39,259 nt of DNA from a virus. This document shows, in pieces, positions 1-39,259 of the stretch (its first letter is position 1; the number at the start of each line of letters is the position of its first letter). The stretch is from positions 1 through 39,259 of the IMG/VR virus record IMGVR_UViG_3300036761_001873. One strand, given 5' to 3'. Position numbers and translations under genes: made by a program. The notes below the pieces were generated by a model. It saw only the letters and a program-made list of their open reading frames with translations. It searched no databases and was not told where the DNA came from.

Positions 1-104
1 GACGCCCGACCAATGGCAAGCAAAGTTCAAGACAAATGGCCTCGGCCTGGTGGCCATGAGGAACATGAGGAGAAAGCTATCAGGCGGCGGAATCAGGACG
101 GGAT
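1..104. repeat. 104-bp terminal direct repeat, left copy
   Basis: Bases 1-104 are identical to 39156-39259. Reading across the join restores one open frame (38827 through 109), so the two ends are the same place on a circular or circularly permuted molecule with a 39,155-bp unit. This is either an assembly overlap of a circular genome or a real short terminal repeat; sequence alone cannot decide, but a repeat lying inside a gene favours the overlap explanation. Confidence 0.95.
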
Positions 105-109
105 TCTGA
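2..109 (+). CDS. 3' end of the acidic protein gene that begins at 38827
   Basis: This is the carboxy-terminal part of the gene described at 38827. The frame enters from the end of the window, with the first base of the window completing an ATG codon, and stops with TGA at 107-109. The tail of the protein is basic (RNMRRKLSGG) while its amino end is very acidic. The full product across the junction is 145 residues. The next gene starts one base after the stop, at 110, so the two are probably translated together. Function is unknown; it lies between a small secreted protein and membrane-protein genes at the head-tail border. Confidence 0.75.
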   Translation, partial: TPDQWQAKFKTNGLGLVAMRNMRRKLSGGGIRTGF

Positions 110-283
110 ATGATGACCAAGGTTCGCATCTTACCAGGCATTCCGAAGAACTTCAAGTACAATTTCTTCGGGAATACAACGCTCCTACCCCCAGGTAGAA
201 TTCTCGCCGTGCCTGGGGAGGTCCCGCCAGAAGTTGCGGATGAGTGGATCGGGATGCAGTGGGCGGAGGAGGTCAAAGAGTGA
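110..283 (+). CDS. small structural-operon protein, unknown
   Basis: A 57-residue product starting at ATGATG at 110. It begins directly after the stop of the preceding gene and its own stop overlaps the GTG start at 280, the usual spacing in this operon. The middle is rich in Phe, Asn, Pro and Gly (NFKYNFFGNT, LLPPGRILAVPGEVPP) and the end is acidic and amphipathic (VADEWIGMQWAEEVKE). Short proteins of this build occur in the head-tail joining regions of tailed viruses, but I recognise no family. Coding is supported by the clean overlaps on both sides. Confidence 0.6.
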   Translation: MMTKVRILPGIPKNFKYNFFGNTTLLPPGRILAVPGEVPPEVADEWIGMQWAEEVKE

Positions 284-495
284 CTGTAAATATCGATGTC
301 TCTAAGTTCGGGGAAGGTTTCTGGATATTTTCAGAGATCCTTGTGGCCTATCTTCTTATTGTGGCGATGGCGGTATTTTCAGGCAATGCTCTGGCAATCG
401 ATGGCGCAAAAGTGCTCGGCGGCGCGGTCGCTGCTTGGGGCGCCCAGTGGTTCGCTACCAGAGGGCAGACATCCACAGAGCAGCCCAAGTCATGA
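280..495 (+). CDS. small membrane protein, possibly holin-like
   Basis: A 71-residue product. I chose the GTG at 280 because a strong GGAGGAGG lies just upstream and GTGA overlaps the previous stop; an ATG 36 bases earlier in the same frame has no such site. After a short polar start there is one clear membrane segment (ILVAYLLIVAMAVFSG) and a second weaker hydrophobic stretch (AKVLGGAVAAWGAQWFA), then a short polar tail. Size and topology fit a holin or another small membrane protein, and the next gene is also a membrane-anchored small protein. No lysis enzyme is recognisable nearby, so the holin idea is only a possibility. Confidence 0.6.
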   Translation: MTVNIDVSKFGEGFWIFSEILVAYLLIVAMAVFSGNALAIDGAKVLGGAVAAWGAQWFATRGQTSTEQPKS

Positions 496-501
496 GGTTG
501 C

Positions 502-762
502 ATGGCACTGCTTGGAGAGTTTCCTTCAGATGAACCTCAAACGGACCGGGAATGGTTGACTCGGATAGCCGGGGATGTGAAATCAATCAAAAACAAGTTG
601 GAAGGCAAGGGAGGAGTATGTGATACTCTCAAGCAGAGTCAGATTGAGATTGATGAGTTGAAAAAATGGCGAATTTATCAGACTGTCCTGCTGATAGGTC
701 TTCTGGTTCTCATCGGTGGAAGATACGTATTCGGACCTACTAGCATACCCTTGGTGCCTTGA
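502..762 (+). CDS. tail-anchored coiled-coil membrane protein, XhlA-like architecture
   Basis: An 86-residue product. The first half is polar and charged. Residues about 20-60 look like a coiled coil (DVKSIKNKLEGK, QSQIEIDELKKW), followed by a single membrane segment (YQTVLLIGLLVLIGG) and a short exposed end. This layout resembles XhlA-type haemolysin or holin-accessory proteins of Bacillus phages; the resemblance is in architecture and I cannot show homology. It follows another small membrane protein by six bases, so the pair may work at the membrane during exit or entry. The start ATG at 502 follows a TGAGG site. Confidence 0.55.
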   Translation: MALLGEFPSDEPQTDREWLTRIAGDVKSIKNKLEGKGGVCDTLKQSQIEIDELKKWRIYQTVLLIGLLVLIGGRYVFGPTSIPLVP

Positions 763-769
763 GGGGGAT

Positions 770-868
770 GTGGTTCTGCGATGCCCATCTGAATTATGGC
801 GGTGTCGCTGTAGGTTCAAGGAGCCGGACAGATGCGGCCAGTTGAAAGAGATTGAGGAGAAACGATAA
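770..868 (+). CDS. cysteine-rich microprotein, putative zinc-binding
   Basis: A 32-residue frame from GTG at 770 to TAA at 866-868. The stop shares its last base with the ATG of the next gene (TAATG), a typical coupling signal. The peptide carries four cysteines in a compact pattern (CPSELWRCRCRFKEPDRC), which suggests a metal-bound knuckle. A GAGGGGG stretch lies immediately upstream, rather close to the start, so the exact start is uncertain. A competing ATG frame at 768 gives a short product without such a pattern. Function is unknown. Confidence 0.5.
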   Translation: MVLRCPSELWRCRCRFKEPDRCGQLKEIEEKR

Positions 869-1278
869 TGGCCTCAATTACCCTAACCAATCTAAGCGAA
901 GTCCTGGCTGGGATCAAGCAGCGCCAGGAGAAACTCAATAATATCTCAAAAGTAGCTCGCCAGATGGGCGTCTTGGCCGTAAACGAGATCAAGCCTCTCT
1001 GTGCCGTCAAGTCGGGCAACTGGCGAGATTCCATTCATGCCGAGGTCCATTCCCAGGGCAGCTTCAAGGTAGAGCTCTGGGTCGGGAGTAAGGGGGCTTT
1101 CGCGGCCAGCGGCTACAACTATGGTGCTCTGCAGGAGAGGACCCGGCATCCTATCGAAATAGGATATCATAGATCCATCCCAGCGATGACGGATCTCTGG
1201 CAGCAGGCTATGCATGGCCAGGCATCCCGGACGGTTGGTGGACTGGTGGACGAGTTCGCATCTATGGCAGGATTCTGA
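868..1278 (+). CDS. HK97 gp10-like head-tail or tail-completion protein
   Basis: A 136-residue product. It starts with a helical segment (LSEVLAGIKQRQEKLNNIS), then a CAVKSGNWRDSIHAEV stretch, which matches the 'P..tG.LR.S' core of the HK97 gp10 / minor tail protein family, followed by strands with VGSKGAFAASGYNYGALQE and a carboxy-terminal helix. Family members act at the head-tail junction or tail completion. Length is normal for the family. The gene overlaps both neighbours by one base and sits directly before a tail-terminator-like gene, the order expected in siphoviruses. Confidence 0.7.
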   Translation: MASITLTNLSEVLAGIKQRQEKLNNISKVARQMGVLAVNEIKPLCAVKSGNWRDSIHAEVHSQGSFKVELWVGSKGAFAASGYNYGALQERTRHPIEIGYHRSIPAMTDLWQQAMHGQASRTVGGLVDEFASMAGF

Positions 1279-1727
1279 TGGCTGACTACTCCCTCTATAT
1301 TGCCGCTGTTGTCCAGGCCCTGAGCGATGACGCGACCCTAAGCGCTTTGGTGGATTTCCTTGTCCCGGGATTCCAACGTGGCCAAGCCGATAGATACCTC
1401 CAGGGCAATCTCCGGGCTTGTGTAGGCGTCCGGACGTTGAACCTAAATAGTCAAGGATTCCCCGGCTGTGCCTATCATGGCCTCTCAGATCATGATCAAC
1501 TCATCGAATTTGATATTATCCAGCTCGCTGATAATGATTCCGGCGTGGCTGCTATCGCTGATGCCATCGAGCAGATTATGAAGAAGCCTATCTCTAAAAC
1601 TATCGGTGGGATAACTTACGGCATCGTCATTACGGGGCCTATCCGTTTCATGCCGGTAAATGATCCTTCCTTCCCCAATTGGGTAGAAGTGACAGGGACG
1701 GCACGCCTGAGGTATATCGATGAGTAA
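1278..1727 (+). CDS. tail terminator/completion-like protein
   Basis: A 149-residue product lying between the gp10-like gene and the tail tube gene, the usual place of the tail terminator. The amino end is helical (LYIAAVVQALSDDATLSALV). The body looks like an alpha-beta domain with strands (LIEFDIIQLAD, GIVITGPIRFM, WVEVTGTARLRYI) and a helix (GVAAIADAIEQIMKK), as in lambda gpU or DUF3168-type proteins. The role follows from position and fold pattern rather than a diagnostic motif. The ATG overlaps the previous stop (TGATG). Confidence 0.6.
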   Translation: MADYSLYIAAVVQALSDDATLSALVDFLVPGFQRGQADRYLQGNLRACVGVRTLNLNSQGFPGCAYHGLSDHDQLIEFDIIQLADNDSGVAAIADAIEQIMKKPISKTIGGITYGIVITGPIRFMPVNDPSFPNWVEVTGTARLRYIDE

Positions 1728-1833
1728 GGGGGTCAGCAAGTCAACTTATAAGTGCGTCTCTTCCAAAAAAGGGCGTAAAGCAGGAATAGCCGCAGCTCTA
1801 CGGGCAGGCGGCAGTAAAAAGAGGAAAAAATGA
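1720..1833 (+). CDS. very basic microprotein
   Basis: A 37-residue frame beginning at ATG 1720 inside the end of the terminator-like gene and ending at TGA 1831-1833, overlapping the next start (ATGA). It is strongly basic (SKKGRKAGIAAALRAGG, then SKKRKK) with a single Cys. Overlaps at both ends support translation, and the size suits a small nucleic-acid-binding or tail accessory peptide. No family is recognised. Confidence 0.5.
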   Translation: MSKGVSKSTYKCVSSKKGRKAGIAAALRAGGSKKRKK

Positions 1834-2018
1834 TGAAAAGAAAACCAGTAGCTGTTATAACACCCGAAGGCGGCCCAGCTCTCTACGAAGAGGAGGAGAC
1901 TGGCCTTCGGCTAACGGCGAGCAATTTCGCTGAAAGGAACGGATATAAGGATGAATACGAGGTGCGAAAGGCACTAGACAATCCCAAAAAAGAGAAAGAT
2001 AAGGGAGGTAAGAAATGA
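1830..2018 (+). CDS. small tail-operon protein, unknown
   Basis: A 62-residue product starting at ATGATG 1830 (the second ATG at 1833 is equally possible), after a GAGGAAAA site. It has a short strand-like start (KPVAVITPEGGPALY), an acidic middle (EEEETGLRL), and a helical, then lysine-rich end. The stop overlaps the ATG of the tail tube gene by four bases. It is probably a small accessory of tail assembly, on position alone. Confidence 0.5.
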   Translation: MMKRKPVAVITPEGGPALYEEEETGLRLTASNFAERNGYKDEYEVRKALDNPKKEKDKGGKK

Positions 2019-3340
2019 CCGATGGTCCGCAGGCTATAACGTCCTCGCGGCTTGCTCTCGCATTTGAGACAGCAGGAGCCCGGGCAACTGCGCCGACGAT
2101 TTATATAATCCCAGGTGGGAAGATAACACCAGTGAGTACGAAGACCACCGAGAAACGGCGCGTGGCCGGGAACAGAGATCCCGTCTTTGGCGTCCGGGGA
2201 GTGGAGAGCTTCAAGATCAGCATCCCCATGATGGCTATTATTGAGGATAATGGACTGGGTAACCTTCTGCTGGCCACCTTCGGGACGGACACGCCTGGTT
2301 CTCAGCTGGGTTCCTCGGATGCATATGATCATGTCTTCACGGCCAACGACACGATCAAGAGTTTCACCCTTTGGTGCTGGGATACTCTAGATCCTCAGGA
2401 TATCCGCATGGTCCTGGTCGACACCATGAAGCTCGAGGTCGACAAGGACAAGAACCAGGTCCTGCTCACCTTTGATTGCATTGGCGCAGATATGGCCGGC
2501 TCTTCGACTTTCGGTAGTGCCTCCTATATCACCAGCTCTCAGAAAGCCAACATGATCCCGGCTGCTCAGGCCATCCTGGAGTACGGCCAGCCGCAGAGCA
2601 ACGTGAGTAAATTCTGGGAGAAGATCACCATCACCAGCAAGGAGGGCCCCAAGTTCGGTGCTAACTCAAAGGCGGCAGTTCCAGCCGGCTCGGCTTCACC
2701 GCTCCTGTGTACGAAAGGCGAGCGGGATACCACGATAGATATCGATTTCGTGGACATTGATGGCATAGAGAGAAAGAGATGGCGCCAGGGCGGCGATACG
2801 CTCCCCACCGCATCAGCTCAGATGGATGCTCAGGCGGCCACCAAGTTCCGCCTCCGTCTCTTCGGTTCCCAAACCAAGGCAGCGACATCGGCCATCTGGG
2901 GCTATGCCCACCAGGCCAATACCGGAACGGCTACTGTGACATGGGGGGGCACATATACAGTGGGACTCGCAGACACTCCCGCGCAGTACGAGCTCTATAT
3001 CTCTACCAACGGGACGCCAGATAAATTCAAATGGCGTAAGAACGGCGGGGCATGGTCTGCGGAAGTAGAGATCACAGGTGCCGCCCAGACACTCAGCGAT
3101 GGCGTGACGGTGACCTTCAGCAGCACATCCCTTAGTGCACTTAACGACACCTGGTTCGGCTTTTCGCATTACCAGCGCATGATCGAGTTCACCAGCCCGG
3201 CCAATGTGATTGATGAGGTGAGCCAGAAAGATAGCACTGACTTCTATAAGAGCACGGCAAAACTATTCTATGAGGGTGGTCCCTCGGACACAAAACCCGG
3301 GATGGTTTTGAGGAATACCAAGGTCGCGGCCTACACATAA
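2015..3340 (+). CDS. major tail tube protein with an inserted Ig-like domain
   Basis: A 441-residue product behind a strong GGGAGGT site. The amino half (to about residue 285) has the beta-rich texture of siphovirus tail tube proteins, with ITPVSTKTTEKRRV, VESFKISIPM and MKLEVDKDKNQVLLTF. Residues about 295-385 form a beta-sandwich-like insert (TGTATVTWGGTYTVGL, KFKWRKNGGAWSAEVEIT, LSDGVTVTFSSTS), after which the tube sequence resumes (MIEFTSPANVIDE). Such surface domains decorate many tail tubes. It is the largest protein before the chaperone and tape measure, as expected of the tube. The exact insert limits are an estimate. Confidence 0.75.
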   Translation: MTDGPQAITSSRLALAFETAGARATAPTIYIIPGGKITPVSTKTTEKRRVAGNRDPVFGVRGVESFKISIPMMAIIEDNGLGNLLLATFGTDTPGSQLGSSDAYDHVFTANDTIKSFTLWCWDTLDPQDIRMVLVDTMKLEVDKDKNQVLLTFDCIGADMAGSSTFGSASYITSSQKANMIPAAQAILEYGQPQSNVSKFWEKITITSKEGPKFGANSKAAVPAGSASPLLCTKGERDTTIDIDFVDIDGIERKRWRQGGDTLPTASAQMDAQAATKFRLRLFGSQTKAATSAIWGYAHQANTGTATVTWGGTYTVGLADTPAQYELYISTNGTPDKFKWRKNGGAWSAEVEITGAAQTLSDGVTVTFSSTSLSALNDTWFGFSHYQRMIEFTSPANVIDEVSQKDSTDFYKSTAKLFYEGGPSDTKPGMVLRNTKVAAYT

Positions 3341-3395
3341 AGTCCTCTGATATTTTTATTCACGAGGCTATTAGAATCGATTTAAGACATGATTT

Positions 3396-3455
3396 CGGCG
3401 TGGGCTAGGTAAAGCTAACCGAACGGGCCGAATCCTGGCGGTCTTGCCCGCGCCG
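3396..3455 (+). other. strong stem-loop in the intergenic gap after the tail tube gene
   Basis: The 152-bp gap between 3340 and 3493 has no convincing gene. It contains a 10-bp stem: 3396-3405 (CGGCGTGGGC) pairs with 3446-3455 (GCCCGCGCCG) with one G-U pair, closing a 40-nt loop. It is GC-rich in a less GC-rich gap, and has no tRNA anticodon or T-loop. It could lower readthrough from the highly expressed tube gene into the chaperone gene or protect a 3' end. There is no T-run behind it. Confidence 0.55.
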
Positions 3456-3492
3456 GCAAATCCAGGCATGTTTTCAGGAGACATAGAACGAG

Positions 3493-3984
3493 ATGAAAGA
3501 TAAATCTGATGCAGTAATAGATCCAGATGAGAACGTGCAGGCCCTGGCTGAAGCCATGGGACGCCCCGTTGAGGAGGAGGTAACTATCCTCGAACTACTC
3601 AATAAAAGCAGAATCAAGGTGAGATATCTTCCTCAGAGCATTGCCTCTTCCTTGGAGTTCGACGATGGCACTCCCTTAACACCCCCGGGAACTCGCCGGC
3701 CCAAGTTCAACTATCGAAGGTGGGCTAAAGAGGTTCTACCAAAGATGAATGGCCTGGCACTCAAGAATATCCAGATAGTGGATGACTTCGATCAATCAGC
3801 CTCTCTCGGCCCGCGTGATGTGAAGCTCTCCCTGATCTCCCCCGGGGAGTTCCGGAGGCTGCAGGATCTATGCTTTCCCGGAGCCGTTGAAAATCCCGAA
3901 GATAGCGAACAGTCGGATAATGCAACTGATAGGCCGCACCGCAAAGGCTTACGGAGCGGGAAGCCCGCTGATGCTGGCGCTTGA
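3493..3984 (+). CDS. tail assembly chaperone, short form
   Basis: A 163-residue acidic protein located between tail tube and tape measure, where tailed viruses carry the tail assembly chaperone. It starts with DAVIDPDENVQALAEAMG and continues with mixed alpha-beta sequence (LELLNKSRIKVRYLPQS, WAKEVLPKMNGLALKNIQ). A second frame, offset by one base, is open from 3824 and continues to 4219, overlapping this gene's end by over 150 bases. That is the standard gpG/gpGT arrangement, in which a fraction of ribosomes shift frame to make a longer form. Identification rests on position and this overlap. Confidence 0.65.
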   Translation: MKDKSDAVIDPDENVQALAEAMGRPVEEEVTILELLNKSRIKVRYLPQSIASSLEFDDGTPLTPPGTRRPKFNYRRWAKEVLPKMNGLALKNIQIVDDFDQSASLGPRDVKLSLISPGEFRRLQDLCFPGAVENPEDSEQSDNATDRPHRKGLRSGKPADAGA

Positions 3985-4219
3985 TTATGGCCTCCTGGAT
4001 CAAAAATATTTCCAATCCCTGACACCGACTGAAAAGATTTTCATAGATCACCATATCCTCAACCGCCTCATCGAGGCCGAGAATGAGGCTCAAAAGAAGT
4101 CTCTGGAGAAGGCCAAAGATCGCAGGCAACACCCGGGAATGGAGCGGTACGAATCTGAAGATGACTTCTGGGATGAAATCGAGGATGCTAAGGAAGAAGT
4201 TCTAAGAGGTTATGAATGA
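3887..4219 (+). CDS. tail assembly chaperone, frameshift extension (T domain)
   Basis: The frame is open from 3824, but its first ATG is only at 3920 and the TTG at 3887 has a poor ribosome site. It is therefore probably reached by a frameshift out of the 3493 gene, giving a fusion of about 240 residues. The needed shift is +1 or -2: TTT-C at about 3871 or CCC-G at about 3895 allow +1, and the five-C run at 3839-3843 allows -2. The sequence (RTAKAYGAGSPLMLALDYG, then a charged helix) fits the helical T part that binds the tape measure. The stop overlaps the tape measure start (ATGA). Confidence 0.6.
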   Translation: MKIPKIANSRIMQLIGRTAKAYGAGSPLMLALDYGLLDQKYFQSLTPTEKIFIDHHILNRLIEAENEAQKKSLEKAKDRRQHPGMERYESEDDFWDEIEDAKEEVLRGYE

Positions 4220-7200
4220 GTGATACAGATCTGGCCTTCCGGGCAACTTTAGACGGCAGTGGATTTGCATCTGGAATGCAGTCCATTAATGGCCAGCTCT
4301 CAGATATGGGTATAAGAACCAATTCGGCTACAGCCAGCCTCGGCCCTCTTGGCACTCTAATGGGCAGCATGGCTACCCCGATGACGGCTGTGGCTCTGGG
4401 TGCTACTGCTGTTGGGGCAGCTCTAGCTTCGTCCGTGGGGGTGGCCGCAGGTTTCCAGCAAAGTATGGCAAATGTAAATTCTGTGCTGGGTGGTGGCCAG
4501 GAGCAATTTGAGCAATTGAGCGCAGTTGCCCGAGAAGCGGGCGCTTCAACCATCTTTTCCGCATCCCAGGCAGCAGATGCTTTGTATTTCATGGCCAGCG
4601 CAGGCATGAATGCGGGCCAGGCATCTGCCGCCCTAAAAGATACTCTGAACCTAGCGGCTGCTGGAAATCTTGACTTGGCGCAGGCATCTGAAATCGTCAC
4701 AGGAACCCTTGCACAGTTTAGCCTGAGAGCGGAAGACGCTGGAAGAGTCGCTAATGTGCTAGCCGCGGGTGCATCAGCAACAAACTCAGATGTTGCACAG
4801 CTTGGGCAGGCTATGCAGAATGCCGGCCCGATGGCAGCTAACCTGGGTATGAGCATAGAGCAGACTACCGCAGCACTCGGTATTTTCGCAAACTCAAACA
4901 TTAAAGGAGCCGAGGCAGGAACTGCACTCAAAAGCATGCTCGGCTCCATGCTCACAGCAACCAAAGAAGGTTCGACTGCACTCGCTGAGATGGGACTAAC
5001 TTATGATGACATTAATCCCTCGATGCACTCTTATGGCGAGATTATGTCAACCCTTAACGAAAAGCATATGACTGCATCCCAATCGGTTAAGATTTTCGGC
5101 AAGGAGATGGCCAGTAATGCTCTTGTTGCAGTGAAGGGAGCGAGCGACTACGATACACTCACCCAAAAAATAACCGGTACTGATAAAGCGGCAGAGATGG
5201 CGGCCATCCAGACCAACACCATGCAGGGCTCAATGAAGGAGCTGAGTTCTGCCGTGGAAGAGGCTCAGATCGCGCTTGGAAATACGTTGATTCCAGGACT
5301 CACGGCATTCATAGATACCGTCACCTGGGCAGTAACGGCATCAACTAATTTTGGGAAATCTCTCTATAGTTGGGGCCAATCCGCCGATACGGCCCTGCTT
5401 GGTTGGAGCGAATGGCTCACGGGCTTGGGTTTTGGAGGGGCCGAAGAAGAAGCCGAAAAAGCAGCCTATATGATCAGCGATACCTATGTAGAGTCCACCG
5501 CAGAAGGAATCAAAGCCGCAAAAGAGATAACAGCAGATGCGATAGTCGAGAACCTAGGCGGTGCAGATGCCCAGAAAGCAGCAACCAAAGCAGGAGAAAC
5601 CACTGCCGAAACTTTCGCTAAATCTCAGGCAGCTTGGATAAAAGAATCTGGATGGATGGCCGAACAAGGTGCAACTCGGCAGCCCATCTACAGCACAGAG
5701 GAAGGCAAGGAGAAAGAAGTTGTCGGATATACGCCCTGGTCTTATACAGGATATACCACCCCAACGCCTGCAGAAGCTTGGAAACCCACAACCCCCCTCC
5801 CAGTATCTTTAGAAGCGGGATGGGATAAGGGTGAAATAATACGTCTAATTACTCAGCGCGCGGGTGCTTTGTCAGAATATATAGATAGTGAGGGTAATAA
5901 GCGTTTTATAGAAGCGAAAGCTTCGGAATATATCGATTATGCAGGCAATACTTTCAAAGATGTCCAACAGCAGCTAGCGAACAAATATAATTACACAGAA
6001 CAAGAAGCAGCGGCCCTTATCTGGAGCTACAAGGGGGATACTAGCCTTTGGAAGGCTTTGATGCAGAGAGACGCCCAGGGATTTGAGGATTTCAAGGCTC
6101 AATATGCGGATATTGAGAGTCAATCCAAAGAGATTCTTGCGGGAAGAACTGAAAGGATAGTCGGCGAAGAGACGGCCGCTCACCGCCAGGAGCAACTCGA
6201 TGCCTGGCTGAAATCCCTCCCCCTAGATATGCAGCGGGTCAGCATAGCAGCCAAGAACTTAATGTTCGATGTCCAGCAATCGATGACCGCCATTGCGCCT
6301 ACTGGGGGTAAGATCAATCCTGAACCCTGGACAGTGGTATTCGATGCACTTTCCCAAGATGTTATAAAAGATACCGATTGGCCTAGAATCGATGACGCTT
6401 TAGAGATCATGGCTAAATCCGGAGCTGATCCGGCTCTTGTGAATCAAGCCAAAGAGTATCTTAAATCTAAAATAGAGGAAGTTACAGACATTTCTATAGG
6501 TCTTCGATATAAGCTAAACTGGGAGGAGTTCTGGCTCAAAAATAAGGATGCGGCTCTTAAAGGCCTTACCGATTCACAAATGTTTGACATATTCAACATG
6601 GAAGGTCTAGTCAAAAATATGGGTCCCGGGGTCCAACATGCTTGGGAGATTATGTGGCAAGGGTTGGAATCCCCCTCTAAAGAGATGGAACCTCTTGTCA
6701 CTGATGCTATAAAAAGCATGATTGGGATAATACCAAATTTCACTCCCGAGCTGGCTCAGGCTCTTATAGATCTTTATGTGGGCGGAATCCAAGAGGCCAA
6801 ACCGTCTATCATTGATGCCTTGACAGGAGTGGCAAGGGAGATTAACTCAATATCCTTAGCTGATCTCCTCAAGAATCCAGAAGAACTTACAAAATCGGTA
6901 TCTAATTGGCCCCAATGGATCGAGAACACCTTCCAACCAACTCTTAAAAAATCTTTTGATGATATATATAGAGTCTCCCAATCAGGCTATGATACGGACA
7001 TCAAAGCTTCCCAGGATTGGATAGCAGAAAAGGAGAAGATTTTTAGTCAACATTCTAGCTGGTTCAAGGGCTGGCAGGCAGATCTTCTTAATATGTATTC
7101 TCAGAATCGAATCTCTGCCGAAGATATGCTCTGGGTCTGGGATCAGATGGAGAATAAGAGCACTAAAACGGTTGACAGTCTGAATAATCAAGCAGTAGGC

Positions 7201-7764
7201 TACAACCAGCTCCAGAAGGCTATGGAGGATTGTGCTGACTGTGCTATATCTGACTTTGGAGAATGGCAGGAAGCACAGGATAATCTCTTTGGGGGAGCCT
7301 ACATAGGCGCAGGAGGAGAAGGCTATCTGGCCTGGGAAAGGCAACGACAAGAGGCCATAGCCGCAACCCAACTAGCAATGAGGGCATCGGGTGGTGTGGT
7401 GGTGGGTAAGGATTACACGACATCTCAATTATTATCTTACCAATTAGATATAGACACCAGTCCGGCTGAATCCAAACTTGAGATTATTCAGACTAATATT
7501 AAAATGAGCGATATCAAAATGCCTGTCGATCTCGCTACTGAGACAGCAGAAGCCAGCAAAGCAACTTTGCAAACGTCAATAGAAACCACCAAGCCTATAA
7601 TGGAAGTGCAACTGGAGACCAGCGCGGCCTATGCTGCGGCCAATGCTCTCTATTCTGCTATATCGAGTATGGTCCCAGTGGTTTACGTTGATGTCATCCC
7701 GCTCATTTCTGCAGCCGATATAGCGGCCATGATCAGTGCCGAGCTGGGAGGAGCGGTGGCCTAG
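4216..7764 (+). CDS. tail tape measure protein, TP901 family
   Basis: A 1182-residue protein, the longest in the window. Residues about 80-380 match the TP901-type core: FQQSMANVNSVLGGG, ASTIFSASQAADALYFMA, AGMNAGQASAALKDTLNLAA, TNSDVAQLGQAMQNAGPMAA and ALGIFANSNIKGAEAGTALK. A hydrophobic Ala/Gly-rich segment precedes it at about 45-78. The rest is mostly helical and Trp-rich, with beta-like repeats near the end. Tape measures set tail length; by the usual 1.5 angstrom per residue rule this predicts a tail near 175 nm. No lytic peptidase or transglycosylase motif was seen. ATG at 4216 overlaps the chaperone stop. Confidence 0.93.
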   Translation: MSDTDLAFRATLDGSGFASGMQSINGQLSDMGIRTNSATASLGPLGTLMGSMATPMTAVALGATAVGAALASSVGVAAGFQQSMANVNSVLGGGQEQFEQLSAVAREAGASTIFSASQAADALYFMASAGMNAGQASAALKDTLNLAAAGNLDLAQASEIVTGTLAQFSLRAEDAGRVANVLAAGASATNSDVAQLGQAMQNAGPMAANLGMSIEQTTAALGIFANSNIKGAEAGTALKSMLGSMLTATKEGSTALAEMGLTYDDINPSMHSYGEIMSTLNEKHMTASQSVKIFGKEMASNALVAVKGASDYDTLTQKITGTDKAAEMAAIQTNTMQGSMKELSSAVEEAQIALGNTLIPGLTAFIDTVTWAVTASTNFGKSLYSWGQSADTALLGWSEWLTGLGFGGAEEEAEKAAYMISDTYVESTAEGIKAAKEITADAIVENLGGADAQKAATKAGETTAETFAKSQAAWIKESGWMAEQGATRQPIYSTEEGKEKEVVGYTPWSYTGYTTPTPAEAWKPTTPLPVSLEAGWDKGEIIRLITQRAGALSEYIDSEGNKRFIEAKASEYIDYAGNTFKDVQQQLANKYNYTEQEAAALIWSYKGDTSLWKALMQRDAQGFEDFKAQYADIESQSKEILAGRTERIVGEETAAHRQEQLDAWLKSLPLDMQRVSIAAKNLMFDVQQSMTAIAPTGGKINPEPWTVVFDALSQDVIKDTDWPRIDDALEIMAKSGADPALVNQAKEYLKSKIEEVTDISIGLRYKLNWEEFWLKNKDAALKGLTDSQMFDIFNMEGLVKNMGPGVQHAWEIMWQGLESPSKEMEPLVTDAIKSMIGIIPNFTPELAQALIDLYVGGIQEAKPSIIDALTGVAREINSISLADLLKNPEELTKSVSNWPQWIENTFQPTLKKSFDDIYRVSQSGYDTDIKASQDWIAEKEKIFSQHSSWFKGWQADLLNMYSQNRISAEDMLWVWDQMENKSTKTVDSLNNQAVGYNQLQKAMEDCADCAISDFGEWQEAQDNLFGGAYIGAGGEGYLAWERQRQEAIAATQLAMRASGGVVVGKDYTTSQLLSYQLDIDTSPAESKLEIIQTNIKMSDIKMPVDLATETAEASKATLQTSIETTKPIMEVQLETSAAYAAANALYSAISSMVPVVYVDVIPLISAADIAAMISAELGGAVA

Positions 7765-8205
7765 ATGCTCCATCCATTCGATACCCATTTCTGGCTCGCC
7801 AAACTCACCGATGGCCAGTGGATCAGCGCGGAAGATTACAGCAGCGCAGATCCGATCTTTGCCCGGGCAGTCAAAGTAAGGATAGAGCCGCTATCAATGG
7901 CATCTATCCAAGCCATCCTCGAGGCTGAAATCCCACCAGGCTATACAACTTTTCTCAGGACAGACATCCATCGAGATTTAGCTGATTCAGAGAATATCGC
8001 TAAGTTAGGCTATATCATGGCCCTGGAACGAGGCCTTTTCCCTGATCGTGGTACTTTGAACCTATCCGAATTGCCCCTAGAGGATGGCTTTAGAGCTGAA
8101 TTGTGTTGCTGGAATGGGGATGTAACTTTTGATTCATCCTCTAATTTCAGATATGAGATTAACAATGTTGCAGGAATAGACATATACAAGTTTATAATGA
8201 AGTAA
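7765..8205 (+). CDS. tail-module protein, unknown
   Basis: A 146-residue protein whose ATG follows the tape measure stop directly, with a GGAGGAGCGGTGG site just upstream. Aromatic-rich start (HPFDTHFWLAKLTDGQWI), mixed alpha-beta middle (VRIEPLSMASIQAILEAEIPPGYT) and a beta-like end. Position directly behind the tape measure suggests a distal tail or tail-tip component, but I recognise no family. Confidence 0.6.
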   Translation: MLHPFDTHFWLAKLTDGQWISAEDYSSADPIFARAVKVRIEPLSMASIQAILEAEIPPGYTTFLRTDIHRDLADSENIAKLGYIMALERGLFPDRGTLNLSELPLEDGFRAELCCWNGDVTFDSSSNFRYEINNVAGIDIYKFIMK

Positions 8206-8217
8206 GAGGTAAATCAA

Positions 8218-8757
8218 ATGGCAGTTGTAACCAAGGAGTATAATGGGGCGGGTCCCACCGCAACCACAATAACCCATCTAAAGCATAGATCTAGCGATAA
8301 ATATGATAATGATGCCACGAACCCAATCCCGAAGCCAACCGTTACCGGCTATGGATGGTGGAAAACAGTGGGCCTTTATGCGGATGCTGGCGCAGATATC
8401 TATTCAGATATCAAGATCTATGGCGGAGGAGATCCGGCCTGGACAGGAGCAACCCTCTATATAGGGGATGAAACATCAGATACCTATCAGCAGGCCACCG
8501 GGACAATTGATGGATCTGGTGATGAGATCGTAGCAAACCACAGCCAAGTTACCGCTAAAACAAGCTTCTTCGCCACCTATACAAACGTAAATATGAAAAC
8601 CGTGGGCTTGAATGGTGGTGGGGCAAGCCTGGGACCCTTAGGATCACCGCAGCGGGTGTCAAAATATGTGTTCTTCCAGATGACCGTCACCTCTTCGGTA
8701 GTCGCGGGCAGCCTAGCCAATGGTACGATCTACTGGAGATATAGTATCACTAGTTAG
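8218..8757 (+). CDS. beta-rich tail-tip protein, unknown
   Basis: A 179-residue protein behind a GAGGT site (GAGGTAAATCAAATG). It is rich in Gly, Thr, Tyr and Ser with alternating hydrophobic strands (GYGWWKTVGLYADAG, IYSDIKIYGGG, KYVFFQMTVTSSVVAGS), as in virion beta-sandwich domains or small fibre proteins. It ends with TIYWRYSITS. No named family can be assigned; the position between the tape measure and the distal-tail protein suggests a tail-tip role. Confidence 0.6.
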   Translation: MAVVTKEYNGAGPTATTITHLKHRSSDKYDNDATNPIPKPTVTGYGWWKTVGLYADAGADIYSDIKIYGGGDPAWTGATLYIGDETSDTYQQATGTIDGSGDEIVANHSQVTAKTSFFATYTNVNMKTVGLNGGGASLGPLGSPQRVSKYVFFQMTVTSSVVAGSLANGTIYWRYSITS

Positions 8758-8776
8758 TATTCCATAGGACCTTAAA

Positions 8777-10474
8777 ATGATAATAGGCTCCTCCCGGGTA
8801 GGGATAGGTAGAATTGGGATAAGGGAAGCTGGGACTACATTATCACTTACGACCAATGCGAGTATTATCGAAAGGCTTCTTACAGGCCTGACGACAAATG
8901 CCTCTGTGGTTGATATCTACACAACAGACTTTCTAACCAGCGCCGAGATCCTGGATTGGTATCAGAGGACATTCACTACTAACGCTAGCATTATCGTAGC
9001 AATGGATCTGGGCCTCCCCACCAACGCGAATATAGCAGAGCTCATAGCATTGGGCCTTCCTACAAATGCTTATATAATTCAGACCGAATCAATATCCTTC
9101 ACGACCAACTCCTCTATCCAGGCTCCTGCTCTATTATCATTTTCGACCAATGCCGCCATATCCGGGCTAGTGGACTTATTATTCCACACCAATGCCTATA
9201 TCGCATTGCAAGACCTACTCGAATTTCTGACTAATGCCTATATTTCAGAAAATAAGGGTATTGATTTTTCAACAAATGCCCAGATCGGGGAATTTCACGG
9301 TGTTGATTTCACCACTAACGCTAACATTTTCGACAATAGATACTGGGCACTTGGGCCGGAAGGTCAGGAAATTAATCTCTCTGGTAAAGTATATGATCCA
9401 GAAGCTAACGGTTTTGGTATCCGCACCAGCCGACAGAGGGTTCCTGAATGGCGGCGCGTAAATCTCCTTGATGAGGGGCTTGAGGGTGGGGAGTGGTCCT
9501 TCACCATCGCATTCCGTAGTGATTCAGAGCGCCATATATTCCAAACGCTGGTCAATAATGATTCTGAAGATCTAATCTTCTACCATGGCCGCTCAGATAG
9601 ATATCATCGAGTAAAACGGATCTCAGTAGAACCACCAGGTGAGGATGAGTTATGGAAGGGAATGACGGTCTTGAAGGTGACATGTTTTATGGAGGATCCT
9701 TATATTTATCACGTAATTGATCAGGGCTTAGATATTGGATCGGCATCCCTCCCAATCACAAGCACCTCTAAATACAACGATGGCACAGTTAAAGCACCAC
9801 TCCTTTTCCAGGTGGGTGGGGTCTATTTAGGGGGATTGCAGCTAACCAATCCTTATGTGATCCTCATGAATGGGGCTACTGAAGAACGGAGCCTCTATCT
9901 AGGCCCGGGGCTGCTCTCAGCGGAATATGCCGAACTTACGCTTGACGGGTGGCACAAGTATTATTTGACCCATACTTATGCAGATGATTATGCCACTAAT
10001 AACTATTGGCAATACGACAGAGTCCACAGTGGATGCTCTCTTGCAGGCGGGCAAGTCTCTGTTCCTTCGGGGGCATGGTTCTATTATAAGTTCCAAGGTC
10101 ACCCCACGAAAGATCCTATTAAGCTCCTGGCCACGATAACCAAGAGCGGCAGCCCGCTAATTCAATATTCGATTGATGGGAGTACCTGGAACACCGCTAT
10201 TGCAGCAAGTGAGATTTCTTCAGCAACCCTCAAAACATATTACCTGACCGGGACTGAAAAGCAGACAACAGTTTATATCAGATTCTACAGTCCCACCGGC
10301 TCAAGCATGACTATCCAAAACGTTTCTTTTGAAATACTCCGGGATATCTCTGCCCAATACGATCAAATTCCAGAGGTTCCAGCAGGCCAAACGCGACAGT
10401 TAAAGTTTGCCGGCGCCGGATCTGCCAAAGCTAAGATTAAATCTACCTTCCGGGCACGGTGGCATCCTCAATGA
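8777..10474 (+). CDS. distal tail-like protein with an N-terminal 14-residue repeat array
   Basis: A 565-residue protein. After a Gly/Ile-rich start come twelve 14-residue repeats (residues about 23-190). From about residue 195 the sequence looks like a siphovirus distal tail (Dit) protein: INLSGKVYDPEANGFGIRT, WSFTIAFRSDSERH, LKVTCFMEDPYIYH. This is followed by a galactose-binding-like beta domain (about 330-530: YYLTHTYADDYATNNYW, TTVYIRFYSPTGSSMTIQN) and a short basic end. Position after the tape measure and before the hub protein agrees with Dit. The repeat array at the amino end is unusual. The ATG has only a weak ribosome site. Confidence 0.65.
   Translation: MIIGSSRVGIGRIGIREAGTTLSLTTNASIIERLLTGLTTNASVVDIYTTDFLTSAEILDWYQRTFTTNASIIVAMDLGLPTNANIAELIALGLPTNAYIIQTESISFTTNSSIQAPALLSFSTNAAISGLVDLLFHTNAYIALQDLLEFLTNAYISENKGIDFSTNAQIGEFHGVDFTTNANIFDNRYWALGPEGQEINLSGKVYDPEANGFGIRTSRQRVPEWRRVNLLDEGLEGGEWSFTIAFRSDSERHIFQTLVNNDSEDLIFYHGRSDRYHRVKRISVEPPGEDELWKGMTVLKVTCFMEDPYIYHVIDQGLDIGSASLPITSTSKYNDGTVKAPLLFQVGGVYLGGLQLTNPYVILMNGATEERSLYLGPGLLSAEYAELTLDGWHKYYLTHTYADDYATNNYWQYDRVHSGCSLAGGQVSVPSGAWFYYKFQGHPTKDPIKLLATITKSGSPLIQYSIDGSTWNTAIAASEISSATLKTYYLTGTEKQTTVYIRFYSPTGSSMTIQNVSFEILRDISAQYDQIPEVPAGQTRQLKFAGAGSAKAKIKSTFRARWHPQ
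8843..9346 (+). repeat. twelve tandem 42-bp (14-codon) repeats in the distal tail-like gene
   Basis: The signature (F/L)-(S/T/P)-T-N-A-(S/N/Y)-I recurs with its Thr at residues 26, 40, 54, 68, 82, 96, 110, 124, 138, 152, 166 and 180, an exact 14-residue step with no gap; the third copy is degenerate (TSAEI). The DNA copies differ at many bases, so the pattern is kept at protein level. A regular 14-residue step suggests a solenoid or an elongated fibre-like stalk. Confidence 0.9.
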
Positions 10475-12741
10475 TGGAGATTACAATAACCATCACGAAC
10501 CCAGATAGCTCAATCATTAAGCCGGTCCTGATAGAACAACCGGCTTTTGATGAATATTTAGACCGTCCGAGGAAATTATCAGCTAAGATTGAGAAAGGTT
10601 CAGGTGCTGATCCACAGGGCACAGTCCAAGTTACGCATCGGGGCAAGATCATTTTTCTAGGCCATATCCGAAAATATGATCAGAGTAATAATGAATACGA
10701 TGTCCTTGTACTGGAATCTGCTGAGGCCCTGCTTGATGCCAGGATAGGCCAATTCTATCGGTATCCTGCCGGCAAGGCCCTCAATGAGATCCTAACCTCC
10801 TCTATAGGAGGGGGATCTACTGTGGTTGGGCTTCTGGCCATGGCCAACGGCCTAATTCCCCGGGGGTCCTGGACTCTACACTCTGGGAGCGTCTACAAGA
10901 TCACTGGAGCTGGGACATCCTCCCGGTTCGGAACGCTCAGCCAGCTCTATCAGGACGCAACGCTCCTGACAAAGCATACTGCTATTCCGAACGCAAATGG
11001 AAAATGGTATCAAGATTCTACATATCTATATATCTGGTGTTCCGATGGTAGGAGCCCGGATTATCATTTGATTGTGGCTCCAAATTTCAAAGATACTTTG
11101 ATCCGACTCGGTAATATCAGCGGTGGAACCTCCACCTTCTCAGTTTGCTTTGAGATTGGGGCTTCAAAGATCTGGCCCACCATCAAAGCCCTGATCCTGG
11201 CAGCTGGATTAGAATATAATGTCCGCTATGAAAAAGATGGTTATGCTTATCTGGATGGCGTTGCCGCGGTCGGGAAGGGCTCAGAATCCTCTCCAGTAGC
11301 TACCTATATCCACGGCAAAAATGCCGAGATCTCTGTGGGGGGGGCCGATCTTTACGGCGGCCGGCTTCAGGCGCTCCTAGGCCAGGGGGCAGGGGCAGGG
11401 ATAACTCAACAATGTGCCGCATCGCTGGATCTCTCCACCCCCGGGACCTGGCGAGAGGCTGTCTATCAGGCGGGAGGGCTCTTTGGTGCCATGCTCAGGA
11501 CGGCCACCGGGAAGGTATTTTCCGATGTCCAGGATCCCATCATCTATAACGTCCGGATCCCTGACCAGGATTGGAGTCAAGGAGTAGGCAACTATGTTGG
11601 CGTGATCCGCTCCGGCTATCAGCCTATCGTCCGCAGGATCAAACATATCCAGATGAGGTCTGCGGGAGATATGGTCCTGGAGGTAGGCCAGAGGCTCAGG
11701 ACCTTGGGAGAATTACTAAAGGCGGGTGAAGAGGTCCAGCAGATCTTAAGTTCCTTTTACGGGGCCCACACGAAGAATGCCTGGTCCTGGTCTCTCCCCG
11801 AGACCAATATAGACAGTTTTGAGGAGATTGCCCATAAATTTCTTCTAGCCTCTACTGACGATTCCAAGAAAGATCCTGACGATAAAACGATAGGCAGCGG
11901 CGAGATAGATCCCAACTTCCCCTTCATGGTCCTTTTAAACCTCCGCATAGATTGGTTCAAGTCATCAACTTATTCGGCCTCCACCCCAGCCAGCCCTCAC
12001 AGCAATGTCGGGAGCCATGGAGGATATGGCGGGGGATCTACATCAGCCAAAACTCAGACCGCCCATAACGTGCCAGGATTTACGGGTCAATCGAGCAACG
12101 ATTTTCATATGTGTGTAGATAGTTTATCATCTATGACTACCTCGGGATCGCATGCACATTCTTTGTCCGGATCTGGAAGCGTTTCCAATGCGGTTGCCTC
12201 CGGGGGATGTGGTGCAGGCGGCTCCCCAGCGCATGTTCATTCAATTAGCTGCTATTATTGCTCTGGTGTTTCTATATCGCTTAGCATGGGATCGGCGGGG
12301 GGCCATGTTCATAACGTATCTTATTCAACGGTAGGGGTCTCGCCATATTCCCATGTCCATCCGATCCCATCGCATTACACAAATGATGCTGGATCTCAGA
12401 GTCATGAGACCACACATGAGACTTCCCAGACTAGAGCCGGCTCCTCTTCACATCCTGAGGGCTTGGCCGTCCTAGAAGGGCTGATCAAGAAATATGCAGT
12501 CGGGAATAGCATTCATTATCTGACTCTACGGGTGCGGGTCAATGGCACCGATGTCCCCGGATCATCATTTACAAATTTATATATAGGAGATCAGATCTCA
12601 AATATAGACATCAGCAATCTCGTTACTGTAGGCCAGCAGAATACCATAATCCTAAATGTCTCCGAGTTCGGGGGATCTTCGACAGTCCGATGCTCTGTAT
12701 CTGGGAATATTAATGTTAATGCTATCATAAGCGCGTTTTGA
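10471..12741 (+). CDS. tail hub protein fused to an HxH fibre tip, probable receptor-binding protein
   Basis: A 756-residue protein starting at the ATGATG that overlaps the previous stop. The first 430 residues resemble tail hub/baseplate proteins (RKLSAKIEKGSG, GKIIFLGHIRKYDQS, GNYVGVIRSGYQPI). Residues about 505-665 are Gly/Ser/His-rich with four HxH motifs: H561-A-H563, H588-V-H590, H612-V-H614 and H628-V-H630. HxH motifs coordinate metal along the trimer axis in T4 gp37 tips and other spikes. A final beta domain (HYLTLRVRVNGTDVPG to the end) may bind the receptor. The combined hub and metal-stapled needle in one chain makes this the best receptor-binding candidate. Confidence 0.65.
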   Translation: MMEITITITNPDSSIIKPVLIEQPAFDEYLDRPRKLSAKIEKGSGADPQGTVQVTHRGKIIFLGHIRKYDQSNNEYDVLVLESAEALLDARIGQFYRYPAGKALNEILTSSIGGGSTVVGLLAMANGLIPRGSWTLHSGSVYKITGAGTSSRFGTLSQLYQDATLLTKHTAIPNANGKWYQDSTYLYIWCSDGRSPDYHLIVAPNFKDTLIRLGNISGGTSTFSVCFEIGASKIWPTIKALILAAGLEYNVRYEKDGYAYLDGVAAVGKGSESSPVATYIHGKNAEISVGGADLYGGRLQALLGQGAGAGITQQCAASLDLSTPGTWREAVYQAGGLFGAMLRTATGKVFSDVQDPIIYNVRIPDQDWSQGVGNYVGVIRSGYQPIVRRIKHIQMRSAGDMVLEVGQRLRTLGELLKAGEEVQQILSSFYGAHTKNAWSWSLPETNIDSFEEIAHKFLLASTDDSKKDPDDKTIGSGEIDPNFPFMVLLNLRIDWFKSSTYSASTPASPHSNVGSHGGYGGGSTSAKTQTAHNVPGFTGQSSNDFHMCVDSLSSMTTSGSHAHSLSGSGSVSNAVASGGCGAGGSPAHVHSISCYYCSGVSISLSMGSAGGHVHNVSYSTVGVSPYSHVHPIPSHYTNDAGSQSHETTHETSQTRAGSSSHPEGLAVLEGLIKKYAVGNSIHYLTLRVRVNGTDVPGSSFTNLYIGDQISNIDISNLVTVGQQNTIILNVSEFGGSSTVRCSVSGNINVNAIISAF

Positions 12742-12750
12742 GGTTAAATT

Positions 12751-13260
12751 ATGGGAGAATTTAAATTACCAGAGGCCCGTTTCGTGCCCGAAGTGGATGA
12801 GAAGCCCATCACTTATATAAAACTCAAGGATATAATTGAATGGCTTGCAGAGTATAATCTCTGCTCTTGTATTGGCAAGAACGACCAAGTAGGAGATGCT
12901 ATTCCTGCCCGTTACTTGGGTCACAATCGGTACTGGATAACAGAGAGCCAGGGCCAGGACGATGCTATAGGGGCCTATTCACTCTTCTCCATATACGATC
13001 TTGATCCGCGTTCACCTGATGGCCGGGTCCTGCTGATCCGCTATAGGTTGACCGATTCCCGGGGGGATCTCGTCCAAACCCGGGCCCAGGCCATCAAGCA
13101 TATCCGAGCGGCCAGACTAGAAGCGGAGAGGGCCGAAAGAATGAAAAAGAAGGATCCCAAACTTACATCAACAATTTCTATTCATATGCCAGCCATCTAC
13201 ACGCCGGTAAAAGCCCAGAAGAAGGCTCTGGAGGCCCTCAATGATGCAGATGAATCTTAA
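12751..13260 (+). CDS. tail-operon protein, unknown
   Basis: A 169-residue protein with a TTGAGGTTAAATTATG start. Amino part: FKLPEARFVPEVDEKPITYI, IKLKDIIEWLAEYN. Middle: GHNRYWITESQ, with Asp/Gly-rich turns. The end is a charged helix (AIKHIRAARLEAERAERMKKK). It lies between the hub-fibre gene and the fibre genes, and a small gene starts inside its last 20 bases. It is probably a minor tail or fibre accessory, from position only. Confidence 0.55.
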   Translation: MGEFKLPEARFVPEVDEKPITYIKLKDIIEWLAEYNLCSCIGKNDQVGDAIPARYLGHNRYWITESQGQDDAIGAYSLFSIYDLDPRSPDGRVLLIRYRLTDSRGDLVQTRAQAIKHIRAARLEAERAERMKKKDPKLTSTISIHMPAIYTPVKAQKKALEALNDADES

Positions 13261-13495
13261 GCGGAGATTTCTTGCATGGCTCTGTCCGGATCTGATCGCG
13301 GAAATTAATCAACGCCGATGGTTCACAGAAGCCATTCATGATCTTCATATGGTCCCAATCCCATATTCAGAATATACTCTGGAAATGGGCTTCCAGAATT
13401 GTAAAGCCATGGAACCTGCAATTATAACTCAGAAGGCAACTATCCAGGACCGCCAGGCCAGCTTAATCGAAATATTCCGGAGGTCTCAGAAATGA
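13241..13495 (+). CDS. small tail-fibre-region protein, unknown
   Basis: An 84-residue protein. ATGATG at 13241 follows GGAGG by seven bases and lies inside the end of the previous gene, giving a 20-base overlap; a third ATG at 13250 is in frame. Basic and aromatic at the start (LKRRFLAWLCPDLIAEINQ), ending in a helix (QDRQASLIEIFRRSQK). The stop overlaps the next ATG (ATGA). A fibre assembly or attachment role is possible but not shown. Confidence 0.55.
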   Translation: MMQMNLKRRFLAWLCPDLIAEINQRRWFTEAIHDLHMVPIPYSEYTLEMGFQNCKAMEPAIITQKATIQDRQASLIEIFRRSQK

Positions 13496-14886
13496 CGATA
13501 AGGACTAACCTACTGCGAACACATACCCTTAGAGCTATCCATTTGATAGCAATGTGGGACGCCATCAATGGCTATTATGTAATCCCTGGCCAGACGCCTA
13601 CAATATCAGAACGGGGGGCCGGCTCAAATATGAGTGTGGATGTCAGCGCCTTCAAGTACATCCTAAATGCCGTGAAGGGGGAGAAGCTCTCAGTTACAAA
13701 TGTAGCCATCGATGCGTCGGATCCCTCTCTTCCGAGGATTGATGTCCTCTATCTCAATTCTAGCGCAGTCCTGAGTGTCTCCAAAGGTGCTGCAATGGCG
13801 ATCAAACCCACTGGAGAGAGCACCTGGCAGAAATATGAAGAACCATATCCTGCAGATTTCTCGGCCATAACAGGGATAGTTCTTGCCGAGATCCTGGTCC
13901 GGGCCGGGACTACGAGCATTGTGAATGTTGATATACGGCCTCTGGTTCTGCCGGCGTTGTCAGTGATTGGTCCCGCAACCAATACAGATTTGAATATTCC
14001 ACAATGGGACGGAGCAAACAGCAAGACTCTTAAGAACGGCCTAGGCCTTGTGACTGCGGTGGGATCTCCTGGGAGTGATAGCAATGTCCCTTCAGAGAAA
14101 GCGGTGCGGGCCGGTTTAGATGCTAGGATCCTCCACTCCCTCGCGACTGCAGCAAATGATTTCCTTGTGGCTTCCGGATCGGGGGCCTTCATCAAAAAGA
14201 CGCTTGCTGAGACAAAGACACTTTTGGGGGTGGTTGAGGGAGCGGCTAAGTTTTGGACCGCCTTCCCCGGGACACCGGCCCGAGTTAGTGATACTTCATT
14301 CAGCGTTACAGATACGGGCAACGCGAATCTCTATGACAAAATGTATTCCCCTGGAACTATCATTAAGTGGGAAAAATCGGGCGGTGGCTTCCAGGTGGCC
14401 AGGATAATCACCGCGGCCTATGCCACGAATACCGTAACTTACACGCTGAAAGGAAACACCCTCGCAGCAGGCTTCACCGACATGAAATATTGTATCCATA
14501 AAAGCTTGAAAGAAGTATTCTATGTCCCAGGAACGATGCCCGGCAACACAGCCACCGTCAATATAGGCAAAACATGGATACCTGATTGTGATATCTTAAT
14601 TTTCGATGCCAGGAGCCGCTATGAGACCGCGCCCACCACCACGGCAGGTGTTTGGGACATAAACGATGACGGCGCAACTATCCAAACCACAAAATTATCA
14701 CAAACCGCAGGGCAGAACCTAGGAGTAGATACTCAATGTAATTCTACATTAGCCACGGCAACGACAGTCATCGCAAAAGATTCAATCGTCACCATAGACT
14801 ATGACAGCGGCCATGCCACCACCCCTGGAGCTGATGCCATGATAGAAGTTTGGTGGATTCCGGAAGCCTGGAGGTATCTCTCGTGA
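13492..14886 (+). CDS. tail fibre protein
   Basis: A 464-residue protein. Residues about 10-155 form a collar-like domain (AMWDAINGYYVIPGQTPTI, LPRIDVLYLNSS, SIVNVDIRPLVLP). Then comes the linker common in phage tail fibres: IPQWDGANSKTLKNGLG, SDSNVPSEKAVRAGLDARI and AANDFLVASGSGAFIKKTLA. The last 220 residues form two beta-rich parts and end in Trp-rich strands (MIEVWWIPEAWRYLS), probably the distal tip. The order collar-shaft-tip is that of a fibre. The start overlaps the previous stop by four bases. Confidence 0.8.
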   Translation: MTIRTNLLRTHTLRAIHLIAMWDAINGYYVIPGQTPTISERGAGSNMSVDVSAFKYILNAVKGEKLSVTNVAIDASDPSLPRIDVLYLNSSAVLSVSKGAAMAIKPTGESTWQKYEEPYPADFSAITGIVLAEILVRAGTTSIVNVDIRPLVLPALSVIGPATNTDLNIPQWDGANSKTLKNGLGLVTAVGSPGSDSNVPSEKAVRAGLDARILHSLATAANDFLVASGSGAFIKKTLAETKTLLGVVEGAAKFWTAFPGTPARVSDTSFSVTDTGNANLYDKMYSPGTIIKWEKSGGGFQVARIITAAYATNTVTYTLKGNTLAAGFTDMKYCIHKSLKEVFYVPGTMPGNTATVNIGKTWIPDCDILIFDARSRYETAPTTTAGVWDINDDGATIQTTKLSQTAGQNLGVDTQCNSTLATATTVIAKDSIVTIDYDSGHATTPGADAMIEVWWIPEAWRYLS

Positions 14887-15548
14887 GCGTAGGTGAATTG
14901 TGGCCGCGACCAAATCTCCTAGCCGGATACCACCTGGAGAACGTCAACGATTTTTCAGGAAATGCACACACACTCACTAACGCGAACTCGGTAACTTTCA
15001 CTATGGGAAGATTCGCTAATTGCGCGAATTTTGGCAATCCAAATACTGACAAACGCCTGTTTTGCAACACCGATCTTGGTATTAGCATTCCAAACAGCGC
15101 GTGGTCGACGGAATTATGGTTAAACGTCCTCGCCACTCCGGCATCTGGTGTTTATTATTGCTTATTGGCCTGGTGGTCTCAAACAGGAACCAAGGGCCAG
15201 ATGCAGATATATTACTACAACGCTGCAGGCGTTCCTACTCTACATGTTTGGACTGACTGGACTGATGCCCGGATAGCGTTCCCCATTACATTTGACATTG
15301 GAAAATGGTATTATATCGCGCTCACTCAATCAAGCGGTGGTGCATTGGCACTATATGTCAATGGAGCATTGGTAGGTACTGGGACTCATAGCACTCTGAC
15401 CACGACCGGTGCTGAAATATCATTAGGATGTGCCGACCCGGCTTATCCAAGCAGCGTGATGCTTGATGAGGTTGTCTGGTGGAGCAGACAACTATCAGCA
15501 ATCGAGATCCGCCGATGGTTCGCGTGGTCGAAAGGATTATTAATTTAA
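14883..15548 (+). CDS. LamG/concanavalin A-like lectin protein of the tail
   Basis: A 221-residue protein. The GTG at 14883 is preferred because GGAGGT lies seven bases upstream and GTGA overlaps the fibre stop. The sequence is a classic LamG-type jelly roll: LAGYHLENVNDFSGNAHTLT, WSTELWLNVLATPASG, KWYYIALTQSSGGALALYVN and VMLDEVVWWSRQLSAIEIRR. Such domains bind carbohydrate and occur in viral adhesins, so it probably helps attach the virion to host surface glycans. Confidence 0.8.
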   Translation: MSVGELWPRPNLLAGYHLENVNDFSGNAHTLTNANSVTFTMGRFANCANFGNPNTDKRLFCNTDLGISIPNSAWSTELWLNVLATPASGVYYCLLAWWSQTGTKGQMQIYYYNAAGVPTLHVWTDWTDARIAFPITFDIGKWYYIALTQSSGGALALYVNGALVGTGTHSTLTTTGAEISLGCADPAYPSSVMLDEVVWWSRQLSAIEIRRWFAWSKGLLI

Positions 15549-15561
15549 AGGAAGTGATAAT

Positions 15562-15795
15562 ATGGTATTAAGTGTGAGTGATATGGATTCTGTAAATAAC
15601 GCCTCGGCTCAGATCATAGTAATAGAGGCTAGAATCCAGAAATTGATTGCGGCTGCTGACTCTCAGAAGGCGGTCCTGGCTGGGAAGATTACACAGATTG
15701 AGATTACACTCAATCAGCAGATAGCAGATTTGAATATGAAAATAGCAGCCGCGAGGGCCGATATCGACACAATAGCAGTCAATCAGAAAGATTAA
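15562..15795 (+). CDS. small coiled-coil protein at the end of the tail operon
   Basis: A 77-residue protein with an AAAGGAAGTGAT site. Almost the whole length is helical with heptad spacing (VIEARIQKLIAAADSQKA, GKITQIEITLNQQIADLNM, IAAARADIDTIAVNQ), suggesting an oligomeric coiled coil. As the last gene of the tail module, behind the lectin-like adhesin, it could be a stalk or chaperone for it. Its last 17 bases overlap the convergent gene on the other strand. Confidence 0.65.
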   Translation: MVLSVSDMDSVNNASAQIIVIEARIQKLIAAADSQKAVLAGKITQIEITLNQQIADLNMKIAAARADIDTIAVNQKD

Positions 15796-16420
15796 CATAA
15801 TTTTGGTTATTTCTTTCAATAGATCGATATATTAAGCCAATGCTGTGAAGTTGGTCCGAATGCGATAATTCTAGAAGTATCCGAAACCGATCCCGAAAGA
15901 GGTGGGGTTCTAAACCCATGTCCAAATATATTAAAGGCTCCTTTTTATCCGCAAGAACTTCCTGCGTAAATGAGTTTGAAATTTTTTCGAAATTTGACTC
16001 GGAAGGATGAAGGTTAGGCATGCTAATGAAATCTAAATCACCCATTCTTTGAAGCGTTAATAATTGATGTATGTCTTCTTTTGATATAATTATCTCAGAT
16101 GCAATTTGCGGGTAAAATCTCTTTATTGTATAAACCATTTTGGCCGAATATTTATCGAGGTTATTTTTCCTTCTATAAAAAGAACCATTTGTGCTTGTAA
16201 ATTTGATCCATTTATCTCCATAAAATCTCTCTACTATTTCTGATACCTGATTTTTTAATGTGGGTCTAAACGGCAGTTGGGATTTATATTGGAACTCGAA
16301 CGAGGTCATGGCACGGTTTGGAGTTTTAAAGGTGCCCACTTCGGAATCTGTATTAACAATTAAAGCTCTTCCGCCAAAATCATCTAGGTCTCCTTCTATG
16401 GACACATTTGCAATCCTCAT
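15779..16420 (-). CDS. unknown protein, third gene of the toxin-antitoxin-like island
   Basis: A 213-residue protein whose ATG lies directly behind the stop of the zinc-finger gene, so they are co-translated. The amino end (DDFGGRALIVNTDSEVGTFK, then TPNRAMTSFEF) faintly recalls the start of tRNA-guanine-transglycosylase-like barrels. The end (EPLIYLDMGLEPHLFRDRF, HSIGLIYRSIERNNQNYVNL) also has a beta-alpha barrel look. If related, it holds only about half of such a barrel. No catalytic motif can be named with confidence. The DNA is AT-rich compared with the tail genes, suggesting separate acquisition. Confidence 0.65.
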   Translation of the reverse strand: MRIANVSIEGDLDDFGGRALIVNTDSEVGTFKTPNRAMTSFEFQYKSQLPFRPTLKNQVSEIVERFYGDKWIKFTSTNGSFYRRKNNLDKYSAKMVYTIKRFYPQIASEIIISKEDIHQLLTLQRMGDLDFISMPNLHPSESNFEKISNSFTQEVLADKKEPLIYLDMGLEPHLFRDRFRILLELSHSDQLHSIGLIYRSIERNNQNYVNLSD

Positions 16421-17092
16421 TTAGGCCCCCCTCCTATGTGCCCAATTTGGTAAAACTTCGTTCACGATCTTCGATTTTACACGAAAATCAGGATAATCTA
16501 GGTATACTACCTTGAGAATTCCATCTCGCCCAAGTTCATCTAACCCTCTTCGCCATTCATATAGATTATTTCGAAGCTCTGGCGGCAATGAGTCAAAAAT
16601 TTTTTTCGCTCTTTCTGCTCCTTCATCAGTCAGGTAGAATGTCTCTCTCCTCGATGATTTTTGGCCTTCGATTTTGATTAATCCCAACTCATCTAATGTA
16701 CGCCATGCGTCTTCTATATCAAAGCTATATGGGCCATAATGATAAGCAATGTAATGAGGAGACAAAGCAGGAATATCGAATTCCTTGAGTTTTTCTTCAA
16801 ATAATAAAAATGCCTCTTTCATAAAAACAGTGGCACCTCGTATCGGTTTGCTTGAAGCATATAACAGTAATAGGCATTGCTCCTCTGAATTAAGGGGCTG
16901 CATCTTATGGTCTCTAATTTTATTTCTGATAATATTAGATGTTTTCTCATCAAAACAAGTCAACTTACAATTCGGGCAAGATAAACCGGGAAAATCTCCG
17001 ATAGCCTTATCCAGGATAACGAGCGGGTATTCTCCAAATGCTAGGTCAGCTTTGCCGCACCTTGGGCAAACCATTTTTTCTTGCTGATCCAT
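16421..17092 (-). CDS. YgiT-type zinc finger with Panacea-like winged-helix domain, putative antitoxin
   Basis: A 223-residue protein. Residues 9-42 carry C9-x2-C12 and C39-x2-C42, separated by a strand-rich linker and followed by FDEKTSNIIRNKI, the pattern of YgiT/MqsA-type antitoxin zinc fingers. Residues about 68-150 (LLLLYASSKPIRGATVFMKE, YIAYHYGPYSFDIEDAW, LGLIKIEG) look like the winged-helix fold of Panacea/SocA or YwgA-type proteins with a YGPYS motif. The tail is charged. It overlaps the upstream DUF4258-like gene by 47 bases, as toxin-antitoxin pairs do. Function as antitoxin and autoregulator is inferred. Confidence 0.65.
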   Translation of the reverse strand: MDQQEKMVCPRCGKADLAFGEYPLVILDKAIGDFPGLSCPNCKLTCFDEKTSNIIRNKIRDHKMQPLNSEEQCLLLLYASSKPIRGATVFMKEAFLLFEEKLKEFDIPALSPHYIAYHYGPYSFDIEDAWRTLDELGLIKIEGQKSSRRETFYLTDEGAERAKKIFDSLPPELRNNLYEWRRGLDELGRDGILKVVYLDYPDFRVKSKIVNEVLPNWAHRRGA

Positions 17093-17441
17093 GTGTCTTC
17101 TTGTCTTTATGAGGTTTATCGCTTTTATTCTTGTTGTATGCAGTAATAACTATGCAATGGCAGGGTATCCAATATGCAATGGCCTCGATAACCCCCTTTT
17201 TGTATATATATCCAGGACCTCTATGATTTTTATTCTTTTTGCCATCAATGATCGTCTCTAGCACAACGTCATCTTCTATGTCATCCAATCTCTTTGTGTG
17301 CTCATGAAGCATGTCCACCAATCGCAGATGATACTTATTCAGTCGCTCCAGCTCGACCAAGATGTCGCGGAGCATCTGATCAGCCAGAGAATACCAGCCC
17401 TCGATTTTCGGATCTTTGAGATAATCTTCATAAGATTTCAT
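17046..17441 (-). CDS. DUF4258-like protein, putative toxin
   Basis: A 131-residue protein behind a GGAG site. After a helical start (GWYSLADQMLRDILVELERL) comes a region that fits DUF4258: MLHEHTKRLDDIEDDVVLE, then TIIDGKK and a strand pair ending EAIAYWIPCHCIVITAYN, then a basic tail. DUF4258 proteins are commonly found next to YgiT-type zinc-finger genes in predicted toxin-antitoxin modules, and that is the neighbour here, in a 47-base overlap. Toxicity and target are unknown. The match is by eye and moderate only. Confidence 0.5.
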   Translation of the reverse strand: MKSYEDYLKDPKIEGWYSLADQMLRDILVELERLNKYHLRLVDMLHEHTKRLDDIEDDVVLETIIDGKKNKNHRGPGYIYKKGVIEAIAYWIPCHCIVITAYNKNKSDKPHKDKKTHGSARKNGLPKVRQS

Positions 17442-17452
17442 GGCTTGGTCTC

Positions 17453-17539
17453 CTATCGCTTCTCTTCAACATGGATCGTCTTGAGTAGCTGGAGGGTGCC
17501 CTCGTCCCAGGGGTGTATAGATTCCTCAAATGATGGCAT
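17453..17539 (-). CDS. 28-residue microprotein of the minus-strand operon
   Basis: ATG at 17539 to TAG at 17453. The peptide is acidic to neutral and helical (PSFEESIHPWDEGTLQLLK, ending IHVEEKR). It begins a few bases after the stop of the secreted-protein gene and its own stop overlaps the ribosome site of the DUF4258-like gene, so it may couple their translation. It lacks a strong ribosome site itself. Coding status is plausible, function unknown. Confidence 0.4.
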   Translation of the reverse strand: MPSFEESIHPWDEGTLQLLKTIHVEEKR

Positions 17540-17542
17540 CTA

Positions 17543-17902
17543 TCAAGCGGACTTCCAGTTAGGACCATACGCGACGGTTGTGGCTAGATATTTTCTGGAT
17601 TGATCTTCAATCAATAAAATACACTGTGGCAAATCTGGATATCTGGCAACCACTTTCTGGCAGACATCGAACCCCTGATAGATTATGAGTTGTAGATATC
17701 TCTCATCTCCTGGTTTAATTTGAATCACTATTCCAAGACTTCCGTCATCCAATAAAGTAACTAAGGAATTAGTCGCACACAGAGATATCATGCTTTGGCC
17801 CTGCAAGGCCCCCTCTGCATAAGCCTTCATCTCAACATCTGAAGCCAGGACCGGTATCGCGATGAGCATTATCGCGATCAGTGGGATGATAATTTTTTTC
17901 AT
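17543..17902 (-). CDS. secreted protein with Sec signal peptide
   Basis: A 119-residue protein. Residues 1-20 form a signal peptide: a Lys pair, a hydrophobic core (IIIPLIAIMLIAIPV) and a VLA-S cleavage site. The mature part of about 99 residues has three cysteines (two in SLCATN and QGFDVCQKV, one in LPQCILLI) and a beta-rich pattern. Secretion by a virus gene next to a toxin-antitoxin-like pair suggests a surface or exclusion role, but nothing identifies it. Upstream GAGGAG gives a good ribosome site. Confidence 0.6.
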   Translation of the reverse strand: MKKIIIPLIAIMLIAIPVLASDVEMKAYAEGALQGQSMISLCATNSLVTLLDDGSLGIVIQIKPGDERYLQLIIYQGFDVCQKVVARYPDLPQCILLIEDQSRKYLATTVAYGPNWKSA

Positions 17903-17922
17903 GATTAATCTCCTCTATAGAT

Positions 17923-18105
17923 TTAAGGAGTCCTCCCTACCTTGATATATCTTATCTTATCCTCTGGTTTCGGCTTGATTACCGCTATCAGGGCCTCTTG
18001 CCCCGCGAGATCCATGCTGATATAGATCCTTCCATTCCTATCTATCTTTTTATATACTGGATCTATAATTGTCTCCCGTTCCTCATTCGCTAAACTAAGC
18101 TTCAT
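17923..18105 (-). CDS. AbrB-like small protein, putative regulator
   Basis: A 60-residue product if started at the ATG at 18105, which is preceded by AGGTGAG at good spacing. A longer frame from 18138 would put the start codon next to a TATA box at 18141-18150, too close for transcription to include it. The core (IDRNGRIYISMDLAGQEALI) matches the 'vd.rGRiylp.el.G.ev.v' pattern of small AbrB/SpoVT-like swapped-hairpin proteins. It is the first gene of the minus-strand operon and faces the divergent operator, so it may regulate both directions. Confidence 0.5.
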   Translation of the reverse strand: MKLSLANEERETIIDPVYKKIDRNGRIYISMDLAGQEALIAVIKPKPEDKIRYIKVGRTP

Positions 18106-18140
18106 TTCGCTCACCTGAGGAACTGCTAGAGTGCTCATAA

Positions 18141-18150
18141 TTATTTATAA
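18141..18150 (-). promoter_or_regulatory. TATA-like box for the minus-strand operon
   Basis: Read on the - strand this is TTATAAATAA preceded by AAAGAAC, a good archaeal TATA box with a purine-rich BRE-like stretch. A start point about 25 bases downstream would fall near 18120, leaving a short leader with AGGTGAG before the ATG at 18105. Confidence 0.5.
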
Positions 18151-18180
18151 GTTCTTTTAACATATAATTGTTTCGGTTGG

Positions 18181-18216
18181 TTGTTTTGGTTAAATTGGAT
18201 GAATCAACCAAAACAA
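18181..18216. promoter_or_regulatory. perfect 11-bp inverted repeat, candidate operator between divergent operons
   Basis: TTGTTTTGGTT (18181-18191) and AACCAAAACAA (18206-18216) are exact inverted copies around a 14-bp spacer. A further GGTTGGTT lies just to the left. The right arm abuts the TATA-like box for the early genes, where a bound repressor would block TFB/TBP. The 123-bp region 18139-18261 holds no gene. Confidence 0.6.
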
Positions 18217-18223
18217 TTAAATA
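18217..18223 (+). promoter_or_regulatory. TATA-like box for the early operon
   Basis: TTAAATA follows the A-rich right arm of the inverted repeat. A start site about 25 bases downstream would lie near 18245 and leave a short leader containing GGAGGCGGTGAG before the ATG at 18262. Confidence 0.45.
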
Positions 18224-18261
18224 GTAAGGGTGATATACGATAGTATCGGAGGCGGTGAGAG

Positions 18262-18606
18262 ATGCATGATCAAATCCAAGTCATAACAAGGCCTCGGAAA
18301 GAGGTTGAAAACCTGGCCCAGCATCTGCAGCTCGATTTTGAGGATGGAGTTCTGGACATGGGCGAGGTTAAATTGGTCCTGAACAAGAAGCAGGATGCCT
18401 ACTACACGGTGAAACGTGAGGCCTGCTCATGTCCTGACTATCTATATAGGCAGTCCGCGAAGGGAGAGAGGTGCAAACACATGGCATTATTCGATAGCCC
18501 CAAGCCGCATGAGGAGCCAAAGCTCAATATTATACCCCTGCGCGAGAGCATCTGGGAGGCTGAGGCCCAGGATAACGCGCGAAGCAGGGCGAGGGGGGTG
18601 GCTTGA
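18262..18606 (+). CDS. SWIM zinc-finger protein
   Basis: A 114-residue protein, first gene of the early operon, with a GGAGGCGGTGAG ribosome site. Residues 55-73 give the SWIM pattern CxC...CxH: C55-S-C57 and C71-K-H73 within EACSCPDYLYRQ and GERCKHMAL. The preceding strands (KLVLNKKQDAYYTVKREA) belong to the same fold. SWIM domains bind DNA or protein; in archaea and their viruses such small proteins are often linked to recombination or repair. The carboxy end is charged and helical. The role here is inferred to be early DNA metabolism or regulation. Confidence 0.75.
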   Translation: MHDQIQVITRPRKEVENLAQHLQLDFEDGVLDMGEVKLVLNKKQDAYYTVKREACSCPDYLYRQSAKGERCKHMALFDSPKPHEEPKLNIIPLRESIWEAEAQDNARSRARGVA

Positions 18607-18608
18607 GC

Positions 18609-19028
18609 ATGGCATCTGAATTAGAGGAGCAAATTACCATCCTGAAAAAGATGCGCCAAGCTCATTCAACTATGGACACAGAATTTGAGGCGGCTTATGA
18701 AAAGTTCTGCCTGGAAAATAGCGGTCTCATGAATTCCCTCAGTTCAATCAAGATGGAAGAGGCAGCGATAAGTGAGACGGTCCGAGAGCTAACCATCCAG
18801 GCTTACCTTGAGACGCAGAACAAGAAGCCCGCTCCTGGTGTGGGGATACGGCTCATGAAGGTCTTCAACTATGAGGCAGAGAAGGCCAAATCCTGGGCAG
18901 TCGAGCATAGGTTCTACAATCTCTTGGATCTGAATGCTGGGAAGTTCAAGAAGGCAGCAGAAGGCCTTAACCTGGATTTCGTGGACATCACGGAAAAGCC
19001 CACCGCGACCATTTCCGAGGTACTTTGA
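18609..19028 (+). CDS. conserved phage early protein with coiled-coil N-terminus
   Basis: A 139-residue protein. ATG at 18609 follows GGGGGGTG; an in-frame TTG at 18603 overlaps the previous stop and is the alternative start. The first 75 residues are helical (ELEEQITILKKMRQ). The end (GVGIRLMKVFNYEAEKAKSW, AVEHRFYNLLDLNAGKFKKA, EKPTATISEVL) matches a widespread phage early protein of unknown function, in which a predicted coiled coil precedes this conserved tail ending in 'ATI'. Confidence 0.65.
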   Translation: MASELEEQITILKKMRQAHSTMDTEFEAAYEKFCLENSGLMNSLSSIKMEEAAISETVRELTIQAYLETQNKKPAPGVGIRLMKVFNYEAEKAKSWAVEHRFYNLLDLNAGKFKKAAEGLNLDFVDITEKPTATISEVL

Positions 19029-19042
19029 TGGGGAGAGCATAG

Positions 19043-19270
19043 ATGTTGAAATTCAAATCCGAAACTCTGGTCTGGAAGGATTTTCCACAACACACCAAGC
19101 GCCCCCTCACGATTCGCGCAAAGCAGATCTTCGAAGAATTTGAGGTGGAGACTTTGGAAGGCATCATGAGGGGCAAGGCAGGAGACTATCTAGTAATCGG
19201 TATTGCAGGAGAGCCCTATCCTGTTGATCGGCAGATCTTCCAGAATTCCTATGATAAAGTAGAGGTCTAA
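19043..19270 (+). CDS. conserved small early protein (PGDYG-type)
   Basis: A 75-residue protein behind a GGGGAGAG site. The sequence KRPLTIRAKQIFEEFEVETL, then GKAGDYLVIGIAGEPYPVDR and IFQNSYDKV, is the pattern of a small protein found in many phages and bacteria with a 'GDYl..g..ge.yp....iF...Y' core. Its activity is unknown. It sits in the early operon after another conserved phage early gene. Confidence 0.65.
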   Translation: MLKFKSETLVWKDFPQHTKRPLTIRAKQIFEEFEVETLEGIMRGKAGDYLVIGIAGEPYPVDRQIFQNSYDKVEV

Positions 19271-19428
19271 ATGTGGGGAGCCGGGCGGACCATTCTCGTG
19301 TGTTGCATCCCGCTACCCTCCCGCTCACTCCCCTTACCTATCACTTTCGTTCCACTACCACAAAATTATCATGATCGATAGGATTAAGAACGAAGGACTC
19401 TCACATAGAGAGCCAAAGCTAAAAATGA

Positions 19429-19500
19429 ATGGAGCCCGGGCTAACCTGGGTGCTCATGTTTCTGATCGGTGTTGGCTTGTGGGCTTGGGAGATGCTATGA
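19429..19500 (+). CDS. 23-residue membrane microprotein
   Basis: ATG at 19429 to TGA at 19498-19500. It is a single hydrophobic segment (TWVLMFLIGVGLWAWEML) after a short polar start, and its stop overlaps the ATG at 19497 as ATGA. A similar microprotein lies at 19652. The upstream 158 bases (19271-19428) hold no convincing gene. Coding status is plausible rather than proven. Confidence 0.4.
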   Translation: MEPGLTWVLMFLIGVGLWAWEML

Positions 19501-19655
19501 GCCTATCTCAATTCGTTCGCAGTAGCCGTCAGGAGCGGGAGAGGGCCAGTGTCGATCTGAGAAAAGAGGTTGGGGATACAGGATTCCACCTCAAGGCGAA
19601 GGGCGGCAAGACGGCTATCGATGAGCTGATCAAGAAGCTGAACGAGGCGCTATGA
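19497..19655 (+). CDS. small early protein, unknown
   Basis: A 52-residue product from ATG 19497, six bases after GGGAG and overlapping the membrane microprotein stop. A longer frame starts at ATG 19371 but without a ribosome site, and its extra part is less protein-like. The sequence is basic and helical (FVRSSRQERERASVDLRKEV, FHLKAKGGKTAIDELIKKLN). The stop overlaps the next ATG (ATGA). Function is unknown. Confidence 0.5.
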   Translation: MSLSQFVRSSRQERERASVDLRKEVGDTGFHLKAKGGKTAIDELIKKLNEAL

Positions 19656-19741
19656 CTTTCGACCAGGAGATTACGATCATTGGCTTCCTGGGCATCCTAG
19701 CGCTAGTGGGAGGATACTTCTTGGGGGGATGGGCAGGATGA
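19652..19741 (+). CDS. 29-residue membrane microprotein
   Basis: ATG at 19652 overlaps the previous stop and TGA at 19739-19741 overlaps the HNH gene start. It encodes one transmembrane segment (IIGFLGILALVGGYFLGGW) after a polar start (MTFDQEIT). Tight overlaps on both sides support translation. Small single-pass proteins of early operons may act on host membranes, but no function is known. Confidence 0.45.
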   Translation: MTFDQEITIIGFLGILALVGGYFLGGWAG

Positions 19742-20244
19742 TCACACTAAAATTGACACAGGGTAAAACAGCTATTATCGATGAAAGTGACGAGGCTCTA
19801 TGTGTTTTTACATGGTGTGCACATCGTATGGGAAATCGATATTATGCACATAGAAATTGTCCGGAAAAACATGGCAAATTGATTTCTATGCATCGAACAA
19901 TACTTGAATGCATGTTATCACGAGCATTATTACCGGGTGAGGAAGTTGATCACATCGATCATGATGGACTTAACAACAGTAGAAGCAACCTACGGCTAGT
20001 ATCACGTTCTCAGAATAATGCAAATCAACGCAAGCGTCGAAACTGTTCAAGTCGCTTCAAAGGAGTCTGTTGGAATAAGCAGCATAAGAAATGGAAGGTA
20101 GAAATAGCTTTTGAATATCGACATATGTATGTTGGGTGTTTTGATGACGAAGTGGATGCGGCGCGTGCTTATGATAGGTCAGCTAAAAAAATATTTACAA
20201 CTTTCTGTAATTTAAATTTTCCAGAAGCCGATGAGGTGATCTAA
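19738..20244 (+). CDS. HNH homing endonuclease with AP2 DNA-binding domain
   Basis: A 168-residue protein. ATG 19738 overlaps the previous stop; ATG 19729 is a possible alternative. Residues about 68-96 hold the HNH core, D71-H72-I-D74-H75 with N79/N80 and N84, ending in SRSQNNANQ. Residues about 105-160 match an AP2 domain (SRFKGVCWNKQHKKWKVEI, YVGCFDDEVDAARAYDRSAK). This is the usual build of free-standing homing endonucleases that nick a specific site and spread by recombination. The gene is more AT-rich than its surroundings, as expected of a mobile gene. No intron or intein is visible around it. Confidence 0.88.
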   Translation: MITLKLTQGKTAIIDESDEALCVFTWCAHRMGNRYYAHRNCPEKHGKLISMHRTILECMLSRALLPGEEVDHIDHDGLNNSRSNLRLVSRSQNNANQRKRRNCSSRFKGVCWNKQHKKWKVEIAFEYRHMYVGCFDDEVDAARAYDRSAKKIFTTFCNLNFPEADEVI

Positions 20245-20370
20245 ATGGTCATTTCCATCAGAAGGATTGGTGAGCGACCTCGTGTGGTGCGCCTATGGCC
20301 ACTCTACCACATCAATCTTTCGGGACGGCATCCCAGGATATTCAGGGCGCCGAGAGGGGGCTGGAGGTGA
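20245..20370 (+). CDS. 41-residue basic protein, unknown
   Basis: ATG at 20245 follows GAGGTGAT, which lies in the last codons of the HNH gene; TGA at 20368-20370 falls inside the GGAGGTGA ribosome site of the helicase gene. The peptide is very basic with many Arg (ISIRRIGERPRVVRLWPLY, GRHPRIFRAPRGGWR). Good signals at both ends suggest that it is translated. No family is recognised. Confidence 0.45.
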   Translation: MVISIRRIGERPRVVRLWPLYHINLSGRHPRIFRAPRGGWR

Positions 20371-20372
20371 GC

Positions 20373-22598
20373 GTGTTGCAATATCAGGATTTCCTCGTAT
20401 CAAAACGGACATCTATCACCCCCACAGGATTTGAGATAATACCGGATAAACTCAATCCCAAGCTCTTTGATTTCCAACGGGACATAGTAGCATGGGCTCT
20501 GAAAAAAGGCAAGGCATGTATCTTTGCTGGCTGCGGTCTTGGTAAAACCGCAATGCAGTTGACATGGTCTTGGCATGTCCATCTTGATACTAAAGGAGAT
20601 ATCCTAATCCTGGCCCCCTTAGCAGTTGCAGATCAGACGGTACGAGAGGGAACAAAGTTCGATATCCCAGTTACTATATGTGAAAGTCAAGAGGATATTA
20701 AACCCGGCATCAATGTAACCAATTATGAGAAGTTACATAAATTCGATCCTAAACATTTTAAAGGAATTGTATTAGATGAGAGTTCTATATTAAAATCTTA
20801 TGATGGAAAATTCAGAAATGAAATTATAACAAATTTTCTTAATACCCCGTTTAAACTGGCCTGCACCGCGACACCTGCTCCCAATGATCACATGGAACTG
20901 GGGAATCATGCTGAATTTCTCGGAGTGATGACCCGAACCGAGATGTTATCTACCTTCTTCGTCCATGATGGGGGAAATACATCACAATGGCGGCTCAAGG
21001 GGCATGCTATTAAACCATTTTGGCAGTGGGTTGCATCTTGGGCCGTCATGATGCAGATGCCGTCAGATCTGGGATATGATGATAATGGGTTCAAGCTACC
21101 ACCGATCAATATTCAGTCTATCGTAGTTGATAAAACGGGCTATCGAGTTAAGGAAGCCCTGACGCTCCAGGATAGGAGAGGAGCACGACGGAATAGCCTG
21201 GATCTCCGGGTAGAGATGGCATCTAAACTTGTGAATGACTCACCTAATGGAGATTCTTGGTTGGTTTGGTGTGATCTAAATGGAGAGTCGAGTGCTTTAA
21301 AGTCTGCCATTCCTGGATCGGTAGAGGTTAAGGGATCTGATGATTCTGATTATAAGGCCAAATCGCTACTAGATTTTGCCAACGGAGAGAGCCGCGTCCT
21401 TGTATCCAAACCATCTATAGCAGGGCATGGGTTGAATTTACAGGTATGCCATAATCAAATATTTACTGGATTATCAGATTCGTTCGAGTTCTATTACCAA
21501 GCAGTGCGTAGATCTTGGCGATTCGGACAGACAGAACAAGTCAACGTTTATGTCATAACCTCTGAGGCGGAGGGGGCAGTAGTCAAGAATATTCAACGGA
21601 AGGAGAGGGAGTTTGACAGTATGCTCAAAAACATGATAGCATCAACCCAGGAGATAACAAAACAGAATCTTCAGCAGACAAAAAGGGATACTGAAGCGTA
21701 TGAAAGGGATATCTCCCGAGGCGATGGGTGGGAGATGAGGTTAGGCGATTGTTGCGATGAGATCCAGACTATAGGCAACGATTCCATTCACTATATATTA
21801 TTTAGCCCACCATTCTCCAGCCTATATACCTATTCGAATTCTGAAAGAGATATGGGGAATTGTCGAGATGATGGCGAGTTCTTTGAGCATTTCTCTTATC
21901 TATCCAATGAACTTTACAGAGTCTTGATGCCTGGCCGTCTTATGTCGGTTCATTGCATGAACCTTCCCTCATCAAAAGAACGACATGGTAGAATTGGAAT
22001 ACGAGATTTCCGGGGCGAATTGATCAGGATATTCGAATCAGCGGGGTTCATCTATCATTCTGAAGTCTGTATTTGGAAAGACCCAGTGGTCGCCATGCAG
22101 CGCACGAAAGCACTCGGACTACTCTGGAAACAACTTAAGAAAGATTCTACTATGTGCCGTCAGGGGATACCTGATTACCTGATAACTTTCCGCAAACCTG
22201 GAGTGAATCCTGAAAGAGTCGCCCATACAGCAGAAGAGTTTCCTGTTTCTGTGTGGCAGAGATACGCATCTCCTATTTGGATGGATATTAATCCATCCGA
22301 TACTCTTCAAAGAACCTCCGCCAGAGAGGATAAGGATGAGAGACACATAGCGCCTCTTCAGCTTGAGGTTATAAGGAGAGCATTAGAACTGTGGACGAAT
22401 CCCGGCGATCTTGTCTTTTCGCCTTTTGCCGGTATTGGAAGTGAGGGGTATGAATCCTTGAAGAATAGCAGGCGGTTCTTGGGATTTGAATTAAAAAGAA
22501 GCTATTATGAACAGGCCACCAAGAATCTAGAGAGCGCTGTCTTCGAGTCTCGGACGCCTCCACAGGTCGATCTTTCGAAGTTTGAGGTAGAAGCGTGA
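20373..22598 (+). CDS. SNF2-type helicase fused to a DNA methyltransferase
   Basis: A 741-residue two-domain enzyme. I prefer the GTG at 20373, just after GGAGGTGA; an ATG at 20295 lacks a site. Helicase: Walker A AGCGLGKT (52-59), DESS (135-138), TATP (165-168) and motif VI QAVRRSWRFGQ (376-386). Methyltransferase: SPPF (478-481, motif IV) precedes FAGIGSEG (685-692, motif I), the order of beta-class N4/N6 enzymes. Phages encode such fusions, probably to modify their DNA against host restriction or to remodel replicating DNA. No partner nuclease is adjacent. All key motifs appear intact. Confidence 0.9.
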   Translation: MLQYQDFLVSKRTSITPTGFEIIPDKLNPKLFDFQRDIVAWALKKGKACIFAGCGLGKTAMQLTWSWHVHLDTKGDILILAPLAVADQTVREGTKFDIPVTICESQEDIKPGINVTNYEKLHKFDPKHFKGIVLDESSILKSYDGKFRNEIITNFLNTPFKLACTATPAPNDHMELGNHAEFLGVMTRTEMLSTFFVHDGGNTSQWRLKGHAIKPFWQWVASWAVMMQMPSDLGYDDNGFKLPPINIQSIVVDKTGYRVKEALTLQDRRGARRNSLDLRVEMASKLVNDSPNGDSWLVWCDLNGESSALKSAIPGSVEVKGSDDSDYKAKSLLDFANGESRVLVSKPSIAGHGLNLQVCHNQIFTGLSDSFEFYYQAVRRSWRFGQTEQVNVYVITSEAEGAVVKNIQRKEREFDSMLKNMIASTQEITKQNLQQTKRDTEAYERDISRGDGWEMRLGDCCDEIQTIGNDSIHYILFSPPFSSLYTYSNSERDMGNCRDDGEFFEHFSYLSNELYRVLMPGRLMSVHCMNLPSSKERHGRIGIRDFRGELIRIFESAGFIYHSEVCIWKDPVVAMQRTKALGLLWKQLKKDSTMCRQGIPDYLITFRKPGVNPERVAHTAEEFPVSVWQRYASPIWMDINPSDTLQRTSAREDKDERHIAPLQLEVIRRALELWTNPGDLVFSPFAGIGSEGYESLKNSRRFLGFELKRSYYEQATKNLESAVFESRTPPQVDLSKFEVEA

Positions 22599-22741
22599 GC
22601 CGATCCTGCGAGCAATGTGATTGGTACTGGCGGGGGATGTGCAATCCCGGAAACAAAGATCCGAACTCATGCCTTGATTTCAAACCGGCTGAGAAGTACA
22701 GATCGGACCGAGTCAAGGCAACGATAAGGAGGACGGATTGA
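22595..22741 (+). CDS. small four-cysteine protein, putative zinc-binding
   Basis: A 48-residue protein starting at GTG 22595, which overlaps the helicase stop and follows GAGGT by six bases. It carries C-x2-C (CEQCDWYWRG) and two further Cys (MCNPGNKDPNSCLDFKP), then a basic helical end. The pattern recalls small phage proteins with a 'C..C....C......C.df.P' signature. Stop TGA 22739-22741 overlaps the next start. Its role is unknown, perhaps as a cofactor of the helicase-methyltransferase. Confidence 0.6.
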   Translation: MSRSCEQCDWYWRGMCNPGNKDPNSCLDFKPAEKYRSDRVKATIRRTD

Positions 22742-23106
22742 AGATGGCCGCTGAGGTTGATAGGGATTGGAGCGCTTTTGATGCTGCTGCACTCCACCGA
22801 CATAGGTTGTCTGAGCAGGCCCATGAGGATGCCAGGAAACGAGCGGGAATCGTGATTGCCAGCCATTCTCTTGTGCCGAACGGCGAGGCTCTCCAGTGGC
22901 TCCGGGAGGATCGAGAGTTCTTCCTCCACAGACTTGAGGAGACTGAGAGAGTGATCGGGGAGATTTCTGGGGAGGTGGAACCATACGCAGAAGAGGGGAG
23001 GATGAGAGATGGCATCCGAAGCGCAAGAGCGGGAGGAGAGCGCGGACATGAGCGCGGGCATATACCGAAAGATAGATATACCATCAAAGCCACTATCAAA
23101 GACTGA
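22738..23106 (+). CDS. early protein, unknown
   Basis: A 122-residue product from TTG 22738, five bases after AAGGAGG; ATG 22744 is the alternative start. Helical and charged throughout (RLSEQAHEDARKRAGIVIAS, EALQWLREDREFFLHRLEE). The last 30 residues are Arg/Gly/His-rich. Another frame from ATG 23009, with a good GGGGAGG site, overlaps the end, so the true carboxy end of this region is less certain. The stop overlaps the ATG of the ribbon-helix-helix gene (TGATG). Confidence 0.5.
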   Translation: MKMAAEVDRDWSAFDAAALHRHRLSEQAHEDARKRAGIVIASHSLVPNGEALQWLREDREFFLHRLEETERVIGEISGEVEPYAEEGRMRDGIRSARAGGERGHERGHIPKDRYTIKATIKD

Positions 23107-23237
23107 TGTCAGAAGGGATAAAGACCATGAATCTGCGTTTCCCGGAGGCCAAGCACGCCAAGCTCAAGAAGCTGAAGGAGAAGAGTGGAGCTCGGTCCTG
23201 GGAAGAATGGATCGAGAAGATAGCAGGGATCGAGTAG
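23106..23237 (+). CDS. ribbon-helix-helix (Arc/CopG-like) small protein
   Basis: A 43-residue protein whose ATG shares a base with the previous stop. The core TMNLRFPEAKHAKLKKLKEK, then GARSWEEWIEKIAG, fits the RHH pattern: a short strand (MNLRFP), a helix, a turn (GARS) and a second helix. RHH proteins are dimeric DNA-binding repressors or antitoxins. It could regulate the replication genes that follow, which begin after a small hairpin. No partner toxin is adjacent. Confidence 0.6.
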   Translation: MSEGIKTMNLRFPEAKHAKLKKLKEKSGARSWEEWIEKIAGIE

Positions 23238-23252
23238 AGAATAGAAGCCCAA

Positions 23253-23270
23253 AGGACGTTTGTGCGTCCT
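23253..23270 (+). other. small hairpin in the 100-bp gap before the nuclease gene
   Basis: AGGACG (23253-23258) and CGTCCT (23265-23270) pair perfectly around a 6-nt loop. It lies between the ribbon-helix-helix gene and a possible leader peptide. It could be a readthrough terminator, an attenuator or a repressor site; there is no T-run. Confidence 0.35.
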
Positions 23271-23290
23271 CCGAGCAAAAGGTGTTACAA

Positions 23291-23341
23291 ATGAAGTTCT
23301 TACTGGATAGTATTTATAGCTTACCGGAGGCTGCCCTATGA
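23291..23341 (+). CDS. possible 16-residue leader peptide
   Basis: AAGGTG six bases before ATG 23291 opens a frame for MKFLLDSIYSLPEAAL, whose TGA overlaps the ATG of the nuclease gene. The nuclease gene has its own GGAGG. It may only be the tail of a longer overlapping frame and could be chance. Confidence 0.25.
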   Translation: MKFLLDSIYSLPEAAL

Positions 23342-23958
23342 GCCGCTTCCATGACGAGTTTTTCAAATCGAAAGGGACAGATCATGATAACTTATTGATT
23401 AAGTGCCTTTCAGAAGAGAATTTGAGAAAAATATCGGGCGATATACCTCTACTCGAGTTTCCAAAAAAAGCGCAAGTTCTCATTTACGATCGTTGGGGTA
23501 AGAAAGATGTTGCATGGATGATAGGAGCGGGATCGAATTGGGCCGAGCGTGATCGCCAAAAAATATTGGAACATGGTCAATCAATTGATCTGATCTCAAC
23601 TGATGTAACGAACGACGTAAATTATGAGACCGAGATCATTTGCCGAAATGGAAATTTCATCATAGGATATGCGGATTTATTAATTTCCATATCCCAAAAA
23701 GCGGAGGTAAATGCGGAATTTCAAGAATTTAAATTTAATGAATATTATGAAAGTGCGTTTTATACTTTGGTTGAGGTAAAACCAAAGTTAAACGATATCG
23801 GTGCGGCAATTCGCCAATTAAAAACATATCATCATATACTAAAGATGAAATATCAAAATCTTTCGATGGTTATTGTCTCTGGCGAAAATGTTCCTGAGAA
23901 CACACAAAATTTTCTGGAGCATGAAAAAATCAGAGTGTTGGAGAGTTCTGAGTTATGA
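23338..23958 (+). CDS. PD-(D/E)XK-type nuclease
   Basis: A 206-residue protein with GGAGG seven bases before the ATG. The middle shows a nuclease core: the strand IICRNGNFIIGYADLLI with D113, then FYTLVEVKP with E146-V-K148, then a helix (AAIRQLKTYHHILKMKY) and the strand LSMVIVSG. The D...ExK spacing and the following Gln-containing helix fit RecB/Cas4-like members of the family. It directly precedes the primase-helicase and overlaps it by four bases, so it probably processes viral or host DNA during replication or recombination. The DNA is AT-rich here. Confidence 0.65.
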   Translation: MSRFHDEFFKSKGTDHDNLLIKCLSEENLRKISGDIPLLEFPKKAQVLIYDRWGKKDVAWMIGAGSNWAERDRQKILEHGQSIDLISTDVTNDVNYETEIICRNGNFIIGYADLLISISQKAEVNAEFQEFKFNEYYESAFYTLVEVKPKLNDIGAAIRQLKTYHHILKMKYQNLSMVIVSGENVPENTQNFLEHEKIRVLESSEL

Positions 23959-26852
23959 GTGCTCTATCATTCTTTTTTACGTCAGGGGATATAATTGAAC
24001 TCCGGGCACTTGGAAAAACGAAGGGGGTCGTACAAAGCGGATATTATAAAGATCTTAAAAAATTTGAGGATACAATTGGCATTCTCGATAAAACCGGTGA
24101 GCATAAAGGAATTTATTTCGTTCTTAATAAAATAAATCCGGCCCTCTATGCTCGGCGGCCTGATTCTTTATCGACCCCAAAAGATGGAATCGCCACTACA
24201 TCAGACGCCGACATAGAAAGAAGGCGCTGGTTGCCAATCGATTTTGATCCGAAGAGACCTTCTGATATTTCTTCGACAGATGAAGAGCACGAGGCAGCGA
24301 TAGAAAGGGCAAAAGAAGTCCGAGATCATTTGAGATCTCTTGGGTGGCCAGATCCAGTTTTAGCAGACAGCGGAAATGGTGCTCATCTTCTTTATGCTAT
24401 CGACCTACCAAATAATGAAAGCGCATCCGAGAGCGTTGAACTTGTATTAAAGGCACTCAACGCGATATTCAGTGATGAAAAAATTGAAATCGATACTGCT
24501 AACTTCAATGCTGCGCGGATATGGAAAGCCTACGGCACCATAACCAGAAAAGGTGGCAATATTCCTGAACGACCATGGAGGAGATCCGCCCTTTTAGAAA
24601 TTCCTGCCGAAATACGGGCGGTGCCCGAAGAGCTTCTTGCTGGGATTGGATGGGGATTCAGGCAAAAAGAACAAGAAGAAAGATATGAACGCCCTCTGGG
24701 GAAGATCGATCTTGAGCAATGGTTAGCTTCGCATGGAATCGATATACTCCGAAGCAAACTGGCTAAGGGCGGAGGCGGGCGAATTTATGTTTTAGAGAAA
24801 TGCCCCTGGGATTCATCGCATGTGGATCGATCCGCATGGGCGATACAATTCAATTCAGGCGCGATTGCGGCAGGCTGCAAGCACAAGAGCTGCATTAACA
24901 AGGGCTGGAGAGATTTAAGAGAATTATATGAACCGTCATATAAAAGAAAAGTGCGAGAACCAATTAAAGAAAGTCCGCGCCGAGAAGAGAAACCACATCC
25001 AGAAATATCATTTGAAGATGTTACTGATCAAAAGCTAATAACCAAAGGCCCAAAGGCGGGAGAATACGAAGCACAATTTAACGCCGACAAAGCGGCGGAT
25101 GCTGTAATAAATGCGTTTAGTATTGTTTCGACACCAGACGAAAAGATATGGGTTTATGAGAACGGATATTATAGAAATGACGGAAAATTAATGATAGATA
25201 GAATACTCGACCGCACTGCCGGAAAGCTCTATACCATTAATGCATCGAAGGAAACCCAAAAGAAGATCTTCCTCCGCACAATGGAAGATTTTACAATTTT
25301 CGATCAGAACCCATATTTGTTGTGTATAAAGAACGGGGTGGTAGATCTCCTAACAGTCGGATTCCTAGAACATTCACCGAGTTATTACCTGACCTCATCA
25401 TGTCCTGTGACTTATGATCCAGAAGCGAGGCCAACCGAATTTATAAAGTTTTTAAAAGAATCGTGCTCTAATGATGATGACAGGCTTACGCTTATTGACT
25501 GGATAGTAGCATGCGCCTGCCTGACGGAATTCGAATACTTATTATTCTTGACGGGGCATGGTAGCAATGGCAAGCATGTCTATGAGGCCATCTTACAGGC
25601 TTTCTTTGGATCGGATGTCACCGAAGCTATCAGCCTGGAAGAATTGATGAACTCACGTTTTGCAATGGGCTATCTTCGCCGAGCACGAATTTGTATTTCC
25701 TCCGAGACCAATCCAAACAAGACAAAGACTGAACTCATTAAAAAGATTAGCGGCAATGATTGGCTTTCCTCGGATGTGAAGAACAAGGACCGAGCGAGAT
25801 TCCGGGCATACACCCAACTTATCTTTGATTCAAATTCCATGCCTATCTTTGAGGATACCAGCTATGGGTTCACTCGGAGATTTACGCGGGTGGTAATGCC
25901 TTTCAAGTTCGTTGATATCTTGGATGAAAAAGATCCTCTTCAGAAGAAAGCAGATCGACATTTGCTTAAAAAGCTGACTTCTGACCAGGAGTTAAGCGGT
26001 ATATTGAATCTAATTATATTAAGGGCAAAATATATAGCACTCGATAGAAAAATTCACAGAGTGGGCGATGACTTTGAACGCTATGAAGAGCAGAGCTATT
26101 CGGTTTCGGATTTTATTGAGAAGTTTATAGAATTTGATCCTCTATGTAGAGACATTAATAAGTGGCAGGCATCATCGGATTTCATATTTTCAAAATTTGA
26201 GGAATATACTAAATACGTTATTGGAGCGAAGGTTAGCAGGAAAAAGTTCTCCTTTATCCTCGGAAAGGAAAATGGCGAAGCTTCAAGAACTGTAAGACCG
26301 AACAACGCTCTAAATCTTCCTGTTAGAGGATTTAGAGGCTTATTATTCGATGAAATCACCTTTGACACATTTATGGCGGCAATAAAGACCCATTATAGTA
26401 CTTGTAACGATAGTACCGATCTTGTAACGATCTTGAAAGAGGATAGTTACACTAACAGTAAGGACATTGTAACGAATGTAACGATATACAAGCAATTATT
26501 GAAAGCTCTGAATAATCATGATAACATCATTGTAGTAAAAGAGAGTTTGACTGGGGTCGTTACAAAAAATCTAGTTGAGCCAGACGATGTCGAAAAATCA
26601 GACACTGTAAACACCGTTTCCGATGCGTTACAACCTAATGAAAAACAGTTACAGCCGAGCGTTTTGGGTACGTTACAGCCAACCCATCATTATGCTGATG
26701 ATGGCCGGGACCTAGACGAAGACGGTGAATGGGAAGATTGTGAGTATTGCGACCTCCCATTACCACCCTCCCAGCAGAATAATAAAAATGGATGGATATT
26801 TTGTTCTGATTGTCTTAAAGTGTGGTTGAAACGACAGAACGTGGAGGAATAG
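23955..26852 (+). CDS. primase-helicase: archaeo-eukaryotic primase plus SF3 (D5-like) helicase
   Basis: A 965-residue replication protein. Primase domain: D96-F-D98 in LPIDFDPKRP, then SGNGAHLLY with H144, then NFNAARIWKAYGT, the AEP motifs. A middle zinc-like part follows (CPWDSSHVDRS, GCKHKSC). Helicase domain: a D5_N-like stretch (YLLCIKNGVVDL), P-loop GHGSNGKH (534-541), an acidic motif in CISSETN and the polar FDSNSMP (about 624-630). The last residue of the P-loop is His where Ser or Thr is usual. The end has C929-x2-C932 and C950-x2-C953. It should start and unwind viral DNA. An iteron-like cluster lies in its last quarter. Confidence 0.88.
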   Translation: MSALSFFFTSGDIIELRALGKTKGVVQSGYYKDLKKFEDTIGILDKTGEHKGIYFVLNKINPALYARRPDSLSTPKDGIATTSDADIERRRWLPIDFDPKRPSDISSTDEEHEAAIERAKEVRDHLRSLGWPDPVLADSGNGAHLLYAIDLPNNESASESVELVLKALNAIFSDEKIEIDTANFNAARIWKAYGTITRKGGNIPERPWRRSALLEIPAEIRAVPEELLAGIGWGFRQKEQEERYERPLGKIDLEQWLASHGIDILRSKLAKGGGGRIYVLEKCPWDSSHVDRSAWAIQFNSGAIAAGCKHKSCINKGWRDLRELYEPSYKRKVREPIKESPRREEKPHPEISFEDVTDQKLITKGPKAGEYEAQFNADKAADAVINAFSIVSTPDEKIWVYENGYYRNDGKLMIDRILDRTAGKLYTINASKETQKKIFLRTMEDFTIFDQNPYLLCIKNGVVDLLTVGFLEHSPSYYLTSSCPVTYDPEARPTEFIKFLKESCSNDDDRLTLIDWIVACACLTEFEYLLFLTGHGSNGKHVYEAILQAFFGSDVTEAISLEELMNSRFAMGYLRRARICISSETNPNKTKTELIKKISGNDWLSSDVKNKDRARFRAYTQLIFDSNSMPIFEDTSYGFTRRFTRVVMPFKFVDILDEKDPLQKKADRHLLKKLTSDQELSGILNLIILRAKYIALDRKIHRVGDDFERYEEQSYSVSDFIEKFIEFDPLCRDINKWQASSDFIFSKFEEYTKYVIGAKVSRKKFSFILGKENGEASRTVRPNNALNLPVRGFRGLLFDEITFDTFMAAIKTHYSTCNDSTDLVTILKEDSYTNSKDIVTNVTIYKQLLKALNNHDNIIVVKESLTGVVTKNLVEPDDVEKSDTVNTVSDALQPNEKQLQPSVLGTLQPTHHYADDGRDLDEDGEWEDCEYCDLPLPPSQQNNKNGWIFCSDCLKVWLKRQNVEE
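26402..26678. repeat. iteron-like TTGTAACGAT cluster, candidate replication origin
   Basis: Direct copies: TTGTAACGAT at 26402-26411 and 26422-26431, TTGTAACGA at 26467-26475 and ATGTAACGAT at 26476-26485. Inverted copies: TCGTTACAA at 26557-26565, CGTTACAA at 26626-26633, CGTTACA at 26671-26677, and weaker GTTACA at 26446 and 26648. The first two copies fall in different codon phases (TGT-AAC-GAT and GTA-ACG-ATC), so the repeat is kept as DNA, not as protein. Their place inside the initiator-type gene fits a phage origin. Confidence 0.6.
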
Positions 26853-26854
26853 AA

Positions 26855-27235
26855 ATGCAGGAAGATCAAACAGAACAGGATTTCGGAATCCCAGGCGAAC
26901 CCAGGATGGAATCGGCATCTGAGCCGGAGGGATGGCCATCTAAGTCGGCTTGGAATCGAGTTGAGGCTACAATAACGCAGGCGCCAGACAAACCTGAGAA
27001 TGTGAAGCTAACCGGAGTCAGGAAGACCCTTCGAACCAAAAGCAAAGTCAAGACAACGGGCGATCTCACCCCGCTCCTGAATGCGCTCGCTGTGGAGATT
27101 GAGGAGACTATGGGTCTGCTGGAGATTGCCACTGGCAGAGATCGCAGAACGGATATACTCTGCCGTAAGGTCGGTGCGTCGCTCATGCGGATAGAGAACA
27201 TCAGAGACCGCATCGTTGCGGCTGTGGAGGAATAA
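26855..27235 (+). CDS. early protein, unknown, upstream of the RecA-like gene
   Basis: A 126-residue protein. ATG 26855 follows GGAGG by eight bases; an upstream GTG frame from 26822 overlaps the primase end and lacks a site. The first 80 residues are acidic, low-complexity and then Lys-rich. The last 45 are helical (LLNALAVEIEETMGLLEIA, LCRKVGASLMRIENIRDRIV). It is probably an accessory to the ATPase that follows four bases later. Confidence 0.55.
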   Translation: MQEDQTEQDFGIPGEPRMESASEPEGWPSKSAWNRVEATITQAPDKPENVKLTGVRKTLRTKSKVKTTGDLTPLLNALAVEIEETMGLLEIATGRDRRTDILCRKVGASLMRIENIRDRIVAAVEE

Positions 27236-27239
27236 AAAG

Positions 27240-28316
27240 ATGGCTGCCAAAACAATAACTATAGCACTGCTCCGCCAGGCCCTAGAGGTCCTTATTATGG
27301 GCAGTGGCCAGAGCATATCTGAGGGCATCGACGAGGATGGTCGAAAGAGATTCCTCCTGGATCCTGGAGGTCAGACTTGCGGGATCGAGGATGGCAAATT
27401 GGTCACCTCTGATCCAGCGCTAAGGGATGCACTCATCGAGATCCTAGTCTTCACGGATGCGGCGGATGAGGATGAACCGGTGGAGCCAGCCCGGTTTCTC
27501 AACCAGACGAGCAACTCGGGGGAGGAGGTCAAGGCACCGCCTGAGAACCAAGGGATCCAGGAGGATGCCAAGAAGCCTGCATGGCAGGACTCCCTCTTAG
27601 CAAAGCTCCTGCAGCTCTTTGATTCCGATGTCCTGGAGATCTTCGGGGATACTGGAGTAGGCAAGACGATCTTCTGCCAGGCGGTGGCGGAGGAGGCCAG
27701 CCAGAAGGGCGCCCGGGTAGTCTATATTGACACGGAGAAGAACGTCGGGAGGAAGACCCGGGATAGGCTGGCCAAGCTCCAGGGCTGGAAGGAGCTCCGA
27801 TTCATACCTGGGGAAGGGATAAAGTCTCAGGTCAAGGGGCCAGGGCTCTATTATCTCTATACTCCTTCCCTTCAAGAGCTCAGTACGATCACCCGGAACC
27901 TTCCAGATGCTGATCTGGTCATCATTGATAGCCTGGGCATGCCCGTCTTGGTGAAATACTCTAGGATGAAACAGAACGAACAGGGCCATGTTCTGCAGGA
28001 AATGATCGCCATCAAGGGGGACCTGAAGGAGTGGGCCTATCGGACTGGAGGCCTGGCCATAGACGTGAATCAGCCCGTTTCCGATATGAACAAGACGCCG
28101 CAACAGATCCGGGAGGGGTTATGGCCTTTCGGTGACAAGTCGGGCTTTGCTACAAAGTCAGTTCTTCGATTCTGGAAGATCAAAGATGACGAAGGCAAGA
28201 GCGTCATCGAGGGCAAGATCCACAAGAGCCGGGATTTTGGCAAGGGCACCAAGATTGTCGATATGGAGATCACTAACCAAGGAACAAAGATCAAGATTTT
28301 AGAGGTATCTCAATGA
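27240..28316 (+). CDS. RecA/RadB-like ATPase
   Basis: A 358-residue protein with GGAGG before ATG 27240. The first 110 residues are a variable acidic region. Then comes the RecA fold: Walker A GDTGVGKT (136-143) after DVLEIFG, the strand VVYIDTEKN with the catalytic-type Glu, and Walker B DLVIIDS ending at D230, followed by GMPVLVKYSR and a strand LAIDVNQPV. This is the pattern of archaeal RadA/RadB recombinases and their phage relatives. No helix-hairpin-helix is seen at the amino end, so it is nearer RadB or a phage RecA-like mediator. It probably serves recombination-dependent replication. Confidence 0.78.
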   Translation: MAAKTITIALLRQALEVLIMGSGQSISEGIDEDGRKRFLLDPGGQTCGIEDGKLVTSDPALRDALIEILVFTDAADEDEPVEPARFLNQTSNSGEEVKAPPENQGIQEDAKKPAWQDSLLAKLLQLFDSDVLEIFGDTGVGKTIFCQAVAEEASQKGARVVYIDTEKNVGRKTRDRLAKLQGWKELRFIPGEGIKSQVKGPGLYYLYTPSLQELSTITRNLPDADLVIIDSLGMPVLVKYSRMKQNEQGHVLQEMIAIKGDLKEWAYRTGGLAIDVNQPVSDMNKTPQQIREGLWPFGDKSGFATKSVLRFWKIKDDEGKSVIEGKIHKSRDFGKGTKIVDMEITNQGTKIKILEVSQ

Positions 28317-28390
28317 GGAGGAGGATTACTCAGATCCGTCGCTCCCTCTCCGATATCCGGCTTGAGGGGCTGCGAGGAAGGAAACCATAA
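28313..28390 (+). CDS. 25-residue basic microprotein
   Basis: ATG at 28313 overlaps the RecA-like stop (ATGA) and TAA at 28388-28390 shares a base with the next ATG (TAATG). The peptide is Arg-rich (RRRITQIRRSLSDIRLEGLR). The perfect overlaps on both sides suggest a translated coupling peptide. Function is unknown. Confidence 0.45.
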   Translation: MRRRITQIRRSLSDIRLEGLRGRKP

Positions 28391-28587
28391 TGCTCTACAA
28401 CTGTACTACATGTACCCGGTCTTTGGGGATATTCATGATCGGGGGCATCCATAAGGTCAGGTGCTCGCCCACGGGTCTACGAGACTTGCCTCTCACTGTA
28501 TGTAGCGGCTGGGCTGGCTATGATGACGAGCTGCTGTTTTGGCCGCCAGTAATCGAGACTGATATTGCGAAATGGAGGTGCAGATGA
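28390..28587 (+). CDS. small Cys-containing protein, unknown
   Basis: A 65-residue protein, start coupled to the previous stop, with GGAAGG upstream. It begins with C-x2-C (YNCTTCTRSL) and has further cysteines in KVRCSPTG, TVCSGWAGY and WRCR, so metal binding is likely. It overlaps the winged-helix gene by four bases. No family is recognised. Confidence 0.5.
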   Translation: MLYNCTTCTRSLGIFMIGGIHKVRCSPTGLRDLPLTVCSGWAGYDDELLFWPPVIETDIAKWRCR

Positions 28588-28820
28588 AGATCAGAGAGTA
28601 TCTTGAAAATAGTCAAAAGTACAATCAATGCCTGGCAACTCAAGCAAACTGGGAGAAGGTAATCGGTTTGCTGGAGGCTCACGGCCCGATGACGGTAAGG
28701 GCAATTTCTAAAGCGACTGGGTGGGAGATGTCAAAAACTCAATCCATCATGCAGCGGATGAAAACGGTAGGTCTCATAGAACCTCAGAGAGGTTGGAAAA
28801 TTTCCAAGAGATTAGATTAA
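28584..28820 (+). CDS. winged helix-turn-helix protein
   Basis: A 78-residue protein. The start is ATG 28584, just behind GGAGGTG; ATG 28572 lies upstream of that site. The sequence is a compact winged helix: WEKVIGLLEAHGPMTVRAIS, KATGWEMSKTQSIMQRMKTV, then the wing GLIEPQRGWKISKR. This resembles MarR/ArsR-type regulators. As the last gene of the replication operon, it may control the switch to late expression from the promoter region that follows. Confidence 0.7.
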   Translation: MKIREYLENSQKYNQCLATQANWEKVIGLLEAHGPMTVRAISKATGWEMSKTQSIMQRMKTVGLIEPQRGWKISKRLD

Positions 28821-28840
28821 TCTATATTGTTTACCAAGAA

Positions 28841-28866
28841 GATAAATATGATGAGATATAACTTAA
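28841..28866 (+). promoter_or_regulatory. possible promoter, AT-rich TATA-like stretch
   Basis: The 49 bases after the winged-helix gene hold ATAAATAT (28842-28849) and GATATAACTTAA (28855-28866), either of which could be a TATA box for the zinc-protein gene or for late transcription. The sequence contrasts with the GC-rich DNA on both sides. Confidence 0.35.
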
Positions 28867-28869
28867 TGG

Positions 28870-29175
28870 GTGTCGAGCGAACCTAGGGACCTTGGGCCGT
28901 CTTCTCAAGCCGTATCTGGTCCTATGGTGGACCAGGGGCACGGAATCCAAGGGGAGACTGTCGAAGATTGCCGGTGCAATTTCTGTCTTTGTGGAAAGGA
29001 GATATCTCATGTTAATGTTGGGACAGACTTTCGCCCCCTCGAGATATCTCCTTCCTGGCCGGTGGCTTACCATAAGCCCTGCGGCCTGATGGGTGATATG
29101 GGCGGCTTGGAGAGGCCGGTGGTATGCCCACATTGTGGATGGCGGAGAAAGGCCCGGAAAGCTCGGAAATCATAG
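28870..29175 (+). CDS. zinc-binding protein, unknown
   Basis: Up to 101 residues from GTG 28870; ATG 28924 would give 83 residues. The start is uncertain because neither has a strong ribosome site. Cysteines and His form a treble-clef-like set: CRCNFCLCGKEIS, then YHKPCGLM, then VVCPHCGWRRK. The end is basic. It may bind DNA next to the packaging region. Two copies of the palindrome GAGATATCTC occur inside it (28999 and 29041). Confidence 0.55.
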   Translation: MSSEPRDLGPSSQAVSGPMVDQGHGIQGETVEDCRCNFCLCGKEISHVNVGTDFRPLEISPSWPVAYHKPCGLMGDMGGLERPVVCPHCGWRRKARKARKS

Positions 29176-29190
29176 TCACAGGCCGTGACC

Positions 29191-29206
29191 CGGATCTGCA
29201 GATCCG
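29191..29206. repeat. 16-bp perfect palindrome before the small terminase gene
   Basis: CGGATCTGCAGATCCG is its own reverse complement. It lies in the 146-bp gap 29176-29321, which has no convincing gene, 31 bases before a 13-bp inverted repeat. A protein-binding or packaging role is possible. Confidence 0.55.
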
Positions 29207-29236
29207 AAGGGCCTTCTCGCCAGCATCAACACCAAG

Positions 29237-29288
29237 CGGGCCGGGTTGTTTTGATCCCTCCTACATCCAAGATATACAACCCGGCCCG
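29237..29288. promoter_or_regulatory. 13-bp perfect inverted repeat, candidate packaging or late-control site
   Basis: CGGGCCGGGTTGT (29237-29249) and ACAACCCGGCCCG (29276-29288) are exact inverted copies around a 26-bp spacer. A TATA-like AAGATATAC lies at the spacer/right-arm border, about 45 bases before the terminase start codon. It could be a hairpin terminator, an operator over the late promoter, or part of a cos/pac site. Confidence 0.5.
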
Positions 29289-29321
29289 GATTCCTCTCAA
29301 GATTATAAGGATTGATTTCAT

Positions 29322-29771
29322 GTGCCCCCTAAATGTACTATTTGCTGTCATAAAAAACGATGTGCGATAGATCAATATATCGTTGATGGTGAAACATCGC
29401 GAAACATCGCGAAACAGTTCAAGGTTGGTTATTCGTCGGTCGAACGACATATTAAAGCGGGCCATGTCTCAGAACCAATAAAGGCAGCCGAACGCGAAAA
29501 ACTGATCAAACAAGGTAAAACACTTCATGAACGACTCCGGGATGCTCAGGATATTTGCCTGGAGGCTGCCCTACAAGCTAAGGCGGATGATCTTCGGGCC
29601 TTTGGCGGTTGTATGGCGGCCATGATGAAAGGGCTAGATATCGAAGCCAAGATAACTATACCGGAAAATAGGAATGTCAATCTCACTATCACAGATGGGA
29701 CAGATATCGATGCCCGCCTGGAGTTGCTCGCAGAAAGACGAAAGGCAAGAAGAGATCCAACTAATTCATGA
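29322..29771 (+). CDS. terS: terminase small subunit
   Basis: A 149-residue protein from GTG 29322 with an upstream AAGGA. It starts with a CTICCHKKRC knuckle, then a helix-turn-helix at about residues 15-45 (AIDQYIVDGETSRNIAKQF, KVGYSSVERHIKAGH), a helical middle (KTLHERLRDAQDICLEAALQ) that would oligomerise, and a short end. DNA recognition by a HTH at the start and position directly before the large subunit make this TerS, which selects viral DNA for packaging. The large subunit gene begins inside its end. Confidence 0.72.
   Translation: MPPKCTICCHKKRCAIDQYIVDGETSRNIAKQFKVGYSSVERHIKAGHVSEPIKAAEREKLIKQGKTLHERLRDAQDICLEAALQAKADDLRAFGGCMAAMMKGLDIEAKITIPENRNVNLTITDGTDIDARLELLAERRKARRDPTNS
29391..29416 (+). 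repeat. 10-bp tandem repeat inside the small terminase gene
   Basis: GAAACATCGC occurs twice in a row and is followed by GAAACA. As 10 is not a multiple of 3, the copies are read in different phases, so the match is at DNA level. It lies in the codons for the HTH. Some phages keep their pac site inside terS, which makes this a second candidate recognition site. Confidence 0.5.
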
Positions 29772-30513
29772 TATTTACCGGGAGACTCCTTCTCTTTGGG
29801 TTGAAGACACTTTCGGCATCACTTTAGATTTTTGGCAAGCTCAGATGTTAGATAGCCAAAAGAATCGAATCTGTCTTAACATCCACCGCCAGGGGGGGAA
29901 GAGCTTCATGTCCTCCTTGATGTGCTTGCACCGTGCCCTTTTCTATCCTAAAAGTCTCAGTTTGATTGTCGCTCCAGCCCTCACCCAGAGCCAAGAGAAC
30001 TTTGGAAAGATCAGAGACCTTATAGACCAGCTCCCATCTAGGCCCATCTTTGATGAATCTACAAAGCTCCGCTTAAGGCTAGATTCAGGATCAAGGATAT
30101 TATGTTTGCCGGGTGGCACTAAAGGGAGAACTATCAGAGGATTCTCCAGGCCGGATGTCATAGTCGAAGATGAAAGCGCCCAGTGCCCAGACGAGCTCTA
30201 CGAGAGCCTCACGCCCATGATGGCAGTACATCCATCATGTAAGTTTATCCTTTGCTCTACTCCATTTGGTCAGCGGGGGCATTTCTACAAGACATGGATA
30301 GAGGGCGGCCCAGAATGGCTCAAGCTCCGGGTGGTGGCTAAGGAATGTAGCCGGATCTCACAAGAATTCCTAGATGAAGAAAAGATACGACATGGCCCCT
30401 TCGTATTTGCGCAGGAATACGAGGGTGAATTTGTGGCCTCGGAAACGCAGCTTATCAGCCATGAATCGATTATGAAAGCGATGGATAGCAGTATTCCTCT
30501 TATTGAAATATGA
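29710..30513 (+). CDS. terL: terminase large subunit, ATPase part
   Basis: A product of about 267 residues. The start is uncertain: ATG 29710 is chosen, with ATGs at 29674 and 29695 also in frame, all overlapping terS. ATPase motifs are clear: WQAQMLDSQ adenine-type region, Walker A RQGGKS (60-65), and Walker B DVIVEDES with E155 as catalytic Glu. The motor coupling motif region CKFILCSTPFGQRG follows. The frame ends with TGA before the nuclease domain, which is encoded by the next gene. It powers DNA translocation into the head. Confidence 0.85.
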   Translation: MPAWSCSQKDERQEEIQLIHDIYRETPSLWVEDTFGITLDFWQAQMLDSQKNRICLNIHRQGGKSFMSSLMCLHRALFYPKSLSLIVAPALTQSQENFGKIRDLIDQLPSRPIFDESTKLRLRLDSGSRILCLPGGTKGRTIRGFSRPDVIVEDESAQCPDELYESLTPMMAVHPSCKFILCSTPFGQRGHFYKTWIEGGPEWLKLRVVAKECSRISQEFLDEEKIRHGPFVFAQEYEGEFVASETQLISHESIMKAMDSSIPLIEI

Positions 30514-31112
30514 CCTATATCTTAGCCCTTGATCCGGCCCAGCTCCGAGATTGGAGTGCCCTGGCGGCTGTGGATATGCAGTACGCCCAAGCAAAAATAA
30601 TCAATGGCGCGGCAACACCGGCCAGGTTTGAGTACTCTCTCGTGGCCATGAATCGCAAGCAAGGTCTTCCTTATGATCAGATCGTGGAATGGGTCGTCAG
30701 AACTCTAAAAAACCCCGCGTTCAATAAGCAATCTCCGCCCCAATTCGTGTTGGATGCTACGGGGGTGGGGGTCGCAGTCAATGACATGTTCCGGGTCAAG
30801 CACGTAAGGGCCATGGCAGTCACGATAACCCCTGGCAATGGCCTGAATCGCGAAGGATTCATTATACACTTAGGGAAGGCCAGGCTCATCGGCAAGTTCC
30901 TAGGGGCCTTTGATGCTGGCAAGGTCCACGTTAACCCGAATATGCCCATCTGGCCCTTAGTGGAAAGAGAGATGCTCTCCTTCCGGGCCGAGATGAGCGC
31001 ACAGGGTCGCGTGAAGATGGAGGCCGAGCGGGGAGAGAACGATGATATGCTCTTTGCCCTAGCGCTTTGCGTTTGGTATGGCGAAGAAATCTTGAGGGGC
31101 GGGCGACTATGA
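30510..31112 (+). CDS. terminase large subunit, nuclease part (separate gene)
   Basis: A 200-residue protein with the RNase H-like terminase nuclease fold: D8 in YILALDPAQ, D82 in FVLDATGVG, and D178/D179 in RGENDDMLFALALCVWY. These are the metal-binding acids of TerL nucleases. It starts with ATGA overlapping the ATPase stop, so the normally single large terminase is split into two chains here. No strong ribosome site precedes it, so termination-reinitiation is likely. It cuts concatemers during packaging. Confidence 0.83.
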   Translation: MTYILALDPAQLRDWSALAAVDMQYAQAKIINGAATPARFEYSLVAMNRKQGLPYDQIVEWVVRTLKNPAFNKQSPPQFVLDATGVGVAVNDMFRVKHVRAMAVTITPGNGLNREGFIIHLGKARLIGKFLGAFDAGKVHVNPNMPIWPLVEREMLSFRAEMSAQGRVKMEAERGENDDMLFALALCVWYGEEILRGGRL

Positions 31113-31330
31113 TCTGTCTTATATGTGGTTCCAGGATCGGTGCTGCCTTCCCCGTCCCAATAGCTGAGCTCCGGTTCACGCCTATAGTACCGCATGTACC
31201 TGGGCTCACTGAAAACAAGCTTGGGCTCACAGTGCTGACAGACCGTCTTTGCTGCCAGGAGTGCTATCAGAAGATTCAACAGAATGATTTCAAGATAATT
31301 CAAGAGGCTGGGAAGATCCCCAAGAAATAG
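31109..31330 (+). CDS. small zinc-binding protein between terminase and portal
   Basis: A 73-residue protein. ATG 31109 follows GAGGGG and overlaps the terminase nuclease stop. It has C-x2-C at the start (MICLICGSRIG) and a CCQECYQK motif later, giving a four-Cys zinc ribbon. It ends in a helix (NDFKIIQEAGKIPKK). The portal gene starts directly after its stop. A packaging accessory role is possible, from position only. Confidence 0.62.
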   Translation: MICLICGSRIGAAFPVPIAELRFTPIVPHVPGLTENKLGLTVLTDRLCCQECYQKIQQNDFKIIQEAGKIPKK

Positions 31331-32713
31331 ATGCTCACGACACTGGATTTTATAGCTGATGGCAAACCCTGGCCACCGGATGATATCGATGAGAGGGCCC
31401 GCCTCCAGGAGCATGCCCGCAACAGGGCAATCTATAACGGATTGCATGAGAAGATCTTTCCCGGGTATATCGCCTACTTGGCGGATGCCCCTAAAGACAG
31501 CAAGAAACCGGTAATTATCCTTGATTGGCCAGAGCTGGCCACATCTAGTTATCTTAACCTCCTCTTAGGGGAGGAGATTCAAGTCACGACCCCTCGGGAA
31601 GATTTGCCCGAGAGGCCGGATGAACAGGTTTTTATCGATGTATCCCGCTATGGACTTGGATTCTACGAGATCTCTGATGCTGGCATCCAGGCGCTGAATC
31701 CCGAGAATTGCTTCTTGATCGTTAGCCAGGATAATATTCAGACGCCTTGGGCTTACGTATTCTTCCGGGCCTGGGAGGACGGGGAGGGGGGTCAGAAGAA
31801 AACCAAATACGTCAAGTTCACAATCCATACCAAAGCCCAGATCCAGCATATCATCTTTGAGGAAAATAATGGAAAACTGCTTGGTCCCAAGGATCTTAAG
31901 ACTTTTCCAGCATTCTCCTCCTTAAAAACGGACTCAAAAGGTTTACAAAAGCCCAATGTGGATGATATCCTAATCGTTCAAGTCAACAACCAACTTAGCT
32001 CAGAACGTTATTACGGGCGGTCAGATTATAAGCCCTCTATCATCACTCTGATTGAATCCCTCGAGATGTCTTTTGCCCAGCGGGATGAGGTCCTGGCGAA
32101 GTTCACAAGCCCCACTCCCGTAATCCCGGAATCGGCAACTACCTTTGATCATAGTACCAAAGAATGGATTTACAAACCTGGCACGCCTATCATCCGCGCC
32201 CCTGGTGAGGAATCTCCTGGGTTGATGGTATGGCAGGCTGAGCTTGGGGCGGTGGAGCGGGCCATTGACCAAAAGATGGATCAGCTCTTGCAGATGCTCC
32301 AGCTCTCCCGGGTCCTCCTAGCAGGCAAGGATGCTGGCACGGCAGAGAGCGGCACGGCTCTCAGGATCCGGCTGATCCCCACCCTGGCGAAGGTCTCCAG
32401 ATATGCCCGGGCCGCGGAGCGGGCCATTCCTAAAGTCCTAAATCTCTGGTCTCAGCTCAATAATCCAATAGTTCCAATCCAAGATATCCAAGTCGAACTT
32501 CAAGACGGCATCCCTGAAGATCCTAAAGAGACAGCAGAGATTCAATCGATCAGGGCAACGACATTGGCAAACCTGAAGAATGCCCGGATACTGAGCGGCA
32601 AGGCGGCCTTGAGGGCAGCCTATGACGCCGGCATTTTGCAGCCTCTCCCGGATATGGATATCGGTGAGTCTGTGGATGAGGTCTGGAATCAAGCACAAGA
32701 TGAAGTTTTATAA
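31331..32713 (+). CDS. portal protein
   Basis: A 460-residue protein directly downstream of the terminase genes. SPP1-like portal features: an amino-terminal HARNRAIYNGLHEKIFPGY, LDWPELATSSYLNLLLGEE, the wing-stem stretch NQLSSERYYGRSDYKPSI, then LIESLEMSFAQRDEVLAKF, the tunnel region GTAESGTALRIRLIPTLAKV and a helical crown. The length is normal. Twelve copies form the DNA entry ring. The ATG follows the previous stop without a gap and without a strong ribosome site. Confidence 0.85.
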   Translation: MLTTLDFIADGKPWPPDDIDERARLQEHARNRAIYNGLHEKIFPGYIAYLADAPKDSKKPVIILDWPELATSSYLNLLLGEEIQVTTPREDLPERPDEQVFIDVSRYGLGFYEISDAGIQALNPENCFLIVSQDNIQTPWAYVFFRAWEDGEGGQKKTKYVKFTIHTKAQIQHIIFEENNGKLLGPKDLKTFPAFSSLKTDSKGLQKPNVDDILIVQVNNQLSSERYYGRSDYKPSIITLIESLEMSFAQRDEVLAKFTSPTPVIPESATTFDHSTKEWIYKPGTPIIRAPGEESPGLMVWQAELGAVERAIDQKMDQLLQMLQLSRVLLAGKDAGTAESGTALRIRLIPTLAKVSRYARAAERAIPKVLNLWSQLNNPIVPIQDIQVELQDGIPEDPKETAEIQSIRATTLANLKNARILSGKAALRAAYDAGILQPLPDMDIGESVDEVWNQAQDEVL

Positions 32714-32779
32714 GCTCTGTTGCTTGAACAGAATGGCGTCAGGCCAGAGTAGTTGACGATCATGTTATGTGAATGGCCA

Positions 32780-32796
32780 CCTAGCGCCTAGCTAGG
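32780..32796 (+). other. hairpin before the scaffold gene
   Basis: CCTAGC (32780-32785) pairs with GCTAGG (32791-32796) around a 5-nt loop. The 97-bp gap 32714-32810 between portal and scaffold holds no gene. The hairpin is followed by GGGGAGTTGAAG, the scaffold ribosome site, so it may tune expression of the abundant scaffold and capsid proteins. Confidence 0.4.
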
Positions 32797-32810
32797 GGAG
32801 TTGAAGTTCT

Positions 32811-33437
32811 ATGGCAGGAAACAATCCATTACCAGCGGGTACGCCTCCCGCAGATCCTCCGGCCGGAGGGCAACCAGGCGGGCAACCGGTAAAAGACAAG
32901 GAGCCGGGGAACGAATTCATTCTGAACCAAGAGCAGTTCAACGCTCGATGGGCGGAGAAGATGGTATCTCTTGAAAAGGAGCTTGGTATGTCCACTAAGG
33001 ACGCCAAGGCGCTCATCAAAGCTAAGAAAGATGCTGATGAGGGAGCCAGGAGCGATCTCGAGAAGCTTACTGGCGAACGAGATAGCTTTAAGACGGAGCT
33101 GGATGGCGCCAAGCTACAGCTTGCAAAAATGGAATCTCTCTTAGAGGCCGGCATCCCCGCGGAAAAGATCCCAAAACTCCTGAAGCGGGTGAGCGGCAAG
33201 ACAACAGAGGAGATCAAGGCTGATATCGCCGAAATGAAGGCAGACGGCTTGATTCCAACAGCCACCCCACCAGCCGCAGCGCAAGGCGCCGGAAATGCTG
33301 GAGTACCTGGGACGCCAGGGGCGAAAAAACGCTGGACTAAATCAGAGATCCAGAAAGTAGCAAAGACGGCTGATGCTAAGACGCTCGAGGAGATTAATCT
33401 TGCTCAGAGCGAAGGCCGGGTGGATTACGATAAATAA
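32811..33437 (+). CDS. capsid scaffold protein
   Basis: A 208-residue protein. It starts with a Pro/Gly-rich disordered part, continues with a long charged coiled coil (WAEKMVSLEKELGMSTKDAK, RSDLEKLTGERDSFKTELDG, AKLQLAKMESLLEAG) and ends in a basic helix. This is the usual build of phage scaffolding proteins, encoded directly before the major capsid protein. It would guide capsid assembly and then leave. No protease motif is visible. Confidence 0.8.
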   Translation: MAGNNPLPAGTPPADPPAGGQPGGQPVKDKEPGNEFILNQEQFNARWAEKMVSLEKELGMSTKDAKALIKAKKDADEGARSDLEKLTGERDSFKTELDGAKLQLAKMESLLEAGIPAEKIPKLLKRVSGKTTEEIKADIAEMKADGLIPTATPPAAAQGAGNAGVPGTPGAKKRWTKSEIQKVAKTADAKTLEEINLAQSEGRVDYDK

Positions 33438-33456
33438 AACGTAGGTGATATAGAAG

Positions 33457-34326
33457 ATGATAAATTCTTTCATTCCCGAACTTTGGGAGGCTAATCTGCT
33501 CGTAGGCGCCAGGAAGTTCTTGGTATACGGGCAGCCCGGTGTAATAAACCGGAACTACGAGGGCCAGTTTGCCCAGAAGGGCGATACCCTCCACATAACC
33601 GGCATCGGGCCGGTCACAGTCGGAGACTACACAAAGGGCACTGATATGGGCGCTCCTGAGCAGTTGACCGATGCTGAGGCAACCTTGATTATATCCCAAC
33701 AGAAATATTTCAATTTCGCTGTCGAGGATTTGGACAGGGCCCAGGCAATGGGCAATTTCGAAAGTCAGGCTAGAGATGAGGCCATGTACGCCATCGCAGA
33801 CGCACGCGACCAGTACATTGCTGGACTCTGGGGCGAGGCCAGCGCATCTAACAGGCTCGGGACGACTGCGGCGGCTATCGTGCCCGTCCTGACTGAAGCC
33901 GCGGTGCTGAACATCTTCAATGTCCTGATCGATTGTGCCACTCTCCTGACCAACTCAAGGGTCCCTCAGGAAGGACGGTTCATCGTAGTACCCCCCTGGA
34001 TCGAGGCCATGATCGTGAAGGAGTTCCACATGTCCGGTGCTTCGGCCCCCGGCCTGGGTACGGTGGCTGCCATGAATGGCTTTATAGGCCGGGTGGCAGG
34101 CTTTGACGTCCTGGTCAGCCATAATGTGCCCTGCGCAACTGCCACAACACTCTATAGATGTCTGTTTGGCACGTCAAAGGCCATCACCTTCGCAGACCAG
34201 ATCAATAAGGTCGAAGCCATCAGGGATCCCGACCAGTTCAGGGACGTGATCAGGGGCCTCGATGTCTATGGCGCAAAGGTCGTACAGCCTGACTATCTCG
34301 GCGTCCTAACGGCGAGCGTGGCCTGA
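33457..34326 (+). CDS. major capsid protein, HK97 fold
   Basis: A 289-residue protein behind a GGTGAT site. Features of the HK97 fold: N-arm start FIPELWEANLLVGARKFLV, E-loop region GDTLHITGIGPVTVGDYT, the spine helix FESQARDEAMYAIADARDQY, and P-domain strands (EGRFIVVPPWIEAMIVKE, FIGRVAGFDVLVSHNV), ending with GLDVYGAKVVQPDYLGVLTA. The length is on the small side, consistent with a separate scaffold gene. It builds the icosahedral head. Confidence 0.9.
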   Translation: MINSFIPELWEANLLVGARKFLVYGQPGVINRNYEGQFAQKGDTLHITGIGPVTVGDYTKGTDMGAPEQLTDAEATLIISQQKYFNFAVEDLDRAQAMGNFESQARDEAMYAIADARDQYIAGLWGEASASNRLGTTAAAIVPVLTEAAVLNIFNVLIDCATLLTNSRVPQEGRFIVVPPWIEAMIVKEFHMSGASAPGLGTVAAMNGFIGRVAGFDVLVSHNVPCATATTLYRCLFGTSKAITFADQINKVEAIRDPDQFRDVIRGLDVYGAKVVQPDYLGVLTASVA

Positions 34327-34339
34327 GGAGGTGACTTAA

Positions 34340-34714
34340 ATGGTTAAATCTACAATCCTTATAAACGATATGTCCGGCGCCAAAGAAGGGACATTCAATA
34401 CTGCTGAGGTACCTGATGCGGTCGACATAGCGAACGACAATGAGCTCACGGTCGGAGCTTTCCGGAAGTTGATCCTTGCATTCCACCTGAGCGCCTCCAC
34501 CAATACCGACACCATCACCATCAAGGCAGGAACGATCATGCCCGCCTTCAGGAAAGATGTCGGAGATCTGGTCTACACTCTCACGGGTGGGGCAAAAGAG
34601 CTGGTAGTAGGCCCGCTGGAGACCGCTCGATATAAGCAGGCAGATGGCAAGATCTATGTCCTCTTCGCAGGGGCCACAGTGGGCGGGACTATCGAAGCCT
34701 ATGGCCTGAGATAG
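34340..34714 (+). CDS. head decoration-like protein
   Basis: A 124-residue protein with GGAGGTGAC before the ATG, directly after the capsid gene. It is a beta-rich domain (LTVGAFRKLILAFHLSAS, TDTITIKAGTIMPAF, LVYTLTGGAKELVVGPLE) of the kind found in capsid decoration or head-associated proteins. Position supports this; there is no diagnostic motif. Confidence 0.6.
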   Translation: MVKSTILINDMSGAKEGTFNTAEVPDAVDIANDNELTVGAFRKLILAFHLSASTNTDTITIKAGTIMPAFRKDVGDLVYTLTGGAKELVVGPLETARYKQADGKIYVLFAGATVGGTIEAYGLR

Positions 34715-34724
34715 CGAGGCGTCC

Positions 34725-34943
34725 ATGCTACGAAACAAGAAGACGGGGGAACTTAGGGAACCCCCCGATTCTATTCTTTGGACGCGATGGCTGGAAAGCG
34801 GAGATTGGGAACAAATTGAGACTGGACCCCCAAAAGTAGTAGAGACAAAAGTAGATACCGGTTTTGAGGTTGAGGTTGAAAAGCCCAAAGAATCTAAGAA
34901 GCGCATAGCTCGGAGCGTTGACTATGACCGCACTACCAAGTGA
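34725..34943 (+). CDS. small charged head-region protein, unknown
   Basis: A 72-residue protein with GAGG before the ATG. Polar and Pro-rich (GELREPPDSILWTRWLESGD), then an acidic low-complexity part (TKVDTGFEVEVEKPKESKKR). The next gene starts inside its end. It may be a disordered linker or assembly factor of the head; no family is recognised. Confidence 0.5.
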   Translation: MLRNKKTGELREPPDSILWTRWLESGDWEQIETGPPKVVETKVDTGFEVEVEKPKESKKRIARSVDYDRTTK

Positions 34944-35220
34944 TAGGAGCACAGATACAGAGATTTTTCGGGCAATTGAAACACTTTTGGACGAAATCAA
35001 AGTTCTGGTAGCGGATGGATTAGGAATGAGAACGACAGCAAGTTCTGTAGGGACAGGTGGAGAGCAAACCATAGCGCATCTTCTGGGAGTTGTTCCAAAG
35101 GCAGTTAATATAGTAGCCACAGGAGCTAATGCGGTAGTCCCGGCTTATCGAGCAGATGCAACAAATATCTATCCAACTGTGCCGCTTGGTGAACCTTATG
35201 TGTGGTCAGCGGAGGCTTAG
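34924..35220 (+). CDS. small head-region protein, unknown
   Basis: A 98-residue product from ATG 34924, eight bases after GGAG (the in-frame TTG 34918 is the alternative). A helical start (STDTEIFRAIETLLDEIKVL) is followed by a Gly/Ala-rich beta part (GGEQTIAHLLGVVPKAVNIV, GANAVVPAYRADATNIYPT). The pattern around VPKAVNIVATG resembles small beta proteins of virions. It lies just before the secreted sequon-rich protein. Confidence 0.55.
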   Translation: MTALPSDRSTDTEIFRAIETLLDEIKVLVADGLGMRTTASSVGTGGEQTIAHLLGVVPKAVNIVATGANAVVPAYRADATNIYPTVPLGEPYVWSAEA

Positions 35221-35223
35221 AAC

Positions 35224-36381
35224 ATGAAACTAAAATGGCTTATGTTATTTTCCATCATGCTGCTTTCTACCGTTGCCTTTGCTGCCGTCGTCTACCCTGG
35301 GGGAACTTTCAAAGGCCCAGTGGACATGTACGGCTATGATCTCAACAATGCTACGAATCTGGAAGCAAATATCACCCAAGTGGGCAATTTAACGACATGG
35401 TTGGAAGCTAATAATACTCGAGTAGGTGTTCTTGAAACGGATATGGGTTCTAACACAAGTAGAGTGGGAACCCTTGAGACGGACTTGGGTAATAATGCTA
35501 CTCGGGTGGGTACATTAGAGTCAGATCTATGGGCTAATGCCACGCGAACAGGAACCCTTGAGACGGACATGGCGACCAATGCCACGAAAGCCGATAACGC
35601 TTTGTCATGGTTAGCATTGAACAAGACCAGGATCGATGATACCCAATCGTGGCTCGGGACAAACGTAACCTACCTTAGATCTAATGCAACCAAAGCTGAT
35701 AATGCCCTCTCCTGGCTAGCTCTAAACAAAACGAGAATAGACGACGCGCAAAGCTGGCTCGGGACCAATGTCACATATCTCGGAACTAATGCGACTGCCA
35801 TAGGTACGCTGCAAACCGATCTGGGAAACAACGTGAGCAAGATAACCACTATAGAAGGATATGAGCACATCGTCGCTTATGATCTAGGGTCTCCAATAGT
35901 GGACACAGTCGATTATATTAAGAGCGCACAGACGATAGACGATAGCGGCCCCTGGAATATAACTTCTGTGGATGCACAACCCGATATCACAAGGGGCTTA
36001 ACTGTCACCCCCAACACAACTATCTCTGTAACTTTCCATTTCCACGGAACTGATGAGGCCGATACCGTAATATCCGAAACATTGACCTTTGCCGCATCAT
36101 CTACCGCTCAAGAAACACTTAGAGCATTCAAGACGATTGATTACTGTATCGTGACCAAGACCGGAGGGAGCAATGCCACCTTCACAACCGGGGTAGGTGG
36201 GCGGTTAGGGTTGCCTGTTGTGCTCACAGACACCGCGCAAGTCTTGGTCGCCAGCCTAAACAGTGTGCGGGAAGGGACTTTTCCCACAGTAACGGTATCC
36301 GGCTCTGTATTAAGCCTTAATACTGTGGATATATTAACTGCAACCGCTGGAACTCCCGTAAAGGTCTATGTGATGGTCTAA
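35224..36381 (+). CDS. secreted coiled-coil protein crowded with N-glycosylation sequons
   Basis: A 385-residue protein with GGAGG before the ATG. Residues 1-20 form a Sec signal peptide (MKLKWLMLFSIMLLSTVAFA). Residues about 40-215 are a repetitive coiled coil with units such as TRVGTLETDLGNNA and ALNKTRIDDTQSWLGTNVT. I count 18 N-x-S/T sequons, 15 of them in this part. The rest is a beta domain (TPNTTISVTFHFHGTD, YCIVTKTGGSNATFTTG). Archaea N-glycosylate secreted proteins at such sites. Encoded among head genes, it is either an exported glycoprotein or a head fibre, although a signal peptide is odd for a virion part. Confidence 0.7.
   Translation: MKLKWLMLFSIMLLSTVAFAAVVYPGGTFKGPVDMYGYDLNNATNLEANITQVGNLTTWLEANNTRVGVLETDMGSNTSRVGTLETDLGNNATRVGTLESDLWANATRTGTLETDMATNATKADNALSWLALNKTRIDDTQSWLGTNVTYLRSNATKADNALSWLALNKTRIDDAQSWLGTNVTYLGTNATAIGTLQTDLGNNVSKITTIEGYEHIVAYDLGSPIVDTVDYIKSAQTIDDSGPWNITSVDAQPDITRGLTVTPNTTISVTFHFHGTDEADTVISETLTFAASSTAQETLRAFKTIDYCIVTKTGGSNATFTTGVGGRLGLPVVLTDTAQVLVASLNSVREGTFPTVTVSGSVLSLNTVDILTATAGTPVKVYVMV
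35578..35787 (+). repeat. two tandem 35-codon repeats, recoded at DNA level
   Basis: Units 35578-35682 and 35683-35787 encode 35 residues each and agree at 32. Only 9 of 35 codons are identical in DNA; 23 of the residue-matching codons use a different synonymous codon. The protein repeat is therefore old or under strong selection, or recoding was favoured to keep the repeat from recombining away. Confidence 0.85.
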
Positions 36382-36390
36382 AGGAGATCT

Positions 36391-36945
36391 ATGTCTGACC
36401 CAGAACCCGATCCAGAACCCACGCCCATAGATGACGCATATTTCGCGACTATCGAAGAGGCCGATGCCCTGGCAGCCACCAGGCCTAATAGTGCGGCCTG
36501 GACTGGATCAGGCAAAGCCACCGCTCTGCAGGAAGCCACGCGCCGGATTGATTCCCTCCCACTAAGAGGAAGGCGATATGAAGCGCCCCATATTGAAAAT
36601 GGTGAGCAGAAGGATGTTAATAGTGATGGTCTCGCTCAAGTCCTGGAGTTCCCCCGGATTATTGATGGCATTATATGTGATTGGGATTATGGCACGGATC
36701 TACCTCTCATCCCTATATGGGTGAGACGTGCTTGCCTGGAGGAGGCCATAACTATCCTTGAGTTCAATGCCGATTCTGATAACCTAGATAGGCGATCAAT
36801 GAAAGATCAGGGCGTGCAGAGCTACAACCTGGGTGGGGTCTACTCCGAGACTTTGGGGCCGGCTACAATAGATATCCAGCAGGCCCTCCAAAGCCGCACG
36901 GCCTGGCGGTACATGAAGCGGTACATCGGATTGGAAACGCGCTGA
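36391..36945 (+). CDS. head-tail connector protein (DnaT-like/gp6-like)
   Basis: A 184-residue protein with AAGGAG before the ATG. After an Asp/Pro-rich start comes YFATIEEADALAATRPNSAA, WTGSGKATALQEATRRIDSL, PLRGRRYE, a segment ending LEFPRIIDG, and IPIWVRRACLEEAITILEF. This is the pattern of the 'DnaT-like' head-tail connector family of phages, which forms the ring below the portal. Length and position agree. Confidence 0.75.
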   Translation: MSDPEPDPEPTPIDDAYFATIEEADALAATRPNSAAWTGSGKATALQEATRRIDSLPLRGRRYEAPHIENGEQKDVNSDGLAQVLEFPRIIDGIICDWDYGTDLPLIPIWVRRACLEEAITILEFNADSDNLDRRSMKDQGVQSYNLGGVYSETLGPATIDIQQALQSRTAWRYMKRYIGLETR

Positions 36946-36957
36946 TCTGACATTTCC

Positions 36958-37037
36958 CCCTTGGGAAACAATCTCTCTCTTCCAGCCTCCAGGAGGAGGG
37001 GTCTCCTCGCCTTCCCTCTTCCTGGCTCCCCCAAGGG
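36958..37037 (+). other. structured intergenic region between connector genes
   Basis: The 115-bp gap 36946-37060 holds no gene on this strand. CCCTTGGG (36958-36965) and CCCAAGGG (37030-37037) are inverted copies enclosing a pyrimidine-rich stretch with an inner hairpin GAGGAG-gggt-CTCCTC. It resembles a nested RNA structure and ends 23 bases before the next ATG, so it could control translation or readthrough. Confidence 0.4.
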
Positions 37038-37060
37038 TCTCATTGCAGTGGAGTGATATT

Positions 37061-37615
37061 ATGGTTCCTGGTCTCAAGCACACTTGTTATCGAGTTCAAA
37101 AAGATCCCTGGGTCTTGTATAATAATACAAGCGCAGCTACATTAACTCTTACAGGATCCAAGCCAATCGTACCTTTCCGGGTGGCCATAACTCTATCCTC
37201 AAAGACAGGTCATGTTGATTGTGCGGGTATGGTCACCATCGGAGGAGAGGCCATCTCCTTCTCAGCTGCAGGGCGCAAGACAACGACTAATAGCCTCACC
37301 GCCTTGCCCGTTGTGACAACCACTGGCCTTGATTGTCATCTCCTGTTAGAAGCCATCACAATTAGCGGCCAATCGATTTATGTTGAAACGCTGACTGCGG
37401 TAAAATGCCGATGGACTTCAAAACAAAAGCTCATCCCCAAGCCAGAGGGCGGCTTTACATTAACATCGGCTGAAGTCTTAACACAAGTGGCTTCCTGCAA
37501 TGGAGGGGATACTTTGCGCTATTTAGGCGTTGATTACTCAATTCAGGAAGTGGATCCCAAATCAAAATTGTCAGGCGTTGAATTCTTGAGGCGCCTCTAT
37601 GTGGTGCGAGGATGA
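37061..37615 (+). CDS. head-tail joining region protein, unknown
   Basis: A 184-residue product. ATG 37061 follows GGAGTGAT; a TTG 18 bases earlier is in frame. Beta-rich: GLKHTCYRVQKDPWVLYNN, VPFRVAITLSSKTGHVDCAG, SIYVETLTAVKCRWTSKQK. It ends LRYLGVDYSIQEVDPKSKLS, then FLRRLYVVRG, like stopper/neck proteins (minor capsid or SPP1 gp16-type). Stopper is the likely role by gene order. The stop overlaps the next ATG. Confidence 0.55.
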   Translation: MVPGLKHTCYRVQKDPWVLYNNTSAATLTLTGSKPIVPFRVAITLSSKTGHVDCAGMVTIGGEAISFSAAGRKTTTNSLTALPVVTTTGLDCHLLLEAITISGQSIYVETLTAVKCRWTSKQKLIPKPEGGFTLTSAEVLTQVASCNGGDTLRYLGVDYSIQEVDPKSKLSGVEFLRRLYVVRG

Positions 37616-37815
37616 AAATCATCTTAAAATATGGGATGGTGATTGAAGATAAATCCCATGATGTATCTAGATGGAAGGCGGTCTTAAAAGATCCTGCGAT
37701 GATCGTTACCTACAGCACCGATAATTATGGCCTGATCCTCTTTCGATCCTCTGAAATCGGCTCCATTCATTTCTCAGAAGAAGATATTGAAGAGAGTGTG
37801 ATCAATGGCTCCTAA
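37612..37815 (+). CDS. small neck-region protein, unknown
   Basis: A 67-residue protein whose start overlaps the previous stop. Mixed strand-helix sequence (KIILKYGMVIEDKSHDVSRW, YSTDNYGLILFRSSEIGSIH, then an acidic helix). The MuF-like gene begins inside its end. No family is recognised. Confidence 0.5.
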   Translation: MKIILKYGMVIEDKSHDVSRWKAVLKDPAMIVTYSTDNYGLILFRSSEIGSIHFSEEDIEESVINGS

Positions 37816-38515
37816 TGAAGAGGAGATCCTAAAGCTGCTCAAGGCCTGGGCCCCCGAAGTCTCCCGATTACTTAATCAGGCAGGCTATTTCACTCTTCCT
37901 GAGGGCACAGAGAAGGCCAAGATTGCCCAGACTATCGGCCTGGATCCAGGGGGACGGCTCTATCAGCGCGTCAAGACTGCAGCCCTGGAGAAGAATGGTG
38001 AGGTCTGGACCGCAGTCCTGGACGAGTACAGCCTCAAAGAATTCAAGGCAGGGGCCAGGAAGGTTGCTGGGATGCTCAAATTGTCATTCCCGAAATGGGA
38101 CTGGAATGAGGCTGCCCAGGAGCATTTTCAGAAGCACGGCCTCCAGTTTGTCAAGAATATGAGTCAGACAGATCTCGATTCGCTTAGATCTCATATTCAA
38201 ACCGACTTTGGACTCAATCCCCGGGCATTCGCGGCCAGGTATGCTGATGCTTATCCTTGTTCTGAAGCCAGACTTGTGCGAATCAAAAGAGTAGAGACTC
38301 ATACGGCATCCGAGGCAGGTTCATTTCGATTCGCTAAAGACGCTGGCGCGGAGACCAAGACTTGGAACTGCACGCCTCGGGGCAAATGGCCCCGCCCATC
38401 CCACAGAGCAATCTGGGGTGAGGTTGTCCAAATTAATGAGAAGTTCAGCAACGGTCTCATATGGCCATCCGACGTGAACTGTCGCTGTTATCTCACTTAC
38501 GGATTCGCAAGCTGA
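37805..38515 (+). CDS. Mu gpF-like minor head protein
   Basis: A 236-residue protein. The amino half is helical (EEEILKLLKAWAPEVSRLLN). The end carries the MuF signature: KRVETHTASEAGSFRFAKDA, TWNCTPRGKWPRPSHRAIWG, then NEKFSNGLIWPSDVNCRCYL. The final NCRC and the RPSHRAIWG motif are typical. MuF proteins are ejected or portal-associated head proteins. It usually sits after the portal; here it lies further downstream. Confidence 0.82.
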   Translation: MAPNEEEILKLLKAWAPEVSRLLNQAGYFTLPEGTEKAKIAQTIGLDPGGRLYQRVKTAALEKNGEVWTAVLDEYSLKEFKAGARKVAGMLKLSFPKWDWNEAAQEHFQKHGLQFVKNMSQTDLDSLRSHIQTDFGLNPRAFAARYADAYPCSEARLVRIKRVETHTASEAGSFRFAKDAGAETKTWNCTPRGKWPRPSHRAIWGEVVQINEKFSNGLIWPSDVNCRCYLTYGFAS

Positions 38516-38531
38516 GGAATTGGAGGAAAAT

Positions 38532-38816
38532 ATGCTAAGATTTGTAGCTATATTAGCTGTTATTAGTATTGCGGCAGCCTACACGCTGCCAGGAGAGAAA
38601 CCTTCTGATCTGATAGTAAATAATGCCAAACCAGGAGTAATCAACCTCTCGGGAGCGGACTTCAATAAGATCTTTAGTAGTCCTACCATGCAGCTTCAAT
38701 CTCTTGGATTACCACCCAGAGGATATGCCACAGATCTTCGCATTGATCCGAAATTTACCTTGCAGCCGCTCATAGATTGGGCTAGGAAGGAGCCCGCAGA
38801 GATCGAATCGATATGA
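38532..38816 (+). CDS. small secreted protein with signal peptide
   Basis: A 94-residue protein. ATG 38532 follows GGAGG by six bases. The first 16 residues form a signal-like segment (MLRFVAILAVISIAAA) with likely cleavage before YTLPGEK. The mature part has SDLIVNNAKPGVINLSG and an acidic end. It contains one sequon (NLS). With the sequon-rich protein upstream, this is a second exported product of the structural operon. Function is unknown. Confidence 0.6.
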   Translation: MLRFVAILAVISIAAAYTLPGEKPSDLIVNNAKPGVINLSGADFNKIFSSPTMQLQSLGLPPRGYATDLRIDPKFTLQPLIDWARKEPAEIESI

Positions 38817-38826
38817 GGTGATATTT

Positions 38827-39259
38827 ATGCCAGAAGAGGAAATAAAAGAGACAGAAGCAGAAACCGAAGAGGAAGATTGGCTCTCCGGGATATGTGATTA
38901 TGATGGCCCCGAAGACGATCTTCCCGCTGGAGGTCATGCCAAGATCCCCGGATGGGAACCTGAAAAAGTTGCTAAGGTCTGGGTTGTCATGGATGCCGAA
39001 AGCGAAGAGGGCATCCGAGAGAAGAAGACCGCAGAACTAACCGCAGATGATATCATAATAGGCGTACGGCTGAACCCCAAGACCCTCTCATATATCTATA
39101 AGCAGTATGGCCCCAGATTCTACCTTCTCCGGGATGCCAATGGCGAGGCCTGGATGACGCCCGACCAATGGCAAGCAAAGTTCAAGACAAATGGCCTCGG
39201 CCTGGTGGCCATGAGGAACATGAGGAGAAAGCTATCAGGCGGCGGAATCAGGACGGGAT
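38827..39259 (+). CDS. acidic structural-module protein, continues across the genome junction
   Basis: This gene is open at the right end and continues at base 2 of the window to TGA 107-109; the full product is 145 residues. The first 35 residues are extremely acidic (EEEIKETEAETEEEDWLSG). The middle has strands and turns (KVWVVMDAESEEGIREKK, DDIIIGVRLNPKTLSYIYKQ), and the end is basic. TGAGGTGAT precedes the ATG. No family is recognised; a disordered acidic head plus a basic tail suits a small virion or chaperone protein. Confidence 0.7.
   Translation, partial: MPEEEIKETEAETEEEDWLSGICDYDGPEDDLPAGGHAKIPGWEPEKVAKVWVVMDAESEEGIREKKTAELTADDIIIGVRLNPKTLSYIYKQYGPRFYLLRDANGEAWMTPDQWQAKFKTNGLGLVAMRNMRRKLSGGGIRTG
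39156..39259. repeat. 104-bp terminal direct repeat, right copy
   Basis: Identical to bases 1-104. See the left copy. The repeat lies inside the gene that begins at 38827 and keeps its frame when the ends are joined. Confidence 0.95.

Follow-up and report, generated by a model that had tools for sequence, protein, structure and literature searches.

An iteron array embedded in the 3′ coding part of a viral primase-helicase gene as a candidate replication origin

Introduction

Initiation at short repeats has been described for several mobile elements. The winged helix of the P4 alpha protein binds repeats in the origin, after which the DNA is unwound and primed (PMC4234260). In SaPI Rep and in Cch2 the C-terminal domain recognizes iterons beside the protein's own gene, with Rep apparently acting as two hexamers (PMC7581432). 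The origins of PICIs consist of an A+T-rich region flanked by two iteron sets (PMC6092414), and lambdoid origins are found inside gene O (PMC7466680).

Here we analyze a viral stretch of 39,259 bp, referred to as the window, which corresponds to positions 1 to 39,259 of IMG/VR record IMGVR_UViG_3300036761_001873 and has a 104-bp direct terminal repeat. A repeat array at 26403-26677 probably represents an iteron origin that is embedded in the 3′ coding part of its own initiator gene, the same gene encoding the protein proposed to read it.

Like P4 alpha, the window protein joins primase, SF3 helicase and a (predicted) C-terminal winged helix in a single chain that is associated with short repeats. 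It differs in that P4 alpha has a TOPRIM-type primase (PMC4234260), whereas a Pfam search found no TOPRIM match in the window primase-helicase. The iteron sequences differ as well, and in the window protein the winged helix is followed by ~150 residues that contain the array. With SaPI/PICI Rep and SCCmec Cch2 the window system would share a self-loading helicase, C-terminal iteron recognition and iterons associated with the initiator's own gene (PMC7581432), and as in PICIs two sets of iterons flank an A+T-rich region (PMC6092414). However, the origins of those elements lie just downstream of the gene, immediately 3′ of rep; in the comparator Staphylococcus PI-Sepi-HH2 the array begins 15 bp ahead of the stop codon and reaches ~260 bp beyond it. 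The window array, by contrast, is located within the coding region. By analogy, the window array may work like a PICI origin, although it is placed otherwise. Lambda O offers the likeness in placement, with iterons and an A+T-rich tract inside the initiator gene (PMC7466680), but O is neither helicase nor primase, and PHROG and Pfam relate the window gene to primase/helicase families only and not to O. The archaeal mobile element pRN1, a crenarchaeal plasmid, encodes in ORF904 a primase-helicase with a C-terminal winged helix and has its origin adjoining the gene (PMC4234260); that origin is a downstream stem-loop without iterons. Among ten comparison D5 genes, arrays were detected downstream of the gene in L253 (strong), L254 and L256 (both weak) and upstream in the haloarchaeal plasmids L258 and L260 and in L259 (weak), but in none of the ten inside the 3′ coding part. 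We regard the window array as a novel form of candidate P4/SaPI-type origin, set within the coding region.

Results

The window gene encodes a P4/D5-family primase-helicase

The gene that contains the array is the following.

23955-26852, + strand: primase-helicase gene of the P4/D5 family, 965 aa, proposed initiator containing its own origin

Pfam detects D5_N (E 2e-14) and DUF5906 in its product, which also matches PHROG 1829 and 864 ('DNA primase'). TIGR01613 ('phage/plasmid primase, P4 family') is matched with an E-value of 1.9e-35 and 122.2 bits against a curated cut-off of 108.7, so the protein has both D5_N and the SF3 helicase core that characterize the P4/D5 family. The helicase part matches PDB 7ola, annotated as 'DNA primase' (E 5e-19), which we take to be the SaPI5 primase-helicase. 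A structure model of the whole helicase part was too poor for use (pLDDT 53).

The nearest annotated relative is vir515 (BK063672), assigned to Methanosarcinales. It also shares with the window the tape measure protein (~43% identity) and the product of 33454-34323, whose vir515 counterpart is annotated as major head protein. An archaeal host of a Methanosarcinales-like kind is therefore likely, and the window virus is probably a tailed virus of methane-cycle archaea.

Two further observations were made around the terminase genes. In both the window (29656-31109) and the related contig L247 (10676-12096), the large terminase may be encoded by two overlapping ORFs instead of one; the terminase ATPase match lies in the first ORF and the second is its conserved neighbor. 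Before the terminase genes, the palindrome GAGATATCTC occurs twice, 42 bp apart, at 28997-29052, with flanks that extend it to 13-bp inverted arms (AAGGAGATATCTC / GAGATATCTCCTT), possibly forming a hairpin or an operator pair.

A dense two-sided repeat array lies inside the gene

A preliminary description of the window had reported at least four direct and three inverted TGTAACG-type sites within 280 bp. Exactly four copies on the + strand (starting at 26403, 26423, 26468 and 26477) and three on the − strand (26558, 26626 and 26671) were found within 26403-26677, wholly inside the coding region and about 175-450 bp before the stop codon. They make up seven of the nine TGTAACG copies in the 39,259 bp, for which 1.36 would be expected; nine were reached in no shuffle. 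Isolated motif copies lie upstream of the gene at 23604 (+) and 23284 (−). The motif is not equally dense elsewhere, and no other canonical 6- or 7-mer attains the same density in any 280-bp stretch of the window. For TGTAAC, nine of 19 copies fall in the array, with additional − strand copies at 26446 and 26648. The 10-bp form TTGTAACGAT is exact only twice, leaving TGTAAC(G) as the core. The array is made up as follows.

26403-26411, + strand: iteron TGTAACGAT
26412-26420, + strand: diverged iteron AGTACCGAT of the C-type, with the same sequence at the homologous site of L003
26423-26431, + strand: iteron TGTAACGAT
26443-26451, − strand: iteron TGTAACTAT, inverted
26468-26476, + strand: iteron TGTAACGAA, first copy of the tandem pair, whose 9-bp period every relative shares
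26477-26485, + strand: iteron TGTAACGAT, second of the tandem pair
26486-26555, no strand: A+T-rich gap, 69% A+T, candidate unwinding element
26556-26564, − strand: iteron TGTAACGAC, inverted, leftmost copy of the right block
26624-26632, − strand: iteron TGTAACGCA, inverted
26645-26653, − strand: weak iteron TGTAACTGT, inverted
26669-26677, − strand: iteron TGTAACGTA, inverted

The array exceeds what coding constraint produces. In 2000 synonymous-codon shuffles of the gene, which leave the protein unchanged, TGTAAC occurred on average 1.23 times and at most five times compared with the nine observed, and the best 7-mer cluster reached at most four copies compared with seven. The copies occupy all three reading phases and both strands. 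That the first two differ in phase, as initially noticed, is correct (phases 0 and 2), and the selection on DNA deduced from it is upheld by the amino-acid-altering change between relatives described below.

As expected of an iteron origin, these repeats within a putative initiator gene adjoin an A+T-rich element. Among 70-bp windows the gap ranks in the top 2.5% for A+T content and in the top 2.1% for duplex instability, though it is not the least stable stretch of the window. The four close relatives have similar gaps. Together with that of the window, these five gaps contain 63-72% A+T, each being among the 0.2-5.5% most A+T-rich windows of its own contig. Cumulative GC skew, which had been proposed as a check at 26.4-26.7 kb, was of no help: it climbs smoothly through 26.4 kb without a turn at the array, and we rejected it as origin evidence.

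Place and plan of the array are conserved while the iteron changes

Only four close relatives were found in IMG/VR (L003, L089, L231 and L247), vir515 and its near-copy L246 being more distant. Two further degenerate protein-motif scans of IMG/VR added only three chance hits to these four contigs, and neither the protein nor an alignment, used as query, found a relative among 84,980 prokaryote genomes. In L003, L089, L231 and vir515 the densest repeat cluster occupies the corresponding part of the primase-helicase gene, each with its own iteron, and the TAACGAT cluster of L247 is located there as well. The iteron is TGTAACGAT in the window, L089 and L247 (in L247 in the forms TGTAACGA(T/A) and ATAACGAT), TGTACCGAT in L003 and L231, and TCTCAGGTA in vir515. 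All arrays, in the window and the five relatives, follow one plan, in which a left block precedes a tandem pair and inverted copies lie on the far side of a 67-84 bp gap. The tandem pair sits at 0 and +9 in six of six arrays (window, L003, L089, L231, L247 and vir515), with the left block at about −83 to −25 and the first right inverted copy at +85 to +102. Of the conservation in relatives by which the repeats were to be judged, place and plan thus held in five relatives and the iteron sequence itself did not. The primase-helicase is the only window gene common to all array-bearing contigs, which is partly a limit of the data because L089 and L231 are short contig fragments.

In the helicase, window and L003 are sisters (80% identity), as are L247 and L231. 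At the DNA level window and L003 are 74.6% identical over 25058-26485, and their nucleotide similarity stops exactly where the tandem pair ends, at 26485.

Modules are swapped around the helicase, winged helix and array core (window 23955-25000 and 26720-26849; also L003, L231 and L247). The N-terminus is a Prim-Pol in L003 and of another type in the window and L247, and a CxxC...CxxC C-terminus is common to the window, L231 and L247 and lacking in L003. Between otherwise unlike upstream regions, a 45-bp patch (window 23275-23318, L003 1542-1586) is 84% identical; in the window it includes GTTACAA and lies in an ORF that encodes VLQMKxLLDSIY close to its end. The patch may be a shared peptide, a promoter or a second cis site.

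Iterons change in concert between sister genes

Comparison of the two sister pairs revealed an A-to-C change at 11 of 12 homologous iteron sites. For window and L003 six of seven sites are changed against a background rate of 0.074, and for L247 and L231 five of five gap-free-aligned sites against 0.104. The single unchanged site is 26412, which is C-type in the window as well. The change is found on both strands and replaces encoded residues (for example VT to VP, with Thr to Pro at residue 840), which argues for selection on the DNA rather than on the protein. Its concerted nature implies a single reader with changed specificity, and the joint change of the repeats in relatives points to matched evolution of protein and site.

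The left block of L003 is laid out like that of the window, and that of L231 like that of L247. Since left-block layouts follow the sister pairs, two separate A/C switches are favored. The right blocks of L003 and L231 are alike (+85, +97), which may reflect exchange between lineages.

A predicted winged helix precedes the array

Two features of the protein may be relevant for iteron reading.

26094-26390, + strand: winged-helix domain, residues 714-812, proposed to read the iterons, directly upstream of the array
26289-26291, + strand: codon of Thr779, candidate specificity residue, in strand beta-2 of the wing (the first wing strand; model position 66, strand 65-67)

The AlphaFold2 model of residues 714-812 has winged-helix topology (pLDDT 84, pTM 0.74). 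Its top PDB match is 1dp7, the RFX1 DNA-binding domain on DNA, with a weak E-value of 0.03, probability 1.00 and a TM-score of 0.75 by target, and the model also matches C-terminal parts of viral D5-like helicase/primase proteins. The C-terminal winged helix typical of the P4/D5 family is thus present by prediction, in an RFX/P4-OBD-type form. A PDB sequence search with the winged helix alone gave nothing significant, and Pfam RFX matches L246 weakly and below the cut-off (E 0.022). The RFX half-site is RGYAAC. TGTAAC fits it at five of six positions, but for a random 9-mer we estimate a chance of ~12%, so the resemblance was not used as evidence. The folds of the P4 OBD and the RFX1 DBD have been described as similar (PMC10516667), and in RFX1 the wing rather than the helix reads the major groove (PMC4333399).

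Residue 779 is Thr in members with TGTAAC arrays and Lys in those with TGTACC arrays. Among 260 aligned columns only this one and residue 840, itself encoded by an iteron, split the two groups perfectly. Other non-sister 3/2 splits give 0-3 perfect columns each; the count for 779 alone is therefore not significant and the residue is a candidate, not a result, for tracking the A/C switch as a specificity residue, with only suggestive statistics. We tentatively propose an RFX-like wing with a one-residue/one-base code, in which Thr779 would read TGTAAC and Lys TGTACC; this code might have flipped more than once while the embedded array was rewritten in concert. We consider this speculative proposal less likely than not to be correct.

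Similar motifs occur at other loci

L142, L146, L190 and about 22 other loci carry TGTACCGA arrays of 8-15 copies that either directly follow a TOPRIM primase / AAA_25 helicase gene or overlap its end; this gene is unrelated to the window gene. TGTACC arrays lie inside another initiator gene family (L129 5877-6111, L206, L162, L208 and L229), of which L129 is lambda O-like by PHROG, and the same octamer thus seems to be used by unrelated initiators. TGTAAC arrays are found 26-28 bp downstream of genes for proteins of 821-823 aa (L043 7360-7659, L120 844-1139).

Discussion

The alternative initially offered for the cluster, an iteron origin or a binding array for the primase-helicase, is the reading best supported by the comparisons, as the array is unmatched elsewhere in the window and kept in relatives. 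In the proposed mechanism, the winged helix (residues 714-812) would bind TGTAACGAT iterons, and the oppositely oriented left and right blocks would load two helicase assemblies in face-to-face orientation on either side of 26486-26555. The A+T-rich gap would then melt and the fused primase begin synthesis.

It is unlikely, though conceivable, that the origin or regulatory array is read by a different protein, viral or from the host (for example an Orc1/Cdc6-like initiator), its location in this gene being incidental. Unrelated replication genes can also have TGTACCGA arrays next to or within them, so the motif by itself does not reveal its reader. On the other hand, the primase-helicase is the sole gene that the window shares with all array-bearing contigs (within the limit set by the two fragments), and the adjacent predicted winged helix provides a ready reader. 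An iteron that changes between sister genes under a constant plan also fits a fast-evolving viral reader better than a conserved host protein.

We regard it as quite improbable that the initiator binds the array for operator or replication control (autoregulation, copy control or a partition-like role) and starts replication elsewhere. Iterons often control replication too, and the isolated motif copies upstream of the gene could be operators. However, most sites are located 2.4-2.7 kb past the gene start and not at a promoter, and a split array around an A+T-rich gap, kept across relatives, is the plan of known PICI-type origins (PMC6092414). Finally, a by-product of a repetitive protein linker or chance is hardly credible: several copies do encode similar peptides (VT/VP, LQP) and the tandem pair shares one reading phase with three right-block copies, but the shuffles stayed well below the observed count, the copies use three phases and two strands, and a change concerted across strands and phases goes beyond what a protein repeat explains.

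An embedded iteron origin read by its own gene product would have consequences for the evolution of these viruses. Initiator and site, being in one DNA stretch, would travel together and could switch specificity together, and such a placement could help in that recombination hardly separates the two. If the proposed wing code is true, origin incompatibility would evolve via a compact protein-DNA code within one gene. To our knowledge, origins of tailed archaeal viruses have rarely been located. The window and its relatives provide a sharply defined candidate origin, a likely reader and natural variants with every site changed together. They therefore form a compact system for testing how an initiator may switch specificity along with its many DNA sites and still function.
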